Origin: Halosegnis rubeus
GTDB lineage: Archaea > Halobacteriota > Halobacteria > Halobacteriales > Haloarculaceae
NCBI RefSeq assembly: GCF_009184545.1
Contig: NZ_QJOW01000001.1
Coordinates: 372,001-436,000 of the forward strand
Direction: 5' to 3'
DNA length: 64,000 nt
This document shows, piece after piece, positions 1 to 64,000 of the stretch; position 1 is the first letter of the stretch; every line of letters starts with the position of its first letter. The translations under genes and the position numbers were made by a program. The notes under the pieces were generated by a model. It searched no databases and was not told where the DNA came from. It saw only the letters and a program-made list of their open reading frames with translations.

Positions 1-310
1 GACGGCAAATCAGTTCCGCCCGGCCAGCTACACGGCAAGCGTCGGCGAGACGGTCGTGTGGGGAAATCCGAGTTCACGCGGCCACTCGGTCACTGCCTAC
101 GAGGACGGACTCCCTGAGGGTGCCGACTTCTTCGCCTCCGGCGGGGCCGACACCGAGTCGGCCGCCAGAGACGGCTTCTGGGGGAGCAGTCAGGGACGGC
201 TCGCCTCCGGCGACCTCTATGAACACACCTTCGAGGTCGCCGGCGAGTACCCGTACTTCTGTGTTCCTCACGAGGACGGCGGCATGGTTGCCACTGTCGT
301 CGTCGAATAA
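1..310 (+). CDS. Halocyanin (type 1 blue copper protein), C-terminal part
   Basis: The reading frame is open from base 2 and runs off the left edge, so the N-terminus (normally a signal or lipobox region) is missing. The visible 102 residues form a plastocyanin-like domain. Copper ligands are visible: a His in GHSV, then a Cys-x2-His-x4-Met cluster (FCVPHEDGGM) near the C-terminus. Halocyanins are membrane-attached one-electron carriers of the haloarchaeal respiratory chain. The frame ends in TAA and faces the eS1 gene convergently, 17 bases away. The family call is firm; the exact redox partner is unknown. Confidence 0.9.
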   Translation, partial: TANQFRPASYTASVGETVVWGNPSSRGHSVTAYEDGLPEGADFFASGGADTESAARDGFWGSSQGRLASGDLYEHTFEVAGEYPYFCVPHEDGGMVATVVVE

Positions 311-327
311 ACGGGGAGAGTTCGGGG

Positions 328-966
328 TTACTCGACGTCGACGTCGTCTTCGGCCACGTCGACCGAGGTGTCTTCCTCCTCTGCGACCTCGTCCGGGCGT
401 GCTTCGAGCGTGAGCTTCTGAATCTCGACGCGGCGAAGCGGGTAGATGGTCTTGGCCTCCGCATAGATGGCCGAGGAGAGTCGCCCCTCGACGATGCTGT
501 CGATAACCTCGTTGAACGTGTGTTCCTGTGCCGTTTCGCGGACGATGTCGGTCATCGTGCGGCGGATGGCACGCTCCTGGCTGTGGTCCGCCTTCTTGGT
601 AGTGAAGGCGACGGGCTGGATCTGGATGCGGTAGTCGTCGCTCGTGAGAATCGTCTCGAACGACTCGATCTTCGAGGAGCCGTGACGGACGAGCGAGCGC
701 AGGTAATCCCGCGTAAGCTCGTGTTCGACGAACTCCGTGTAGACGGCGTCCGAGCCGACGTCGGTGATGCGGAACGTCAGCTTCGTGTTGTTCTCGCTGG
801 CGTTGTCCTGCAGTTCGCCGAGGGTCGTCTCGATGGTTCGGTTGTAGAGCTGTTCTGGTTCGTCTGCGGTGGTCTCACCGAGTTCCGCCCGGTCGAACTG
901 CTCGGGGGCGATGACGGTGTACCACTTCTTTTCCTGACTCTGCTTGGATACGCTTCGGTCACTCAT
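328..966 (-). CDS. rps3ae: 30S ribosomal protein eS1 (S3Ae)
   Basis: A 212-residue protein of the archaeal/eukaryotic S3Ae family, a component of the small ribosomal subunit near the mRNA exit. The N-terminus MSDRSVSKQS, the core segment KWYTVIAPEQF and the acidic tail are typical of haloarchaeal members. It is the last gene of a tight minus-strand operon after uS15, a RecJ-like gene and pcc1. Its ATG lies inside the end of pcc1 (8-base overlap), which suggests translational coupling. Confidence 0.95.
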   Translation of the reverse strand: MSDRSVSKQSQEKKWYTVIAPEQFDRAELGETTADEPEQLYNRTIETTLGELQDNASENNTKLTFRITDVGSDAVYTEFVEHELTRDYLRSLVRHGSSKIESFETILTSDDYRIQIQPVAFTTKKADHSQERAIRRTMTDIVRETAQEHTFNEVIDSIVEGRLSSAIYAEAKTIYPLRRVEIQKLTLEARPDEVAEEEDTSVDVAEDDVDVE

Positions 967-1186
967 TGTTGGATATTGTGTCTGTAATCGTCTGGTCTGC
1001 TACTATCAGATTCCGCACGTAGTCGTCCGCCGACGTGCGAAGGCCGCCGGTCGTCTCGCGAGCGATAGTCGTCTCGACTACCTCGCCGTCGACCGTCGTC
1101 TCCATCTCGGTGGTGTTGTCCGGGTCCAGCGCCGCGGCCACCGCGGCCGCACGCTCGTGTGTCGTCCGGATTGTCGCGCGTTTCAT
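959..1186 (-). CDS. pcc1: KEOPS complex subunit Pcc1
   Basis: A 75-residue protein with the small Pcc1 fold. In archaea Pcc1 dimerises and joins Kae1, Bud32 and Cgi121 in the KEOPS complex, which makes N6-threonylcarbamoyladenosine at position 37 of ANN-decoding tRNAs. The alternation of an alanine-rich helix (ERAAAVAAALDPDN) with a charged beta segment and a final helix (DDYVRNLIVAD) fits the family. It overlaps the RecJ-like gene by 4 bases and eS1 by 8. Identification rests on pattern and on this position beside uS15 and eS1. Confidence 0.85.
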   Translation of the reverse strand: MKRATIRTTHERAAAVAAALDPDNTTEMETTVDGEVVETTIARETTGGLRTSADDYVRNLIVADQTITDTISNNE

Positions 1187-2310
1187 ACTGCGCGACGCAC
1201 CTCCGTCTCGGCGGTGGCGGCGTCGATTCCCTCGATGTAGCCGGTCGTCGTCCGTCCCGTCGCGGTCGCCTCCACCTGCTCGCCCACGCGCCGTGCGTGC
1301 TCGCCTGCGTGCTCACCCGACAGCGCCGCCCGCTCGCCATCGACGGCGAGCGCGAGCGACTCCGGTGATTGAAACGCCTGTGCGAGTCTGGCGACGGTCC
1401 CCAGCGGGGCCGTGCCCTCGACGCGAACCACGAACAGGCCACTGTGGCGGGCGGTCTCGCCGGCTCGCAGGCCGGTGTGAGCCGCCGTCGCGTGGTCGCG
1501 CCAGGTGGCGAGCGCCTCGTCGGCGTGGCTCGGTTCCTCGTCGGTGCGCGCGGCGTCGATAGCCAGCGCCACGCCGAGTCCGGGCCGGCGTCGAGCGCAG
1601 GCGTCGAGCACGTCGGCGTAGCCGCCCACCGTTGTGAACGGGCCACCGACGTGTGGACGCAGGACGCGTTCGACACGCTCTGCGGCGTGGGCGGGTGCGT
1701 CCTCGATTGCGCGGAGCGCGACCGCCGAGGCGATTCGCCGGTGGGTCTCCGAGTCGAGCGTCTCGGCGTCGAGACTACCGACCAGTGCCGCCGCGGTGTC
1801 ACGTGCGGCCGAGAAGTCGGCGTGGACGAGCGTCGAGTGGACGAGCCCATCGACGAGCGTCTCCGTGTCGCCGTCGACCGGCACCGCGAGACCGGGCCTG
1901 CGGTCGAGCTTTGCCGTCGCCGGCTCGTACAGCGGCGTGTTCTCGCCGGGCGTGTAGCCGGCCGCGACGGCTCCTGCGAGCGCGAGGATGGCGTCGGCGT
2001 CGGTCCCGATGTCGCCCGCGGCAGTGTAGGCCGTCGCCGACAGCGGCTCGTCGGTGAGCGTGATGTCGGCGTCGGCGTCGGCTCCCAGACACACAGTGAG
2101 GTCACCCTCCGTGACCGTGATGTCCGGAACCGTCCTGACAGAGGCGTGAAACGGGGTGTCGGTCGCGCGGAGCGCAGCCGCCAGCTGACCGAGCGCCGCG
2201 AGGGCGTCGCCGTCGGCGGTCGCCTGCAGCCGAACGAAGTCGGCGTCGCGACAGGCGGCCGCGAGGCTCTCGGCCGGGGCGGACTGTGCTGGACGACCGG
2301 ATGCTGTCAT
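1183..2310 (-). CDS. RecJ-like protein without DHH motif, probably non-catalytic
   Basis: A 375-residue alanine-rich acidic protein. The N-terminus resembles motif I of DHH phosphoesterases, with ADGDALAA at about residues 32-39, but the usual upstream His is Gln29. No Asp-His-His motif appears where it should; that segment reads GADADAD around residues 77-83. The rest looks like a DHHA1-type C-terminal half. Catalytic metal binding therefore seems lost. Non-catalytic RecJ relatives act as partners in archaeal replication complexes, but a role here is inference. The start follows directly after the uS15 stop with no spacer, and the end overlaps pcc1. Confidence 0.65.
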   Translation of the reverse strand: MTASGRPAQSAPAESLAAACRDADFVRLQATADGDALAALGQLAAALRATDTPFHASVRTVPDITVTEGDLTVCLGADADADITLTDEPLSATAYTAAGDIGTDADAILALAGAVAAGYTPGENTPLYEPATAKLDRRPGLAVPVDGDTETLVDGLVHSTLVHADFSAARDTAAALVGSLDAETLDSETHRRIASAVALRAIEDAPAHAAERVERVLRPHVGGPFTTVGGYADVLDACARRRPGLGVALAIDAARTDEEPSHADEALATWRDHATAAHTGLRAGETARHSGLFVVRVEGTAPLGTVARLAQAFQSPESLALAVDGERAALSGEHAGEHARRVGEQVEATATGRTTTGYIEGIDAATAETEVRRAV

Positions 2311-2775
2311 CTATTCGATGATTTCGACGGCGGCTTCATACGAGTACGTGAACTCCTCGTCGATTTCGTCGCCGCGGTAGTAGTCGATGAGGCGTCGGAT
2401 CTTCGACTCCGTGTTCTGGAGCGCGCGCTTGTTCTGGTAGTCGGTCTGGTTCTCGTCCATGTGGTCGCGCAGCCGGACCGCACGCGCCAGCAGATTCCGG
2501 AGGTCCTCGGGGACCTCGGGAGCGGCGTCGTGCTCGTCGAGAATCTCGCCGACCTTCTTGCCGGTGACGAGCTTCACGTCCGGGACGGGAACGCCCTGGA
2601 CACCCTCGTCGCGCAGCTTCATGCCAATCTGGGAGGGGTCGTCGCCCTGCTGGGCGAGTTCGACGACACGCTCCTCGACGGCGTCTGCGTCTACGTCACT
2701 CCACTCCGGGTTCTCGTCTGCCGTGGGCTTGTCCGAGCCGGATGAGCCACGACGGCGGGTATGCATTCGTGCCAT
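2311..2775 (-). CDS. rps15: 30S ribosomal protein uS15
   Basis: A 154-residue archaeal S15. The start MARMHTRRRGSSGSDKP is chosen because basic MHTRRRG starts are typical of archaeal S15, while a longer reading adds 22 unrelated residues. Core helices include DHMDENQTDYQNKRALQ and the SKIRRLIDYYRGDEI segment, which in the family contacts 16S rRNA helix 22. It is the first gene of the uS15, RecJ-like, Pcc1, eS1 operon. Confidence 0.95.
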   Translation of the reverse strand: MARMHTRRRGSSGSDKPTADENPEWSDVDADAVEERVVELAQQGDDPSQIGMKLRDEGVQGVPVPDVKLVTGKKVGEILDEHDAAPEVPEDLRNLLARAVRLRDHMDENQTDYQNKRALQNTESKIRRLIDYYRGDEIDEEFTYSYEAAVEIIE

Positions 2776-2943
2776 AGATTGATTGAACGAACACGAGCCG
2801 CTACAGCGAGGTCTACTCGCACGTCCGCAATCCCAAGCCACACAATCGGTGGCAGGTCGGATTTGCGGCTGTGCCGTTCCTACTACGTATTCTCCCGCTC
2901 GCGTACTTATGGGTTGTCACTCCCGTCTCTCCGGTTCGATGGG

Positions 2944-2949
2944 TTTATA
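2944..2949 (+). promoter_or_regulatory. TATA box for tRNA-Ala
   Basis: TTTATA lies 31-36 bases before the mature tRNA 5' end, the usual distance for an archaeal tRNA promoter with a short leader. The roughly 200 bases between uS15 and the tRNA hold no other gene; they must contain the uS15 operon promoter in the opposite direction, for which AT-rich candidates lie near 2888-2911. Confidence 0.55.
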
Positions 2950-2979
2950 CTCGAAAGCGGGATACGGTGGAGTGCACGC

Positions 2980-3051
2980 GGGCTTGTAGATCAGTGGTAG
3001 ATCGTTCCCTTGGCAGGGGAAAGGCCCAGGGTTCAAATCCCTGCAAGTCCA
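2980..3051 (+). tRNA. tRNA-Ala (anticodon GGC)
   Basis: A 72-base cloverleaf without intron. Acceptor strands GGGCTTG and CAAGTCC pair with a G3-U70 wobble, the alanine identity element. The anticodon stem TTCCC/GGGAA encloses loop TTGGCAG, giving anticodon GGC. The T arm is CAGGG-TTCAAAT-CCCTG and the discriminator is A. CCA is not encoded. Confidence 0.97.
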
Positions 3052-3091
3052 CTTCCTTCGCTCCGTCTTCGTCCGCGTAGCCGTAGCTTCC

Positions 3092-4420
3092 TCACTCGAA
3101 CGTCGCCACGATAGCGTCACCGAGCACGGATACCGCCCGGTCGATATCGGACTCGTCGATACACAGCGGCGGCGAGATGATGTTCTGGATGTCCGGCCGA
3201 CCGCCACCGAACAGGACCCCGTGTTCGCGGGCGTACTCGCGGGTCTCGGTGACGGGGTTGTCTCCCTCCTCGACCAGCGGGTCGACGAACGGCTTGCCGG
3301 TGTCGGGATCACGAAACTCGACGCCCCAGTGGAAGCCGCGCCCGTGTACGTCGGCGACGACGTCGTACTTCGATTCGAGGCCACGGAGCTGGTCTTCGAG
3401 CACGGGAGCCAGCTCTCGGACGTTGTCGAGGAGTCCGTTCTCGTACTCGTCCATCGCAGCGAGTCCCGCCGCACAGCCGAGCGGGTGGCCGGCGAACGTC
3501 TGCCCGACGGCAATGCCCTCCTCGCGGAAGTGGTCGCCCAGCGCGCCGGTGGCCACGACGCCGGCCAGCGGGACGTACGCGCTCGTGATGCCCTTTGCGA
3601 AGGTAATCATGTCCGGGCGGACGCCCTCGGTGCCGATGCCGAACCAGTCGCCACACCGCCCGAACCCCGTGATGACTTCGTCGGCCACGAGCAGGATGTC
3701 GTACTCGTCACAGAGCTCGCGGACGCGCTCGAAGTAGCCCGGCGGGGCCGGGTACGCACCGCTTGTCCCACCGATTGGCTCGGTAAGGAGCGCAGCGATG
3801 CTGTCTGGTCCCTCGTTCCGGATGACCCACTCCAGATGGTCGGCCGCCTGTTCGGCCAACGCCTCCGGAGAGTCGGCGTCGAAGCAGTCGGCGAGCGGTG
3901 GCATGAACCGGGCCGTCCCGGAAGTCGCGGCGTACCGTTCGACGGTCGCCCGCGTCGAGGGGTCGCCCGTGAGACTCGCCGCGCCGTAGGTGCCGCCGTG
4001 GTACGAGCGCCACCGGGTGAGCACCTTCGGGGCGTCCTGATACGAGCGCGCGAGCTGCATCGCCGCCTCATTCGCCTCGCTGCCGGAGACGGAAAAGAAG
4101 ACGCTGGCGTCATCGACTGGTGCGACCGAGGCGAGTCGCCCGGCCAACTCCGAGCGCGCGTCGTTGTGTTTCGAGGAGGAGACGTACGCTATGCGGTCGA
4201 GCTGGTCGCGGATGGCGGCGTTGATTCGCTCGTTGCCGTGGCCGGCGTTCACGCAGTAGAGCTGGGAGATGAAGTCGAGATACTCCTCGCCGTCTGCCGT
4301 CTCGATGTACGCGCCGTCGCCGCCGGTCACGTCCAACGTCTCGGCGTCCGGCGAGTGCCAGTGTGGTATCGTTCGGTCCTTGGGGCCGGGCGAGACGGGG
4401 GTTCGGTTCGGTTGGGACAT
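3092..4420 (-). CDS. Class III (PLP-dependent) aminotransferase
   Basis: A 442-residue fold-type I aminotransferase of the GABA/omega-amino acid subgroup. Visible elements are SGSEANEAA (cofactor phosphate binding), the Asp of LLVADEVITGFGR (about 247) that contacts the PLP ring nitrogen, and the Schiff-base Lys in TFAKGITSAY (about 276). I prefer the ATG at 4420 over a GTG two codons upstream because CTTATCAC at about 4444-4451 is a well-placed TATA box for a leaderless start. The substrate cannot be read from sequence; class III enzymes of this type often use omega-amino acids with pyruvate or 2-oxoglutarate. Confidence 0.9.
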   Translation of the reverse strand: MSQPNRTPVSPGPKDRTIPHWHSPDAETLDVTGGDGAYIETADGEEYLDFISQLYCVNAGHGNERINAAIRDQLDRIAYVSSSKHNDARSELAGRLASVAPVDDASVFFSVSGSEANEAAMQLARSYQDAPKVLTRWRSYHGGTYGAASLTGDPSTRATVERYAATSGTARFMPPLADCFDADSPEALAEQAADHLEWVIRNEGPDSIAALLTEPIGGTSGAYPAPPGYFERVRELCDEYDILLVADEVITGFGRCGDWFGIGTEGVRPDMITFAKGITSAYVPLAGVVATGALGDHFREEGIAVGQTFAGHPLGCAAGLAAMDEYENGLLDNVRELAPVLEDQLRGLESKYDVVADVHGRGFHWGVEFRDPDTGKPFVDPLVEEGDNPVTETREYAREHGVLFGGGRPDIQNIISPPLCIDESDIDRAVSVLGDAIVATFE

Positions 4421-4489
4421 GTACACGAGCTATGCAGTCTCGTGTGATAAGTGCTGGCACGGGACGTATTCGTCGGTCGGTGGAGCGGT

Positions 4490-5293
4490 CTACGCTACTC
4501 CCCGTTGCTCGATGAACGCGCGAATCTCGCCGACGGCGGCGTCGAACTTGTCACGGACGACGGTGTGGCCCGCACCGTCGACGTGGACGAGACTGCCGTC
4601 CAGCGGCTCGGCACGGCGGCGCTCCGTCTGACGCACGCTGTCGTCCGCGTCTGCCTTCAGGACGAGCGTCGGACAGTCGATATCGGAAAACGCCTCCGAG
4701 GTGACGGGGTAGCCGGCGCGTGCGAGGTGTTCGATGCGCGGGTCACACTCCCCCTGTGCGACCGCACAGCGGCGGGCCTGTTCGCCCTCGCCGTCAAGCG
4801 CGCCACTCCGTTCAGCGAGCGACTGTCCGCGCCACTCGTAGACGCGCTCGCGGACAAACCGCCGTCGCTCGTCGGCGGCCATCGGCGGCTCCGAGTCAGC
4901 AAAGCGCGCAGGGTCCTCCAGTACGAGCGCGTCGAGGTCGGTCCCGGTCGCGAGCCACGCGGCGGTCGCGGCTCCCATCGAGTGGCCGTAGACGGCCGGA
5001 GAGTCGAGTCCGAGCGCGGCGATGACACCGCGCATGTCGGCGACGCGGTCGGTCATCCCATAGCCCGTCGCGGGGGCGTCGGTGTGGCCGTGCCCGCGGG
5101 CGTCGTACGCGTGAACAGTGAACTGCTCGGCGAGTGCGTCGACGACAGGTCGCCGACAGCGGGCGCTCTCGTAGAAGCCGTGAGCGAAAAGCAGCGGCAG
5201 GCCGGTGCCCGTCCGGTAGGTGCGGACGGTGATACCGTTCGCCCGGACGGTGTCGGTGGTCCAGCCGTCGGGGAGTCGGAGCGGACGGCGCAC
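4490..5293 (-). CDS. Alpha/beta hydrolase
   Basis: A 267-residue cytoplasmic alpha/beta-hydrolase. The nucleophile elbow GHSMG places Ser at 105, HGFYES around 38-43 forms the oxyanion region, Asp215 or 217 follows the LVLKADADD strand, and His243 is in GAGHTV, completing the triad. Residues 120-200 form a variable charged lid. It lies 2 bases after the RHH protein gene and is probably co-transcribed with it. The substrate is unknown. Confidence 0.88.
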   Translation of the reverse strand: MRRPLRLPDGWTTDTVRANGITVRTYRTGTGLPLLFAHGFYESARCRRPVVDALAEQFTVHAYDARGHGHTDAPATGYGMTDRVADMRGVIAALGLDSPAVYGHSMGAATAAWLATGTDLDALVLEDPARFADSEPPMAADERRRFVRERVYEWRGQSLAERSGALDGEGEQARRCAVAQGECDPRIEHLARAGYPVTSEAFSDIDCPTLVLKADADDSVRQTERRRAEPLDGSLVHVDGAGHTVVRDKFDAAVGEIRAFIEQRGVA

Positions 5294-5295
5294 CC

Positions 5296-5538
5296 TCAGA
5301 GGGTGTACTCGTCTTCCGGGTCGGTGTCGGCGGCGGGGTCGTGTTGGTCGTCGGTCGCCTGTGTGAACAGGTCTTCGCCCGGTTCGCGACCGGTGTCTTC
5401 GTCCACGTCGAAGGCCGTCAGCCCGAGGGTGAGCAGTTCCTCGATTGCCTCGTCGCGGTTGATGAACTCGCCTTGATTGACGAATCGGTCGATTTCCGAG
5501 TCGATGCGGTCGGGGAGGTCGATACGGACTTCGGACAT
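5296..5538 (-). CDS. Ribbon-helix-helix (CopG-like) protein
   Basis: An 80-residue protein. The first 45 residues match a ribbon-helix-helix DNA-binding fold: strand VRIDLPDRI, helix SEIDRFVNQG, turn EFINRDEA, helix IEELLTLGLTAF. An acidic disordered tail follows. It is encoded directly upstream of the hydrolase gene on the same strand and could regulate that pair. No toxin-like partner is adjacent, so I do not call it an antitoxin. Confidence 0.75.
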   Translation of the reverse strand: MSEVRIDLPDRIDSEIDRFVNQGEFINRDEAIEELLTLGLTAFDVDEDTGREPGEDLFTQATDDQHDPAADTDPEDEYTL

Positions 5539-5582
5539 ATCTCTACTCGGTGTGTCGACCTTTTGAATCTACCGCGAGGACT

Positions 5583-5687
5583 CTACTCGTCGCGTTCGTT
5601 GCCGCGCTCCCAGACGCTCTCGACGCTGTCTCCATTCGGTGCTGTGTGGCTGATCTCCTTCAGGCTCTTCCGTTCCTGGTCGTTCAT
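5583..5687 (-). CDS. Candidate 34-residue small protein
   Basis: An ATG-initiated frame encodes 34 residues starting MNDQERKSLKEI and ending ERDE. Nearly every third codon position is G or C, as in real genes of this window, and the product is hydrophilic and acidic. A TATA-like GTAGATAC lies about 26 bases upstream (5709-5717), fitting leaderless transcription. It occupies the otherwise empty stretch between the RHH gene and the aminotransferase. I do not recognise the family. Confidence 0.5.
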   Translation of the reverse strand: MNDQERKSLKEISHTAPNGDSVESVWERGNERDE

Positions 5688-5771
5688 CGTGTTACACTGT
5701 GACCCGCCGTATCTACTTGAACGTTCGTACAATTCTGGTATTACTATTTATACCATTCTAAGAATATAAGG

Positions 5772-6923
5772 TCACTCGAGAAATCGCTCGATGCGGTCCA
5801 TGGCCGTGCGAAGGTCGTCCATCGAGGACGCGTACGACATCCGGAGGTGGCCCTCCCCGCCGGTGCCGAAGGCGTCGCCCGGCACGACGGCGACCTGCTC
5901 TTCTTGCAGGAGCGTCTCGGCGAACTCGCCGGCGTCGGGCCACGGCGACTCGGGGAAGACGTAGAACGCGCCCGTCGCCTCGAAGCAGTCGATGCCCATC
6001 TCGTCGAGGCGGGCGAGCACGAAGTTGCGCCGGCGGTCGTACTGCGTGCACATCTCCTCCACGTCGGAGCCGCAGTTGTCGAGCGCCTCGATGGCCGCGT
6101 GCTGGGCGGTCGTCGGAGCCGACAGCATCGAGTACTGGTGGATGCGGTTGATAGAGTCGATGACGTGTGGCGGCGCGAGCGCGTAGCCGAGCCGCAGCCC
6201 CGTCATCGCGTACGCCTTCGAGAAGCCGTTGAAGACGACGGTCCGCTCGCGCATCCCCGGCAGGGTCGCGATGGAGGTGTGGTCCCCCTCGTAGGTGAGC
6301 GCGGCGTATATCTCGTCAGCCATGACGGCGATGTCGTGCTCGCGACAGAACGCCGCCACCTCTCGGAGCTCGTCTTCCGTCATGGTCGCGCCGGTCGGGT
6401 TGTTCGGATAACAGTAGATTAAGAGTTCGGCGTCCTGTGCGCCCGCGGCCTCCAGCCGCTCGCGCGTGAGGACGAACTCGTCTTCGGCACGGGTCTCCAC
6501 CGGGAGCGGTTCGCCGCCGGCAAACCGGACGCCCGGCTCGTAGGAGACGTACGCCGGCTGTGCGATGGCGACGCTATCGCCCGGATTCACGAGCGCACGG
6601 AAGGTGGCGTCGATTGCCTCACTCGCCCCCGCCGTGACGATAATCTCCTCGCCGGGGTCGTACTCGAGGCCGTACCGGGTGACGTGGTCGGCGATGCGCT
6701 CGCGGAGTTCGACCATCCCCTTGTTGGCGGTGTACGAGGTCTGCCCGCGCTGGAGCGAGTCGATAGCGGCCTCGCGCGCCCGGTACGGCGTCGCGAAGTC
6801 CGGCTCGCCGACGCCCAGCGAGACGACGTCGTCCATCTCGGCGGCCACCTCGAAGAAGCGACGAATCCCCGACTCGGGAACCGACGCGACCCGGTCTGAC
6901 GGTTGGAGGGGTGTCTCGCTCAT
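5772..6923 (-). CDS. Class I/II PLP-dependent aminotransferase (AspC-like)
   Basis: A 383-residue aminotransferase of fold type I. Recognisable parts are YTANKGM, TAGASEAID, YPNNPTG (about 172-178), MADEIY and the PLP-binding Lys236 in FNGFSKAYAMTGLRLGY. The length is normal. Archaeal members act on aspartate or aromatic amino acids with 2-oxoglutarate. Its start overlaps the end of the Lrp-family gene by 4 bases, so the regulator and enzyme are translated from one transcript, with the regulator first. This order suggests that the regulator senses the amino acid handled by the enzyme; the actual substrate is inference. Confidence 0.9.
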   Translation of the reverse strand: MSETPLQPSDRVASVPESGIRRFFEVAAEMDDVVSLGVGEPDFATPYRAREAAIDSLQRGQTSYTANKGMVELRERIADHVTRYGLEYDPGEEIIVTAGASEAIDATFRALVNPGDSVAIAQPAYVSYEPGVRFAGGEPLPVETRAEDEFVLTRERLEAAGAQDAELLIYCYPNNPTGATMTEDELREVAAFCREHDIAVMADEIYAALTYEGDHTSIATLPGMRERTVVFNGFSKAYAMTGLRLGYALAPPHVIDSINRIHQYSMLSAPTTAQHAAIEALDNCGSDVEEMCTQYDRRRNFVLARLDEMGIDCFEATGAFYVFPESPWPDAGEFAETLLQEEQVAVVPGDAFGTGGEGHLRMSYASSMDDLRTAMDRIERFLE

Positions 6924-7408
6924 GGGGAGTAGCTGATGCGCTCATCACCCTCCTCGGCGTCGAACCGGTGGTTCGACTCCTTGTACGTCTCCATCACGTA
7001 GTGGGTAACCGTCTGTGTGATCTCGGGTAGCGGGGCGACTTTTTCCGAGACGAACCGCGACACCTCGCCCATGGAGTCGGCCTCGACGTCGAGCGCGAAG
7101 TCGTAGTCGCCGGACATGAGCCGGAGCGAGGCGACCTCGGGAAAGCCCGCGAGCCGCTTGGCGATGTCGCCGTAGGAGGTCTCGCGGTCGAGGGTGACGT
7201 TACACTCCACGTGTGCGCGTACCGGCTCGTCGTCGAGCTTCGCCGGGTCGACGACGGCCGTGTAGCCGGCGACGACGCCGTCGGCTTCCAGCGCGGCAAT
7301 CGTCTCCTCGACGACGGACTCATCGAGACCAGTCATCCGCGCGAGGTCGGCGGTCGTGTAGCGGGCGTTCTCCCGCAAGAGATCGAGTACTGCGGCACGC
7401 TCGTCCAT
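6920..7408 (-). CDS. Lrp/AsnC family transcription regulator
   Basis: A 162-residue regulator. Residues 1-60 form a winged helix-turn-helix (DLLRENARYTTADLARMTGLDESVVEETIAALEADG), and the rest an RAM/AsnC ligand-binding domain (YGDIAKRLAGFPEVASLRLMSGDYDFALDVEA). Such proteins form octamers that bind amino acids. It heads a two-gene transcript with the class I aminotransferase. A weak TATA-like GGTTAACC is about 25 bases before the ATG. Confidence 0.92.
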   Translation of the reverse strand: MDERAAVLDLLRENARYTTADLARMTGLDESVVEETIAALEADGVVAGYTAVVDPAKLDDEPVRAHVECNVTLDRETSYGDIAKRLAGFPEVASLRLMSGDYDFALDVEADSMGEVSRFVSEKVAPLPEITQTVTHYVMETYKESNHRFDAEEGDERISYSP

Positions 7409-7567
7409 ACGCCGACGCGGACCAGCGTCCGGTTAACCCTTGCGTCGCCGACAGGCGTTACCCCGCGTCTTTCCACATCCCCGCTGTTGGGCTTATGTCA
7501 ATAAATACCATACAGTGTTATATTATCTCACGATATTCTTATTATGGTCCCCCGTATCCCAGCAGGT

Positions 7568-7756
7568 ATGCACACGCATGCGCTGGAGACCGCGGTGACG
7601 CTCTACGAGAGTGACACGTACACGCTGTCAATGGCTGCACAACAGGCCGGCGTCGAGGAGTCCCGGCTCGTGGACTGTCTCGCCCGCCGTGGCATCGACA
7701 CCACCGGCGCTGTCCCCGAGGACGTCAAGGCCGCCGGCCGCGCAGCCGCAGACTGA
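7568..7756 (+). CDS. UPF0175-like small helix-turn-helix protein
   Basis: A 62-residue protein beginning MHTHALETAVTLYESDTYTLSMAAQQAGV. The pattern of a helix, a short turn, then MAAQQAGVEESRLVDCLARRGI resembles UPF0175-type proteins with a small HTH. The ATG at 7568 is preferred over one at 7544 because CTTATTAT at about 7535-7542 is a good TATA box for a leaderless start. The 100 bases before it are markedly AT-rich for this genome. Function is unknown. Confidence 0.6.
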   Translation: MHTHALETAVTLYESDTYTLSMAAQQAGVEESRLVDCLARRGIDTTGAVPEDVKAAGRAAAD

Positions 7757-7842
7757 CGCCGCTGACGCTCCGGCCCCTCCGCCGCCAGCTCCCGCTCGCC
7801 GGTCCAGCCCTCTCTGTCGAAAAACACCGCCGTCTGTGCCGC

Positions 7843-9681
7843 TCAGTTCTCGCCGAAGAAGTCCGTCTCGACCGTCTGGTCCTGGCTGAACGAGTCGAGC
7901 CGGACGCGCTTCGACCCGAAGGCCGTCTCCACGGTGACGTACACGTCCGTCGTCAGGGTGGAGGTCTCGCCGTTCCGTACGTGGGTCGGCCACCACTCGG
8001 CCATCTTCGCGTTGTCCAACTCCATCGTCGGGTCGATGGTCGTCGTGCCGACCGTTCCGACGAGATACTCCTCTGGATTGCCGTTCTCGTCGCGCACCAC
8101 CTTCTCGTCTGCCAACACCACGTCGTTCAACCGGACGGTGTAGGTCACGTCCGTGATGGTAATCGGCTGTGACTGCTCGTTGCGAATCTCGGCTTCCGCC
8201 TGCAGGGGGGCGACGGCTTCCGTCGCCGTTCCCCACTGCGCGCTCGTCCGCTCGATGGTCGCGACGGTCTGGCCCTGCTGTTCGATGGTCCGCGGCTCGC
8301 TGCTCTCGAAGCTCGACAGCAGGTCCGTCCCGATCGTGCGCTCCTCTTCCGGTTCTGGCGCGTCGATTCGGGTCACGCCGATGTCTGCGGTCGTGTTCGC
8401 CCGCGTGACGACCGTCGACTGCTCGCCGCGGTTGAGATGGCGCGCCCACCACGCGGGCACGCTGTCGTGGCGGAATTCGCTCGTCATCGTGAACGTGTTG
8501 TTGCCCGGCTCCAGTCCGTCGAACGTCGCCTGTCCGCTGGCCGCGTCGATACCGTTGATGCTCGTCCGTTCGCCGACGTTCAGCGCGACGATATCCCCGA
8601 CTGCGCCGTCGTTCGGGTTCGAGACGAGGAGTTCGGTCTCGATGTCGGTCGTCGCGTCCGTCACGTCACCCCACTCGCTCGACCGGTCGACGAGTTCCGG
8701 CCGGTCGAAGCTCGTCTCCTCGCCCGCGCCCGGAATCGTCGACACCTCGGTGGTGCCGGCACCCAGCAGGTCGGTCTGGAGTCGAGCGTTGCGCTCGAAG
8801 ATGGTCAGCGGGACGCGCTCTAGTTCGCCGTCACGTTCGACGAGCCCGTAGACGCGGACCGAGAGGTCGGTCGTCTGGTTCGCGCGGATGTGGCTTTGCC
8901 ACCACTCGGCCATCTTCGGCGTGTCTATAGCCGGATTCGCCGTGAACGTCCCCGACTCGCCGGGAACGAGACTGAAGGAGTCTTCCGTCGTCCCCTCGCC
9001 GACGGTGACGCCGTTCATCTCGACGGTGTACGCCGTCCCGTCGAGTTGGATGGGGTAGTCGTGGATGTTCTCGATGTCCGTCTGGACCTGCAGCGGGGTC
9101 GACTCGGCGGTTGCTTCACCCCAACTCGCGCGCTGGTTCGAGACGCGAAGCAAGGTGTCGTTGCCGACGCCGACCTCACGCGACTCGTCGCTCGTCACCG
9201 ACGAGAGCAGGTCCGTCGTGAGCTGTTGTTCGGTCGCCGACAGCTCCACACTTTGTGGAATGGCCGGCAGCGAGACACGCGGCTCCGTCACCTGCGTCGT
9301 CGTCTCGCCGTTGTTGATGTGGGTGACCCACCACTCGGGAATCTTGTCGTTCCGGAGCGGCACGTTGACGGAGAGTGTACTCTCTCCCGTGGGTAAGCCC
9401 ACCCCGCCCTGCGAGCCTTCGGCGACGGTCACGTCGTTCATCCGGACGGTGAATCCCAGCGTCGCGGCTCCGGGAATCGACCGGTCGTTCGGGTTCTGTA
9501 TCGTAATGTCGTTGCGAATCGTCGTGGTCTCGTTCGTTACGTCACCGAACGAGGAGTCGACCGATTCGACGGTCGGGCTCTCGAAGTTCTGGGCGAACTG
9601 AAAGACGTACACTCCCAGCCCGGCCGCCACCACGAGCAGGGCGACGCCTCCCACGAGAAGCACTTTCCGGCGATTTACCAT
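7843..9681 (-). CDS. Four-repeat LEA14/WHy-like membrane-anchored protein
   Basis: A 612-residue protein with an N-terminal membrane anchor (about residues 7-28) and four tandem domains of about 140-150 residues facing the outside. Each has a strand rich in T and N (TTTIRNDITIQNPND), a TVRMNDVTVAEG-like strand and an [EA]WWxxH signature at residues 117, 260, 411 and 563. LEA14/WHy domains are linked to desiccation tolerance in plants and prokaryotes; a role in a halophile envelope is inference. A shorter paralogue with two repeats lies at 46354-47466. It diverges from the thioredoxin-like gene. Confidence 0.75.
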   Translation of the reverse strand: MVNRRKVLLVGGVALLVVAAGLGVYVFQFAQNFESPTVESVDSSFGDVTNETTTIRNDITIQNPNDRSIPGAATLGFTVRMNDVTVAEGSQGGVGLPTGESTLSVNVPLRNDKIPEWWVTHINNGETTTQVTEPRVSLPAIPQSVELSATEQQLTTDLLSSVTSDESREVGVGNDTLLRVSNQRASWGEATAESTPLQVQTDIENIHDYPIQLDGTAYTVEMNGVTVGEGTTEDSFSLVPGESGTFTANPAIDTPKMAEWWQSHIRANQTTDLSVRVYGLVERDGELERVPLTIFERNARLQTDLLGAGTTEVSTIPGAGEETSFDRPELVDRSSEWGDVTDATTDIETELLVSNPNDGAVGDIVALNVGERTSINGIDAASGQATFDGLEPGNNTFTMTSEFRHDSVPAWWARHLNRGEQSTVVTRANTTADIGVTRIDAPEPEEERTIGTDLLSSFESSEPRTIEQQGQTVATIERTSAQWGTATEAVAPLQAEAEIRNEQSQPITITDVTYTVRLNDVVLADEKVVRDENGNPEEYLVGTVGTTTIDPTMELDNAKMAEWWPTHVRNGETSTLTTDVYVTVETAFGSKRVRLDSFSQDQTVETDFFGEN

Positions 9682-9759
9682 GCGCGTGCTACGCCGGCAT
9701 CGATGGTAAAGCCGCCGGCCACACCAGCAGTTTTGCCCGCGCCGCTACAACGGGCGGGT

Positions 9760-10332
9760 ATGGTTCAGACCGACTCCGACTCGCAGCTACAGCGTGGTGA
9801 CCTCGCTTCCGACTTCCGGCTCGTCGACACCGAGGGCGCACACTACACGCCCGACTCGTTCGGCGACAACGACGCCATGCTCGTCGTCTTCACCTGTAAC
9901 CACTGCCCGTACGCGAAGGCGAAGTTCGCTCCGCTCAACGCGATTGCCGAGGAGTACGACGACTGTGCCGTCGTCGGTATCAATCCGAACGACGCCGACG
10001 AGTATCCCGACGACTCCTACGAGCGGATGTGTGAACTCGTCGACGACGGGAGTATCGACTACGACGCCTACCTCCGTGACGACGACGGGACCGTCGCTGA
10101 CGCGTACGGAGCCGTCTGTACCCCCGACCCGTTCCTGTTCCGACGAGACGACGAGGAGTGGCGACTCGCCTACCACGGCCGGCTTGACGACGCACTCAAT
10201 CCCGACGACGAGCCGTCGGGCGAGCCGGGGTTCGAGATGCGACGAGCCATCGACGCAGCGCTTTCGGGCGAGGATGTGCGGCTCGAGGATAACCCCTCGC
10301 GGGGCTGTTCGATAAAGTGGCCGTCGGCGTAG
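9760..10332 (+). CDS. Thioredoxin-like/peroxiredoxin-like protein
   Basis: A 190-residue AhpC/TSA-like protein. The strand MLVVFTCNHCPYAK carries Cys46-x2-Cys49, the signature of the Prx-like group with CNHCPY. A cis-Pro loop is likely at VCTPDPFLF, and the conserved C-terminal GCSIKW matches the family. The start at 9760 is chosen because upstream sequence gives an unlikely proline-rich leader and because AGTTTTGCC at about 9729 is a TATA candidate. It is probably a cytoplasmic disulfide reductase or thiol peroxidase. The stop adjoins the stop of the convergent next gene. Confidence 0.85.
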   Translation: MVQTDSDSQLQRGDLASDFRLVDTEGAHYTPDSFGDNDAMLVVFTCNHCPYAKAKFAPLNAIAEEYDDCAVVGINPNDADEYPDDSYERMCELVDDGSIDYDAYLRDDDGTVADAYGAVCTPDPFLFRRDDEEWRLAYHGRLDDALNPDDEPSGEPGFEMRRAIDAALSGEDVRLEDNPSRGCSIKWPSA

Positions 10333-10515
10333 CTACTTCAGCGACGCGTCGGCCGGTAGTTCGTTCGTCCGTGCGGCAAGCAGTATCGCCCCGGCGAGCA
10401 GTGTGACCGAGAGCACGCCGATACCGGTAATCAGCGGGCTGTTCATGGTTCCACCGACCGCGGCGAGTGTCGCACCGGCCGCGGAGACACCGAACAGGGG
10501 GGCGAGCGTCGTCAC
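10333..10515 (-). CDS. Small two-helix membrane protein
   Basis: A 60-residue protein with two hydrophobic segments (about 5-22 and 29-47) and a short charged tail ending ASLK. Its TAG abuts the TAG of the convergent thioredoxin-like gene. TATTATTT about 28-35 bases upstream of the ATG fits a TATA box. No family recognised. Confidence 0.65.
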   Translation of the reverse strand: MTTLAPLFGVSAAGATLAAVGGTMNSPLITGIGVLSVTLLAGAILLAARTNELPADASLK

Positions 10516-10578
10516 TACTGGTACTGTCGCGTTGTTGTACGTAAATAATACGTCTCGAACACGCCGTGTGAGCGGCTA

Positions 10579-12087
10579 TCATGGTCGGAGCCGTTCGAGG
10601 AACGTCTGGAACTCGTCGTCGCCCTCGGCGATGCGTTCCCAGTCGAGTAGCCCGCGTTCCTCCCGCGTCCCCGCCACGGTGTTGTCGAGGACGAACGCGA
10701 TTGCACCGCCGACGGCCATCTGGACGCCCCCGACGATGTAGACGGTCCGGGCGACGACTTCCGTCCCGAGCACGGAGCCGAGCACGGGGACCGACGCGAA
10801 TCCCGACTGGAGCGCCGCGTATCCGGACAATCCGCCCATGTACTGTGGGACCGCCATCCCGGCGAAGATGGCCATCCCGATGATGAAGAGGTTGCGCGAG
10901 GAGTCCAAATCGACGTACTTCAGATTCGAGAGACCGACCGCGACGATTTGGCCGAACATGGCGATGTAAAGCCCCCCGACGATGGGGTCGGGAATCGTCG
11001 CCACCAACTGGCCGAAGTAGCCCACGAAGCCGGCCACGAGCATCAACACTGCGCCGATCTGGACGACGTACCGGGAGGCAACGCCCGTCAGCCCGATCGC
11101 GCCCACGTTCTCGGAGTAGGAGGTCGACCCGCCGGTCCCCATCAGCCCCGAGAAGATGTTGGCCAGTCCCTCCATCCCGATGCCGTGATTGATTCGCTTG
11201 GCCGAGGGCGCACCGACGCCCGACATCCGGGCGACGGCGTGGTAATCGGCGAACGACTCGATGATCGACGCGAGCACCCCGGCGAACATGCCGATGGCGA
11301 AGGAGACGCCGAACTCGGGAACGCCCCACTGGAGCGGGTAGACGACGTGGACGGGGTCTGCGCTCGCGGTGAGACCGAGATCGATGTACCCGGGGTCACC
11401 CGAGGGGATGACGCCGGTCACGGAGCCGACCGCGGCCACGACCCACGCGCCGACGATACCGAGTAGAATCGGGAACAGCCCGAAGACGCGCGACTCCTTG
11501 TCGAGATACTGGGAGAACAACACGATAAGCCCCAGCGTCAAAACGAGGAGATACCAGTTGTTCGCCGCCGCCGTCACCTGCGGGGCGTCGAACAGCGAGA
11601 GACCGATGAGGGTGACGACCGGCGTGACGACGACCGGGGAGAGATACTCCCGGAGTCGGCCGACGAGTCCGAGATAGCCGATGAACACCTCGGCGACCCC
11701 TGCGGCGACAATCGCTCCTTGCAAGAACAGGAGCTTGGTCTCCCAGCCGACGCCGGAGACGAAGGCGTTCGAGGAGACGATGGCGAGTCCCGGCCCGAGC
11801 ATCGAGAACGGTGCACCCTGCACGATGGGGTACCGGTTTCCGATGGTCGTCTGTGCCAGCGTCGCGATGCCGGAGACGACGAAGAAGGTCCCGATGAACT
11901 TCGCGCGAAACTGCTGTGGCATCCCCATCGCGTTCGCGAGCAGGAGGGGAACAGCGATGTTGGCCCCGATCATCGTCAGGTAGTGTTGTGCGCCCAACAG
12001 CAGCGCCCTGTCGAGTGGCGGCTTGTCGTCGATACCGTACTCGACGAGCGCGTCGCGGTCGTCCGTCTCGTCACCGGTGGTGCCCAT
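10579..12087 (-). CDS. Xanthine/uracil permease (NCS2 family)
   Basis: A 502-residue transporter with about 12-14 membrane segments. NCS2 hallmarks are visible: LLGAQHYLTMIGANIAVPLLL in the first helix, a Q/E-containing half-helix region (FAGVLASIIESFADYHAV), and GLMGTGGSTSYSENVGAIGLTGVASR, matching the family NxGxxxxT region. It should bring purine or pyrimidine bases in with cations. The start at 12087 (MGTTGDETDD) is supported by an AT-rich TATA candidate at 12112-12120 on this strand; a longer frame upstream is without support. Confidence 0.93.
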   Translation of the reverse strand: MGTTGDETDDRDALVEYGIDDKPPLDRALLLGAQHYLTMIGANIAVPLLLANAMGMPQQFRAKFIGTFFVVSGIATLAQTTIGNRYPIVQGAPFSMLGPGLAIVSSNAFVSGVGWETKLLFLQGAIVAAGVAEVFIGYLGLVGRLREYLSPVVVTPVVTLIGLSLFDAPQVTAAANNWYLLVLTLGLIVLFSQYLDKESRVFGLFPILLGIVGAWVVAAVGSVTGVIPSGDPGYIDLGLTASADPVHVVYPLQWGVPEFGVSFAIGMFAGVLASIIESFADYHAVARMSGVGAPSAKRINHGIGMEGLANIFSGLMGTGGSTSYSENVGAIGLTGVASRYVVQIGAVLMLVAGFVGYFGQLVATIPDPIVGGLYIAMFGQIVAVGLSNLKYVDLDSSRNLFIIGMAIFAGMAVPQYMGGLSGYAALQSGFASVPVLGSVLGTEVVARTVYIVGGVQMAVGGAIAFVLDNTVAGTREERGLLDWERIAEGDDEFQTFLERLRP

Positions 12088-12109
12088 CTCGTCCGGGGTG
12101 TGCCAGACG

Positions 12110-12160
12110 GCGGTGTTAAAATTCCCGGTCGACCCCAGAGCGGTAGCCGGAACGTATTTG
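12110..12160. promoter_or_regulatory. Divergent promoter region
   Basis: The 96-base gap between the permease and the coiled-coil protein gene holds GAATTTTAAC (minus strand, about 12111-12120), 25-33 bases before the permease ATG, and GTATTTGCG (plus strand, about 12152-12160), 25-31 bases before the ATG at 12184. Both fit archaeal TATA boxes for leaderless starts. Confidence 0.5.
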
Positions 12161-12183
12161 CGCGTGGTTGCGCTGGTTCGGGT

Positions 12184-14409
12184 ATGAACTGGGTCGATAC
12201 GATCACTGACTGGCAGACCAGCCGTGTCGACGACGGCTACGCCGGCCTCCACGACCTCGCCGACGCCGGTTTCTCCGGTGGTGTCTCGACGGGCGACTCG
12301 TGGCTCCTCTTCGTCAACGGCACCGCCGTCTCCGTCACCGACCACGGCGACGGTAGCCCGACGCCGGCCGATATCGAGCGCTTCGACGACGCGGCGCTCA
12401 CGGCCTACGAGTCTCCCCATCCCTCGCTCCCGCTGTTGGCTGCGATGCAGTTCGGAGACACCGAGGAGCGAGGGACGTACTACACGGAAGAGACTCCCCT
12501 CTCGGAGGTGGAGAACACACTCGAAGACGGCGGTTTCATCGGCTACGTCGAACTCTCGGAGAACGTGCTCTCGGGCGACTACTACACCGTGTACCAGGCC
12601 GGTCGGTCGATGCACGCCGCCTTCGTCGGCAGCAGCGAGTCGCTGCGCACCGACGACGACGCCCGCGAGGCTGCCCACGGCGAGGTCGGTCTCTACGAGG
12701 TCGTCGCCGCATCCATCGACGTGGTCGAGATTCCCGATGCGGAGCCAGGACCGGAGCCGACGACGGCCGGGACGCCTTCCTCCGACAAGAGGGACGACGT
12801 CGAGTCGGTCGGAGAGAACTTTACCGAATCAGAGCCGTCGCCCGACCGTTCAGACGACTCTCCGATGGAGGCGTCTGTCACGGGCGACACCAGGACCGAA
12901 GTGTACACCGACCCGGATGCCGGCTCTGCCACCGCGGACGCAGACCACGACGCGACGTCGACCACTCCCGATCCAAGCGAGGCGAGTACGGACGACGACA
13001 CCGAGCAGACGACCGGTGTCGAGGCGGACGCCGTCACCGAGCCGGAGCCTGCCGACCCGGTCGACCCGGCCGACGAATCGCCGACGGACGAATCACCGAC
13101 GGACGAGACGCCCGGAGAGGAGACGCCCCCGACGAGCGCAACCTCCCGCGTCACCGAATCTGACGAGGAGCCGGGCGGTGACGACGCCGCGCCGCCGAGT
13201 GAGGACGTGGAGGTTCCGAACGCACCGTCGTCGTCTGTCTCGACAACGGAGCGCGGGTCACCGACAGAACGTGCGTCGGCGACCGAACAGCTGGCCGCCC
13301 GGTCGATTCCGTCCGTCGACCCCGAGCGAACCGGTGGCGGCTCCTCGACCCAGTCCCCCCGTAGTTCGCGTATGCCCCGACAGCGGACTCAGCGCGACCA
13401 GCCGCCCACACAGCAGCCGACGCGCCAACAGGAGCCGTCTCAGCCCGACTCCGAGGAGCTCGATGCCGTGCGTGCGGAGTTGGAGACCGTCCAGGAGTCA
13501 CTGGAGACAGTAGAGACCGAGCGCGACGAGGCGCACGCACAACTTGAGACGGCTCGCGAGGAGCTGGAGACGGCAGAGACGGCCCGCGAGGAACTCGAAG
13601 CCGAGCGCGACGACCTCAAGCGAGAGGTCGAGTCGCTCCGCACGCGAGTCGAGGAGCTCGAATCACAACTCGGCGACGTGGCGACCGACGGGGCATCGCT
13701 GTCAGCCCCCGAAGCGTTCGACGGGACGAACCTCTTCGTCCGCTACGAGTCGAAGGGGAAGACGACCGTCGAAACCGCTCACGACGGCGACGGCTCGCCC
13801 GCGGAACTCGCGGAGAACCTCCGAATCGTCCACCACACGCAGTTCGAGACCGAGGGAGCAACGGTCGAAGGCGAGCCGTTCGGGCAGTGGCTCTACGGCA
13901 CCCAACAGTACCGGTTTGCCGAGTGGCTCGTCGGCCAGCTCGTCTTCGAGATTCGGGAAACCGACGCGACGAGCGAGCTCTCGGAGCTGTACGACGCGCT
14001 CCCGGGTATCGACCGAATCGAACTCTCGGGGTCGGTCGCCGTTCCGGAGGGAGACGAGGAGATGGATATCGGCTTCGATATCGTCTGTCGCGACCGGATG
14101 GGCGACCCGCTGTTCGTCGCGGACCTCGACGCCTCCCGGCAACCGGTCTCCGACGGACAGATGGCGTCGCTCGTGCAGGATTCCGGGCTGGTGTGTGAAT
14201 CGGAATCGACGTTCGCGGGCGCATTCTTCGTCTCGGCGGCCTTCTTCGAGCCGGGTGCACTGGAGACGGCACGCGACGCGACGAGCGGGAGTCTGCTCAG
14301 TCGCGACTCGCGGCTCAGCTACGTGAAGCAGTCGCGAAAACGCGGCTACCACCTCGCGCTCGTCGAATCACGCGACGACGGGTTCCATCTCTCGGTACCG
14401 GACCTCTAG
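12184..14409 (+). CDS. Haloarchaeal three-part coiled-coil protein (DUF7527-like)
   Basis: A 741-residue soluble protein with three regions. Residues 1-190 form a conserved-looking globular domain (starts MNWVDTITDW, with WLLFVNGTAVSV and YYTVYQAGRSMHAAFVGS). Residues 190-420 are a disordered, very acidic Ser/Thr/Pro linker including repeated PTDESPTDE units. Residues 420-500 are a strong coiled coil with heptads such as LETVQESLETVETERDEA. Residues 505-741 form a second globular domain (NLFVRYESKGKTTVETAHDG) ending in GYHLALVESRDDGFHLSVPDL. No transmembrane segment or catalytic motif is seen. It resembles a haloarchaea-restricted family; the domain name is from memory. Function unknown. Confidence 0.8.
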   Translation: MNWVDTITDWQTSRVDDGYAGLHDLADAGFSGGVSTGDSWLLFVNGTAVSVTDHGDGSPTPADIERFDDAALTAYESPHPSLPLLAAMQFGDTEERGTYYTEETPLSEVENTLEDGGFIGYVELSENVLSGDYYTVYQAGRSMHAAFVGSSESLRTDDDAREAAHGEVGLYEVVAASIDVVEIPDAEPGPEPTTAGTPSSDKRDDVESVGENFTESEPSPDRSDDSPMEASVTGDTRTEVYTDPDAGSATADADHDATSTTPDPSEASTDDDTEQTTGVEADAVTEPEPADPVDPADESPTDESPTDETPGEETPPTSATSRVTESDEEPGGDDAAPPSEDVEVPNAPSSSVSTTERGSPTERASATEQLAARSIPSVDPERTGGGSSTQSPRSSRMPRQRTQRDQPPTQQPTRQQEPSQPDSEELDAVRAELETVQESLETVETERDEAHAQLETAREELETAETAREELEAERDDLKREVESLRTRVEELESQLGDVATDGASLSAPEAFDGTNLFVRYESKGKTTVETAHDGDGSPAELAENLRIVHHTQFETEGATVEGEPFGQWLYGTQQYRFAEWLVGQLVFEIRETDATSELSELYDALPGIDRIELSGSVAVPEGDEEMDIGFDIVCRDRMGDPLFVADLDASRQPVSDGQMASLVQDSGLVCESESTFAGAFFVSAAFFEPGALETARDATSGSLLSRDSRLSYVKQSRKRGYHLALVESRDDGFHLSVPDL

Positions 14410-14711
14410 GATTCGATTTCCGGCGTGTCGTCGATCTTCATTCCTTCGAGCTTGTCGACGATTTCGTCGACCTTGCCGTCGAGGTCGTCGACGAACTCGT
14501 AGGTGGTCTCGGTGGTAATCGCGCCCTGGCTCGACGGCTCGATGAGGTTCTCCTCTTCGAGCACGCGCAGGGAGTATCGAACCTTGTGGTGTGGGTAGCC
14601 GGTCTCGTTCGACATCTTCACGATGCCGATGGGCTCGTTCTCGATGACCATCTTGAGCACCTGCAAATGGCGCTCCAACATATCGACTTCCTTCTCAAGT
14701 CGGTCTATCAT
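14406..14711 (-). CDS. Winged-helix transcription regulator
   Basis: A 101-residue protein. An N-terminal coiled helix (MIDRLEKEVDMLERHLQVLK) is followed by a winged helix (IGIVKMSNETGYPHHKVRYSLRVLEEENLIEP) and an acidic C-terminal helix likely used for dimerisation. The ATG at 14711 is favoured because TTTTAAA at 14738-14744 lies 27-33 bases upstream. It shares a CTAG stop overlap with the convergent coiled-coil gene. Its targets are unknown; it is divergent from purA. Confidence 0.82.
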   Translation of the reverse strand: MIDRLEKEVDMLERHLQVLKMVIENEPIGIVKMSNETGYPHHKVRYSLRVLEEENLIEPSSQGAITTETTYEFVDDLDGKVDEIVDKLEGMKIDDTPEIES

Positions 14712-14737
14712 GGCATTTGTTAACTTGTGTTTACGGC

Positions 14738-14744
14738 TTTTAAA
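14738..14744 (-). promoter_or_regulatory. TATA box of the winged-helix regulator
   Basis: TTTAAAA (minus strand) is spaced for transcription to begin at or very near the ATG at 14711, making this a leaderless mRNA. The same 170-base gap carries TTTAG at 14853-14857 before purA on the plus strand. Confidence 0.55.
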
Positions 14745-14882
14745 CATTACCCTACCAACCGCAACCGACTCGACACGACTTCTTTGCCCGTCGTGGTTAT
14801 ATCGCTTGTGAATCTGTGGCGTGCCAACGGTCACGGGGCGTACCGAAACCGGTTTAGTCGGCGATTCAGAGTTGTGACCGTA

Positions 14883-16253
14883 ATGACTGTCACAATCGTC
14901 GGCGCTCAGCTCGGCGACGAAGGGAAAGGCGGCATCGTGGACGTGTACGGCGATGCGGCCGATATCGTCGTCCGGTACCAGGGCGGCGACAACGCTGGTC
15001 ACACGGTCGTCCACGAGGGCGACGAGTACAAGCTCTCGCTCGTCCCCTCCGGCGCGGTCCGCGGCAAGGTCGGCATCCTCGGGAACGGCTGTGTCGTCAA
15101 CCCCGAGACGTTGTTCAATGAACTGTCCGGCCTGCGCGAGCGCGGGCTCGACCCCGACGTGCGCGTCGCCCGCCGCGCCCACGTCATCATGCCGTACCAC
15201 CGCGCCCTCGACGGTATCGAGGAGAAGGCGAAGAGCGAGAGCGACGACGAAATTGGCACGACGGGCCGCGGTATCGGCCCGACCTACGAGGACAAAGCCG
15301 GCCGCCGCGGCATCCGCGTCGGCGACCTGCTCGCGCCCGACGTGCTCCGTGACCGCCTCGAACGCGTCGTCCCCGAAAAGCGCGCCATCGTCGAGGACGT
15401 GTTCGGCGTCCCCGTCGAGGACCTCGACAACCCCGACGCGCTCGACGTGGACGCGATGTACGACCACGCCCGAACGTACGGCGAGCGGTTGGCCGGCCAG
15501 ACGGTCAACGCCGGCCAGTTCATCGCCGACGCCCGCAGCGAGGGCAAGCGGGTGATGTTCGAGGGGGCACAAGGCACCATCATCGACATCGACCACGGGA
15601 ACTACCCGTTCGTCACCTCCTCGAACCCCACCGCGGGCGGTGCGGCCGTCGGCTCCGGTACCAGTCCCGGCGTCGTCGGACAGGGTGAGGTGCTCGGCAT
15701 CATAAAGGGGTATCTGACTCGCGTCGGCTCCGGCCCGATGCCGACTGAACTCGGCGGCGTCGAGGGGGACACCCCCGGCTACGGCGAGCAGGGCAGCGGC
15801 GAGAACGAGGAGATTGCGACCTACATCCGCGAGGAGGGTGGCGAGTACGGCACCGTCACCGGCCGGCCGCGCCGCGTCGCGTGGCTCGATATGCCGATGC
15901 TTCGCCACTCCGCCCGCGTCAATGGCTTCACCGGGCTCGCAATCAATCACATCGACGTGCTCGCCGGGCTTGACGAGGTGAAGGTCGGCCACAGCTACAC
16001 CCTCGACGGCGAGGAGACGATGACGATGCCCGCCACGACCGAGGAGTGGAGTCGGTGTGAGGCGAACCTCCGTAGCTTCGACGGCTGGGCGGCGTTCGAC
16101 TCCGCCGCCGTCGCCGAAGACGGATACGAGGCGATCCCTGACAACGCCCGCGCGTATCTCGAGTACGTGAGCGAGGAACTCGACACGCCGATCTACTGCG
16201 TCGGCGTCGGTCCCGGTCGCGAGGAGACGGTCGTCGCCGAGGACGTCTGGTAA
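14883..16253 (+). CDS. purA: Adenylosuccinate synthetase
   Basis: A 456-residue enzyme that joins IMP and aspartate using GTP to make adenylosuccinate, the first step from IMP to AMP. The P-loop-like GDEGKGG is at residues 11-17, the IMP-binding NAGHTV at about 38-43, IGTTGRGIGP at about 123-132, and the GTP guanine-binding region in NHIDVLAG. The start is fixed by MTVTIVGAQLGDEGKGG. The length is slightly above the usual 430. TTTAG at 14853-14857 is a TATA candidate. Confidence 0.97.
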   Translation: MTVTIVGAQLGDEGKGGIVDVYGDAADIVVRYQGGDNAGHTVVHEGDEYKLSLVPSGAVRGKVGILGNGCVVNPETLFNELSGLRERGLDPDVRVARRAHVIMPYHRALDGIEEKAKSESDDEIGTTGRGIGPTYEDKAGRRGIRVGDLLAPDVLRDRLERVVPEKRAIVEDVFGVPVEDLDNPDALDVDAMYDHARTYGERLAGQTVNAGQFIADARSEGKRVMFEGAQGTIIDIDHGNYPFVTSSNPTAGGAAVGSGTSPGVVGQGEVLGIIKGYLTRVGSGPMPTELGGVEGDTPGYGEQGSGENEEIATYIREEGGEYGTVTGRPRRVAWLDMPMLRHSARVNGFTGLAINHIDVLAGLDEVKVGHSYTLDGEETMTMPATTEEWSRCEANLRSFDGWAAFDSAAVAEDGYEAIPDNARAYLEYVSEELDTPIYCVGVGPGREETVVAEDVW

Positions 16254-16292
16254 CCCGGCACGCTTTTTGTGTCGACACCACTCGGTTCACGT

Positions 16293-16478
16293 ATGCAAGA
16301 GTCCCTGCTGGACATCGTCTGCTGCCCGCTGGATAAGTCCGAACTCGACCTGGAGGCGATTCGCCGCGACGACGACGAGGTGTTGGAAGGACGACTCGTC
16401 TGTACCGAGTGCAGCGAGGAGTATCCCATCGAGGACGGCATTCCGAACCTCCTGCCGCCGGACATGCGCGAGGCCTGA
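16293..16478 (+). CDS. Trm112-like methyltransferase activator
   Basis: A 61-residue Trm112/UPF0434-type zinc protein. It begins MQESLLDIVCCPLDKSEL and has CTEC at residues 37-40, giving a probable four-Cys site with Cys10/11. It ends in the typical YPIEDGIPNLLPPDMRE. In archaea Trm112 binds and stabilises several tRNA, rRNA and protein methyltransferases. The start at 16293 is preferred over an earlier in-frame ATG because CTTTTTGTG about 25-32 bases upstream is a TATA candidate. Confidence 0.88.
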   Translation: MQESLLDIVCCPLDKSELDLEAIRRDDDEVLEGRLVCTECSEEYPIEDGIPNLLPPDMREA

Positions 16479-16519
16479 GCGGCGAGACACTTTTGTAACG
16501 AGCGCGTCATTCCGCGACC

Positions 16520-17065
16520 GTGACCGACCGACTCGTCGTTCAGATCAACCGAACTGGCGTCCACTCGCTCGACGTGCCCGAGACGTTCGAGACGGACGGC
16601 TCCTTCGTCGTCGTGCTCCGCAACCACGGCGAGTCGACACACGCACATCTCCACCTCGGCGACCAGCTTTCGGGAGTCGGTCGACTCGACGCCACGAACC
16701 ACTATCTCGACGGCGGAACAACGAGACAGGTGAGCGTCGACATCGACGCGGAGCCGGGAACCAGACACCGCGGTCGGCTCAAAGTCGTCGTCGGCCACGG
16801 CGCAGAAACCCGGTTCGTCTCCGTCGTCGTCGACGCCGCGGACAACACGGTCCGTGTCGACCCGGACCTCTCGACGCCCTCGCGGTCCCAACCGGACACC
16901 GTCTTCGGCGGGCTCGACCCGCTCGCCGTCGGCGCAGTCGCGTCCGGAACGCTGTGTCTCCTCCTGCTCCTCGCTGCGCTCGCCGCCCCGTCGGCAAACG
17001 TCGTCTTCGCGGTCTTCGCGGTTCTCGCGGGACTACTCGGGGCCGGGCTGTTCGCTATTCGCTAG
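16520..17065 (+). CDS. Haloarchaeal protein with beta domain and C-terminal membrane hairpin (DUF7524-like)
   Basis: A 181-residue protein with a GTG start. Residues 1-115 look like a beta-sandwich domain (FVVVLRNHGESTHAHLHLGD, VVVDAADNTVRV), and residues 130-181 form two hydrophobic helices. The layout suggests a membrane-anchored adhesin-like or envelope domain with both termini on the same side. ACTTTTGTAA about 25-30 bases upstream supports the GTG. Its last 11 bases overlap the convergent DR2241-family gene. No known function. Confidence 0.65.
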   Translation: MTDRLVVQINRTGVHSLDVPETFETDGSFVVVLRNHGESTHAHLHLGDQLSGVGRLDATNHYLDGGTTRQVSVDIDAEPGTRHRGRLKVVVGHGAETRFVSVVVDAADNTVRVDPDLSTPSRSQPDTVFGGLDPLAVGAVASGTLCLLLLLAALAAPSANVVFAVFAVLAGLLGAGLFAIR

Positions 17066-18134
17066 ACTCGGTCGCTGTTCCGCTCAGGTTCCCGTCTTCG
17101 TCGAACCGCTTCGCCCGGAGATACCGCGCCCGGTAGCGGTTGGCCGGGTCCGAGGTGTCCGCCTCGCGAATCTCGTCGGCCCGCCCGTCGGCGACGGCGT
17201 CGATGATCTCCTCGACCTGCTCCTTCTCGCTCGGCGTGAGTGTGAACTCGTAGGCCTGTTCCTGCTCGCCCTCTAGGCGGGTCCACTTCCGCGCGGCCGC
17301 GATGACGAGCGAACACGGCTCACGACACGGGAACTCGCCGTCGCCGCCCGGCACGTCGAGGTCGGTTTCCTCGTCGTACTGCCACTCGCGGCGCTTGACA
17401 CACTGGGAGTCGTCACAACACGCCTCCGCGACCCAGTTGACGTGCTCGTGGCTGTCGCCGCGGTTCCACGTCTGGACGACGCCGTATATTCCGCTCTGGC
17501 GGCCGATAGTCGGCTCCCAGTGGTCGATGTCGAGTTCGCCCTGTCGCTCGAGATACCAGTTCGCGACCGTCGCGGGGTAGATGTACTCGACGGTCTCGAC
17601 GCACTCGCGGCCGGTCTGGTCGGCAAAGACCCAGCCGTGGGGCAGCGACGGCGCGGTCTTCAGCGGGCGGTAACGGCCGTCGTCGTCGTAGGTGACGAGC
17701 GAGCGGGCGTCCAGCGGCTCGTCGTGTGGCTCGAGACCGTCCTCTCCGACGTCGTCTGAGTGGCGAATCTCGTAGCGGCGCGCTCCGTCGTCGAGTCGCA
17801 CCTCGATTCGGAGTTCGCCCCACGAACGGCTCATCCCCGCTCGTAGCGACTCGTAACGCTCGGGGACGGTGGTCTCGTCGGCGGCTTCGAGCCAACGCAG
17901 GAAGGCGTCGTCGGCGTCGGCGCGGTCCTCGTTCCAGTAGGCCCAGTTCGTGACGTACGGCTCGTGGTCGGCGGCGAGCGTCTCGAATTCGTCCTCGCTC
18001 AGGCCCGACTCCTCGATGTCGGCGTCGGGAATCGAGAACTGGTAGTTGTCGTCGTACTCGGCGTGAAGCCCGTCACACGCGACCGGTTCCTCTCGGACGG
18101 CACTGGACAGCCGTGCGACTGCTGGCGCGGTCAT
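17055..18134 (-). CDS. DR2241-family iron-sulfur protein
   Basis: A 359-residue protein. The C-terminal half carries Cys239, Cys240, Cys245, Cys270 and Cys274 (ACCDDSQC and PCREPC), a probable Fe-S or metal site. DR2241-type proteins are known as neighbours or fusions of CbiX chelatases, and this gene follows cbiX by 33 bases on the same strand. A role in sirohydrochlorin or cobalamin chemistry is therefore likely, but the reaction is not established. The start at 18134 (MTAPAVARLS) gives a normal length; the longer frame overlaps cbiX. Confidence 0.78.
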   Translation of the reverse strand: MTAPAVARLSSAVREEPVACDGLHAEYDDNYQFSIPDADIEESGLSEDEFETLAADHEPYVTNWAYWNEDRADADDAFLRWLEAADETTVPERYESLRAGMSRSWGELRIEVRLDDGARRYEIRHSDDVGEDGLEPHDEPLDARSLVTYDDDGRYRPLKTAPSLPHGWVFADQTGRECVETVEYIYPATVANWYLERQGELDIDHWEPTIGRQSGIYGVVQTWNRGDSHEHVNWVAEACCDDSQCVKRREWQYDEETDLDVPGGDGEFPCREPCSLVIAAARKWTRLEGEQEQAYEFTLTPSEKEQVEEIIDAVADGRADEIREADTSDPANRYRARYLRAKRFDEDGNLSGTATESSE

Positions 18135-18169
18135 AGGTGTCGTTGTACCGGGGCGGTCAAGAATCCTCT

Positions 18170-19036
18170 CTAGTCGGCACCCGCGCGGGTCTGCTCTCTG
18201 ACCTCCTCCACCGCGGTTCCGACAGCCGCGCCGGCGTCGCGAGCACGTTCGAGGAGTACGTCCGCCATCAGCGGCTCCGTCCCGACTGCACCGGCATACC
18301 AGATGTTCACGCCGTCGACCTCGGTCGGAGTGTCCCACCCCGTCCGGTAGTCGTCGGTCAGTCCCATGTCCTCGGGGATGTCCTCTTGCGTGTGATAGCC
18401 GTCGGCGATAAAGAGGGGGACCACGACCACGTCGTCGGTGTCGAAGTGGTCGCTCACGTCGTCCACCTCCGGCTCTTCGTCCATGTAGAGGTCGTGTACC
18501 TCGTCGAACCGGCCCGACTCGCGGATGCGGTCGGCGTGATACCGGATCGCCTTCGCAGAGTTCTCGTTGCGCTCGGTGCCGTGGCCGACGACGGCGAGTC
18601 CGAACCCCTCACCCACCTCGTCGTCACCGGTGACCGACTCCGCGCGACGAACGATAACGTCGGTCATGGCGTCGTGCGTGCCGGCCGGCCCGCAGTAGTG
18701 AACGGTCTTGTCTACGTCAGTGGCGCGCAGTGTCGTGGAGGAGGCGCTCGTCCCGTCGGAGTCCCACTGGTCTACGTCGAACTCCGCTAATCTGAGCTCG
18801 CGGGGAATCACCTGCTCGGTGAAGTACCCCTCGGAGATGAACAGCGGGACGACGTACACCTCCTCGGAGTTGAGGGTGCGAAGCACCTCGCGGAACGACG
18901 GCTCCTCCTTCCAGAAGGCGGTCGCGACCTCGTCGAAGACGCCCGTCTCTCTGACGGTATCCGCGTGGCGATACGTCGGTGTCGATGAGTCGGGATTCAG
19001 ATGCGACCCGTGTGCAACAACGACGAGAGCCTGCAT
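18170..19036 (-). CDS. cbiX: Sirohydrochlorin chelatase CbiX (double domain)
   Basis: A 288-residue protein with two CbiX domains. The first begins MQALVVVAHGSH with the metal-binding His9; the second begins AVVGHGTERNE near residue 148. Each half has an expected second conserved stretch: VYVVPLFISEGYFT and VVVVPLFIADGYHT. The enzyme inserts cobalt (or iron or nickel) into sirohydrochlorin, the branch toward cobalamin or siroheme. It heads a two-gene operon with the DR2241-type protein. It diverges from the next gene. Confidence 0.92.
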   Translation of the reverse strand: MQALVVVAHGSHLNPDSSTPTYRHADTVRETGVFDEVATAFWKEEPSFREVLRTLNSEEVYVVPLFISEGYFTEQVIPRELRLAEFDVDQWDSDGTSASSTTLRATDVDKTVHYCGPAGTHDAMTDVIVRRAESVTGDDEVGEGFGLAVVGHGTERNENSAKAIRYHADRIRESGRFDEVHDLYMDEEPEVDDVSDHFDTDDVVVVPLFIADGYHTQEDIPEDMGLTDDYRTGWDTPTEVDGVNIWYAGAVGTEPLMADVLLERARDAGAAVGTAVEEVREQTRAGAD

Positions 19037-19120
19037 ACTTATCCTACGGGCGGCACGCGCTTCAGCGTGTCGCCGCGGCGTGCCGATACGTTTTATTTGC
19101 CCTTGCGAGAACAGCATCGC

Positions 19121-19600
19121 ATGACGCTCGCCAGCGAGACGCGCGCCGCGGTTCGGCGCGAACCGTTCCTCCATGCTGCACTAGCCGCCGGAGTCGTCAA
19201 CTACACCGCCGCCGCCCGGTATCTCGACATCGGCGACGAGGACGAGGAAACCGTCGCCGCCGCGCTCCGCCGGTACGCCGCCGACCTCTCTCCGCCTGCT
19301 CCCCCCGAACGCTCGCCGCCTCGCGTCGATATGCAGAGCGGACTCGGACCGGTGGATGTGGCCGACGCGCTCCTCACCGTCGGCGACGTCGCGTTCGGAC
19401 CCGTCGACGGGTCGCTCACCGCGATCACGATCTCCGGTGACGTGTCGGCGACCGACCTCGGGCCGGTGCTCGCGCGACTCGGCGTCGAGCGGATCGACGT
19501 TGAGGCGACCGGCGGCAGCGACGGGCACCTCGTCTGTCTCATCGACGAGTCCGACGGCGTCGATGCGTTGCGGGCCATCGAGGAGACGCTCGACATCTGA
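19121..19600 (+). CDS. Conserved haloarchaeal protein of unknown function
   Basis: A 159-residue soluble protein. The N-terminal 60 residues are helical (REPFLHAALAAGVVNYTAAARYLDIGDEDEETVAAALRRY), resembling a small HTH. The C-terminal half has alternating strands and helices like an ACT-type fold (LTAITISGDVSATDLGPVLARLGVERIDVEA). GTTTTATTTG at about 19089-19098 is a TATA box placed for a leaderless start. A ligand-responsive regulator is possible but unproven. Confidence 0.65.
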   Translation: MTLASETRAAVRREPFLHAALAAGVVNYTAAARYLDIGDEDEETVAAALRRYAADLSPPAPPERSPPRVDMQSGLGPVDVADALLTVGDVAFGPVDGSLTAITISGDVSATDLGPVLARLGVERIDVEATGGSDGHLVCLIDESDGVDALRAIEETLDI

Positions 19601-19644
19601 CCCGAAGCGACGCACTCAAACCGCTACCCCCGGTAGCCGCCGGT

Positions 19645-21126
19645 ATGACGCTGCGCGTGCTGAACACGCTCTCCGGTGAGCTAGAACCGTTCGAGCCAGC
19701 CGACCCCGACGACGTGCTTCTCTACTACTGTGGGCTGACCGTCTCGGACTTCGCTCACCTCGGGCACGCGCGGACGTGGGTCCACGTCGACGTGGTCCAC
19801 CGGTGGCTCGACCACGCGGGATACGACGTGCGCCACGTCGAGAACATCACCGACGTGAACGAGAAGATCGTCGCCAGAGTCGGCGAGGGTGACCTCGGCG
19901 ACAGCGAGCGCGCCGTCGCGACGACGTTCACCGACCAGCTGCTCGCGGACATGCGCGCGCTCAACCTCAAGCGCGCCGAGGTGTACCCCCGCGTCACCGA
20001 GCACGTCACGGAAATCATCGACCTCGTGGAGACGCTCATCGAGGCGGGCTACGCCTACGAGACCGACGGCTCCGTCTACTTCGACGTGCACAGCTTCGAG
20101 GACTACGGCAAGCTCTCGAATCAGACGCTCGACGCCGTCGAGCCACAGGAGGACGGCGACCGGAGCGAGAAGCGCAATCCGGCCGACTTCGCGCTCTGGA
20201 AGGCCGGCGGCGTCGATACGGATGCCGTCACCGACCACCGCCACCCCGACCGCGAGTACGACGTGACCACCCCTGACGGCGAAACGTGGGACTCACCGTG
20301 GGGTGAGGGCCGTCCCGGCTGGCACATCGAGTGCTCGGCGATGAGCATGACCCACCTCGACAGCTCCATCGACATCCACATGGGCGGTCGCGACCTCGTC
20401 TTCCCACACCACGAAAACGAGATCGCCCAGTCAGAAGCGGCGACGGGCGAACAGTTCGCCCGCTACTGGCTCCACGCCGACCTGTTCCAGATGGGCGACG
20501 AGAAGATGTCCTCCTCGCTGGGGAACTTCGTTCCGGTCAAGGATGCGGTCCCGCAGTTCGGGGTCAATCCCCTCCGCGTGTTCTTCCTCTCCGCGTCGTA
20601 CAACTCAACGCAGACGTACTCGGAGGCGGCCATCCACGAGGCGGAAGAGCGCTGGGAGCGACTCCACAGCGCCTACCGACGGGCGAGCGAGGCCGCCGAC
20701 TCGGCGGCCGCTCACACCACTGTCACTGACGAGGACTTCCACGCGGCCGTCGACGACGCCGACGAGTCGTTCACCGCAGCGATGAACGAGGACTTCAACA
20801 CTCGAGAGGCACTGACTGCGCTCTCTTCCCTGGCGTCAGCCGTCAACACTCACCTCGACGGCTACGACGAGTACGATTACCGCGGGCTGCGTCGAGCCAT
20901 CGAGACGTTCGAGACGTTCGGTGAGGACGTGTTCGGTCTCGACTTCACCGGGACGAGCGAGGGGACGGCGACGCTCGCAGACGAACTCGTCTCGCTGGTG
21001 CTCGACGTGCGGGAAGACGAGCGGAGCGCCGGCAACTACGAGCGCGCCGACCAGCTCCGCGATGAACTCGGCGCGCTCGGCATCGAGATTCAGGACACCG
21101 ACGACGGAACGGAGTACCGGCTGTAG
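19645..21126 (+). CDS. cysS: Cysteinyl-tRNA synthetase
   Basis: A 493-residue class I synthetase that charges tRNA-Cys. The zinc ligand Cys29 is in YYCGLTVSDFAHLGHART, where HLGH (38-41) is the HIGH motif. The second zinc region reads WHIECSAM, HHENEIAQSEA follows, and KMSSS begins at Lys287. The C-terminal DALR-like domain follows. It lies 44 bases after the preceding gene and could be co-transcribed with it. Confidence 0.97.
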   Translation: MTLRVLNTLSGELEPFEPADPDDVLLYYCGLTVSDFAHLGHARTWVHVDVVHRWLDHAGYDVRHVENITDVNEKIVARVGEGDLGDSERAVATTFTDQLLADMRALNLKRAEVYPRVTEHVTEIIDLVETLIEAGYAYETDGSVYFDVHSFEDYGKLSNQTLDAVEPQEDGDRSEKRNPADFALWKAGGVDTDAVTDHRHPDREYDVTTPDGETWDSPWGEGRPGWHIECSAMSMTHLDSSIDIHMGGRDLVFPHHENEIAQSEAATGEQFARYWLHADLFQMGDEKMSSSLGNFVPVKDAVPQFGVNPLRVFFLSASYNSTQTYSEAAIHEAEERWERLHSAYRRASEAADSAAAHTTVTDEDFHAAVDDADESFTAAMNEDFNTREALTALSSLASAVNTHLDGYDEYDYRGLRRAIETFETFGEDVFGLDFTGTSEGTATLADELVSLVLDVREDERSAGNYERADQLRDELGALGIEIQDTDDGTEYRL

Positions 21127-21167
21127 CTCCCCGTATTTATACCCTCTTCGCGAGTATGCATCCCCCG

Positions 21168-21821
21168 ATGGATACACGACGCATTATCGCAGTTGTCGCG
21201 GTGGCCGCACTCGTCACGATGAGTGGCTGTGGCTTCCTGCTGGGCAACGAGGCGCTGGAGTTCAACGCCAGCCCCGTCGCCGTGGACGACACCGCACAGA
21301 GCGACACCGGGTACGAGGAGACGCGCCGCAGTTCCCAAGCGGTCGAACGCTCTTTCCAGGTCGCGGGACAGACCCGAAACGTCTCGGTGACGAACTACCT
21401 CGCGGAGTACGGTCGCACGGCTGAGACGCTGTTTTCCGACCAGCAGGTCGCCCGCGTGACTGTGCTCTCTTCGCCGAAAGTGCAGGTGCTCGGCGAGTCG
21501 TTCAACCCGTTGGGCGACCTCAGCGACCGACAGCTCGCACAGCGATTCCAGGAGCAGTACGGCTCGCTCGACGACCTCCAGTTCCAGTCCAACCGGACGG
21601 CGAGCATCCTCGGCAGCGAGCGAACCGTCTCGAAGTTCACCGCACAGGCACAGATGAACGGCGGCACGTCCGTGGACGTGAACGTCCACATCTCGAAGTT
21701 CGAGGACGGTGACGACTTCATCGTCGCCGTCGCGGTCCACCCACAGCAGATCGACGAGGAGTCGAACGTCGACACGATGTTCGGGGGTATCGTCCACCCG
21801 GCAGCGGAGCCGTCCGAGTAG
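21168..21821 (+). CDS. DUF6517-like lipoprotein
   Basis: A 217-residue secreted lipoprotein. A short RR-containing signal peptide (MDTRRIIAVVAVAALVTMSGC) has a lipobox ending in Cys21; the twin Arg suggests Tat export, usual in haloarchaea. The mature part is a mixed beta domain with VTVLSSPKVQVLGESFNPLGDLS. I chose the ATG at 21168 because TATTTATA at 21134-21141 then lies 27-34 bases upstream; the earlier ATG at 21156 would sit too close. Function unknown. Confidence 0.75.
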   Translation: MDTRRIIAVVAVAALVTMSGCGFLLGNEALEFNASPVAVDDTAQSDTGYEETRRSSQAVERSFQVAGQTRNVSVTNYLAEYGRTAETLFSDQQVARVTVLSSPKVQVLGESFNPLGDLSDRQLAQRFQEQYGSLDDLQFQSNRTASILGSERTVSKFTAQAQMNGGTSVDVNVHISKFEDGDDFIVAVAVHPQQIDEESNVDTMFGGIVHPAAEPSE

Positions 21822-21833
21822 CGTTCTCCGTTT

Positions 21834-23069
21834 TCACATCCCGAGCGTCAGCGGTCCGGTGAGCACGCCCATCAGGTGAACGCGGCGCGCACCGTACCGC
21901 GGCGGCACGAGACCGAGCAGCGTTGCGACGAGGAAGACACCGACGCCGACGAGCCCCGTCAGCAGTGCCGTCAACACGACCAAACCCGCGAGCGTCGCGA
22001 CCGACAGCCGGGCGTAGTCGAGCCGGCCGACGACGGTGAGATACCGGTCACCGAGCACCGGGACGGCGAGCGCGCCGACGCCGGCCGCGATGGCGACGGC
22101 CGGCAGCCACAGTCCGAGCGACACCGGCGCGTTCAGCGAATCGGCGGCGACGAGCACGCCCGTTCGGGGCGAGCCGAGGGCGACGAGTGCAAATAGAGCG
22201 AAAATCGTATTCGCCGTGTTGACGGCCGAGACGGCGATGACGAAGCCTCGCGCACCGAGTCGCGCTGGTACGCCAAGTAGGGCAACGGTCGCCGCAACCG
22301 CCGAGGAGACACCCGGCACGTAGCCGACGGCCGCTCCCGCGAGCGTCCCGACGCCGGCGACGGCTCCCGTCACCCGGGGTGCGACCGCGAGCGTGGCGTC
22401 CCCCTGCTCGGGAACGCCGTCGCCGGCAAGTGCATCGAGGAGGACAGGAGAGCCGAACAGCCCGGTGAACAGCGGCATCAGGATACTTCCACTCGCGAGC
22501 GGTGCCTGCGGCTGGATATCGAGCGTCACCGCGCCGAGTGCGGTGGCCGCACAGAAACAGCCAACCCCGGCGACAGCGGCCTGATAGCTCGACTCGGTCA
22601 CGACGAGCAGTGTTGCGGTCGCGAGCAGCAATACGCCGAGGTGTCGCTCGATAATCGGGTACGCAGCGACCATCACGCGCGTCACCGGAACCGCGAGCGG
22701 GACGGCGAACACGATAGCCAGCCCCGAGCCGAGTGCCGACAGGCGGAGCGTCTCGTGGCCGCGACCCTGTATCACGAGCCGATGGCCGGGGAGCGCACCG
22801 ACGGCCATCGCCGGGTCCGGCACTCCGAGAGCCAGCGTCGGGACCACGTCCAGAAAAGTGTGGACGACGCCGGCCGCGAGCATCGCACAGACGACGTACC
22901 GCGGCGGTCCCGGAAGCGACGGCGCGACCCCGGCGAGGACGAGTGCCATCGTGTTCGCGTGGAGACCGGGAACCAGCCCTGAGACCGTGCCGAGCGCGAT
23001 TCCGGCGAGCGTGAAGCCGAGTGCTGTGGCCGTGACCGTCGGACTCCACGCGAACGCGTCGGTGAGCAC
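21834..23069 (-). CDS. TctA-like tripartite tricarboxylate transporter permease
   Basis: A 411-residue protein with about 10-12 membrane helices and a GTG start. Two copies of a Gly-rich TctA-type motif are seen: GTVSGLVPGLHANTMAL near residue 30 and VGYVPGVSSAVAATVALLG near 255. This matches the archaeal single-protein TctA-like (DUF112) group. No TctB or TctC partner lies nearby, so it may work alone. It follows rpl12 on the same strand but after a T-rich gap of 75 bases. Confidence 0.82.
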   Translation of the reverse strand: MLTDAFAWSPTVTATALGFTLAGIALGTVSGLVPGLHANTMALVLAGVAPSLPGPPRYVVCAMLAAGVVHTFLDVVPTLALGVPDPAMAVGALPGHRLVIQGRGHETLRLSALGSGLAIVFAVPLAVPVTRVMVAAYPIIERHLGVLLLATATLLVVTESSYQAAVAGVGCFCAATALGAVTLDIQPQAPLASGSILMPLFTGLFGSPVLLDALAGDGVPEQGDATLAVAPRVTGAVAGVGTLAGAAVGYVPGVSSAVAATVALLGVPARLGARGFVIAVSAVNTANTIFALFALVALGSPRTGVLVAADSLNAPVSLGLWLPAVAIAAGVGALAVPVLGDRYLTVVGRLDYARLSVATLAGLVVLTALLTGLVGVGVFLVATLLGLVPPRYGARRVHLMGVLTGPLTLGM

Positions 23070-23144
23070 AGCGAGGGTGGCCGCGGCTTCCTACTTGAGC
23101 GTCGCCACTCGCCGGCTGAAAACAAAGGGAAGTGAATCGGAATC

Positions 23145-23477
23145 CTAGCCGAAGAGTTCGCCGAGACCCTCACCGCCGTCGTCGCCGTCGTCCTCGTCTT
23201 CCTCTTCTTCCTCGGCCTCGGTCTCCTCGGTCTCCTCCTCGGAGTCGTCCTCGGTCTCGTCGCCGCCGGCGCTACCGCCGGATGCGCCGCCAGCCGGGAC
23301 GGCAGCCGCTTCTTCGACTGCCTCCTCGATGTCGACGTCCTCGAGGGCCGCGACGAGTGCCTTCACTCGCGACTCCTCGACGTCTGCGCCGGCCGATTCG
23401 AGCACGGCCGTCAGGTTGTCTTCGTTGAGCTCTTCGCCAGTCTCGTGCAGGATGAGTGCTGCGTAAACGTATTCCAT
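23145..23477 (-). CDS. rpl12: 50S ribosomal protein P1/L12
   Basis: A 110-residue archaeal stalk protein. It starts [26 protein letters not shown], the helical dimer domain, has an Ala/Gly hinge, then an extremely acidic linker and the factor-binding tail EGLGELFG. The tail GLG-x-LFG recruits GTPase translation factors. It is the third gene of L1-L10-L12. A T-rich stretch after the TAG could terminate the operon. Confidence 0.97.
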
Positions 23478-23484
23478 GGATTAA

Positions 23485-24522
23485 TCACCCGAACATCGCG
23501 CCGAGGCCCTCGCCGCCGTCGGAATCGTCGTCGTCGTCATCCTCGGCGTCGTCGGCGTCGGCATCCGCGTCCGCGTCTTGGTCACCACTCTGTTCGTCCG
23601 CGTCGTCCGTCTCCGTCTCGTCCGTCTCCTCGGGAACCTCGATGTCACGAAGCTCCTCGGGTAAGGCCTCCTCGTCGTCGATGGCGACGGCCAGCGCACG
23701 AAGCTGTGCGTCGGCCTTCGCGACGAGATCGTCCGCGAGGTCCGGCGACTCGATAGCCGCGTGGATACCCAGCGCCTTCGCCTCGCCGCTCGCCTTGCCC
23801 AGCATGATGCCGGCGGTCTGGTCCGTCGGGTAGACGGCGTTGACCGAGAGATTGCGTGCACCAGCGACGGCGGACTCGATGTCCGCGCGGTACTCGTCCA
23901 CGTCGATCTCCAGCTCCTCGGGCGAGAACACGACGCCGTCCGAGTAGACGCCGCGCAGGTCGAGACCGACCTCCTTCGGCTCGATGCCGAGCTCGGTCAA
24001 CACGTTCGCCAGAACCTGGCTGACTTCCTCTCCGGCTTCGAGGACGGTGGAGTCCTCGGTCACCTGGATGGAGCCATCCATGATTCGGGCGGCCGCGCCG
24101 GCCTGCTGGAGATCGCCCACGAACGGACCGGGGTCGACCCCGGTGTCACCCTCGGGGATGACGATGTCGTTCGGCGCGACTTCGCCTGCGCCAATCGGCG
24201 CGGGCGTCTTCGACGCCTCCAGCGTCTTGAACAGGCCGAACGGGTTGTCGTTCGTCCCGATGATGCCGACCTGTCCGTGGATGTGCTCGGAGAGCACGTC
24301 GAGGTCAGCCTCCGCCAGCGCACGCTCTAAGAGCGTGTTCCGGGAGACACGCAGCTCCGCGGAGCCGTGAAGCTCGCGGCGCATGTCCTGTAGCTGGCGG
24401 GACGGAATCCCGGCGATGTTGACGATGCCGACGGACTCGTAGGAGTCGAGCATCTCGACGATGTCGTCGACCTCCTCGCGCTTCCAGTCCGGAATTGTCT
24501 TGGTCTTTCGCTCGGCGCTCAT
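23485..24522 (-). CDS. rpl10: 50S ribosomal protein P0/L10
   Basis: A 345-residue stalk base protein. The N-terminal domain ([41 protein letters not shown]) binds 23S rRNA and L11. Helical spine segments that hold L12 dimers and an acidic tail ending GEGLGAMFG follow. The tail is nearly the same as that of L12, which is normal in archaea. It begins one base after the L1 stop. Confidence 0.97.
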
Positions 24523-24523
24523 G

Positions 24524-25162
24524 TTACGTTGGCACCTCCGATGCCGGTCCCATCGTCGTCTTCACGTAGACGCCGTCGATGTTCTGGGGGCCCTTCTCGA
24601 GGTCTGCCTCCAGTCGACGGATGATGACGTCGATGTTGTCGACGATATCGTCGATGTCCATGTTCTCTGCGCCCACGCGCGTGTGGAAGGTCCGCCGGTC
24701 GCCACTCCGCACCTGAACGGTGTTTTTCATCCGTTCGATGGTTTCGACGACGTCGTCGTCCGGCTGGAGTGGGGTCGGCATCTTCCCGCGTGGACCGAGA
24801 ACGGTCCCGAGATATCGACCGATGTCTTGCATCATGTTCGCCTCGGCGATGAAGAAGTCCGTCTCATCGGCGAGGTCTTTCGCGTCGTCGTCGTCGCCAC
24901 CGAGCTCTTCGAGGGCGTCCCCGTCGAGCACGTCGTCAGCGACGTCTTCCGCGCGGAGGGCTGTTTCACCCTCTGCGAACACAACGATACGAGTCTCCTG
25001 TCCCGTGCCCCGTGGGAGAACGATCGATTCGTCCACACGGTTGTTAGGGTCGTTTAGGTCTAGGTCGCGCAGATTGATAGCGAGGTCGACCGTTTCGCGG
25101 AAGTTCCGCTCAGGTGCCTCCTCAAGTGCGCGAGAGACTGCGTCTTGTATTGATTCTGCCAT
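24524..25162 (-). CDS. rpl1: 50S ribosomal protein L1
   Basis: A 212-residue protein of the large subunit L1 stalk. It starts [21 protein letters not shown] and carries the conserved PLPRGTGQ-like segment ([19 protein letters not shown]) and [18 protein letters not shown]1 also represses its own mRNA in archaea. A strong ribosome-binding GGAGGTG ends 4 bases before the ATG, unusual here because most genes look leaderless. Confidence 0.97.
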
Positions 25163-25253
25163 CTTTCACCTCCGTAGTCGTAGCCGTTCGGCTACTACGG
25201 TGTGAAACAGGCGGTGCCTGTCTCACGTCGTGAGAGGCCCATGAGACTCATAA
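25163..25253 (-). promoter_or_regulatory. Structured leader and promoter of the L1-L10-L12 operon
   Basis: Three inverted repeats lie in the 75 bases before rpl1: an imperfect hairpin at 25172-25200 (CCGTAGT/ACTACGG around AGCC/GGCT), a 6-bp stem with 3-base loop at 25207-25221 (ACAGGC/GCCTGT), and another at 25221-25235 (TCTCAC/GTGAGA). The Shine-Dalgarno GGAGGTG partly overlaps the first hairpin. A TATA-like TTATGA is at 25248-25253. Feedback by L1 protein binding its own leader is established for archaea; that these stems are the binding site is inference. Confidence 0.6.
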
Positions 25254-25273
25254 GTCCGTCGAAGCGCCGTAGC

Positions 25274-26497
25274 TCACCACGACAGCGGCCGCTCGATGCC
25301 GTCGACGACGCGGGCGAGGGCCGTCCCGGCGAGCAGGAGACACCCCCACGTCCCCGGCTGTGCGAGGAAGTAGACGAGTGCGTGGTCGAGCGCGGGAGCG
25401 ACGACGGGGACGACCGTCGTAACCGCGAGCAGTCCGTAGGCGTGAACGGCCGCGAGTCCGACCCCGAGCGTGGGGACCACCGGTCGTCCGCCGCGGTCGA
25501 TTTCGCCGTGAATCAGTATCGCCGCCGCCGGCAGCAGGGCGACCAGGTAGTACGTGTACGCGAGCGTCGTGAGCAGCGGGAACACCGCGAGTCCGAGCGC
25601 GAACGTCTCGCGGTCGCGGTCGCGCGCGAGCAGTGCGGCCGCGACGACGACGAGGACGGCCGGCAGTCGAACCCACAGCGAACTCGCCAGCCAGCCGAGC
25701 GGCTTGAAGTACGGTGCGAGCCACAGCGCCGGCGACCGCGAGGGGCCGCTCCGATTGAACCCCCACGCTAACACCTCGAGATACGTCCGGTGTACCTCAA
25801 CACCGAACAGGAGCAGCGAGAGGGCGACCAGTCCCAGTCCGGCCGCCACCGCCCCGACGAACCGGTTGCGGTTCGCGAGCAGATGTGTTCCGACCGGTGC
25901 GTAGGCGAACTTGACGACCCCGACGACGCCGGTCAGCGCACCGCTGGCGACGCGGGCTGGTCGCGACTCCATCCCGCGGTCGAGTCCGACGAACGCGAAA
26001 CAGAGCAGCCCAGCCGTGAACGCCGCGGTCTGGCCCATCTTCATCGCGAGCAGAAGCGGCTGGTAGCCGACGAGCAGCCACAACAGGAGCAGCCGCTCCG
26101 CCCACGAGCGCCGCCCGGCGAGTCGCTCAACGACGAGCACCATCCCGCCCCACAACAAGAGAAGACTGCAGGCGACCCACAGCGGGTCGCCGGTGCCACG
26201 GCCGAGCGCCGCGAACGGTCGAAAGAGGACCAGCACGATGGGCGGATAGAGGTAGCTCCCGTGGTAGCCGCCGTCCTCGTTGCGGGTGTAGATGTGGTCG
26301 TTCGTCTGCCACGCGTCGACCGCCTGGTCGTAGACGCCGAAGTCCCAGAAGCTGAACGGGGGTGCGATTCCGGCGCTGCGGAGCCACCAGTTGATGAACG
26401 GGTACGCGAGGTGGAAACCGACGAGCAGCGCCGCGAGAGCGGCGAACAGCGGATGCTGGTCGTAGTAAGAACGGAGGCGGTCGCGGAGGGCCATCAT
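25274..26497 (-). CDS. GT87-type membrane glycosyltransferase (DUF2029 family)
   Basis: A 407-residue protein with about 10-11 membrane segments. The first extracellular loop has DFGVYDQAVDAW and the segment YLYPPIVLVLFRPFAALG, typical of GT-C polyprenyl-phosphate-mannose-dependent mannosyltransferases, where the Asp of the loop is catalytic. It sits between L11 and L1 on the same strand, but AGATATTTG at about 26518-26527 gives it its own TATA box. It may serve glycolipid or S-layer glycan assembly; the acceptor is unknown. Confidence 0.82.
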   Translation of the reverse strand: MMALRDRLRSYYDQHPLFAALAALLVGFHLAYPFINWWLRSAGIAPPFSFWDFGVYDQAVDAWQTNDHIYTRNEDGGYHGSYLYPPIVLVLFRPFAALGRGTGDPLWVACSLLLLWGGMVLVVERLAGRRSWAERLLLLWLLVGYQPLLLAMKMGQTAAFTAGLLCFAFVGLDRGMESRPARVASGALTGVVGVVKFAYAPVGTHLLANRNRFVGAVAAGLGLVALSLLLFGVEVHRTYLEVLAWGFNRSGPSRSPALWLAPYFKPLGWLASSLWVRLPAVLVVVAAALLARDRDRETFALGLAVFPLLTTLAYTYYLVALLPAAAILIHGEIDRGGRPVVPTLGVGLAAVHAYGLLAVTTVVPVVAPALDHALVYFLAQPGTWGCLLLAGTALARVVDGIERPLSW

Positions 26498-26537
26498 GCG
26501 GTGGGGGCCGTTTCGCGACAAATATCTTCTGTGAGCG

Positions 26538-27014
26538 TTACGCGTCGAAGGTGTCGTCGTACTCGCCGCTGTCGACTCGCTCGTCGTAGGTGCGGGCATC
26601 CTCGCCCTCGATGGTGACGCCGAGCGAGACACAGGTGCCGGCGACCTCCTTCGAGGCGTTCTTGGCATCGTACGCGAGCAGGTCCGGGAGCTTCTGCTCG
26701 GCGATGGTCTTCAGTTGTTCGACGGACATGTCGGCGACGAAGTCCTCCTGTGGCTCGCCGGAGCCGGTTTCGAAGCCGAGCTCGTCCTTGATGAGTGCGG
26801 CCGTCGGCGGGACGCCGACTTCGATGTCGAAGGAGCCGTCGTCCTCGTAGGAGACGGTGACGGGCACTTCGGTGCCGTCGAAGGCGGCAGTCTGGTCGTT
26901 GATCTCCTGCACAACAGCCTGCACGTCGACGGGGGTCGGACCAAGCTCGGGACCGAGCGGCGGGCCTGGGTTGGCCTGGCCACCGGGAACGAGTACTTCG
27001 ATGTTTCCAGCCAT
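26538..27014 (-). CDS. rpl11: 50S ribosomal protein L11
   Basis: A 158-residue protein of the GTPase-associated centre. It starts MAGNIEVLVPGGQANPGPPLGPELGP, the proline-rich N-terminal motif of L11. The C-terminal rRNA-binding domain holds LLAYDAKNASKEVAGTCVSLGV. CTTAAACG about 22-29 bases before the ATG is a TATA box for a leaderless message, so L11 is likely transcribed apart from L1-L10-L12. Confidence 0.97.
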   Translation of the reverse strand: MAGNIEVLVPGGQANPGPPLGPELGPTPVDVQAVVQEINDQTAAFDGTEVPVTVSYEDDGSFDIEVGVPPTAALIKDELGFETGSGEPQEDFVADMSVEQLKTIAEQKLPDLLAYDAKNASKEVAGTCVSLGVTIEGEDARTYDERVDSGEYDDTFDA

Positions 27015-27060
27015 ACCGAACAGAATCAGGCCCGCGCGTTTAAGGATTGTTTTTCAGCGG

Positions 27061-27261
27061 CTACGCCACGCTGATACCGTGTCGCGTGAGGAACGCGTTC
27101 ACGTCTTTGATCTCGACCGGGCTGCCGATAATCCGGGCGTCGTCGCCGGCATCAACGACGGTGACGGTGAAGTTCGACTCCACGTCCTCGTGTACCGGGT
27201 CGAACTGCTCCCACGGGAGACAGATCTGCGTGCTGTCCCGAAGGGTCTGCGGGTCTGCCAT
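27061..27261 (-). CDS. Small conserved-looking haloarchaeal protein
   Basis: A 66-residue acidic protein (starts MADPQTLRDSTQICLPW, ends FLTRHGISVA) with one Cys and a compact alpha/beta pattern. CTTAATACA at about 27281-27290 is a TATA box placed for a leaderless start. It precedes rpl11 on the same strand by 46 bases. I do not recognise the family. Confidence 0.65.
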   Translation of the reverse strand: MADPQTLRDSTQICLPWEQFDPVHEDVESNFTVTVVDAGDDARIIGSPVEIKDVNAFLTRHGISVA

Positions 27262-27308
27262 TATGTTTTATTAGTTGATTCGGATGTATTAAGCCACCGA
27301 AAACGTCG

Positions 27309-27473
27309 CTATAGATTCACGACGACGAGCAGGAGTGCGAGGATACCGATGGCGAACAGTCCCACGTCGCGCAGTCCCGTCTCGAAGGCGAACGTCGCGA
27401 GCAGCGTGTGTGCCACCGCGACGAACAACAACGCACCGACGAGTAGATTCCCGACCAGCCGACGCTGTTCCAT
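27309..27473 (-). CDS. Small two-helix membrane protein
   Basis: A 54-residue frame beginning MEQRRLVGNLLVGALLF and ending LLLVVVNL. It has two hydrophobic helices (about 7-27 and 36-54) separated by the polar turn ETGLRDVG, with Arg residues at the N-terminus. Codon use is strongly G/C-ending. It diverges from the DRG GTPase gene. Family unknown. Confidence 0.62.
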   Translation of the reverse strand: MEQRRLVGNLLVGALLFVAVAHTLLATFAFETGLRDVGLFAIGILALLLVVVNL

Positions 27474-27585
27474 ACACCGACGGACGCGCGCGAGTGGCGT
27501 AAACCGTTCGCCACACCCGCGAGCAAACCGTTCGCCACGACCACAACGAACAGGCTTTTGCCCGCCACCAGCCGACTACGGATAG

Positions 27586-28698
27586 ATGGGGCTCGAAGAA
27601 GAAATCGAGGCGATTGAAGACGAAATCGCGGAGACGCCCTACAACAAATCGACCGAGGCACACATCGGCCGGCTGAAGGCCAAACTCGCGGAGAAGAAGG
27701 AGAAGCTCGAACAGCAGTCCGGCTCCGGTGGCGGCGGTGGCTACGCCGTCGAGAAGACGGGCGACGCCACGGTCGCGCTCGTCGGGTTTCCCTCCGTGGG
27801 GAAGTCGACGCTGTTGAACGCGCTCACCAACGCCGAAAGCGAAGTCGGCTCCTACGAGTTCACGACCCTCGACGTGAACCCCGGGATGTTGCAATATCGC
27901 GGCGCGAACATCCAACTGATGGACGTGCCCGGGCTCATCGAAGGAGCAGCCCACGGCCGCGGTGGCGGTCAGGAAGTTCTGTCTGTCGTCCGGACGGCAG
28001 ACCTCGTCCTGTTCGTGCTCTCGGTGTTCGAAATCGACCAGTACGACCGGCTCGCCGAGGAGCTGTACAACAACAAGATTCGACTCGACACGGAGCCGCC
28101 GAGCATCTCGGTGACGAAACGCCACACCGGCGGGCTGAAAGTGACGACCGCCAAGGGCGTCGACCTCGACGAGGCGACCATCAAGGAGGTGTGTCGCGAG
28201 TACGGCTACGTCAACGCCGACATCACCATCCAGCAGAATCTCGACATCGACGAGCTGGTGGACGCGCTGATGGACAATCGCGTCTATCTCCCCTCTGCCG
28301 TCGCGGTTAACAAGGCCGATCTCATCGAACCCGACTACCTCGATACGGTCAACGCCGACCTCCGCGACCGCGGTATCGACCCCGACGACGCCGTCTTCAT
28401 CTCCGCCGAAGAGGAGAAGGGACTCGATGCGCTCAAGGAGAAGATATTCGACTCGCTGGGCCTGATCCGCATCTACATGGACAAGCCGGGCCGCGGCGTC
28501 GACTACGACGAGCCGCTCGTCATCACCGAGGACGAGAACACCGTCGAGGACGTACTCGACAAGCTCGGCGGCGACTTCGACGAGCGGTTCCGGTTCGGCC
28601 GCGTCAGCGGCGAGAGCGCGAAACACGACGAACAACAGGTGGGTCGGACCCACGAACTCGCCGACGAGGACGTGCTCCGCATCGTCGCCCGCAAGTGA
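27586..28698 (+). CDS. DRG-family GTP-binding protein
   Basis: A 370-residue GTPase of the Obg/DRG group, in eukaryotes tied to translation and ribosomes. An N-terminal helix-turn-helix and Gly-rich linker (about 1-52) precede the G domain: P-loop GFPSVGKST at 67-75, DVPG at 113-116 followed by LIEGAAHGRGGG, and NKAD near 244. The C-terminal TGS domain holds the IRIYMDKPGRG segment. AGGCTTTTGCC about 28-35 bases upstream is a TATA candidate. Its TGA overlaps the next ATG by one base. Confidence 0.95.
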   Translation: MGLEEEIEAIEDEIAETPYNKSTEAHIGRLKAKLAEKKEKLEQQSGSGGGGGYAVEKTGDATVALVGFPSVGKSTLLNALTNAESEVGSYEFTTLDVNPGMLQYRGANIQLMDVPGLIEGAAHGRGGGQEVLSVVRTADLVLFVLSVFEIDQYDRLAEELYNNKIRLDTEPPSISVTKRHTGGLKVTTAKGVDLDEATIKEVCREYGYVNADITIQQNLDIDELVDALMDNRVYLPSAVAVNKADLIEPDYLDTVNADLRDRGIDPDDAVFISAEEEKGLDALKEKIFDSLGLIRIYMDKPGRGVDYDEPLVITEDENTVEDVLDKLGGDFDERFRFGRVSGESAKHDEQQVGRTHELADEDVLRIVARK

Positions 28699-29159
28699 TG
28701 CTGCCCGGCACGCCCCGCCGCAGATTTCTCGCTCTCCTCTTGCTCGCGTTCGTCCCGTGGACCGTCCTCGTTATCGACCGCGGCGTGACGGTGCTCAACG
28801 GGCTGTTCCCGCTCTTCGTTCTCGATTACAATCCCGGGTTAACGCAGGCGGTTCGGGCGATTCCGACGTGGCGATTCTTCCTCTCCGGTGGCGGCATCCC
28901 GCGCAACCCCGAGCTGTGGCCCGCGAGTATCCTCCTGTACCTACTCGCGCTCGCGAGTGCGAGCGTCCGCGCGGCGTTCGACCGCGGGGACCCGCGGTTC
29001 ACCGGCGGAACGCTCCTGCTTGCCGGTCTCGCCGGCATCGGTGTCGCGTTCAGCTTCGCCCACCGGCTCCGATATACGCCGCTTCCCGTCGGGTCGCTCC
29101 TCGCGTGCGCGCTCGCGTGGTGGTACTACTGGCCCGCCTTCCAGGCCAAACGAGAGTAG
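28698..29159 (+). CDS. Haloarchaeal membrane protein (TIGR04206-like)
   Basis: A 153-residue protein with four likely membrane helices: FLALLLLAFVPWTVLVI, LLYLLALASASV, LLLAGLAGIGVAFSF and LLACALAWWYYW. The FVPWTVLV motif and size fit the haloarchaeal TIGR04206-like group. ATG at 28698 overlaps the DRG stop; a GTG one codon earlier is an alternative. Translation is probably coupled to DRG. Function unknown. Confidence 0.65.
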   Translation: MLPGTPRRRFLALLLLAFVPWTVLVIDRGVTVLNGLFPLFVLDYNPGLTQAVRAIPTWRFFLSGGGIPRNPELWPASILLYLLALASASVRAAFDRGDPRFTGGTLLLAGLAGIGVAFSFAHRLRYTPLPVGSLLACALAWWYYWPAFQAKRE

Positions 29160-29173
29160 TCTGTTCGACCGAC

Positions 29174-29231
29174 CGCAGTCGTTGGCGGGTCGGATTCCCA
29201 CTGACTCGCAGTGGTTGGCGGGTCGGATTCC
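29174..29231 (+). repeat. Short direct repeat, two 25-base units
   Basis: Two copies of a 25-base unit (29174-29198 and 29207-29231) that contains TTGGCGGGTCGGATTCC differ at one base. They fill the gap between the TIGR04206-like gene and the VOC gene and end just before the CTTTTCAA TATA candidate at 29242-29249. Confidence 0.8.
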
Positions 29232-29272
29232 GCCACACGTAGCTTTTCAATCACACCGACCGAACGCCGGGT

Positions 29273-30046
29273 ATGGACGCACCACTCGACCACGTGATGA
29301 TGCGCGTCGCCGACCTCGAAACGTCCCTCGACTGGTACCAGACGCACCTCAACTACGAGGAGAAGGGTCGCTGGGAGGCGGACACCTTCACCAACGTCTA
29401 TCTCGGGCCTGAGAACGCTCACGAGACCGGTGCCGTGCTCGAACTCACCTCGAACCACGACTCCGAACCCGACGAGATGGGCGACGGGTGGGGGCACATC
29501 GCCGTCCGCGTCCCGGAAGACGAACTCCAGCAGCGCTACGACGAACTCATGGACGAGGGCGTCGAGGACTACCGCGACCCCGAGTCCTGTGGCAACCGCT
29601 ACGCGTTCGTGACGGACCCCGACGGCCACGAAATCGAGATCGTGAAACGCGACTTCGGCCCGCTGTACTCGCTGGACCACACGATGATTCGCGTCGAGGA
29701 CGTGACCCGCGCCATCGGCTACTGGAGCCGAGTCTTCGAGTACGAGCTGTCGGGCCGCTGGGAGGCCGACACGTTCGCGAACTACTTCCTGCGACCGTCG
29801 GACGCACCACAGGAGGCGATGAGCGTCGAGTTGACCTACAACTACGACGGCCGCACGTACACGCTCGGCGACGCGTGGGGCCACCTCGCCGTGCAGGTGG
29901 ACGACCTCGCGAACGCGTGGGACGAACTCACAACCCGGGAGTCGGCCGCCGACCGCTCGCCCGAGGAGTGTGACAACCTCTACGCGTTCACCGCCGACGA
30001 CGAAGGCCACCAAATCGAACTGCTCGAAGAGCATGTCACGAACTGA
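29273..30046 (+). CDS. VOC-superfamily protein with two glyoxalase-like domains
   Basis: A 257-residue protein made of two VOC modules, about 1-125 and 130-257, probably from an internal duplication: HVMMRVADLETSLDWYQ against HTMIRVEDVTRAIGYWS, and FVTDPDGHEIEIV against FTADDEGHQIELL. Metal ligands are likely His8, Glu57 and Glu122 equivalents. It could be a glyoxalase I (lactoylglutathione lyase-type) or an extradiol dioxygenase; haloarchaea lack glutathione, so another thiol would be used. Confidence 0.85.
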   Translation: MDAPLDHVMMRVADLETSLDWYQTHLNYEEKGRWEADTFTNVYLGPENAHETGAVLELTSNHDSEPDEMGDGWGHIAVRVPEDELQQRYDELMDEGVEDYRDPESCGNRYAFVTDPDGHEIEIVKRDFGPLYSLDHTMIRVEDVTRAIGYWSRVFEYELSGRWEADTFANYFLRPSDAPQEAMSVELTYNYDGRTYTLGDAWGHLAVQVDDLANAWDELTTRESAADRSPEECDNLYAFTADDEGHQIELLEEHVTN

Positions 30047-30163
30047 ATTCCCCTGCGAACGGCCTGCTTTTTCGTCGCACGTCCGTCAGACGCTCACCTC
30101 CACGAGACGGCCCGTACCGCCCGCAGACGGCCTTGTTACGCTATAACACACGGCCGTTTTGGA

Positions 30164-30182
30164 CACAAAGTATTTATATTAA
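30164..30182 (+). promoter_or_regulatory. S-layer gene promoter
   Basis: ACAAAG followed by TATTTATATTAA forms a BRE plus strong TATA box. Transcription should start near 30200-30205, leaving a leader of about 90 bases before the S-layer ATG, in contrast with the leaderless neighbours. Haloarchaeal S-layer mRNAs are known to carry leaders of about this size. Confidence 0.75.
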
Positions 30183-30212
30183 TGAGTGTTCTGTTCGGGT
30201 GTACCCCTACCT

Positions 30213-30287
30213 ATGGTAACAGCACGAAGTATCGGTCACGGGGCTTCCCCGGCGGTCGTGAAACGTCTCGTTGCCGTTCGGTACTAG
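30213..30287 (+). other. S-layer mRNA leader: 24-codon upstream ORF and hairpin
   Basis: Within the leader an ATG at 30213 opens a 24-residue frame (MVTARSIGHGASPAVV...) that stops with TAG at 30285-30287, 7 bases before the S-layer ATG. The same stretch folds into a hairpin with outer stem CACGA (30223-30227)/TCGTG (30256-30260) and inner stem CGGGG (30239-30243)/CCCCG (30247-30251) with a 3-base loop. Whether the peptide is made or only the RNA fold matters is undecided. Confidence 0.45.
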
Positions 30288-30294
30288 ACTAAAC

Positions 30295-32937
30295 ATGACA
30301 GATACAAATACAAAGGTTCGCAGCCTGATCCTGACGGCGCTGATGGTCGTCTCCGTTTTCGGAGGCACCATCGCGTTCGCCGGATCCGCCGCTGCGGCCA
30401 ACGAAGTGAGCGTCAACGGCCCCTTTGACGAGGATACGGTCGTTGCTCCGTCTCACACTGGTACGTTCCAGAGTGTTGATGATACAGTACAGTATGTCGT
30501 AATCGACCTAACCGCCGCTGACTCCGGTTTGAACGAACCGGACCTCAGTGCGGTTACCGCATCTGACGTTCAGATTACGAAGAACGGTGTGGAGTACACG
30601 GATGGATTCAGTGAATTCCAGAAGAACTCCCAGGACCCTGGCACCATCACGATCAAGATGGCTAACTCCATCAACGTCGTCGGTGGTGACACGCTCGATA
30701 TCACCGTCAACGATGTCCTGACACCGAGTGTCAGTGGCACGAAGGAATACTCCGTCGAGACTACGTACTACGACACGGCTGGTGTCGATAGCTCCAACGT
30801 CGTTGACGAGAGCTTCGGCCCGACCAACTACGACGTCACGGAGACCAGCACCAGCGGTGGCGGTGGCTCGACCACTCTCACCGGTGACGCCAAGTTTGAC
30901 TCCGGATCCAACGCCTGGATCGGCCAGAGCCTCTACTTCCAGGCAGATGTTGCTGACAGTGGATCTGACGGCCCTGACACCTACGAACTTCACGAGGTAG
31001 ACACCTCGGGTAGCACAGATAAGGTCGGTACTCTCGTCACTGAAGTTGCTCTGAACAGCAACGGTGCAGCCCTCATCGACACGTCGAACCTTCAGGGCCC
31101 GTACGTGATGGTTGACGAGAACGGCGACGTCATTGCCACCGATAACAGTGGTGTGGAGATTACCGGTGGTAATACTGCCCAGATGAACGGTGACTACGAT
31201 GACGGCGAAGAAGTCACTGTCATCACGCAGAACTTCGACGCGGTGTTCGAAGCTAGCAGTGCGACCCAGGGCGGCGACTTCGATGTGACCTACACGAGTA
31301 ACCGTGCAGGCTACGACGTCACGGTTGACTCCGACGACCTCTCCAACGAGGAGATTAAGACGCTGTTCGGTGCAAGTGACTCCGACCTTTCGGACGGTGT
31401 CCAGATCACGGTCACTGGTAACGACCAGACGCAGACGTACAGCGTCCCATCTGACTTCACGACTGGAAACTACTCGTTCACCTTCGAGGTCGCAGACACC
31501 ACGAACAGCGCGAGTGGCTCCATCATGATTCAGTCGCCATCTGACACGAGCGCGTCCTTCGCCTCCTCGGCATTCTCGCAGGAGCGCGGTGACGTGGTCG
31601 AGTTCACTGTCGACATGTCGAACACCCAGACCGCCGACATCACCGTCGGTTCGGAAACTGTCAACTACGTCGGAACCGCGACGATCACTGACGGCAACGA
31701 CGACGGTTCCGTTACCGTTCAGATGAACACGTTCCTCGCAGGAACGACCAATAACGAGGCACAGGCCTTCTCCGCCGCTGACAGCGGTGACAGCGTCACG
31801 AAGGTCCGACGCTCCACCTCGGAGCTCGACTCGCCACTCGCTGCTGCTGATTACGACCTGACGGTCTCCATCAGCGGCAACGAAGAGGACGTCGCAGTGT
31901 TCTCGCTTCAGCCGCGCTCCACCACCGGCGCTGTCTCGCACACCGCCCCTGGTGACGCAACGGCAAGCACCGCCGCTGACTACGAAGATGCTGCCGGCGT
32001 CGTTGACGCCGCAACCCAGCGTAGCACGGTCGCCATGGGCGACCAGATGATCTTCCAAGTGAACGCCAACGGTCTTTACGGATACGTTGACAGTGCCAGT
32101 GACCTGCAGGCTGGATCTGGTAACGGTGTCTCCCTGTCCGTTGAACAGACCGGTGACCTCACCAACCAGGCACCGAAGACCGTGCCAGTTGGGAACACGG
32201 AAGTGTACTTCGACTCGACGAATGACACCTTCTTGGTTGTCTACGACACGAACGACGGTGCCATGCGAAACAGCCAGTCGGTTGACTTCTCGGCAGGCGA
32301 GGAGTACACCGCTGAATTCGTCATCGACGGCGACAACAACCCGTACGTCGCAACCGGTGAGACCGAGACCGTCTCGTCCTCGTACATGATCGAGGAGCGT
32401 ACAGTGTCCTTCGACACGAACGCAGACGATGAGATCTCGGTTGCTGCAACCAGCGACGCAACAATCTCGGGCGAGACGACGATGGCGCCCGGAACAGAAT
32501 TCACCGTTCGCGCCCGTGCCTCCGGCTCGAGTCCGTTCCTCAAGACGGGCGACGCCGTTGTTGGCAGCGAAGGTGACTTCTCGAGCGCGTTCGACTTCTC
32601 GGGTGTCTCCGAGAACACGACGTTCACCGTGACTGTTCCATCGCAGGGTCTCGTGAACAACGCTGAGACGGACGGCGTTGTGACTAACGAGACTGACACG
32701 GAGACGCCGACGCCGACTCCGACGCCGGAGCCGGCAACGGAGACGCCGACGCCGACCCCGACGCCGGAGCCGGCAACTGAAACGCCGACCCCGACGCCGG
32801 AGCCGGCAACTGAAACGCCGACCGAGGGCGGTGCAACCCCGACTGAGACCTCCGGAAGCCAGCCTGGCTTCGGTGGCGCAGTCGCGATTGTTGCCCTCGC
32901 TGGCGCAGCGCTCATCGCGCTCCGCCGCGGCAACTAA
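30295..32937 (+). CDS. S-layer glycoprotein with PGF-CTERM anchor
   Basis: An 880-residue major cell-surface glycoprotein. The signal peptide (about 1-35, MTDTNTKVRSLILTALMVVSVFGG) is of the haloarchaeal S-layer type. The mature part is acidic, beta-rich and Thr/Ser-rich, with N-glycosylation sequons NYS, NDT, NTT and NET. A spacer of ETPTPTPTPEPAT repeats follows near 800-850, then PGF at 857-859, a hydrophobic helix and basic tail RRGN: the archaeosortase signal that replaces the helix with a lipid anchor. T-ending codons are more frequent than in neighbours, perhaps from high expression or different origin. artA lies 850 bases downstream. Confidence 0.93.
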   Translation: MTDTNTKVRSLILTALMVVSVFGGTIAFAGSAAAANEVSVNGPFDEDTVVAPSHTGTFQSVDDTVQYVVIDLTAADSGLNEPDLSAVTASDVQITKNGVEYTDGFSEFQKNSQDPGTITIKMANSINVVGGDTLDITVNDVLTPSVSGTKEYSVETTYYDTAGVDSSNVVDESFGPTNYDVTETSTSGGGGSTTLTGDAKFDSGSNAWIGQSLYFQADVADSGSDGPDTYELHEVDTSGSTDKVGTLVTEVALNSNGAALIDTSNLQGPYVMVDENGDVIATDNSGVEITGGNTAQMNGDYDDGEEVTVITQNFDAVFEASSATQGGDFDVTYTSNRAGYDVTVDSDDLSNEEIKTLFGASDSDLSDGVQITVTGNDQTQTYSVPSDFTTGNYSFTFEVADTTNSASGSIMIQSPSDTSASFASSAFSQERGDVVEFTVDMSNTQTADITVGSETVNYVGTATITDGNDDGSVTVQMNTFLAGTTNNEAQAFSAADSGDSVTKVRRSTSELDSPLAAADYDLTVSISGNEEDVAVFSLQPRSTTGAVSHTAPGDATASTAADYEDAAGVVDAATQRSTVAMGDQMIFQVNANGLYGYVDSASDLQAGSGNGVSLSVEQTGDLTNQAPKTVPVGNTEVYFDSTNDTFLVVYDTNDGAMRNSQSVDFSAGEEYTAEFVIDGDNNPYVATGETETVSSSYMIEERTVSFDTNADDEISVAATSDATISGETTMAPGTEFTVRARASGSSPFLKTGDAVVGSEGDFSSAFDFSGVSENTTFTVTVPSQGLVNNAETDGVVTNETDTETPTPTPTPEPATETPTPTPTPEPATETPTPTPEPATETPTEGGATPTETSGSQPGFGGAVAIVALAGAALIALRRGN

Positions 32938-32948
32938 CGATAGCTGAC

Positions 32949-32988
32949 TAACCGGACCTCCCCGGTTTACCAAACTGGATTTTTCTTT
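32949..32988 (+). terminator. Terminator of the S-layer gene
   Basis: A 6-bp stem AACCGG (32950-32955)/CCGGTT (32962-32967) is followed by GGATTTTTCTTT. Archaeal termination depends mainly on the T-run, present at 32980-32987; the stem may stabilise the 3' end. Confidence 0.6.
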
Positions 32989-33032
32989 CGCGCGCTACCC
33001 GGACAGCGACAGCGCCGTGGTACGGATGCAGT

Positions 33033-33129
33033 GTTTACTGTTCGTAAACCGGGGCGCTCGAATGGTAGCGCCACAAGCGACGACCAAGCTGCTACTTTGA
33101 ACCCATTCCAGAGTAGGCCCGGCTCTGGA
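33033..33129. repeat. Three consecutive inverted repeats
   Basis: GTTTAC/GTAAAC (33033-33049, loop 5), GGCGCT/AGCGCC (33053-33072, loop 8) and TCCAGAG/CTCTGGA (33107-33129, loop 9) lie in the gap between the S-layer terminator and the toxin-antitoxin promoter. All stems are perfect. They could be operators, mRNA-end structures or remains of a mobile element. No coding sequence is visible in this 180-base stretch. Confidence 0.7.
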
Positions 33130-33171
33130 AGTATGCCGAACGCTTATCTGTAGTACCGTTGTATCACAGCT

Positions 33172-33447
33172 ATGAGCACCGATACGGACACCGGCGACGA
33201 CCGGATGGAGAAAATCAACGTTCGCGTCCCCGAGAGCCTGCTGCAGCGTATCGACGAGGAGTGGGAGCGCCGCGGGTACTCCAGCAAGTCCGAGGCTATC
33301 CGCGACGCGCTGCGTGACTGGGTGAACCCGCCGGTGACGCTGTCCGAAGAGACGCTCGCCGATCTGGAGGAAAGCCGGGAGCAGGCGGACCGAGACGAGA
33401 CAGTGTCCGCCGAAGAGGCGCGTGAGCGGCTGGGGCTGGATGACTGA
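33172..33447 (+). CDS. Ribbon-helix-helix antitoxin
   Basis: A 91-residue protein. Residues 13-50 form a ribbon-helix-helix: KINVRVPESLLQRIDEEWERRGYSSKSEAIRDALRDW. The acidic C-terminal part (LADLEESREQADRDETVSAEEARERLGL) should wrap the toxin. CTTATC at 33143-33148 is a TATA box for a leaderless start. The stop overlaps the toxin start, as is normal when antitoxin comes first. RHH antitoxins repress their own operon. Confidence 0.88.
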   Translation: MSTDTDTGDDRMEKINVRVPESLLQRIDEEWERRGYSSKSEAIRDALRDWVNPPVTLSEETLADLEESREQADRDETVSAEEARERLGLDD

Positions 33448-33703
33448 CGTCGAGTACACAGAACAGGCCCTCGACCATCTGGACGGTCTCGACCCGCAGG
33501 CCGCCGACCGCGTGATGAACAAAGTCGACGAGGCGACCGAATGGACCGAACACCGCTTGGAGCCACTCTCCGGGTTTCCGTATTACAAGCTACGAGCCGG
33601 CGATTACCGCGTTATTATCACCTGGGACCGCGAGACTAACCTCCTCCGCGTCGAGGCCGTCGGCCACCGGCGAAACGTGTACGACCGGCACCTCCCGCCG
33701 TAG
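33440..33703 (+). CDS. RelE/ParE-family toxin
   Basis: An 87-residue protein with the compact RelE/ParE fold: an N-terminal helix (YTEQALDHLDGLDPQAADRVMNKVDEA), then strands PLSGFPYYKLRAGDYRVIITWD and LRVEAVGHRRNVYD. Basic Arg and His residues in the last strand and tail match RelE-type residues that cut mRNA on the ribosome, while ParE-type members target gyrase; the tail GHRRNVYDRH favours RelE. ATG at 33440 overlaps the antitoxin end by 8 bases. Confidence 0.87.
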   Translation: MTDVEYTEQALDHLDGLDPQAADRVMNKVDEATEWTEHRLEPLSGFPYYKLRAGDYRVIITWDRETNLLRVEAVGHRRNVYDRHLPP

Positions 33704-33782
33704 CGTCTCGTCGGAGGGTGACGGTCTCAACACTAACTCTCCGACCAGCAAGGATTTACCGCTGAAAGCCGACAAGCAGACA

Positions 33783-34706
33783 ATGGCGAGTTCACTGCTG
33801 ACCGCGACCCTCGCGTGGCTCTCCGTCGGCGGCTTCGTCGCCGGCGCGCTCGCGATGTACTACCACGAGCGGGCGGGCCGACTGCTGACGGCGACGACGT
33901 GGGGCGTCTTCGGTATCTTCTGGGGCACGCTCGTCCCGCAGTTCTGGTTCGTCGGGTCGAGCTTCATCGAGGCGGCGCTTGCGCTCGTCGCCGTCCCGCT
34001 GTGTTTCTACACCGGCTATCTGCTGCTCGACGGCCGCGACTCCCTGTTCGTCATCTCGCGGGCCGTCGCCGTGATGGGCGTCATCTACCTCCCGGCGACG
34101 ACCATCGACGCCATCTACGAGCCGATGATTCGGACGGTAACGCTCCAGACCCAGTGGGCGATGAACGCGCTCGGCTACCACCCCGAGCTGGTCGCCAACG
34201 ACAACGGACTCCAGAGCGTCTTCCTGTTCGTCCGGCCCAACGGCCACCGCATCCTCACGGAGATCGAACTCGCGTGTACCGGACTGGGAAGCATGGCCAT
34301 CTTCGCCGGTCTCATCACCGCGGTCGATGCGCCACTCGACCGGAAGGCGAAGGCGTTCCTCGTCTCGATTCCCGTCATCTGGGGGCTGAACCTCGTCCGG
34401 AACGTGTTCATCGCCGTCGCGTTCGGCGAACAGTGGTTCCGGGTGTTCGTTCCGCAGGTGCTCGCGCTGTTCGGCCAGAGCGACCCCTACTACGTCTCGT
34501 TCCTCGTGGCCGATAAGATTCTGAGCCAGTCGGCGTCGGTCGTCGCGCTCGTCGCCATCATGTTCGCGACGCTGCGCTATCTTCCGGAGCTCAAGACCGT
34601 CGTCGCCGACCTGCTGTATCTCGTCACCGGCGACGAACACGAGTTCGACTTCGGCGACCCGCCGGGACGCGGCGGCGTCCGCGCCGACGGCGGCCGCGAG
34701 GAGTAA
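33783..34706 (+). CDS. artA: Archaeosortase A
   Basis: A 307-residue membrane enzyme with about 8 membrane helices. The catalytic Cys165 lies in IELACTGLGSMAIFAG and the essential Arg206 in LVRNVF, the conserved exosortase/archaeosortase core. ArtA removes the PGF-CTERM tail of surface proteins so that they can be attached to lipid. The S-layer protein (880 residues) upstream and BtuF downstream in this window both carry that tail. GATTTACC about 24-30 bases upstream is a TATA candidate. The stop adjoins that of dph5. Confidence 0.95.
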   Translation: MASSLLTATLAWLSVGGFVAGALAMYYHERAGRLLTATTWGVFGIFWGTLVPQFWFVGSSFIEAALALVAVPLCFYTGYLLLDGRDSLFVISRAVAVMGVIYLPATTIDAIYEPMIRTVTLQTQWAMNALGYHPELVANDNGLQSVFLFVRPNGHRILTEIELACTGLGSMAIFAGLITAVDAPLDRKAKAFLVSIPVIWGLNLVRNVFIAVAFGEQWFRVFVPQVLALFGQSDPYYVSFLVADKILSQSASVVALVAIMFATLRYLPELKTVVADLLYLVTGDEHEFDFGDPPGRGGVRADGGREE

Positions 34707-35480
34707 TCAGACCGGTTCGGACAGTTCTTCGGGTGCACCAGCCAACTCGCGGAGCGCGTCCGACTCGATGTAGTGGAGTTCTCCTGGGATGATGAGTAGA
34801 TGGAGCGGGTCGCCGAAGTCACGGTTCGCGAGGTCGCTCAGCCGTCCGGCCTCGACGCGCGGCTCGGGCGACCCCGCCCGACAGACCACGACACCGAGCA
34901 CGTCCTCGTAGCCGTCGGCGAGCAGGTCGGCGGCCACGTCACCGGTCATGTACTCGCCGCGCTCCTGCTTGATATCGAGATAGACGAGCGTGTGGAGGCC
35001 GCGCTCTCGGTTCGCGTCCAGCGTGTCACACACGGAGTTTGGGACGCCGTCGCCGCCGTGTGCGTACGGGAACGGAAGCGTCGTCGCCTTCCCGAAGCGG
35101 TAGTTCTGCAGGCCAGTCAGCGACGCGGCCGCTGCCGAGGCGGTCGTTCCGTGAATTACGCGCGTCTCGATGCCGCGGTCGTGGGCGCGCAGCCGGAGGT
35201 CGACGTGCGTCGTCGAAATCATGGTGTCGCCGGCGGTGAGGAAGACGGCGTCTCCCGACTCGGCAGCGTCGAGAATCGGCTCCGGCTCCTGTTCGGTGCC
35301 GGCGCGGTCGCGCACGTCGATATCGACGCCGTGGTGTGTGGCGAGCGACTCGGGGTCCGTACCCATCAGCCGCGACGTGTAGAACTCGGCGAACACCTCG
35401 TCTGCCGCCCGGAGCGCGCGCTGGCCGTCGACGGTGATCGAGTCTTCGTCCCACAAGCCGAGTCCGACGAACGTGAGCAT
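34707..35480 (-). CDS. dph5: Diphthine synthase
   Basis: A 257-residue SAM-dependent methyltransferase (MLTFVGLGLWDEDSITVDG start) that methylates the histidine-derived side chain of elongation factor 2 during diphthamide synthesis. Conserved parts are GDAVFLTAGDTMISTTHVDLRLRA, IHGTTASAAAASLTGLQNYRFGK and LHLLIIPGELHYIE. CTTATTC about 24-30 bases upstream supports the ATG at 35480. Confidence 0.95.
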   Translation of the reverse strand: MLTFVGLGLWDEDSITVDGQRALRAADEVFAEFYTSRLMGTDPESLATHHGVDIDVRDRAGTEQEPEPILDAAESGDAVFLTAGDTMISTTHVDLRLRAHDRGIETRVIHGTTASAAAASLTGLQNYRFGKATTLPFPYAHGGDGVPNSVCDTLDANRERGLHTLVYLDIKQERGEYMTGDVAADLLADGYEDVLGVVVCRAGSPEPRVEAGRLSDLANRDFGDPLHLLIIPGELHYIESDALRELAGAPEELSEPV

Positions 35481-35568
35481 ACACAGTCCATCGGTGGCAC
35501 AAGAATAAGCGCCCCGTTCACGCCCGGCGTCCGTCACGCTTACCGCCGCCGGCCCACTCTCTCCGGCA

Positions 35569-36549
35569 ATGAGTGTCCCGTGCGTCCGCGTCCCGCCCGA
35601 GGAGGGCGAGACGACGCGGGCGATGCTCGCCGACCGGAACCTCGTCCGCGACGACTACGACATCACCGTCGCCGACGGCTGGCTCTACATCCCCGTCACC
35701 GACGCCGACGCGATTGCTCACCACGAGGTCGTCTCGTTCGACGCGCCGCGCCGCGAGACCCAGACGCTCCCCGAGGACATTCTCGGGTTCGAGCCGTCGC
35801 TGGAACGGCTCGGTCGCATCGTCATCCTCGACGAGGACGACGACGAGCGCGCACGACGTGTCGCCGACGCGGTGATGGACTCGTCGCTGCCCGTCGACAC
35901 TGTCGTCAACCGCGCCTCCGAGATTCGGGGGGAACTCCGCGTGCGCGAGTGGGACGTGCTCGCCGGCGACGGCACCGAGACCGTTCACACGGAGTACGGC
36001 ACCGAACTGCTGCTCGACATCGCGGAGGTGTACTTCTCGCCCCGGCTCGCGACGGAACGCCACCGCGTAATCGAGCAGGTCACCCCCGACGAGCAGGTGT
36101 TCGACATGTTCGCCGGCGTGGGTCCCTTCGCCGTCCCGATGGCTGCCCGGGGCGCGGCCGTCGTCGCCTGCGACCTGAACCCTCGGGCCGTCGAGTACCT
36201 GCGCGAGAACGCGGCCCGGAACGGTGTCGAAGCCGACCTCACCGCCGTCGAGGGTGACGTGCGCGAGGTCGCCGCCGACTGGGACGGGTGGGCCGACCGC
36301 GTCGTCATGAATCTCCCGCATACGGCGAGTGAATTTCTCGATACCGCGGTCGCACTGGCCGGCGACGAGTGTGTGCTCCACCTGTACAACATCCAGCACG
36401 ACTCCGACCCGTTCGGGCCGGGCGAGCGCGCGATTCGCGAGGCGGCGGGCGAGGCGTACGCCATCGATATCGAGACGCGACGCGTCGTCCGGTCGTACGC
36501 CCCCCACGAGGAGAACGTCTGTCTGGACGCTCGCCTCCGCCGTCGGTGA
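35569..36549 (+). CDS. trm5: tRNA (guanine-37 N1) methyltransferase, Trm5 family
   Basis: A 326-residue class I methyltransferase. The N-terminal half holds the D1/D2-type domains with NRASEIRGELRVREWDVLAGDG. SAM motif I is DMFAGVGPFAVP at about 179-190, acidic motif II is ACDLNPRAVEYL, and NLPHTA at 248-253 is the catalytic NPPY-like loop. Archaeal Trm5 enzymes make m1G37 or wyosine intermediates; subtype (a, b or c) is not assigned, though the short N-terminus suggests type b. Confidence 0.9.
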   Translation: MSVPCVRVPPEEGETTRAMLADRNLVRDDYDITVADGWLYIPVTDADAIAHHEVVSFDAPRRETQTLPEDILGFEPSLERLGRIVILDEDDDERARRVADAVMDSSLPVDTVVNRASEIRGELRVREWDVLAGDGTETVHTEYGTELLLDIAEVYFSPRLATERHRVIEQVTPDEQVFDMFAGVGPFAVPMAARGAAVVACDLNPRAVEYLRENAARNGVEADLTAVEGDVREVAADWDGWADRVVMNLPHTASEFLDTAVALAGDECVLHLYNIQHDSDPFGPGERAIREAAGEAYAIDIETRRVVRSYAPHEENVCLDARLRRR

Positions 36550-36598
36550 GTTTGGTTCGCAACCCTTTTACTCGCCGTCGTACCATGAACGGTTGCGC

Positions 36599-36671
36599 GC
36601 CGGAGTAGCTCAGCTGGCAGAGCGATTCCTTCGTAAGGAATAGGCCGAGGGTTCAAATCCCTCCTCCGGCT
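36599..36671 (+). tRNA. tRNA-Thr (anticodon CGT)
   Basis: A 73-base cloverleaf without intron. Acceptor strands GCCGGAG/CTCCGGC pair perfectly, the D stem is GCTC/GAGC, and the anticodon stem ATTCC/GGAAT encloses TTCGTAA, giving anticodon CGT. The T arm is GAGGG-TTCAAAT-CCCTC. The discriminator is T. CCA is not encoded. Confidence 0.97.
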
Positions 36672-36675
36672 TTCT

Positions 36676-36762
36676 GCCCGAGCGAACCGAGGCTGACATC
36701 AATAGAGGGGTCTGAACCGGGACACGGCGACAGACCGTGGTTCGAACCCCCCACCTCCGGCT
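36676..36762 (+). pseudogene. Degenerate tRNA-like remnant beside tRNA-Thr
   Basis: GCCCGAG (36676-36682) pairs with CTCCGGC (36755-36761) at 6 of 7 positions. A T-arm-like GTGG-TTCGAAC-CCCC precedes the 3' strand, and the final CCTCCGGCT repeats the 3' end of the intact tRNA-Thr. In the middle a 6-bp stem GGTCTG/CAGACC encloses a 16-base loop that is not a normal anticodon loop. It looks like a decayed tRNA copy or the scar of an element that once used the tRNA 3' end. Confidence 0.45.
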
Positions 36763-36866
36763 CTTGTGTCGACTGCTTCGGCGTGAGCGGCGGTGCTCTT
36801 CGGAGTCAGTGTAACGCGAACAAAACGGGTTTTCCTGTTCGGTGTAAACCGCGGATAACGCTCACT

Positions 36867-38204
36867 ATGTCTGGACAGTACGACCTCGTCATCGTCGGCG
36901 GCGGTATCAGTGGCGCATCGCTCCTGTACACGAGTGCAAAGTTCACCAACATCGACTCGATCGCGCTCATCGAGAAGGAGCCGTCAATCGCGGCCATCAA
37001 CTCCAACCACACGAACAACTCACAGACGCTCCACTTCGGCGACATCGAGACGAACTACACGCTGGAGAAGGCGTCGAATGTCAAGACGGCCGCCGAGACC
37101 CTCGCCGGCTACCTCGAGCACCACGACGAGGACCGCGAGATGCACGACAAGCGGAGCAAGATGGTGCTCGCGGTCGGCGACGAGGAGGTCGCGGAACTCG
37201 AGGCCCGCTACGACGACGAGGGCTTCGGCGACCTGTTCCCCAAGCTCGAGCCTATCGGTCGCGAGGAGATCGCAGACCGCGAGCCGAAGGTCGTGGAGGG
37301 GCGGGACCCCGACACCGAGCTGATGCCGCTCCAGACGCCAGATGGCTACGTCGTCGACTACGGTGCCGTCGCCCAGTCCTTCGTTGAGGCGGCAGACGAG
37401 GAGACGAGCGTCGACGTGTTCACCGACACGCGCGTCGAGGATGTGACGCCGACGACCACCGGCTACACCATCGGGACGGACAACGGCCGGTTCGACGCCG
37501 ACGCGGCCGTCGTCGCCGCCGGCTCGCACAGCCTCCAGATGGCGAAGGACCTCGGCTACGGTGAGGACAAGGTCCTGCTCCCGATTGCGGGGAGCTTCTT
37601 CCTCGCCGACGACCTGCTGAACGGGAAGGTGTACACGCTCCAGATGAAGAAACTCCCGTTCGCAGCCGTCCACGGGGACGCCGACGTGCACGACGACTCC
37701 ATCACGCGATTCGGGCCGACGGCGAAGCTCGTTCCCGCGCTCGAACGCGGTCGGCTCTCGACGGTGAGTGATTTCCTCGACGTGTTCGGCTTCTCGCCGT
37801 CGGCGTTCCTCAGCTACGCGAACGTGCTCTCTGACCGCATCCTCCTGCCGTACGTCGTCCGGAACCTCATCTACGACGTGCCGAAGGTCGGCACCGACCA
37901 GTTCCTGCCGCACGTCCAGAAGGTCGTCCCGAGCGTCGAGGAGGGCGACATCGAGCGCGCGAAGGGGTACGGGGGCGTTCGCCCACAGATCGTCGACACC
38001 TCGGAGAAATCCCTCGACATGGGCGAGGCCAAGATCGTCGGTGAGGACATTATCTTCAACATCACGCCCTCGCCGGGTGCATCGACCTGTCTGAAGAACG
38101 CCCAGCGCGACGTGAAGGAGGTGCTCTCCTTCCTCGGCGACGAGTACGAGTTCGACGAGGAGGCCTTCGAGGCCGACACTATCGACCAGTTCCCGCGCGC
38201 GTAA
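36867..38204 (+). CDS. FAD-dependent oxidoreductase, malate:quinone oxidoreductase-like
   Basis: A 445-residue flavoprotein. The N-terminus YDLVIVGGGISGASLLY gives the FAD GxGxxG at 11-16; further Mqo-type features are HTNNSQTLHFGDIETNYT and the C-terminal NITPSPGASTCLKNAQRD, the second FAD contact. Mqo oxidises malate and passes electrons to menaquinone at the membrane. The identification is by overall pattern. GTGTAAACC at about 36841-36849 is a TATA candidate. Confidence 0.8.
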   Translation: MSGQYDLVIVGGGISGASLLYTSAKFTNIDSIALIEKEPSIAAINSNHTNNSQTLHFGDIETNYTLEKASNVKTAAETLAGYLEHHDEDREMHDKRSKMVLAVGDEEVAELEARYDDEGFGDLFPKLEPIGREEIADREPKVVEGRDPDTELMPLQTPDGYVVDYGAVAQSFVEAADEETSVDVFTDTRVEDVTPTTTGYTIGTDNGRFDADAAVVAAGSHSLQMAKDLGYGEDKVLLPIAGSFFLADDLLNGKVYTLQMKKLPFAAVHGDADVHDDSITRFGPTAKLVPALERGRLSTVSDFLDVFGFSPSAFLSYANVLSDRILLPYVVRNLIYDVPKVGTDQFLPHVQKVVPSVEEGDIERAKGYGGVRPQIVDTSEKSLDMGEAKIVGEDIIFNITPSPGASTCLKNAQRDVKEVLSFLGDEYEFDEEAFEADTIDQFPRA

Positions 38205-38243
38205 GCCGGCAAGATTCAAGCGACCGGCCCAACACGGTCGGGT

Positions 38244-38729
38244 ATGGACCACACTTCCATCGACGACGTCGGGATACAGAACAACCCGCTCGGCGTCCAC
38301 AGCGAGCGTCGTCCCGTCTCCGATGCGCTCGACACTAGTGACTTCGCGATGAACTTCTTTCGACTCCAGCCCGGCGAGTCCTTCTCCGGTGGTCTCCACA
38401 CTCACCACGACCAGGAAGAGGTGTTCTACGTCGAGGAGGGCGAGGCGACGTTCACCGTCGGCCGTGACGGCGACACCGAAGCCGTCGTCAGTGGCGGCGA
38501 ACTCATCCGGTTCGAGCCGGGAGAGTTCCAGCAGGGAACCAACACGGGCGACGACGAACTCGTCGGCTGGGCGTTGGGCGCACCGAAGTCGAAACACGAC
38601 TGGGACGAAATCGAGTCAATCGTCTACTGTCAGGAGTGCGAGGAGGAAACGGGCCACGGACTCTCGCTGACCGACGCGGGGCGGTTCGAACTCACCTGCA
38701 TGGAGTGTGACAACAGTTTCACCTCGTAG
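38244..38729 (+). CDS. Cupin-domain protein with C-terminal zinc ribbon
   Basis: A 161-residue protein. A cupin barrel (about 15-115) has metal ligands His52, His54 or 55 and Glu59 in GGLHTHHDQEEVFYVEEG; the second cupin motif, normally with a His, reads PGEFQQGTN. The C-terminal 35 residues hold CQEC (129-132) and CMEC (152-155), a zinc ribbon. The fusion suggests a regulator or a protein-bound metal enzyme; no substrate can be given. Confidence 0.82.
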   Translation: MDHTSIDDVGIQNNPLGVHSERRPVSDALDTSDFAMNFFRLQPGESFSGGLHTHHDQEEVFYVEEGEATFTVGRDGDTEAVVSGGELIRFEPGEFQQGTNTGDDELVGWALGAPKSKHDWDEIESIVYCQECEEETGHGLSLTDAGRFELTCMECDNSFTS

Positions 38730-38769
38730 GCGGGGAAACCTACAAGTCCGTCCCGCCGTCCCCGTCCGT

Positions 38770-38925
38770 ATGCCAAACTGTGCCAACTGCGAGTCTTTCG
38801 TCACCGAGGCGTACGTCCGGGTGTTCGCGCCCGACGAACTGGAATCCGTTCGGGTGTGTCCGAACTGCGAGGACAAACTCCGCGACGGAGCCGAGATACG
38901 CGAGGCGCGTTCGACGCGCGGCTAA
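38770..38925 (+). CDS. Small zinc-finger protein (DUF7563-like)
   Basis: A 51-residue protein with CANC (4-7) and CPNC (30-33), a single zinc finger, and a basic tail ending STRG. Between them the segment FVTEAYVRVFAPDELESVRVC is conserved-looking. Haloarchaea encode many such one-domain zinc proteins. Its stop overlaps the stop of the convergent btuD by 4 bases. Confidence 0.7.
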   Translation: MPNCANCESFVTEAYVRVFAPDELESVRVCPNCEDKLRDGAEIREARSTRG

Positions 38926-39707
38926 TCCGACTCGCTCCCGAGCGAGACGCCCGCAGTCGGTGTCACCGTCACCGTCCCCGTCGCGGGATTCTCACCGACG
39001 GTCACGTCGACGCCAAAGACGCGCTCCAGCCGGTCGGCCGTGAACACTGCTCGCGGCGTGCCGACCGCCTGTACCGACCCGTCCGCGAGCAACACGACGC
39101 GGTCGCAGTAGCGTGCCGCCAAGTCGAGGTCGTGGATGGCCGCGACGACCGTCTCTTCTAATCCGGCCACGAGATCGAGCGTCCGGACCTGATGGTTGAT
39201 GTCGAGACTCGCGGTCGGCTCATCCAGCAGGAGCGTGGGGACAGACTGCGCGAGCGCACGCGCCAGTAGGACGCGCTGTTTCTCTCCGCCCGACAGCGAC
39301 GCCACCGACCGGTCGGCAAACTGCGTGGTCCGTGTCCGGTCGAGTGCGCGTTCCACGGCAGCGGCTCCGTCCGGGTCGTCGCCGCTGAATCGCGACCGGT
39401 AGGGGTGGCGACCCATCTCCACCACGTCACGCACCGAGAAGTCGAAGCCGAAGTTCGTCTCCTGTGGCACGGTCGCGACCCGGCGGGCGAGCGCTCGCGC
39501 CGACAGTGACCCGACTTCGTCCCCGTCGACCGCAACCGACCCCGCTGCTCGCGAGAGATGCCCGCCGACGGCACCGAGCAGCGTCGACTTCCCCGCACCG
39601 TTCGGGCCGACGAGCGCGACGAACTCGCCGTCCGCCACGGACAGCGACACGTCCGCAAGCACGCGCACGCCGCTGCGGTCGACACACAGTCCGTCGATGT
39701 CAATCAC
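38922..39707 (-). CDS. btuD: ABC transporter ATPase (BtuD/FecE-type)
   Basis: A 261-residue ATPase with a GTG start. Walker A GPNGAGKST is at 34-42, the signature LSGGEKQ at 138-144, Walker B LLLDEP at 159-164, and the switch His in AAIHDLD. The GTG overlaps the permease stop by 4 bases, so the two are translationally coupled. The family imports cobalamin, heme or iron siderophores; assignment to cobalamin follows usual haloarchaeal annotation of this gene trio and is not proven. Confidence 0.82.
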   Translation of the reverse strand: MIDIDGLCVDRSGVRVLADVSLSVADGEFVALVGPNGAGKSTLLGAVGGHLSRAAGSVAVDGDEVGSLSARALARRVATVPQETNFGFDFSVRDVVEMGRHPYRSRFSGDDPDGAAAVERALDRTRTTQFADRSVASLSGGEKQRVLLARALAQSVPTLLLDEPTASLDINHQVRTLDLVAGLEETVVAAIHDLDLAARYCDRVVLLADGSVQAVGTPRAVFTADRLERVFGVDVTVGENPATGTVTVTPTAGVSLGSESD

Positions 39708-40789
39708 AGTTCGCTCACCTCGCGCTTGCGGAGCAGGTACAGGAAGAAGGGGGCACCGACGGCGGCAGTCACGATACCGACCGGAAGCTCTGCGGGGCCA
39801 GACCGCGCCAGCGTGTCGGCCGCGACGAGAAACGAGGCTCCCGCGAGCGCACTCGTCGGCAGCAGTATCCGGTGGTCGGGACCGACGATGAGCCGGAGCG
39901 CGTGCGGAACGATGAGCCCGACGAAGCCGATGACTCCCGAAATAGCGACTGCCGCGCCCGTGATGATACTCGAGGCGGCAAGCAGGATGCGTTTCGTCCA
40001 CTCGACTTCGACGCCGACAGACCGGGCATCGGTTTCCCCCAACAGGAGCGCGTTCAGGTCCTCGGCGTACAGATACAAGACGACGACGAGCGCGAAGCTG
40101 ATGCCGCCGGTGATGAGTGCCTCCTCGATGCGTGATGCGTCGAGATGGCCCATCAGCCAGTAGGTGACTTCCTCGATGGAGTCGCCGCTCCGGAGGATGA
40201 GATACGATGTGACCGAGCCGAGAAACGTCTGGACGGCCACGCCGGCCAACAACAGGGTGGCTACCGGCGTCCGACCGCCCTCTGTCGCGATGGCGTACAC
40301 GACGACCGCCGCGACCAGCGCGCCGACGAACGCCGACGCCCGGAGACCGAGTCCGAAGGGGAGCGCGACCGGCGCGACGATGGCTGCGACAGCACCGACG
40401 GACGCTCCGGATGAGACGCCGATGATGGAGGGGTCCGCCATCGGATTCCGAAACAGCCCCTGCATCACGGTGCCGGCGGCCGCGAGCGCGAAGCCGACGC
40501 TCGCCCCCGCAGCGATGCGTGGCAGTCGTACCTGCAGGACGATGGTCGAGTACAGCGGGTCCACGTCGTAGCCGAACGGGGCGTACCACTCGACCGCGTG
40601 CCACGGCGCGGCCAGTGCAGTCGCCTCCATCCTGACGCCCGCCGGCACCGCGATTGCGTTCGCGAACACTTTCGCGACGGCTATCGGTCCGACGTGGACC
40701 GGGCCGATGCCGGCCGACACCACGACGACGCCCACGAGTAGCACCGACAGCGCGGAGACTGCACTCGCTGTTCGGCTACGGTGTCGCAC
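39704..40789 (-). CDS. btuC: ABC transporter permease (BtuC/FecCD family)
   Basis: A 361-residue permease with about 9-10 membrane helices. FecCD marks are RLPRIAAGASVGFALAAAGTVMQGLFRNPMADPSIIGVSSGASVGA and GFVGLIVPHALRLIVGPDHR, the coupling region to BtuD. A longer frame begins with TTG at 40816, but its first codons overlap the TATA-like AATAAGTATTT at 40815-40825, so I place the start at GTG 40789. It is co-transcribed with btuD and divergent from btuF. Confidence 0.83.
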   Translation of the reverse strand: MRHRSRTASAVSALSVLLVGVVVVSAGIGPVHVGPIAVAKVFANAIAVPAGVRMEATALAAPWHAVEWYAPFGYDVDPLYSTIVLQVRLPRIAAGASVGFALAAAGTVMQGLFRNPMADPSIIGVSSGASVGAVAAIVAPVALPFGLGLRASAFVGALVAAVVVYAIATEGGRTPVATLLLAGVAVQTFLGSVTSYLILRSGDSIEEVTYWLMGHLDASRIEEALITGGISFALVVVLYLYAEDLNALLLGETDARSVGVEVEWTKRILLAASSIITGAAVAISGVIGFVGLIVPHALRLIVGPDHRILLPTSALAGASFLVAADTLARSGPAELPVGIVTAAVGAPFFLYLLRKREVSEL

Positions 40790-40812
40790 GTGGACAACTC
40801 CAGTTTGGTTAG

Positions 40813-40829
40813 ACAAATACTTATTGGGT
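40813..40829. promoter_or_regulatory. Shared AT-rich core of the divergent btuCD/btuF promoter
   Basis: One AT-rich block contains TATA-like sequences on both strands: AATACTTATT 20-30 bases before the btuF ATG at 40846, and AATAAGTATTT 26-36 bases before the GTG of btuC at 40789. Both distances fit leaderless transcripts, so one element may set the balance of the whole transporter. Confidence 0.5.
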
Positions 40830-40845
40830 TAGCCCGCTCGTAGAG

Positions 40846-41955
40846 ATGATGCAACAACGACTCACGCTACTGGTCGCGATGCTCGTCCTCGCGGCCGCGA
40901 TACCGACTGGCGTGGCCGGTGCGACGGCACAGACACAACAGGAGGACTGTTCGTTCCCGTACACGGTGACTGACGCCAGCGGGACAGAGATTACCCTCGA
41001 CGAGCGGCCCGACCGGATCACGACGCTGAATCCCTCGGCCGCACAGACCGTATGGGAACTCGGCGGCAGCGAACAGGTGGTCGGCGTGACTGTCAACGCC
41101 GACTACCTCGACGGCTTCGACGCGAAGACGAGCGTCACCGCGAGCGACGGCTTCGGAATCTCCGTCGAGCGCGTCGTCGGCACCGAACCCGACCTCGTGC
41201 TCGCGCCGAACGCTTCCCGGACCGAGACGGTGCGTGCGCTCCGTGATGCCGGCATCACGGTGTATCAGCTCGCCGCCGCCGAGACGCTCGAGGACGTGAC
41301 CGAGAAGACGACACAGATTGCCCGGCTCACCGGCCACTGCGAGGCCGCCGTCGAGGTGAACGCGTGGATGGAGGCCAACGTCGAGGCCGCCCGCACCGCG
41401 ACTGCCGACGTTGAGCGCCCGAGCGTCCTCTACCCGATCGGCAGCGGCTACGTCGCCAACACGAACACGTTCATCTCCGCCATGATCGAAGCCAGCGGCG
41501 GAACGAACGTCCTGGGCGAGTTCGACTACGAGATCGGCTACCCGCAGGTGAGCGACGAAATCATCCTGCAGGCGAATCCGGAGGTGTTGCTCGTGAACTC
41601 CCGTGGCAGCGGTCTCCAGACCCAGGAGCCGTACGCCTCGACGACCGCGGGACAGAACAACGCGACCGTCGTGATCAACACCGACTACCTGAATCAGCCG
41701 GCCCCCCGCTCCGTGGTCTTCGCGGTCCGGAACATGACCGAAGGGTTCCACCCCGACGTTGAGACCTCCTTCGTCGCCCGCAGCGAGGTGACCGTCGCGA
41801 CGGCCACTCCGACGCCGACGGCGACCGCGACCGATGTGTCGGAGCCGACCACGTCGAGTGAGACGACCGCGACGACGACGGGTGAACAGCCCGGATTCGG
41901 TGTCGTCGCCGCACTCCTTGCCGTCGGCGCGCTCGTCCTCGCGCGACGGGAGTGA
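40846..41955 (+). CDS. btuF: PGF-CTERM-anchored ABC substrate-binding protein (BtuF-like)
   Basis: A 369-residue class III binding protein. A signal peptide (about 1-25) is followed by [41 protein letters not shown], the typical start of BtuF/FepB domains. A Thr/Ser/Pro spacer (about 310-345) leads to PGF at 349-351, a hydrophobic helix and RRE: the ArtA recognition signal. It captures the ligand outside the cell for BtuCD. Cobalamin or a siderophore is likely. Confidence 0.9.
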
Positions 41956-41998
41956 GCAATTCGACAAGACGTATAAGGGAGACACGACTCGAATCGGT

Positions 41999-42277
41999 AT
42001 GGTTGAGAACGTGTTGTGGCCAGCGCAGTTCGACGCCGACCTGACGCGCTCCGAGGGCCGGCGCGTGCCACAGGACCTCGCGGTTGCTTCCCCCACCGTC
42101 GACGAGATCGCCAAGGCAGTCCAACAGGTGGGGTACGACGCCGTCATCGAGCGCGACGTACAGTATCCACGCGAGTACGAGGCCCGTGGTCGCGTGCTCG
42201 TCAAGGACGCGGACGATGCCAGCAAGGGCGACTTGCTCGGCGCTGTCGCGGCGTATCTCGGAGCCATCCGCGCGTGA
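41999..42277 (+). CDS. srp19: Signal recognition particle protein SRP19
   Basis: A 92-residue protein beginning [37 protein letters not shown], the archaeal SRP19 pattern with the RRVP loop that contacts 7S RNA. SRP19 binds the tips of helices 6 and 8 of SRP RNA and prepares it for SRP54. GTATAAGG at 41970-41977 is a TATA box for a leaderless start. It overlaps gar1 by 4 bases. Confidence 0.94.
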
Positions 42278-42498
42278 ACCGACTCGGTGAGGTCGTCTCC
42301 ACGGCACAGGGACTGCTCGTCCTCCGGCCGCCGGTCGGCACCGAGGTGGATATCGGCACGACGGCCCTCGACGAGTCGCTCGACACGGTCGGGCGCGTGG
42401 TCGACGTGTTCGGTCCCGTCGACCACCCCTACGTCGCCGTCACCCCCGACGGTGGTAACTCGGACGTGCTGCTCGGCACGAAACTCTACGCCAAGTAG
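42274..42498 (+). CDS. gar1: H/ACA ribonucleoprotein subunit Gar1
   Basis: A 74-residue beta-barrel protein with a GTG start. [20 protein letters not shown] and [18 protein letters not shown] match archaeal Gar1, which binds Cbf5 and speeds RNA-guided pseudouridylation. The srp19-gar1 overlap is a known archaeal arrangement. Confidence 0.92.
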
Positions 42499-42503
42499 TC
42501 GAG

Positions 42504-43286
42504 TTAGCGCGCCGAGCCGACGCGGTCGGCCGGGGTCAACGCAGTCTCCTCACGCGCCGCCAGCCACTCCGACAGTTCAACCAGCTGTTCGGTCGCCGCC
42601 TCGAACAGCTGTTCGCCCTTCTCGGCGGTCGCGTCCGTCTGGTCGCCGAAGACGCCGTTCTCGCTGTTGTCTCGCGCGTCGAAGTAGGTCGCCGCGCCGT
42701 TTTGTGACGTTCCCGATGCGTTCCATATGTCGCGGGTCCCGCCGTCGCGCGCCTCGGCCAGTCGGTCCTCGTGGACGCGGTCGGTGAGATGCTGGAGCAT
42801 CGCCGTCTCCTTCGGGCCGCCGTGGGGACCGTTGTGCTCGAACAGCTCGTCCACGAGCCCGGGAATCGACTCGTCCCACATCCACTCCAGCGCGTAACAG
42901 GTGCCGTCGGCGTGGAGGTCCTTCGCCACCTCCCGGAGCGCGTCGACGTTCCCGCCGTGGGCGTTCACGTAGACGACGCGGTCGATGCCGTGGTAGGTGA
43001 GGTTCTCCGTCAGCTCGCGCACGTACGTCCGGAAGGCGTCGGGACTCACCCACATCGTCCCGGGAAACTGCCGGTGGTGTCTGGAGACGCCGACGTTGAC
43101 CGTCGGGGTACACAGATAGCCGGTGCGGGCGGCCGCCTCGCGCGCGAGCGACTCCGCGATGACGTGGTCGGTCGATTCGGGGAGATGTGGGCCGTGCTGT
43201 TCTGTCGAGCCGAGCGGTATCAGCGCCAGCGACTCCTGTCGGAAGTAGCGCTGGAGGTCCGGCCACGCCTCGTCTGCGAGATACAT
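42504..43286 (-). CDS. Creatininase-family metal hydrolase (possibly ArfB)
   Basis: A 260-residue enzyme. Metal ligands are likely in PLGSTEQHGPHLPESTDH (Glu29, His31, Asp40) and VNAHGGN (His110). Archaeal members include the FAPy deformylase ArfB, the second step from GTP to riboflavin and F420, and the PGTMWVSPDAF region fits that group, but other creatininase relatives cannot be excluded. The start at 43286 is preferred over 43313; GCTATTTGAC about 26-34 bases upstream supports it. Confidence 0.82.
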   Translation of the reverse strand: MYLADEAWPDLQRYFRQESLALIPLGSTEQHGPHLPESTDHVIAESLAREAAARTGYLCTPTVNVGVSRHHRQFPGTMWVSPDAFRTYVRELTENLTYHGIDRVVYVNAHGGNVDALREVAKDLHADGTCYALEWMWDESIPGLVDELFEHNGPHGGPKETAMLQHLTDRVHEDRLAEARDGGTRDIWNASGTSQNGAATYFDARDNSENGVFGDQTDATAEKGEQLFEAATEQLVELSEWLAAREETALTPADRVGSAR

Positions 43287-43369
43287 ACTTGACTCCAGCG
43301 GGGCGGGCGTCAAATAGCTACGCCCGGTCTCGACCCCACCCTTTTGTGACCGCCCGACGACGCTCCGGC

Positions 43370-44395
43370 ATGCACGAGAGATTCACCGACATCCGTGAGC
43401 GCGACTGGGACACCGACGCCGACGGCGAGGTTCGACTCGCGGTCGTCGGCTGTGGCGGCTTCGCTCGAGGTGTCGTCCTTCCGAGTGTCGAGGACTGCGA
43501 GTATCTGACGCCGACGGTCGGCGTGAGCGGCAGCGAGTCGAACCGCGAGGCCGCCGCGGAGTACGGGCTCGAAACGACGGACTACGACGGCTACGCCGAC
43601 GGCGACCTGGCCGACAGCTACGACGCCGTCTACGTCGCCACGCCGAACCGACTCCACCTCCCGCATATCGAGACGGCCACAGCCCAGGGGAAGGCGGTCA
43701 TCTCGGAGAAACCGCTCGACGCGACGAGCGAGCGCGCCGAGCAGGCAGTCGAGACCTGCGAGCAGGCGGGCGTCCCGCTGATGACCGCCTACCGGATGCA
43801 GACGGACCCGCTGTTCCGGCGACTTCGCGAGTTCCTCGACGACGGCGGCATCGGCGACGTGACGCGGTTCGGCGGTGATTTCACCTTCCCCGTGCTCGCC
43901 GGTTCGCGGGGTCCAGAGCAGTGGCGACTCGACCAGGAACTCGCTGGCGGCGGGGCCCTCGTCGACGTGGGCGTCTACCTCCTCAACACGACGCGGTTCC
44001 TGCTCGGTGAGGAACCCGAATCAGTGTCGGGACACACCCGGACGAGCGGCCCGTTCAGCGACGTGGACGAACACGTCGACTTCCGGGTTGTCTTCCCTGA
44101 CGCGGTCGGGAACTTCAGCGCCTCCTTTTCGGGCCACCCGACCGCTGATTACACCGTCTACGGCACCGAGGGAACCGTCCGCGTGTACGACGCCTTCCAG
44201 CCGAACCGCGGCCGACGGCTCGTCGTCGAGACGGGCGACAAACGCTACGAAATCGAGGGTGCAGGCGGCGGTGAACTCCGCGAGGAGTTCGACTACTTTG
44301 CACATGCCGTGCTCACCGGACGGGACATCGAGCCGGACGGAAGAGACGGACTGGCGGACGTGCGGCTACTGGAGCAAGTGTACGAGTCGGCGTGA
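43370..44395 (+). CDS. Gfo/Idh/MocA oxidoreductase, xylose dehydrogenase-like
   Basis: A 341-residue NAD(P)-dependent sugar dehydrogenase. The Rossmann motif GCGGFARG is at 27-34, EKP with Lys114 follows, and GGGALVDVGVYLLNTTRFLLG forms the substrate domain helix with the catalytic Asp and Tyr region. Sequence style resembles the haloarchaeal Gfo6 group with D-xylose 1-dehydrogenase (NADP+); the sugar is inference. CCTTTTGTGAC about 24-31 bases upstream is a TATA box. Confidence 0.83.
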   Translation: MHERFTDIRERDWDTDADGEVRLAVVGCGGFARGVVLPSVEDCEYLTPTVGVSGSESNREAAAEYGLETTDYDGYADGDLADSYDAVYVATPNRLHLPHIETATAQGKAVISEKPLDATSERAEQAVETCEQAGVPLMTAYRMQTDPLFRRLREFLDDGGIGDVTRFGGDFTFPVLAGSRGPEQWRLDQELAGGGALVDVGVYLLNTTRFLLGEEPESVSGHTRTSGPFSDVDEHVDFRVVFPDAVGNFSASFSGHPTADYTVYGTEGTVRVYDAFQPNRGRRLVVETGDKRYEIEGAGGGELREEFDYFAHAVLTGRDIEPDGRDGLADVRLLEQVYESA

Positions 44396-44475
44396 ACGGG
44401 AGGGGGAGGCGGGATACGACGGGTGCCGAGCAGACCCGCCGTGTGGGCGCGGATGCGGCGATTTGGTTGCCGTTG

Positions 44476-44508
44476 GCGACGAGAAAAGCGTCGCGTCTGG
44501 CAGTTTTA
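44476..44508 (+). terminator. Terminator between convergent genes
   Basis: The stem GCGACG (44476-44481)/CGTCGC (44489-44494) with a 7-base loop is followed by a TTTT run at 44504-44507. It lies in the 150-base gap after the sugar dehydrogenase, where no gene is visible. Confidence 0.5.
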
Positions 44509-44547
44509 TCTACTGTGTTCTCACTGATAAAGCCTCGTATTCACGTC

Positions 44548-45342
44548 TCACCGGCGGCGGTCGCGCCACGCGGGAAACTCCTCGCGGGTCGCGGCTACGG
44601 TGTCGGGGTCGACGGTCGTATGGACGAGCGTCGGGTCGTCGTCGGAGGCGGCGAGCGTCGTCCCCCACGGGTCATAGACGGCAGACCGACCCAGTAGCTC
44701 GGCCTCCTCGAACTGCCCGCTCCCGTTTGCCGTTGCGACGTACAGTTGATTCTCGACGGCCCGGGCGCGCGGCAGCAACTGCCAGTGTTCGACGCGGGGA
44801 TACGGCCACGCGCTCGGGACGCAGACGAGCGTCGCACCCAACTCCGCGAGCTCGCGGTACAGTTCGGGAAAGCGGAGGTCATAGCAGGTGCTCATCCCGA
44901 CCGTGTGGTCCTCGAACTCCGCGACCGACAGCTCGTCGCCGGGCGTGAGTAGCTCCGTCTCCGCGGACTCGTAGCCGAACAGGTGGTGTTTCCGGTAGAC
45001 GGCGAGTCGCTCGCCGTCGCGGTCGAACAGGACGGAGGTGTTCGCAAACTCGCCTTGGGGGGCGTCCTCGCTTGCAGTCAGGTCCTCGACGATAGAGCCG
45101 GCGAGTACCCCGACCCCGCAGTCGCGTGCCGTCTCTCGAATGGTGGTGAGGGTCTCGCCGTCGAGGGGTTCGGCCGCCCGCGCGTAGGAGTCGAACGCGA
45201 AGTAGCCGACGTTGAAAATCTCCGGCAAGACGACGAGGTCGCTCCCCTCGCTCGCGGCGCGCTCGATGGCGGCCACGGCGCGTTCGGTGTTGCCGACCAC
45301 GTCGGCGTTCTCGATGTGGAGTTGGGCGCAGGTAACTCTCAT
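44548..45342 (-). CDS. Carbon-nitrogen hydrolase (nitrilase superfamily)
   Basis: A 264-residue amidase with the Glu-Lys-Cys triad: Glu41 in LVVLPEIF, Lys118 in VYRKHHLFG, and Cys153 in STCYDLRFPELYR. This pattern fits omega-amidase (Nit2-like) and related enzymes that release ammonia from small amides. It overlaps the SRPBCC gene by 4 bases, its upstream operon partner. The natural amide is unknown. Confidence 0.9.
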   Translation of the reverse strand: MRVTCAQLHIENADVVGNTERAVAAIERAASEGSDLVVLPEIFNVGYFAFDSYARAAEPLDGETLTTIRETARDCGVGVLAGSIVEDLTASEDAPQGEFANTSVLFDRDGERLAVYRKHHLFGYESAETELLTPGDELSVAEFEDHTVGMSTCYDLRFPELYRELAELGATLVCVPSAWPYPRVEHWQLLPRARAVENQLYVATANGSGQFEEAELLGRSAVYDPWGTTLAASDDDPTLVHTTVDPDTVAATREEFPAWRDRRR

Positions 45343-45761
45343 TCCTGAATGCTGTCTCGAATCGCTCGCTCGATGTTGTCGAGTTCATCGGTGAAGTTCT
45401 TCTTGAAGAAGCGCTCAACGCCGGGCACCTTCCCGTCGACGACGAATCGGTTGTGGAGCCGACAGCCCGTCTCGGTCTCTTCGATTTCGTGTTCGCCCTG
45501 GACGCGCATCACGCGTGACTCGCCGATGAACCTGACGTACTCGTTCTCGCGACGCTCCACGTCTTCGGTCTCGACGGCGATGGTGCGGCGGATGAGCGGA
45601 ATCGGGAGCTTCAGGTGCCATGTCGCGGTCCGTTCGCCGGTGGACTCGTACTCGTCCACGACGCTTATAGGCTCGGCGCGCCACTCCGGGTCTGCGATGA
45701 ACCCCCAAATGGTGGCCGGCGGTGCGTCGAACTCGAAGCTCTCCTCGACACGAACGGTCAT
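45339..45761 (-). CDS. SRPBCC (START-like) family protein
   Basis: A 140-residue protein with the helix-grip fold: VRVEESFEFDAPPATIWGFIADPEW at the start and a long C-terminal helix (VERFFKKNFTDELDNIERAIRDSIQ). Such proteins bind hydrophobic ligands in a deep pocket. The ATG at 45761 is preferred over a GTG 4 codons upstream, with GTTTTTCAG about 22-30 bases before it. Co-transcribed with the nitrilase gene. Confidence 0.82.
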   Translation of the reverse strand: MTVRVEESFEFDAPPATIWGFIADPEWRAEPISVVDEYESTGERTATWHLKLPIPLIRRTIAVETEDVERRENEYVRFIGESRVMRVQGEHEIEETETGCRLHNRFVVDGKVPGVERFFKKNFTDELDNIERAIRDSIQE

Positions 45762-45795
45762 GCCACCACTCAACGCGGTAGGCTGAAAAACGTCG

Positions 45796-46035
45796 CTACT
45801 CCGGTGTCACTCGCCACGTGGTCGACCGGGCGCGTCCCCACTTCTCGATGTCCACGTCCTCGGAGCGTTCAGCGAGTCGGGGAAGCCGGGCACCGACCTG
45901 TTTTGCGGTCAGTCCGATGGCGTCCGCGACGTGTTTCGCGCGGAAGTAGCGCTCACCGTCTGCGGCGCGCTCGCGGAGATACGAGAGGATGCGCTCGTTC
46001 TCGTCCACCGATTCGTCCTCGCTCGTCCCTGACAT
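45796..46035 (-). CDS. Small winged-helix protein (DUF7123-like)
   Basis: A 79-residue protein. After an acidic start, ILSYLRERAADGERYFRAKHVADAIGLTAKQVGARLPRLAE reads as a helix-turn-helix with recognition helix, and IEKWGRARSTTWRVTPE as the wing. GTTAAGGC about 22-29 bases upstream fits a TATA box. It may be a DNA-binding regulator; no target is known. Confidence 0.72.
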   Translation of the reverse strand: MSGTSEDESVDENERILSYLRERAADGERYFRAKHVADAIGLTAKQVGARLPRLAERSEDVDIEKWGRARSTTWRVTPE

Positions 46036-46079
46036 ACCGGCCTATACGGTACGCAGCCTTAACATATCGTCGCTCTCGG

Positions 46080-46268
46080 CTACTCGTACAACTGGAGCGC
46101 GGCAATCGAAAGTGCGCCACCGAGCATCGCAGCGGCAAAGCCCCACCCCGAGAGGGCGAGCTGGTCGTTCATCGAGGCGACGAGCATCACGGCCGCGCCG
46201 ACGAGTGCGACGATGACGAACAGGAGGCTGAAGCCGAGCCGACGGTCCGAGGCGTCTGCGGTATCCAT
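46080..46268 (-). CDS. Small two-helix membrane protein
   Basis: A 62-residue protein starting MDTADASDRRLGFSLLFVIVALVGAAVMLVAS with a second helix at about 41-58. GATTAAGT about 22-28 bases upstream supports the ATG at 46268 rather than one 3 codons earlier. Family not recognised with certainty. Confidence 0.65.
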   Translation of the reverse strand: MDTADASDRRLGFSLLFVIVALVGAAVMLVASMNDQLALSGWGFAAAMLGGALSIAALQLYE

Positions 46269-46353
46269 ACCACACAATACGAGGTGGGTGACTTAATCCC
46301 GACGTTCGCGGCGGGACGAAGCGTTTTGTGTTCCACCGGCGTCCGTCACGGGT

Positions 46354-47466
46354 ATGGACCCGAAGACGCTGCTTCTCGGGAGCAAGCTGAAGGTCGTGGT
46401 GACGGCCCTCGCGCTCGTGGCCGGAAGCGTCGGCGGCGCGTTCGCCCTCGGTGTCATCGGCGTGCCCAGCGTCGGCACCGTCGACAACAGCTTCGGTCCC
46501 GTCGACGACGAGACGACCGTCATCGACACCGACCTCGTCGTGGTGAACCCGAATCCAATCGGTCTCAGACTCGGCGACAGCCGCATCGACTACACCGTCC
46601 GGATGAACGACGTGCCGATGGCGAGCGGCAACAAATCCGGCCTCCAAATCGGGTCGGGCAACACGACCCTCGCCTTCTCGACTCGGATGGACAACAGCCA
46701 GATTCCGCCCTAGTGGGCGAGCCACGTCCGGAACAACGAGACGACCGTCGTCACCATCGACGCGAACGTCTCCGCCTCACTGTTGGGCCAGCGCTCGACA
46801 CAGATTACACAGGAGCGTGAGATTCAGACCGACCTCATCGGGCAGTTCAACTCCGACGAGACGCGGCCCGTCTCCGGACCTGCAAATCCCGTTATCGAGA
46901 ATCCCCTCCTCTACGTGAACGCTACCCGTGCCGAGTGGGGCACCGTTACGGACGCCGAGACGCCGATTGCCATGGAGTCCGACGCGTACAACCCACAGAT
47001 ACAGCCGTACACGATCACCAGCGTCGGCTACAACGTCACCATGAACGGGATTCCGGTCGGTGACGGCGTCACCGAGCGTCCGTACGTCATCGAGGGCGAG
47101 ACGACGGAGACCATCGCGACGACGCCGACAATCGACAACAGTCGCCTCGACGACTGGTGGGTGTCGCACCTCGAAAACGAGCAGGTGACCGACCTCCGCA
47201 TCGACTTCTACGCCCGCGTCGAACTCCCAACGGGGAACACGATTCGCGTCCCGCTCGATGAACTGACGTACGAACGCACGATAGAGACGGACATCTTCGG
47301 AACGAAAGAGTCCACGAACGAGACGACTACGGGCGAGGGAACACCGACGCCAACTCCGACGAACGGAGGCAATTCGACCCCAACGCCGACCGATTCGTCG
47401 GGTGACACCGACACGCCGACGCCGACCCCGACTGCCACATCGACCGACGACGGCGGACTGCTCTGA
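46354..47466 (+). pseudogene. LEA14/WHy-like protein gene with in-frame amber codon
   Basis: One frame of 371 codons is interrupted only by TAG at 46711-46713 (codon 120). Before it: an N-terminal membrane anchor and the first LEA14-like domain, ending QIPP. After it, in the same frame: WASHVRNNE and a second domain with DDWWVSHLENEQ, then a Thr/Pro-rich tail. The paralogue at 7843-9681 reads PEWWVTHINNGE at this place, so TAG stands exactly where TGG (Trp) is expected. One G-to-A change explains it. AGCGTTTTGTG about 27-35 bases upstream is a TATA candidate. It is either a fresh pseudogene, a read-through case or a sequencing error. Confidence 0.85.
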
Positions 47467-48501
47467 TCACGTAATCGTGACGTACTCGGAGTTGGTGTCG
47501 AGCGCGAGGTTCGTCGCGATTTCCGCGTTTCTGACCGCGTACTGTGCGGTCTGCTGGAGCGCGACCAGCACCTCACGCACCTGCAGGAGCTTGTCGTTGT
47601 CCATCTCCGGGAGAGAGGTCAGAATCTCAGTCTGGCTGTCCTCCACGTCGCGAAACAGCTTCTTCGTCTGCAAGGCGAGGTCGTAGTCGCGCTCGACGAC
47701 GGACCGGACGCCGAGTTCGGTCATCTCGTTGACCGTGTCCGTGAACTCACGGATCTCACGCAGCGTCGCGTCGTCCACGTCGAGGGTGTTCTCGCCGGCG
47801 TCGATGACGATTTCGGCGATGTCCTCGGCGTTGTCGGCGGTGAGCTCGAGGTTCTTCGCGACGGTCCGGTAGCCGATGAGCGGGAAGCCGGAATCGAGTC
47901 CAACGGCGCGTGCGAGGTTCGGGTTCTGGTAGGCCGTGAAGATGAGCCGGAGCAGCAGCACGAAAATCTTGTTCGCCTGCCGCTCACGGTTGAGTGCGCG
48001 CTGTGCCAGGTCCGGATTTCCGTGTGCGAGCGCCTTCACCGCCTCGTTTCGCATCGTCGAGCCGGTCGACTCCAGCCGTTCGAGCAGATTGTCGAGGGTG
48101 AAGTCCTCGGGATCGACGCTACAGCGGATGGCGATACGTTCCGGCGTCTCCTCGATGACGCCCAGTCCCATCAGCTGCGTCTCGGCGTTGTACACCGCGT
48201 TGATGACGCCCGAATTGAGGGTGCCGCCGTCCTTGACCTCGACCTGAATGACCCGGCGGCCGAGCACGTACTGTGCGAGAATCGCTCGCTCGATAGCGTC
48301 GGCCTCTAGTTCGTCGGCGTGGATGATCGCCTCCGACTCCTCCTGTTGGACCGACTCCGGGAGGACCGTCAGCGTCCCCTTCCCGCCTGTCCGGAGCGAG
48401 ACCTCATCACCCTTCTCGACGTTCTGTGCCTTCGCCCACTCCGCCGGCAGTGTCATCGCCAGCGTCGACGGGCCGAGCCGTTGCACCTTGCGTGTCTCCA
48501 T
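47467..48501 (-). CDS. PhoU-domain protein with AbrB-type DNA-binding N-terminus
   Basis: A 344-residue protein. Residues 1-50 (METRKVQRLGPSTLAMTLPAEWAKAQNVEKGDEVSL) form a swapped-hairpin AbrB domain. Residues 120-330 hold two PhoU-like three-helix bundles with acidic metal-binding stretches (TADNAEDIAEIVIDAG, LFRDVEDSQTEIL). Haloarchaeal proteins of this type regulate phosphate uptake. No pst genes lie nearby. CATTAAGG 26-33 bases upstream is a TATA candidate. Confidence 0.88.
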   Translation of the reverse strand: METRKVQRLGPSTLAMTLPAEWAKAQNVEKGDEVSLRTGGKGTLTVLPESVQQEESEAIIHADELEADAIERAILAQYVLGRRVIQVEVKDGGTLNSGVINAVYNAETQLMGLGVIEETPERIAIRCSVDPEDFTLDNLLERLESTGSTMRNEAVKALAHGNPDLAQRALNRERQANKIFVLLLRLIFTAYQNPNLARAVGLDSGFPLIGYRTVAKNLELTADNAEDIAEIVIDAGENTLDVDDATLREIREFTDTVNEMTELGVRSVVERDYDLALQTKKLFRDVEDSQTEILTSLPEMDNDKLLQVREVLVALQQTAQYAVRNAEIATNLALDTNSEYVTIT

Positions 48502-48569
48502 ATATTCTCTCCGGGTTCCAGTCGCCTTAATGTTGACTAATGGAGGTTATATACTACCCCTGCGTCGTC

Positions 48570-49640
48570 TCAGACCATCTTCACGAGCCGGTGTTCGTAG
48601 CGACCGACGCGGACCCGAGTCCAGCCGCGAAGCTCCTCGTCGAGATCGCTGTCGCCGGTATCGACCCGGAGCACGCCCGTCTCCTCCAGCTTCCGTTTCG
48701 AGGCGACGACCGTCGTCTCGGACCGACGAATGACCGCGGGGGATATCTGGAGGTTTCCGCGCCCGAAGACGAACCCCTGTCCGCCGATGGGGGAGACGAC
48801 GATACGATTCTCGTCGCCCAGCGCGGCCAGTATCTCGGATTCGGTGCCGTCGCGGACGAGCACTTCGCCGTCGCGCCACACGTCCACGCCCAGCGGCGAG
48901 CCGTCGAAGCCGAACTCGCGCTTGACGGCCGCAAGCGTCGACCCCGGGCCGAGGACGTAGGTCACGCCGGACTCGCCGCGGGCGTCCTGTGCAATCCCCT
49001 CGGCCACTCCCTCGACGGTGCCCCCGCCGATCTGTTTCGAGGACTGGAGGTCGTCGCCCACCGGGACGGTCGCGAGCGCCCGGAGTTCCGTCTCCACCTC
49101 GCCGCCGCGGTAGGCGTCCTCGTCGATGTCGTTCACCTCGCGCGTCTCCGTCCGGTCGAAGGTAGCGGCGAGCCGGGCGGCCGCACTGGGAGAGACGCCG
49201 AACACCGACGAGTACACCTTCACCCCGGCCGGAACGCCGAGCATCGGCACATCGATATCGACGCCGGCGAGCGTCTCCGCCACGTCCACCGCGGTGCCGT
49301 CGCCGCCGACGAAGAAGACGAGGTCGACACCTTCGGCGACGAACGCTTCGACGGCCGCGCGGGTGTCGGCGCTCGTCGTCTCGTCGCCCTCGGGCGCACC
49401 GACGACCGTCGGGTCGAAGCCGGTCTCGCGGGCCTCCGTCTCGCCCATCTGTCCGCCGTAGGTCACCAGTTCGATGTCGTCGTACTCCGCGAGTGTGGCG
49501 AGCGATTCGCGCGCGCGGTCCGGTGCACGCGGCTCCGCGCCGCGTTCGCGGGCCTCGGCGAGCTTGCCGTCCGTCCCCTTCAGCCCCACACGGCCGCCCA
49601 TGCCGGCGATTGGATTCACCACGAAGCCGATACGTCGCAT
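48570..49640 (-). CDS. ATP-NAD kinase-like protein (AcoX/COG3199 type)
   Basis: A 356-residue protein beginning MRRIGFVVNPIAGMGGRVGLKGTDG, the signature of the ATP-NAD/AcoX family, with GGDGTAVD at 112-119 as the diacylglycerol/NAD kinase nucleotide site. It probably phosphorylates NAD or a related compound with ATP or polyphosphate. GCTTTAGCC about 20-28 bases upstream is a TATA candidate. A haloarchaeal genome usually also has a second, standard NAD kinase. Confidence 0.85.
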   Translation of the reverse strand: MRRIGFVVNPIAGMGGRVGLKGTDGKLAEARERGAEPRAPDRARESLATLAEYDDIELVTYGGQMGETEARETGFDPTVVGAPEGDETTSADTRAAVEAFVAEGVDLVFFVGGDGTAVDVAETLAGVDIDVPMLGVPAGVKVYSSVFGVSPSAAARLAATFDRTETREVNDIDEDAYRGGEVETELRALATVPVGDDLQSSKQIGGGTVEGVAEGIAQDARGESGVTYVLGPGSTLAAVKREFGFDGSPLGVDVWRDGEVLVRDGTESEILAALGDENRIVVSPIGGQGFVFGRGNLQISPAVIRRSETTVVASKRKLEETGVLRVDTGDSDLDEELRGWTRVRVGRYEHRLVKMV

Positions 49641-49724
49641 ACCGGATACACTGGTGTCGGCGGCTAAAGCCCGCTGGTCACGGGCGACCAGAAAGTTTCT
49701 TATCGCCTCGCTTGAGGCACGGAT

Positions 49725-51539
49725 ATGCCCGACCGTTCGCTCTCCGACGGCCGCGTCGTCGTGGCCGTCCTCGCGCTCACGGCGCTCGCGCTCGTCGCCC
49801 GGTTTGCCCTCCTGGGTCACCGCATCATGCACTTCGACGAGGCGCGGGTCGCCTACTGGGTGTACAACTACGCCGAGACCGGCCAGTTCCACTACCGCTC
49901 GATCATCCACGGTCCCTTCATCCAGCACATCGACGCGGCGCTGTTCGGCCTGCTCGGATACTCCGATTTCACCGCCCGCCTCCCCGTCGCCGTCGTCAGC
50001 GGACTCCTTCCGCTGTGTGCGCTGTGGCTCCGCCACCGACTCACCGGCAGCGAGACCGTCGCGCTCGCCTTCTTCCTCGCAGCCAATCCCGTCCTCCTCT
50101 ACTACGGGCGATTCATGCGCTCGACGCTGCTGGTTGCCGGCTTCTGTCTGCTCGCGTTCGTCGCGTTCGTCCGGTGGTACGACGACTTCGGCGTCGAGTA
50201 TCTGTACCTCGGGTCGGTCGCGCTCGCGCTCGGCTTCGCCTCGAAGGAGAACGCCCTCGTCTACGTGCTCTGTTGGCTCGGTGCCGGCGCGCTCGTCGTC
50301 CACCACAAACTCGCCGCCCACCGCGGCCGCGACTCCGGGACCGCGTGGGTCGCCGACCGACTGTTCGGTCTCCGCTCGTGGCTCCAGCGGACGTGGGGGC
50401 CGCGTCTCGCCGGCCACGTCGGCCACCTCGTCGGCGCGACGCTCGCGTTCGTCGCCGTGATGGTCTTCTTCTTCGCTCCGCGTGAGGGCGTAACTGCGGC
50501 CAGCGACCTCGCGATTACGCCCGCGAATCCGAACTACGACGCCGTCGTCGAGCAGTGTCGCACGGCGGGACTCTACAGCAGCAGCCCGGGGACGACGCTC
50601 CGGTGCACGTGGCTCACCGTACAAGAGGGATTCGGCTCGTGGCTCTCGAAGAGCGGCGGCTCGGACCCTCGGTCGCTGGTCGCTGTCGGCGGCCAACTGG
50701 AACTGTCAATGCAGGTCGTCGTCGGGTACGCCGGGCCCTTGTTCGTGCTGGCGCTGGCGGGCTTTGCGCGCGAGCGCTACGGCAGCGGGCGGCCGCGACT
50801 GCTCGTGCTCGCGTGTCTCTACTGGGGGCTGGTCTCGATCCCCGGCTACGCAATTGGCACCGACATCAACAACGCGTGGATCGTCGTGAACGCGCTCGTT
50901 CCGCTCGCGATTCCGGCCGCCGTAGGTGTAGGCGTGTTCATCGACGCCGGGGTCGAAGCCCTCGACCGCGGTGACGACACCAGCCTCGCTATCGTCGGAG
51001 TCGTCATCCTTGTCCTGCTCGCGTCCGTCGGGACCGGGGTCGCGACCGGCGTCTACACCGGCGCGACCGAGCCGGACAACAGCCTCGTCCAGTTCGCACA
51101 GCCGAGCCAAGACATGCGTCCCGCCGTGAGCGCCGCGCTCGAATCGGCCGCCCAGACGGAGGAGACGGACCTGCTCGCGTACAGCGGCGGGAACAGCAAC
51201 TTCGTCGACGGGGCCGAGAGCGCACCGCGCGAGCCCGCCTGTCTCGGCTGGTTCAGCACGCTCCCGCTGGGGTGGTATCTCTCCGCCCACGACGTAGCGA
51301 CCAACTGCGCCAGCCAGCCCGGGGACCTCCCCGACGAGCTGCCGTCCGTGGTCGTCGTCCCTGGCGACTGCACGCTCGACCGGACGGTCGACTGCCGCGA
51401 GGACGACTCGGCGATGGTGCCTCCCGAAAGTATCGAGTCACGACTCGACGGGTACGAGCGCTACCCCTTCCTCCACCGGTCAACGGGGGGGAACGACTTC
51501 GACGGCATGATCGTCTACGTCGACAACCGTAACGCTTGA
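49725..51539 (+). CDS. Agl23-like membrane protein (TIGR03663/GT39-type)
   Basis: A 604-residue protein with about 11-13 membrane helices. The first loop has HRIMHFDEARVAYWVYNYAETGQFHYRSIIHGPF, where the Asp-Glu pair matches the catalytic acid of GT-C transferases. SKENALVY follows in a later loop. Proteins of this type were linked to flippase activity in haloarchaeal N-glycosylation (Agl23). TTTCTTATC about 25-30 bases upstream is a TATA box. It may help glycosylate the S-layer protein of this genome; that link is inference. Confidence 0.82.
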   Translation: MPDRSLSDGRVVVAVLALTALALVARFALLGHRIMHFDEARVAYWVYNYAETGQFHYRSIIHGPFIQHIDAALFGLLGYSDFTARLPVAVVSGLLPLCALWLRHRLTGSETVALAFFLAANPVLLYYGRFMRSTLLVAGFCLLAFVAFVRWYDDFGVEYLYLGSVALALGFASKENALVYVLCWLGAGALVVHHKLAAHRGRDSGTAWVADRLFGLRSWLQRTWGPRLAGHVGHLVGATLAFVAVMVFFFAPREGVTAASDLAITPANPNYDAVVEQCRTAGLYSSSPGTTLRCTWLTVQEGFGSWLSKSGGSDPRSLVAVGGQLELSMQVVVGYAGPLFVLALAGFARERYGSGRPRLLVLACLYWGLVSIPGYAIGTDINNAWIVVNALVPLAIPAAVGVGVFIDAGVEALDRGDDTSLAIVGVVILVLLASVGTGVATGVYTGATEPDNSLVQFAQPSQDMRPAVSAALESAAQTEETDLLAYSGGNSNFVDGAESAPREPACLGWFSTLPLGWYLSAHDVATNCASQPGDLPDELPSVVVVPGDCTLDRTVDCREDDSAMVPPESIESRLDGYERYPFLHRSTGGNDFDGMIVYVDNRNA

Positions 51540-51564
51540 GCGAGCGCCGTCGGTTGACTCGCGT

Positions 51565-52728
51565 ATGCACCTCTCCGCGGATTCACCGACTGTCGGCGTC
51601 GTCGGCGGCGGCCAACTCGGACGGATGCTCGCTGAGGCAGCCAGCCCGCTCGGCGTCCAACTCGTCGTCTCCGACCCGATGCCGAACTGCCCTGCGAACC
51701 ACGTCGCCCGCGAGCAGCTGGTCGGCGAGTTCGACGACTACGACACGCTCCGCTCGCTCGCCGAGCAGGTCGACGTGCTCACCTACGAAATCGAGCTTGC
51801 AGACCCCGACACGCTCGACGCGGTGAGCGAGGAGACCGGCACGCCGGTCCACCCTGCCCCTGAGACGCTCCGCACGATACAGGACAAACTCGTCCAGAAC
51901 GAGACCTTCGCCGAGGCCGGCGTTCCCCTCCCGGATTTCCGACGCGTGGACGACGCCGACGACCTCCGGGCCGCGGGCGACGAACTCGGCTGGCCGGTGA
52001 TGGTGAAGGCCCGGACCGGGGGCTACGACGGCCGAGGGAACGTCCCCGTCGAATCGCCCGACGACGCGGCCGACGCGCTCGCGGAGGTCGGCGCTGGCGA
52101 GGGCGGCGCGGTCGCCGAAGAGCTGGTCGATTTCGAGCGTGAACTCGCCGTCATCGGCGCACGGGGCGTGGACGAGACCGCAACGTTCCCCGTCACCGAG
52201 ACCGTCCAGCGCGAGGAGATTCTCCGCGAGTCGCTGTCGCCGGCACGCACCGATGAGGCGACCCGCGAACGCGCCCACGAGGTCGCTCGCTCGGTGCTCG
52301 CGGAACTTGACGGTCGCGGCGTCTTCGGTATCGAACTGTTCGAACGGGAGCGAGCCGACGGGGAAAACGAGATACTGCTGAACGAAGTCGCGCCTCGGCC
52401 ACACAACTCGGGTCACTGGACCATCGAAGGGTGTGTCACCTCGCAGTTTGAACAGCACGTCCGCGGGGTCGTCGGACTTCCGCTCGGACCGACGCGACGC
52501 CACGGGCCGACCGCGAGTGCAAATATTCTCGGAACCGTCTCGGAGCCGGCACGCGCCCGACTCGCGGGTGTCGAAGAGGCGCTCGCGCTGGCTGACACCC
52601 ACCTCCACTGGTACGGAAAACGGGAGGTCAGACCGCTCCGGAAGATGGGCCACGTCACAATCGTCGGGGAGTCAGAGCCACCTCTGTCTCCTGTTCGCGA
52701 CGTGGTCGAGACGCTGCAGTTCGGGTAG
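51565..52728 (+). CDS. purK: N5-carboxyaminoimidazole ribonucleotide synthase
   Basis: A 387-residue ATP-grasp enzyme that makes N5-CAIR from AIR, ATP and bicarbonate in purine synthesis. GVVGGGQLGRMLAEAA opens the protein, WPVMVKARTGGYDGRGN is the ATP-grasp lid and NEVAPRPHNSGHWTIEG the metal-binding loop. It precedes purE by 39 bases, so the two steps are encoded together. Confidence 0.97.
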   Translation: MHLSADSPTVGVVGGGQLGRMLAEAASPLGVQLVVSDPMPNCPANHVAREQLVGEFDDYDTLRSLAEQVDVLTYEIELADPDTLDAVSEETGTPVHPAPETLRTIQDKLVQNETFAEAGVPLPDFRRVDDADDLRAAGDELGWPVMVKARTGGYDGRGNVPVESPDDAADALAEVGAGEGGAVAEELVDFERELAVIGARGVDETATFPVTETVQREEILRESLSPARTDEATRERAHEVARSVLAELDGRGVFGIELFERERADGENEILLNEVAPRPHNSGHWTIEGCVTSQFEQHVRGVVGLPLGPTRRHGPTASANILGTVSEPARARLAGVEEALALADTHLHWYGKREVRPLRKMGHVTIVGESEPPLSPVRDVVETLQFG

Positions 52729-52767
52729 ACCACAACGGCGAAGGTGGTCGCCGATGGGGGTACGCGT

Positions 52768-53385
52768 ATGGTAGACGCAGTCGACTCCCTGATTCGTGAC
52801 CTTCGCGCGGAAGCCGACGCCGACCGCTCGCCCGAGGCGACCCCGGACGTGGGTGTCGTGATGGGGTCGGACTCCGACTTCGACGTGATGTCGGGGGCCT
52901 TCGACGCGCTCACCGAACTCGGCTTCGAGGAACAGACCGACCCGGCCGAGCCGCCCGAATCGCAGTTCTCCTTCGAGACGTACGTGGTCTCTGCCCACCG
53001 GACGCCGGACCTGATGTACGCCTACGCCGAGACCGCTGAGGCCCGCGGGCTTGACGTGCTCATCGCCGGCGCGGGCGGGAAGTCGGCCGACCTCCCGAAC
53101 ATGACTGCGAGCATCGCCTACCCGCTTCCCGTCATCGGCGTACCAGTGCAGGAGAAGTCGGTCGACTCGGTCATCGGGATGCCGACCGGTGCGCCGCTGG
53201 TGGCTGTCGACGCTGGCAAATCGTTCAACGCCGCGCTCTCTGCGGTCCAGATACTCGCGCGCGAACACGACGAACTGGCCCACCGACTGCGCGAGTATCA
53301 CGAGCAACTCCAGCAGTCGGTCGGTGACGTGTCACGCGACCTCCACGAGAGCGGACACGACCTGTTCGGTCGGAGGCGGGAGTGA
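52768..53385 (+). CDS. purE: N5-CAIR mutase
   Basis: A 205-residue enzyme that converts N5-CAIR to CAIR. Core motifs are VGVVMGSDSDFDVM, VVSAHRTPDLMYAYAETAEARGLDVLIAGAGG (with the catalytic His of SAHR) and MPTGAPLVAVDAGKSFNAAL. About 28 N-terminal residues and a 30-residue charged tail extend it beyond bacterial PurE. The ATG at 52768 is chosen for spacing and because the earlier frame adds unsupported residues. Confidence 0.96.
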   Translation: MVDAVDSLIRDLRAEADADRSPEATPDVGVVMGSDSDFDVMSGAFDALTELGFEEQTDPAEPPESQFSFETYVVSAHRTPDLMYAYAETAEARGLDVLIAGAGGKSADLPNMTASIAYPLPVIGVPVQEKSVDSVIGMPTGAPLVAVDAGKSFNAALSAVQILAREHDELAHRLREYHEQLQQSVGDVSRDLHESGHDLFGRRRE

Positions 53386-53415
53386 CACGAATCCGGCGAA
53401 CACGTGAGAATGAAT

Positions 53416-53465
53416 CCTTATGTACGCCCTTGCCTAAGGAGAATATGATACAGACAGATGAGTAA
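53416..53465 (+). promoter_or_regulatory. nuo operon promoter with ribosome site and 6-codon mini-ORF
   Basis: CCTTATGTA at about 53416-53424 is a TATA box. TAAGGAG at 53435-53441 is a Shine-Dalgarno sequence 16 bases before the nuoA ATG, too far for direct use, but only 3 bases before an ATG at 53445 that opens a 6-codon frame ending in TAA at 53463-53465, across the nuoA start at 53458. Ribosomes may stop there and restart at nuoA. Confidence 0.45.
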
Positions 53466-53865
53466 TCCGTGGATCGCTATTGGCGCGCTCGCCGTGGTGG
53501 CTATCGTCATCCCCGTCTCGATGATAGTCGTCTCGTCGCTTATCCGACCGAGTGTGCCAGAGCAAGGAAAAACCGCCGTCTACGAGTCCGGTGAAATTCC
53601 GACTGGCGACACGCGCATCAGGTTCAACATCCAGTACTACATGATTGCGCTGTTGTTCGTCATCTTCGACATCGAGACCGTCCTCATCTTCCCGTGGACG
53701 GTCATCTACAGCGATGCGGTCAGTCAGTTCGGCATGGGGAGCGCCCTCCTGCCGATGTTGATCTTCATCGGTGTGCTCGGTATCGGACTCGTGTGGGCAT
53801 GGCGCAACGGCGCGGTCCGGTGGATCGGCTCCGACCGCGCGCGTGAGACGACTGGAGGCGCATAA
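53458..53865 (+). CDS. nuoA: NADH-quinone oxidoreductase-like subunit A
   Basis: A 135-residue membrane protein with three helices. YESGEIPTGDTRIRFNIQYYMIALLFVIFDIETVLIFPW holds the conserved loop that gates the quinone cavity at the subunit H/A interface. First gene of the nuo cluster. Confidence 0.95.
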   Translation: MSNPWIAIGALAVVAIVIPVSMIVVSSLIRPSVPEQGKTAVYESGEIPTGDTRIRFNIQYYMIALLFVIFDIETVLIFPWTVIYSDAVSQFGMGSALLPMLIFIGVLGIGLVWAWRNGAVRWIGSDRARETTGGA

Positions 53866-53870
53866 CAATC

Positions 53871-54560
53871 ATGAGCAGCGACAACACCAACACACCACAG
53901 ACGACACAGGAAGCGCGGATGGGCGAGGGCGTCGACTCCCGGTTCAACTCTACGCTTCGCGAGGCGTTCGGCTCGTCGCCGTTCATCCTCACGAAGTTCG
54001 ATAAGTTCATGAACTGGGTCCGCGGCTCCTCGATGTTCATGCTGCAGTTCGGGATCGCCTGCTGCAGCATCGAGATGATGCACACCTACGGGGTCAAACA
54101 CGACCTCGACCGCTTCGGTGCCGGTGTGCCACGCGCCTCGCCGCGACAGGCGGACGTGATTATCGTTCCGGGAACGATTGTCTCGAAGTTCGCCCCGCGG
54201 ATGAAGCGCGTCTACGACCAGATGCCGGAGCCGAAGTTTGTCGTCGGCATGGGCTCGTGTACCATCTCCGGCGGGCCGTTCCAGGAGGGGTACAACGTCA
54301 TCAAGGGCGCAGAGGAGGTCATTCCGGTCGACATCCACGTGCCCGGCTGTCCGCCGCGCCCGGAGGCACTCGTCTACGGCGTCGCCAAGCTGCAAGAGCG
54401 AATTGCGAACGGCGAGTCCGCGCCCGTGACGGTCTCACCGTACGAGCTCGAACAGTTCGGCGACCTTGACGACGACGAGCTGGTCCAGCATCTCGCAGAC
54501 CAGATCGACGAGGACGAACTCGTGATGCGGTACGACTGGGCGGAGTCTCCATCACAATGA
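53871..54560 (+). CDS. nuoB: NADH-quinone oxidoreductase-like subunit B
   Basis: A 229-residue peripheral subunit with the N2 [4Fe-4S] cluster that hands electrons to quinone. Cluster Cys residues are 64, 65 (ACCSIEMM), 130 (GMGSC) and 160 (PGCPPRPEA). A disordered acidic start and a charged tail of about 50 residues extend the core. It begins 5 bases after nuoA with GGAGG just before. Confidence 0.96.
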
Positions 54561-56236
54561 GTCTCGAAGAACCATCCACCCCGGAACTCGACACCGGCGA
54601 AACGCTCGAGGGCGTCGACTACGACGCGCTCGAATCGCTCTTGGGCGAATACGCCATCGGCCGCGAGTCCCACGTCAACGCCGAGGCGTTCGTCGTCCGG
54701 CCCGACGAGGTGCAGGCGGCGCTCGAACTGCTCCGCGACGAGGCCGGCTTCGACCACTGTTCGTGCGTCACGGCCCAAGAGTACGAGGACCGCTACGAGT
54801 CAATCTATCACCTCCGCAAGTACGACGACCCGACACAGGAGGTCGGCGTCGTCGTCCCGACGACGAAGGACGACCCCGTCTCCGAGTCGGCAAACGAGGT
54901 GTACCGGACCGCGGACTGGCACGAGCGTGAGGCGTACGACCTCGTCGGCATCGAGTACGACGACCACCCGGACCTGCGTCGCATCCTCCTCCCGGAGACG
55001 TGGCAGGGACACCCGCTCTCGCTCGATTACGACCAGGAACAGCCGCAGGTCGTCGAGTTCGCGGAGCACGCGAACCCGCTGCGGGAGGACCACGCCGCCG
55101 ACGCTCAGTCGGACACGATGTTCCTCAACATCGGACCGCACCACCCGGCGACCCACGGTGTGCTCCACCTGAAGACGACACTCGACGGCGAGACGGTCGC
55201 CGACGTGGAAAGCGACATCGGCTACCTCCACCGCTGTGAGGAGCAGATCTGTCAGAACGGTACCTACCGCCACCAGATCATGCCGTACCCCGACCGCTGG
55301 GACTACATCTCGGCAGGCATCCTCAACGAGTGGGCGTACGCGCGCGCGGCGGAAGACATGGCCGACATCGACGTGCCGGAGTACGCACAGGTCATCCGGA
55401 CGATGTCCGCGGAGATGTGTCGTATCGCGAGCCACATGCTCGCGGTCGCCACGTTCGCGCTCGACATCTACGGTGACTTCACGGCCATCTTCATGTACGC
55501 GATGCGTGACCGCGAGGTCATGCAGAACCTGCTCGAAGACCTCACCGGCCAGCGGCTGATGTTCAACTATCTCCGTTTGGGCGGCGTCGCGTGGGACCTG
55601 CCGGAGCCACGCGAGGAGTTCTTCGAACAGACGCGGGACTTCCTCGACGAGCTGCCGGGGAAGCTGGAGGAGTTCCACGATATGATCACCTCGAACGAGA
55701 TCTTCCAGCTCCGGTGTGTCAACACGGGCGTGCTTGACCCCGAGACGGCAAAGAGCTACGGCGCGACCGGCCCGGTCGCCCGCGGCTCGGGCGTCGACTA
55801 CGACATCCGCCGCGACGACCCGTACGGCTACTACGACGAACTCGACTGGGACGTCGTCACCGAAGACGGCTGTGACAACTACTCGCGCGTGCTCGTCCGC
55901 ATGCGCGAGGTCGAGGAGTCGGCCAAAATCATCGAGCAGTGTGTCGACTTACTCGAGGAGTGGCCGGAAGACGAGCGGAACATTCAGTCGAACGTGCCGC
56001 GCACCCTGAAGCCGGACGCGGACACCGAGATCTACCGCTCGGTCGAGGGCGCGAAGGGCGAACTCGGTATCTACATGCGCGCGGACGGCACAGACAAGCC
56101 GGCGCGGTTCAAGATCCGCTCGCCGTGCTTCTCGAACCTCCAGACGCTCCCCGAAATGTCACAGGGTGAGTACATCCCTGACCTAATCGCCTCGCTGGGT
56201 AGTCTCGACATCGTGCTTGGAGAGGTCGACCGATGA
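54557..56236 (+). CDS. nuoCD: NADH-quinone oxidoreductase-like fused subunits C and D
   Basis: A 559-residue fusion. Residues 1-170 are the NuoC domain (DWHEREAYDLVGIEYDDHPDLRRILLPETWQGHPL), and residues 180-559 the NuoD domain (MFLNIGPHHPATHGVLH, YLHRCEEQ), the quinone-site subunit derived from NiFe hydrogenases; hydrogenase metal Cys residues are absent, as expected. It overlaps nuoB and nuoH by 4 bases. CD fusion is normal in haloarchaea and some bacteria. Confidence 0.96.
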   Translation: MSLEEPSTPELDTGETLEGVDYDALESLLGEYAIGRESHVNAEAFVVRPDEVQAALELLRDEAGFDHCSCVTAQEYEDRYESIYHLRKYDDPTQEVGVVVPTTKDDPVSESANEVYRTADWHEREAYDLVGIEYDDHPDLRRILLPETWQGHPLSLDYDQEQPQVVEFAEHANPLREDHAADAQSDTMFLNIGPHHPATHGVLHLKTTLDGETVADVESDIGYLHRCEEQICQNGTYRHQIMPYPDRWDYISAGILNEWAYARAAEDMADIDVPEYAQVIRTMSAEMCRIASHMLAVATFALDIYGDFTAIFMYAMRDREVMQNLLEDLTGQRLMFNYLRLGGVAWDLPEPREEFFEQTRDFLDELPGKLEEFHDMITSNEIFQLRCVNTGVLDPETAKSYGATGPVARGSGVDYDIRRDDPYGYYDELDWDVVTEDGCDNYSRVLVRMREVEESAKIIEQCVDLLEEWPEDERNIQSNVPRTLKPDADTEIYRSVEGAKGELGIYMRADGTDKPARFKIRSPCFSNLQTLPEMSQGEYIPDLIASLGSLDIVLGEVDR

Positions 56237-57279
56237 CGTTCACGGAGACGATCAGCAGTTTACTTCCGATTTCGGGTCCGATTGCCGATTTCATCGGCGG
56301 TGCAGTCGCGTCGCTGCTCATCATTTCGTTTCTCATGTCGCTCGTCGCCGTTTCGGGCATCTGGGGGAAACGAAAGATCACGGCCGCCTTCACCGACCGT
56401 ATCGCGGTGAACCGACACGGTCCGTTCGGACTGCTCATCATCGTGGCCGACGCCGTCCGGCTGCTCTCGAAGGAGCTCATCGTTCCGGACGGCGTTGACC
56501 GACCGGCGTGGGACCTCGGCCCGCTCGTGATGACCTCGTCGGCGCTGCTCGGCTTCGCCGTCATCCCGATGGGTGACTTGTTCGGGCTGAATCTCCAGAT
56601 TGCCGACCCGCAGGCCGGACTTGCGTACGTGTTCGCGACGGCCTCCATCGCGTCGGTCGGGCTGGTGATGGCCGGCTACTCGTCGAACAACAAGTACTCG
56701 ATGCTCGGCGGACTGCGTGCGGTCGCACAGAATCTCGCCTACGAGATTCCGCTCGTCGTGACCGGCGTCTCCGTCGTGCTGTTTGCCGGCTCGCTCCAGT
56801 TGAGCGAGATCGTCGCCGCCCAGGGCGAGACGCTCGTCTCGCTTGGCGGCGTTGCGATTCCGTCGTGGTACGCCTTCGTGAACCCGTTCGCGTTCATCCT
56901 GTTCATGATCGCGAACCTCGCGGAGGTCGGTCGGAATCCGTTCGACGTGCCCGAGGCACCGACCGAAATTGTGGCCGGGTGGCAGACGGAGTACTCGTCG
57001 GTGTACTTCGTGCTGTGTTACCTCTCGGAGTTCATCCATATCTTCCTGGGCGGTGCCATCATCGCGACCATCTTCCTCGGCGGACCCGCGGGACCGTTCC
57101 TGCCGGGCTTCGTCTGGATGGTCATCAAGATTCTCGGCGTCTACCTGTTCACGCAGTGGTGCCGGTCTGCGATTCCGCGCGTTCGGATCGACCAGCTCAT
57201 CGAGATCGGCTGGAAGGGACTGCTGGAGCTATCGTTCGCCAACCTCGTGCTCACGGCCGTAATCGTGGGGCTGCTCTAA
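56233..57279 (+). CDS. nuoH: NADH-quinone oxidoreductase-like subunit H
   Basis: A 348-residue membrane subunit with about eight helices that forms the quinone channel next to NuoB and NuoD. Typical parts are WGKRKITAAFTDRIAVNRHGPFG, the charged loop NLAEVGRNPFDVPEAPTEIVAGWQTEYS, and IRIDQLIEIGWK-like WCRSAIPRVRIDQLIEIGWK near the end. Confidence 0.96.
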   Translation: MTFTETISSLLPISGPIADFIGGAVASLLIISFLMSLVAVSGIWGKRKITAAFTDRIAVNRHGPFGLLIIVADAVRLLSKELIVPDGVDRPAWDLGPLVMTSSALLGFAVIPMGDLFGLNLQIADPQAGLAYVFATASIASVGLVMAGYSSNNKYSMLGGLRAVAQNLAYEIPLVVTGVSVVLFAGSLQLSEIVAAQGETLVSLGGVAIPSWYAFVNPFAFILFMIANLAEVGRNPFDVPEAPTEIVAGWQTEYSSVYFVLCYLSEFIHIFLGGAIIATIFLGGPAGPFLPGFVWMVIKILGVYLFTQWCRSAIPRVRIDQLIEIGWKGLLELSFANLVLTAVIVGLL

Positions 57280-57283
57280 CACT

Positions 57284-57745
57284 ATGATCGGACTACTCAA
57301 ATCGATGGGAACGACGATGAAACACGCCCTCGGCGGCGAGACGTTCACCGTCGAGTACCCCGAGGAGACGCCGGAGGTGTCACCGCGGTTCCGCGGCGTC
57401 CACAAGTTCTCACAGGAGCGGTGCATCTGGTGTCGCCAGTGTGAGAACGTCTGCCCGAACGACACGATTCAGATCGTTACGGACGACCAGCGCAACGGTG
57501 AACAGTATAACCTCCACATCGGACAGTGCATCTACTGTCGGCTGTGCGAGGAGGTCTGTCCCGTCGACGCCATCCTGCTCACGCAGAACTTTGAGTTCAC
57601 CGGCGACACGAAAGACGACCTCGCGTACAACATGGAACAGCTGAAGAACGTGCCGTGGTACAAGGACATCGACCCGCTCGCGTCTCGTGAACCCGACCGC
57701 AGCGGTTGGGTCGGCGAAGGCGAAGGCGAAGTCGACTACCAGTAA
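57284..57745 (+). CDS. nuoI: NADH-quinone oxidoreductase-like subunit I
   Basis: A 153-residue ferredoxin-like subunit with two [4Fe-4S] clusters: Cys47, 50, 53, 57 (RCIWCRQCENVCP) and Cys82, 85, 88, 92 (QCIYCRLCEEVCP). It carries electrons from the unknown input module to NuoB. In a complex without NuoEFG this subunit is the most likely docking point for a reduced ferredoxin or other donor. Confidence 0.97.
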   Translation: MIGLLKSMGTTMKHALGGETFTVEYPEETPEVSPRFRGVHKFSQERCIWCRQCENVCPNDTIQIVTDDQRNGEQYNLHIGQCIYCRLCEEVCPVDAILLTQNFEFTGDTKDDLAYNMEQLKNVPWYKDIDPLASREPDRSGWVGEGEGEVDYQ

Positions 57746-57854
57746 CCCCGGCGACTTCTTCTCGCGGTTTCGCCCACCGAGAGCCGTGCGACTGCGCCCG
57801 CGCGCGTAGGCGTACAAAGAAAGGTTCAAACCCGAAGCGATTGAGACTCACCTA

Positions 57855-58130
57855 ATGGCTGTAACACTCGAACTAGTGGCGTTTCTGTTGTTCGCGCTGT
57901 TGACAGCAGCGAGCAGCCTCGGCGTCGTGCTGGTTCGTGACGTCTGGCACAGTGCGCTCCTGTTGGGGGTGGCACTCACGTCGGTCGCGATCCACTACGT
58001 GATGTTACGCGCCGAGTTCCTCGCAACGATGCAGATACTCGTCTACATCGGCGGGGTCCTCGTCCTGATCGTGTTCGCCGTAATGCTCGTCCGCAGAACC
58101 GAAGACGGCACAATCGAGGTAACGACATGA
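57855..58130 (+). CDS. nuoJ1: NADH-quinone oxidoreductase-like subunit J, first half
   Basis: A 91-residue protein with three helices corresponding to the N-terminal part of bacterial NuoJ (ILVYIGGVLVLIVFAVMLVRR). The 109-base gap before it is the largest in the cluster and contains GGTTCAAACC about 20-28 bases before the ATG, a possible internal promoter. It overlaps nuoJ2 by 4 bases. Confidence 0.92.
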   Translation: MAVTLELVAFLLFALLTAASSLGVVLVRDVWHSALLLGVALTSVAIHYVMLRAEFLATMQILVYIGGVLVLIVFAVMLVRRTEDGTIEVTT

Positions 58131-58432
58131 CGCGCCCGCGACTCCACACGAGTTCCAGTCAGGCGGTCGGGCTCGTCGCGTTCGTGCTGTTCGGCGTGCT
58201 CGCGGCGGTGTTTCTGACTGCTGATTTCGCCGACGCGGCGACCTTCTCCGGTAACGCCGACAGCGTCATCGAGGGGATCGGCTACGCGATGCTCAACCTC
58301 GATGCCGGACCGTTCGCGGAGACCACGGACGGGTTCCTCATCACCTTCGAACTGCTCGGGATGGCACTCCTCGCTGCCCTCGTCGGTGCAGTGATGCTCG
58401 GGACACGTGACGACGACGGAGGTGACAGCTGA
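58127..58432 (+). CDS. nuoJ2: NADH-quinone oxidoreductase-like subunit J, second half
   Basis: A 101-residue protein with two helices matching the C-terminal half of NuoJ: an N-terminal helix and FLITFELLGMALLAALVGAVMLG. The split of NuoJ into two reading frames is the usual haloarchaeal arrangement rather than a frameshift: both frames have own starts and a coupled ATGA overlap. Confidence 0.9.
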   Translation: MTRPRLHTSSSQAVGLVAFVLFGVLAAVFLTADFADAATFSGNADSVIEGIGYAMLNLDAGPFAETTDGFLITFELLGMALLAALVGAVMLGTRDDDGGDS

Positions 58433-58737
58433 TGGCTGTCCCCGTCGAGTATTATCTCGTTTTCTCGACGCTCATCTTCTGTATCGGCCTGTTCGGTATC
58501 CTGACCCGGCGGAACGCGCTGTTCTTCCTGATGTCCGTCGAGCTGATGTTGAACGCGGCGAACATCAACCTCGTCGCGTTCTCCTTCTATCACGGGAACC
58601 TCACCGGACAGGTGTTCAGTTTGTTCACGATGGCGCTGGCCGCAGCCGAGGTCGCCATCGGCATCGGCATCATCCTCGTCCTCTACCGCAACTTCGCGGA
58701 CGTGGACGTGACCCGCGCGACAACTCTGAGGTGGTAA
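58432..58737 (+). CDS. nuoK: NADH-quinone oxidoreductase-like subunit K
   Basis: A 101-residue subunit with three helices. FFLMSVELMLNAANINLVAFS holds the conserved Glu of helix 2 used in proton transfer, and AAAEVAIGIGIILVLYR the second Glu of helix 3. The ATG overlaps the nuoJ2 stop by one base. Confidence 0.95.
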   Translation: MAVPVEYYLVFSTLIFCIGLFGILTRRNALFFLMSVELMLNAANINLVAFSFYHGNLTGQVFSLFTMALAAAEVAIGIGIILVLYRNFADVDVTRATTLRW

Positions 58738-58741
58738 CAGT

Positions 58742-60799
58742 ATGGCAGAATCACTCGCATTCGAGTTTGCACCCGCTATCGCGGTGCTCCCGTTCGTATC
58801 GTTCCTCGTCGCACTCTTTGCCGGCAAGTACCTCCCGAAGAAGGGAGCGGTCGCCGGGATGGTCGCGACGGGTGGCTCACTGCTGTTCTCGCTGTGGGCG
58901 CTCTTCGCCGTCCACACCGGCGGAGCCTACCAGCACACGCTGTACACGTGGGTCGGCGGCGAGATGGTCGGCTTCGAGCTGACCTTCGGCATCCTGCTCG
59001 ACCAGCTCTCGACGCTGATGCTGGTCATCGTCTCGACCATCGCCTTCCTCGTCCACATGTTCTCGCTTGGATACATGAACGACGACGGCCAGACGGGGCT
59101 GCCACGGTACTACGCCGAACTCGGCTTGTTCACGGCGAGCATGCTCGGGTTCGTCTTCGCGGACAATCTCCTGATGGCGTTCATGTTCTTCGAACTGGTC
59201 GGTCTCTGCTCGTATCTCCTCATCGGCTTCTGGTTCCGTGAGGCCGGTCCGCCGTCGGCGGCGAAGAAGGCGTTCCTCGTCACCCGCTTTGGTGACTACT
59301 TCTTCCTCATCGGCGTCGTCGCCATCTTCGCGACGTTCGGCACGAGCATGTTCGGCGGTCCCGGCGTGGAGAACTCCTTCGCGCACATCGCAGAGCAGGT
59401 GCTCAACGGCGAGGCGAGCGTCAACACGTTCGGCTTCGCGCCGCAGACGTGGTTCACGATTCTCGGCCTACTCGTCCTCGGCGGCGTGATGGGGAAGTCG
59501 GCGCAGTTCCCCTTCCACACGTGGCTGCCGGACGCGATGGAAGGTCCGACGCCCGTCTCCGCGCTGATCCACGCAGCGACGATGGTCGCCGCCGGTGTGT
59601 ATCTCGTCGCCCGAATGTACGGCTTCTACGCGCTGTCCCCGACCGCCCTCGCGATTATCGCGCTGGTCGGCGGCTTCACGGCGCTGTTCGCCGCGACGAT
59701 GGGCGTCGTCAAGAAGGAAATCAAGCAGGTGCTCGCGTACTCGACCATCTCCCAGTACGGCTACATCATGCTCGCGCTGGGTGGTGGTGGCTACGTGGCC
59801 GGCGTCTTCCATCTCACCACGCACGCCTTCTTCAAGGCGCTGCTATTCCTCGGTGCGGGTTCGGTCATCATCGCCATGCACCACAACGAGAACATGTGGG
59901 ACATGGGCGGGCTGAAAGAGAAGATGCCCGTCACCTACTACGCGTTCCTCTCCGGATCGCTCGCGCTCGCGGGCATCGTTCCGTTCTCCGGCTTCTGGTC
60001 GAAAGACGAGGTGCTGTACGAGACGCTGGTCCACGGGCTCGGCGGCTCGCCGATTCTGCTGGCCGCGTACGCGATGGGTATAATCGCGGTGTTCTTCACC
60101 GGCTTCTACACCTTCCGGATGGTGCTTCTCACCTTCCACGGTGAGCCACGTTCCGAGACAGCAGAAGACCCCGAACCGGTCCGCTGGAACGTCAAGGTGC
60201 CACTCGGCATTCTCGGCGTGCTCGCGGCCGTCGTCGGCGTCATCAACCTCGTACCGGTCCACGCCGTCGTCAGCGCAGTACCGGAGATCCTCCACGACTG
60301 GCTCTACTACGGGCCGGAGGGGCTGAACGGCGAGCATTACCACGAGCTCATCACGAACGCAGAGTTCGCCGGCTACAGCGCCGGTGAGCTGTTCGGTCTC
60401 GGTGAGGTCGGAACGCTGTTCGCCTCTGCCGGCATCTCGCTGACCGTTGCACTCGCCGGCTCTGCCGTGGCCCTCGTGCTGTACCGTGGTCCCGACCCGG
60501 TCGAACACACGGACAAACTCGGCTCTCTCAAGACAGTGTTATTCAACAACTACTACCAGGACGAGTATCAGGTCTGGCTCGCGGAGGGGTTGACGGTGCG
60601 CGCCGCACGCGTCGCCGACCGGTTCGACCAGGGCGTCATCGACGGCGCGGTCAACTTCGTCTCCGATCTGAGCCTCTTCAGCGGTGACCGGCTCCGCCGG
60701 CTCCAGACGGGTATCGTTACGAACTACGCGGCGCTGTTGACGCTGGGGCTGACGCTACTGCTTGTCGCCTTCGGCGTCATGCAGGGGTGGTTCGCATGA
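58742..60799 (+). CDS. nuoL: NADH-quinone oxidoreductase-like subunit L
   Basis: A 685-residue antiporter-type subunit, the distal proton pump. Key elements are FMFFELVGLCSYLLIGFW (Glu of helix 5), GKSAQFPFHTWLPDAMEGPTPVSALIHAATMVAAG (conserved Lys and Pro-rich broken helix), KKEIKQVLAYSTISQYGY and a long C-terminal lateral helix region. Four-base ATGA overlap with nuoM. Confidence 0.97.
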   Translation: MAESLAFEFAPAIAVLPFVSFLVALFAGKYLPKKGAVAGMVATGGSLLFSLWALFAVHTGGAYQHTLYTWVGGEMVGFELTFGILLDQLSTLMLVIVSTIAFLVHMFSLGYMNDDGQTGLPRYYAELGLFTASMLGFVFADNLLMAFMFFELVGLCSYLLIGFWFREAGPPSAAKKAFLVTRFGDYFFLIGVVAIFATFGTSMFGGPGVENSFAHIAEQVLNGEASVNTFGFAPQTWFTILGLLVLGGVMGKSAQFPFHTWLPDAMEGPTPVSALIHAATMVAAGVYLVARMYGFYALSPTALAIIALVGGFTALFAATMGVVKKEIKQVLAYSTISQYGYIMLALGGGGYVAGVFHLTTHAFFKALLFLGAGSVIIAMHHNENMWDMGGLKEKMPVTYYAFLSGSLALAGIVPFSGFWSKDEVLYETLVHGLGGSPILLAAYAMGIIAVFFTGFYTFRMVLLTFHGEPRSETAEDPEPVRWNVKVPLGILGVLAAVVGVINLVPVHAVVSAVPEILHDWLYYGPEGLNGEHYHELITNAEFAGYSAGELFGLGEVGTLFASAGISLTVALAGSAVALVLYRGPDPVEHTDKLGSLKTVLFNNYYQDEYQVWLAEGLTVRAARVADRFDQGVIDGAVNFVSDLSLFSGDRLRRLQTGIVTNYAALLTLGLTLLLVAFGVMQGWFA

Positions 60800-62343
60800 T
60801 GATCGAACTGCTCATCGCGCTGTGTCTGCTCGGCGCGTTCGCGGTGTTCGTCCTCCCGGACGAGTACGCACCGAAGGCGGCCTTCGGCATCTCGCTCGTG
60901 CCGCTTGCCCTCTCGTTGTACATGTACCTCACGTTCGACGGGACGGGCAACGCACTGCTGGGCGGCGATATCGCCTTCGAGAGCCAGTATCAGTGGCTCA
61001 CCCTCGGGAGCTACGACGTGTCGTGGTTCATGGGACTCGACGGCATCTCGATGCCGCTGGTCGTGCTCGCGACGCTGCTCACGACGCTCGCGATTCTCGC
61101 GTCGTGGACGCCAATCGATATGCGTCAGAGCCAGTTCTACGGGCTCATGCTGTTCATGGAGGCGTCGCTCGTCGGTGTCTTTGGCGCGCTCGATTTCCTC
61201 ATCTGGTTCGTCTTCTGGGAGGCCGTCCTCGTCCCGATGTACTTCCTCATCGGCATCTGGGGCGGCGCACGCCGGAAGTACGCCGCGATTAAGTTCTTCG
61301 TCTACACGAACATCGCTTCGATCGTGATGTTCGTCGGCTTCTTCGGGCTGGTGTTCGGGCTGGGTGACTCCATCTCCTCGCTCGCGCTGCCCGAAATCGC
61401 GCAGGCGCTGCGCACGGACGGAGCACTCGGCTCGCTGGGCGCGTTCGGTGCCGACCAACTCGCGCTGCTTGCCTTCGTGGCGATGTTCATCGGGTTCGCG
61501 GTGAAGGTGCCGGTCGTGCCGTTCCACACGTGGCTCCCGGACGCCCACGTCGAGGCGCCGACGCCTGCGTCGGTGATGCTGGCCGGCGTCCTCCTGAAGA
61601 TGGGGACGTACGCACTGTTGCGATTCAACTTCACGATGCTTCCGAGCATCGCCCGTGACCTCGCGGTCCCGATTGCGGTGCTTGGTGTCGTGTCCATCCT
61701 GTACGGCGCGATGTTGGCGCTGGCTCAGTCGGACCTGAAGCGCATCGTCGCCTACTCGTCCGTGTCGTCGATGGGCTACGTCACGCTGGGACTCGTCGCC
61801 TACACGATGTACGGGACCGGCGGCGCGACCTTCCAGATGGTGAGCCACGGACTCATCTCCGGGCTCCTGTTCGCGTGCGTCGGTGTAATCTACAACACCA
61901 CGCACACGCGCATGGTCGGTGACATGTCCGGGCTCGCGGACAAGATGCCCGTGACAGCCGGCGCGTTCGTCGCCGGCGCGTTCGCGTACATGGGGCTACC
62001 ACTGATGGCCGGCTTCGCGGCGGAGTTCTTCGTCTTCGTCGGGAGCTTCGATGCCCACTTCGCCTACTCCACCCTGCTTACTGCGCTCGCGATGTTCGGT
62101 ATCGTCATTGTGGCCGGCTACCTGCTGTGGTCGATGCAGCGGACGTTGTTCGGTCCGTTCCGCTCCGAGACCGACTACGAAGTCACGACCGCATCGCTTC
62201 ACGATGTGGTTCCGCTCCTCGTGCTCATCGTGTTCATCATCGCCCTCGGGACGTTCCCGTACGACCTCGCGTTCGAGCGCGTGCTCGACGCAACTGAACC
62301 GATTCTCGAAACCACTGCCGCGAACTTCGGAGGTGGGCTCTGA
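60796..62343 (+). CDS. nuoM: NADH-quinone oxidoreductase-like subunit M
   Basis: A 515-residue antiporter-type proton pump subunit with about 14 helices. WEAVLVPMYFLIGIWGG carries the helix-5 Glu, VKVPVVPFHTWLPDAHVEAPTPASVMLAGVLLKMG the conserved Lys and broken helix, and LKRIVAYSSVSSMGYV a second motif. ATG at 60796 overlaps the nuoL stop; an ATG one codon later and a GTG 3 codons earlier are alternatives. Confidence 0.96.
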   Translation: MMIELLIALCLLGAFAVFVLPDEYAPKAAFGISLVPLALSLYMYLTFDGTGNALLGGDIAFESQYQWLTLGSYDVSWFMGLDGISMPLVVLATLLTTLAILASWTPIDMRQSQFYGLMLFMEASLVGVFGALDFLIWFVFWEAVLVPMYFLIGIWGGARRKYAAIKFFVYTNIASIVMFVGFFGLVFGLGDSISSLALPEIAQALRTDGALGSLGAFGADQLALLAFVAMFIGFAVKVPVVPFHTWLPDAHVEAPTPASVMLAGVLLKMGTYALLRFNFTMLPSIARDLAVPIAVLGVVSILYGAMLALAQSDLKRIVAYSSVSSMGYVTLGLVAYTMYGTGGATFQMVSHGLISGLLFACVGVIYNTTHTRMVGDMSGLADKMPVTAGAFVAGAFAYMGLPLMAGFAAEFFVFVGSFDAHFAYSTLLTALAMFGIVIVAGYLLWSMQRTLFGPFRSETDYEVTTASLHDVVPLLVLIVFIIALGTFPYDLAFERVLDATEPILETTAANFGGGL

Positions 62344-63830
62344 TGGTCGAGCCAGCATGGGCGGCGACCGCGCCCGTCCTCGTCCTCGCGTCGACGGCGC
62401 TCGCTTTGTTCCTCGTGGACAGTATCGACCCCGAGTCGAACCGCCCGCGACTGCTTTCGGGCGTGGCCTTCGTCGGTGCGCTCGCCGCGATGGGCGTCTC
62501 GCTCGTCTATCTCCTCACCGGCGTCGGCACGGAACCGATTTCGCTGTACGGTGACCAACTCGTCGTCGACCAGATGTCGCTGTTCTTCCAGGTTATCGTC
62601 ACCAGCGTGACGGCCGTCGTCGTGCTCGGCAGCCACGATTACCTCAACAGCCATCGGTATCAGGCGGAGTACTACACGCTCATCATGCTCGCCGTGACCG
62701 GGATGACAGTGATGGCTGCTGCGGGCTCGCTCGCCGTCGCGTTCGTCGCACTCGAACTCGCGTCGCTCCCGTCGTACGCGCTCGTCGCGTTCATGAAACA
62801 GAACAAGGGAAGCGTCGAGGCGGGACTCAAGTACTTCCTCATCGGCGCGCTCTCGTCTGCCGTGTTCGCGTTCGGCATCTCGCTGGTGTACGCGGCCACC
62901 GGGACGCTGCTGCTTGACGGCATCGCGGAACAGCTCGTCGAGGGAACCGAGCTACCGGGCGTACTCGGTGTCGGGCTGTTGATGATTATCGGCGGATTCG
63001 CGTACAAGACCGCGAGCGTCCCCTTCCACTTCTGGGCCCCCGAGGCGTACGAGGGTGCACCCGCACCGGTGTCGGCGTTCATCTCGTCGGCGTCGAAGGC
63101 GGCCGGCTTCGCGCTCGCCTTCCGCGTGCTCGTCGTGGCCTTTCCGATTGCCAGTTCCGGCGTGCAGAACGCGCTCGACTGGACGGTTGTCGTGACGGTG
63201 CTCGCTGTCGCCACGATGACGCTCGGTAACTTCGCCGCTGCGACACAGGAGAACGTCAAGCGGATGTTGGCGTACTCTTCCATCGGCCACGCCGGTTACG
63301 TGCTCATCGCGCTCGCGGCGCTTACCGGAACGGGCGAACAGAGTCTCATCCTCGGTGCAGGGATGATTCACCTGCTCGTTTACGGCTTCATGAACACCGG
63401 TGCGTTCCTGTTCGTCGCGCTCGCGGAGTACTGGGACGTGGGCCGTACCTTCCAGGATTACCGCGGGCTGGCGAAGCAGGCACCGCTCGTCAGCGTCGCC
63501 ATGACCGTGTTCATGTTCTCGTTGGCCGGGCTTCCGGTCGGGGCAGGCTTCCTCTCGAAGTACTACCTCTTTGCCGGCGCTGTCAACGGTGGACTGTGGT
63601 GGCTCGCGCTCGTCGGTGCCGTCAACAGCGCACTGTCGCTGTTCTACTACAGCCGCGTCGTGAAGGCGCTGTGGATCGACGAGCCGGACGAGCCGCACGT
63701 CATCGAGTCGTATCCGTCGGCGCTGTACGGTGCTGTCATCGTCGCCGCGGTCGTGACCGTGGGACTGCTCCCCGGGCTCGTCCTGTTTGACAACGTGGCA
63801 TTTGATGCGGCCGCAGTGCTGTTCGGCTAG
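62343..63830 (+). CDS. nuoN: NADH-quinone oxidoreductase-like subunit N
   Basis: A 495-residue antiporter-type subunit. VALELASLPSYALVAFMKQNKGSVEAGLKYFLIGALSSAVFAFG, YKTASVPFHFWAPEAYEGAPAPVSAFISSASKAAGFAL and VKRMLAYSSIGHAGYVL are typical. It overlaps the nuoM stop by one base and is the last gene of the cluster. Confidence 0.97.
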   Translation: MVEPAWAATAPVLVLASTALALFLVDSIDPESNRPRLLSGVAFVGALAAMGVSLVYLLTGVGTEPISLYGDQLVVDQMSLFFQVIVTSVTAVVVLGSHDYLNSHRYQAEYYTLIMLAVTGMTVMAAAGSLAVAFVALELASLPSYALVAFMKQNKGSVEAGLKYFLIGALSSAVFAFGISLVYAATGTLLLDGIAEQLVEGTELPGVLGVGLLMIIGGFAYKTASVPFHFWAPEAYEGAPAPVSAFISSASKAAGFALAFRVLVVAFPIASSGVQNALDWTVVVTVLAVATMTLGNFAAATQENVKRMLAYSSIGHAGYVLIALAALTGTGEQSLILGAGMIHLLVYGFMNTGAFLFVALAEYWDVGRTFQDYRGLAKQAPLVSVAMTVFMFSLAGLPVGAGFLSKYYLFAGAVNGGLWWLALVGAVNSALSLFYYSRVVKALWIDEPDEPHVIESYPSALYGAVIVAAVVTVGLLPGLVLFDNVAFDAAAVLFG

Positions 63831-63872
63831 TCCGAACAGTGGATTTTACCCACTCGCTCTCCACCTCGTAGT

Positions 63873-64000
63873 ATGGCATCCCGACTCGTCTTGGGCTGCG
63901 GGTCGGTCGGTAGACAGCTCGCCGTCGCCGAGAGTAGCCGCACACACGTTGTGACCGAGGACGAACACCGGGTCGAGACCCTCCGGTCGGACGGTATCGC
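63873..64000 (+). CDS. Rossmann-fold (TrkA-N-like) protein, N-terminal part
   Basis: The frame starts at ATG 63873 and runs off the window after 42 residues. MASRLVLGCGSVGRQLAVA is a NAD-type Rossmann glycine motif, and HVVTEDEHRVETLRSDGI the next beta-alpha unit, as in TrkA-N domains. In haloarchaea such an N-terminus often belongs to a DHH-family phosphoesterase, but that part is not visible. GGATTTTACCC at about 63842-63850 is a TATA box for a leaderless start, so it is separate from nuo. Confidence 0.7.
   Translation, partial: MASRLVLGCGSVGRQLAVAESSRTHVVTEDEHRVETLRSDGI

Follow-up and report, generated by a model that had tools for sequence, protein, structure and literature searches.

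In the haloarchaeal genome G000 (2.66 Mb in 12 contigs, with an estimated contamination of 2.35 %), a LEA_2 gene with an internal stop codon is present on contig C6, at 46354-47466 on the forward strand of a 64,000-nucleotide stretch of this contig (the window). The frame begins with the ATG at 46354, runs for 119 codons to a single TAG (46711-46713) and then stays open in the same phase to the TGA at 47464-47466, as the initial annotation had described, with both halves in one frame and only the TAG between them. The upstream fragment (46354..46710, forward strand) contains an N-terminal membrane anchor (approximately residues 4-31) and strands one to five of the first LEA_2 domain, based on the sequence, the structural model of an intact relative (L006) and the LEA_2 match. 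The downstream remainder (46714..47466, forward strand), delimited by sequence, Pfam and coding signal, contains the end of LEA_2 domain 1, a second LEA_2 domain and a Thr/Pro-rich low-complexity tail; the motif DWWVSH, already reported for the second repeat, is seen there.

When the stop is read through, the protein matches Pfam LEA_2 twice (1.3e-16, 61.2 bits against a cut-off of 25.4) and, being above the gathering score, is a member of PF03168 (LEA_2/LEA14-like). The upstream fragment alone scores 25.6 bits and covers only positions 4-57 of the 98 in the profile. The gene at 46354-47466 encodes a membrane-anchored two-domain LEA_2 (LEA14/WHy-like) haloarchaeal protein, a stress-protein-like surface protein, the product of which would be 119 aa long if translation stops at the TAG. 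Based on the sequence and the homologue alignment, this TAG replaces the conserved TGG of Trp120, the first Trp of a conserved WW..H motif. An intact paralogue with LEA_2-type repeats, identified from sequence and Pfam, is present 37 kb away on the reverse strand (7843..9681); it is larger than the interrupted gene, and all four of the [EA]WWxxH motifs previously claimed for it at matching places were found (EWWVTH, EWWQSH, AWWARH, and EWWPTH).

In the AlphaFold model of L006 (pLDDT 80), an N-terminal membrane helix (4-31) is followed by two LEA_2 domains rich in beta structure and by a disordered tail, and Trp120 belongs to a helix (114-126) that is flanked by strands of domain 1. Compared with the solved archaeal structure 3BUT (AF_0446), this model has a TM-score of 0.91 by target length, placing the intact relative, the protein modelled here, in the LEA_2-type fold; the family profile likewise retrieves 3BUT at 5.7e-26. 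The truncated product would consist of the anchor and five strands, and judging from the model a complete domain is unlikely to form.

Homologues were taken from species-representative genomes by two routes, leaving 58 once duplicates were removed. Opposite the TAG, 57 of these 58 non-identical sequences have TGG, the sole exception being a distant bathyarchaeal copy with CTC, which agrees with the earlier reading that TAG stands exactly for TGG. Trp is present at the site in all 39 of the closer homologues, among which Trp120, Trp121, and His124 are practically invariant; in this alignment the stop site is among the most conserved positions of the protein. The gene is intact in the sister species (G001), which is of the same genus, has 90 % amino-acid identity and is syntenic with G000 over nearly the whole window, and the frame is open at the site in all five other genomes of the genus. 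Alignment of close relatives had been proposed as a check, and it places the stop in G000 only, within a frame that is intact in the orthologues, as in a nonsense pseudogene. Given TGG in the relatives and the intact gene in G001, the stop is private to G000 and, if the sequence is accepted as given, would have arisen after the split from G001. A gene split into two was not found in any relative, either in the homologue set or in the genomes of the genus. A matching gene is absent from 19 of 59 related genomes (about a third).

To date the stop, lineage changes were polarised with G004 as the outgroup over the stretch from the stop to the end of the second LEA_2 domain. Since the G001 split, the G000 lineage has gained 25 synonymous and six non-synonymous changes after the stop; under uniform neutrality, which would yield mostly non-synonymous changes, the probability of this is about 4e-11. 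The neutral share of the G000 branch is at most about 5-24 % under most of the settings tried. Codon use past the stop is still that of a working gene, as claimed initially: the mean codon log-odds is 0.375 after the stop and 0.414 before it, with negative values in the other frames, and GC3 is 0.84 versus 0.90. No clear relaxation of selection is seen after the stop. The only hint is F209S, where the 39 close homologues all have F, M or L; comparable single changes past the site are carried by 12 of the 40 sequences, one of them being G000. F209S may be the only further lesion besides the stop, and would be a weak sign of relaxation. On these comparisons the downstream part was under selection until very recently, and with 25 synonymous against six amino-acid changes the stop is therefore recent.

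The background of broken genes comes from stretches of contig C6 alone, of which 664 kb (C6:172001-836000; 518 genes) were compared with G001 C1:1577001-2241000. Many stops first seen in this comparison were rejected as over-extended starts or antisense frames, which were set aside using the codon position of differences and reading of the alignments. Only four G000 genes, including 46354-47466, have lesions in a plainly coding frame, so the interrupted gene is not routine noise. Compared with G001, a DUF3604-type gene (C6:207159-207914, reverse strand) has two Trp-to-TAG changes, at 207653 and, four codons short of the C-terminus, at 207170; it has also lost ~850 bp internally. A DUF7345/PGF-CTERM secreted protein gene (C6:655942-656640, reverse strand) has a Trp-to-TAG change (656091) at 79 % of its length; its sorting tail past the TAG is still well kept. 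An amino-acid permease gene (C6:353838-354968, forward strand) has a TGA early in its frame, deletions and a TAG towards its end, and is plainly decayed. Gene decay is thus under way in the lineage, affecting somewhat fewer than 1 % of genes.

In the plainly coding genes of contig C6 there are four Trp codons changed to TAG, and each sits in the tetramer CTAG. This tetramer is reported to be scarce in every haloarchaeal genome analysed and to be the likely target of an orphan methylase conserved in Halobacteria (PMC6471742); in G000 it is about twelvefold under-represented. That the coding Trp stops are TAG and none TGA is a small-number observation, and their shared CTAG is a small coincidence needing explanation. 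In the 664-kb comparison there are 91 private CTAG sites in G000 and 37 in G001. GATC shifts in the same way (532 in G000, 313 in G001). The GC content of the compared stretches is 65.0 % in G000 and 66.3 % in G001, and, in line with the CTAG gains, C-to-T and G-to-A differences outnumber the reverse in G000. These shifts possibly reflect AT-ward drift or a changed methylase or repair state.

It is likely that a nonsense mutation very recently struck a dispensable gene here, making it a young pseudogene or null allele. A single G-to-A transition, in a lineage drifting towards AT, would have changed TGG to TAG at Trp120. Translation would then end after 119 residues, with loss of the last helix and strands of LEA_2 domain 1, the whole of domain 2 and the tail, and the allele would probably be null. 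The comparisons establish the stop codon, its restriction to G000 and how selection has acted on the gene. Loss of the gene in this strain is plausibly tolerated, because a third of related genomes are without it and the larger paralogue is present 37 kb away. A recent change was one of three options rightly listed in the initial annotation and is favoured here; read-through, also listed, is not, and a base-call error, the remaining option, ranks next after a recent change and is considered less probable.

A base-call error would likewise leave a single damaging base, and a base-call, assembly or strain-mixture artefact, with TGG and an intact gene in the organism itself, would account for the remaining gene looking fully selected. 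The assembly, with its 12 contigs and estimated contamination, may be a draft or derive from a metagenome, and as all four of the Trp-to-TAG codons are in CTAG, a reported methylase target (PMC6471742), a modification-related miscall is conceivable. Against this, the 52 syntenic genes of the window contain no frameshift or other internal stop in the coding frame, and deletions accompany the stops in two of the three further broken genes. A miscall of CTGG as CTAG that is blind to frame would strike Trp and synonymous sites equally, but CTGG-to-CTAG differences occur at 25 of 1034 synonymous-frame sites and at three of 625 Trp-frame sites (Fisher P 0.0025). Such miscalling is disfavoured, since the gains respect codon position; real mutation under selection would be the better fit.

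Translation of the TAG, with a suppressor or near-cognate tRNA inserting Trp, for instance, would give the full-length protein and would fit the persistence of selection downstream of the stop, the position of the TAG where Trp is wanted and the other Trp-replacing stops in plainly coding genes of the contig also being TAG. A search for a tRNA with a CTA anticodon had been suggested, and none was found by the RF00005, Trp-like or T-arm pattern searches. The Rfam RF00005 model identifies 43 tRNAs in the genome, none with CTA; one of these, uncalled by ARAGORN, reads by eye as an intron-bearing tRNA-Gln (TTG). The sole tRNA-Trp gene (C11:103637-103815, forward strand) has the anticodon CCA and a 105-nt intron in the anticodon loop. 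This intron-bearing gene was missed by the RF00005 scan. No second Trp-like tRNA gene with CTA was found, intron-bearing forms included, and the candidates checked from a search for the CTA anticodon before a T-arm are not tRNAs; a sequence containing GACTCTA at C11:74640-74751 was rejected because it is the stretch just upstream of a protein gene. A suppressor tRNA, including an intron-bearing CTA copy of tRNA-Trp, is therefore rejected, as is pyrrolysine, with a best PylS score of 21.7 bits against a cut-off of 178.15. Genome-wide reassignment of TAG to Trp is likewise rejected, since TAG is an ordinary terminator, ending 13 of the 49 window genes checked (about a quarter). In the window, 164 of the 167 TGG codons of G001 are TGG in G000, and only the site at 46711 is TAG. 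No excess of TAG was seen among stops inside coding-like sequence, although this is a weak test, by an insensitive method that does not recover the TAG at 46711 itself. The stop is conserved in no relative, and a 2021 review restricts demonstrated archaeal stop-codon read-through to selenocysteine and pyrrolysine (PMC8211752). With no CTA tRNA or PylS, an ordinary terminator and a private stop, read-through is very unlikely. It is yet harder to credit that some ambers, chiefly old Trp sites in CTAG, are decoded by an unrecognised near-cognate or modified tRNA, with a few TGG-to-TAG genes staying functional. Read-through, if true, would matter much more than ordinary gene loss. The least probable of the explanations weighed is that reinitiation past the stop yields two separate functional proteins, one from each half. 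An in-frame TTG at 46783 opens a frame of 227 codons, but it lies inside LEA_2 domain 1, leaving the domain divided with only its end following, its product would have no membrane anchor and no relative has the gene split.

As a recent nonsense allele, the gene is a case of loss caught almost as it happens, and a marker of decay in the lineage; the stop allele would be useful for testing whether haloarchaea need LEA_2 proteins. Compared with known systems, the read-through protein resembles other archaeal LEA_2 proteins (PF03168; LEA14/WHy-like) in its two domains matched by HMM and, through the L006 model, in its match to 3BUT, whereas the G000 copy is interrupted at a near-invariant Trp and its relatives are intact. 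There is an in-frame TAG within the gene, as in pyrrolysine recoding, but G000 is without PylS or a CTA tRNA, the gene is no methylamine methyltransferase, and the site is Trp in relatives, with the TAG not conserved. With the single-stop nonsense pseudogenes of bacteria and archaea it shares one private stop in an otherwise selected frame, probable dispensability and the presence of decaying genes on the same contig; it differs from them in being very young, with hardly any further decay.
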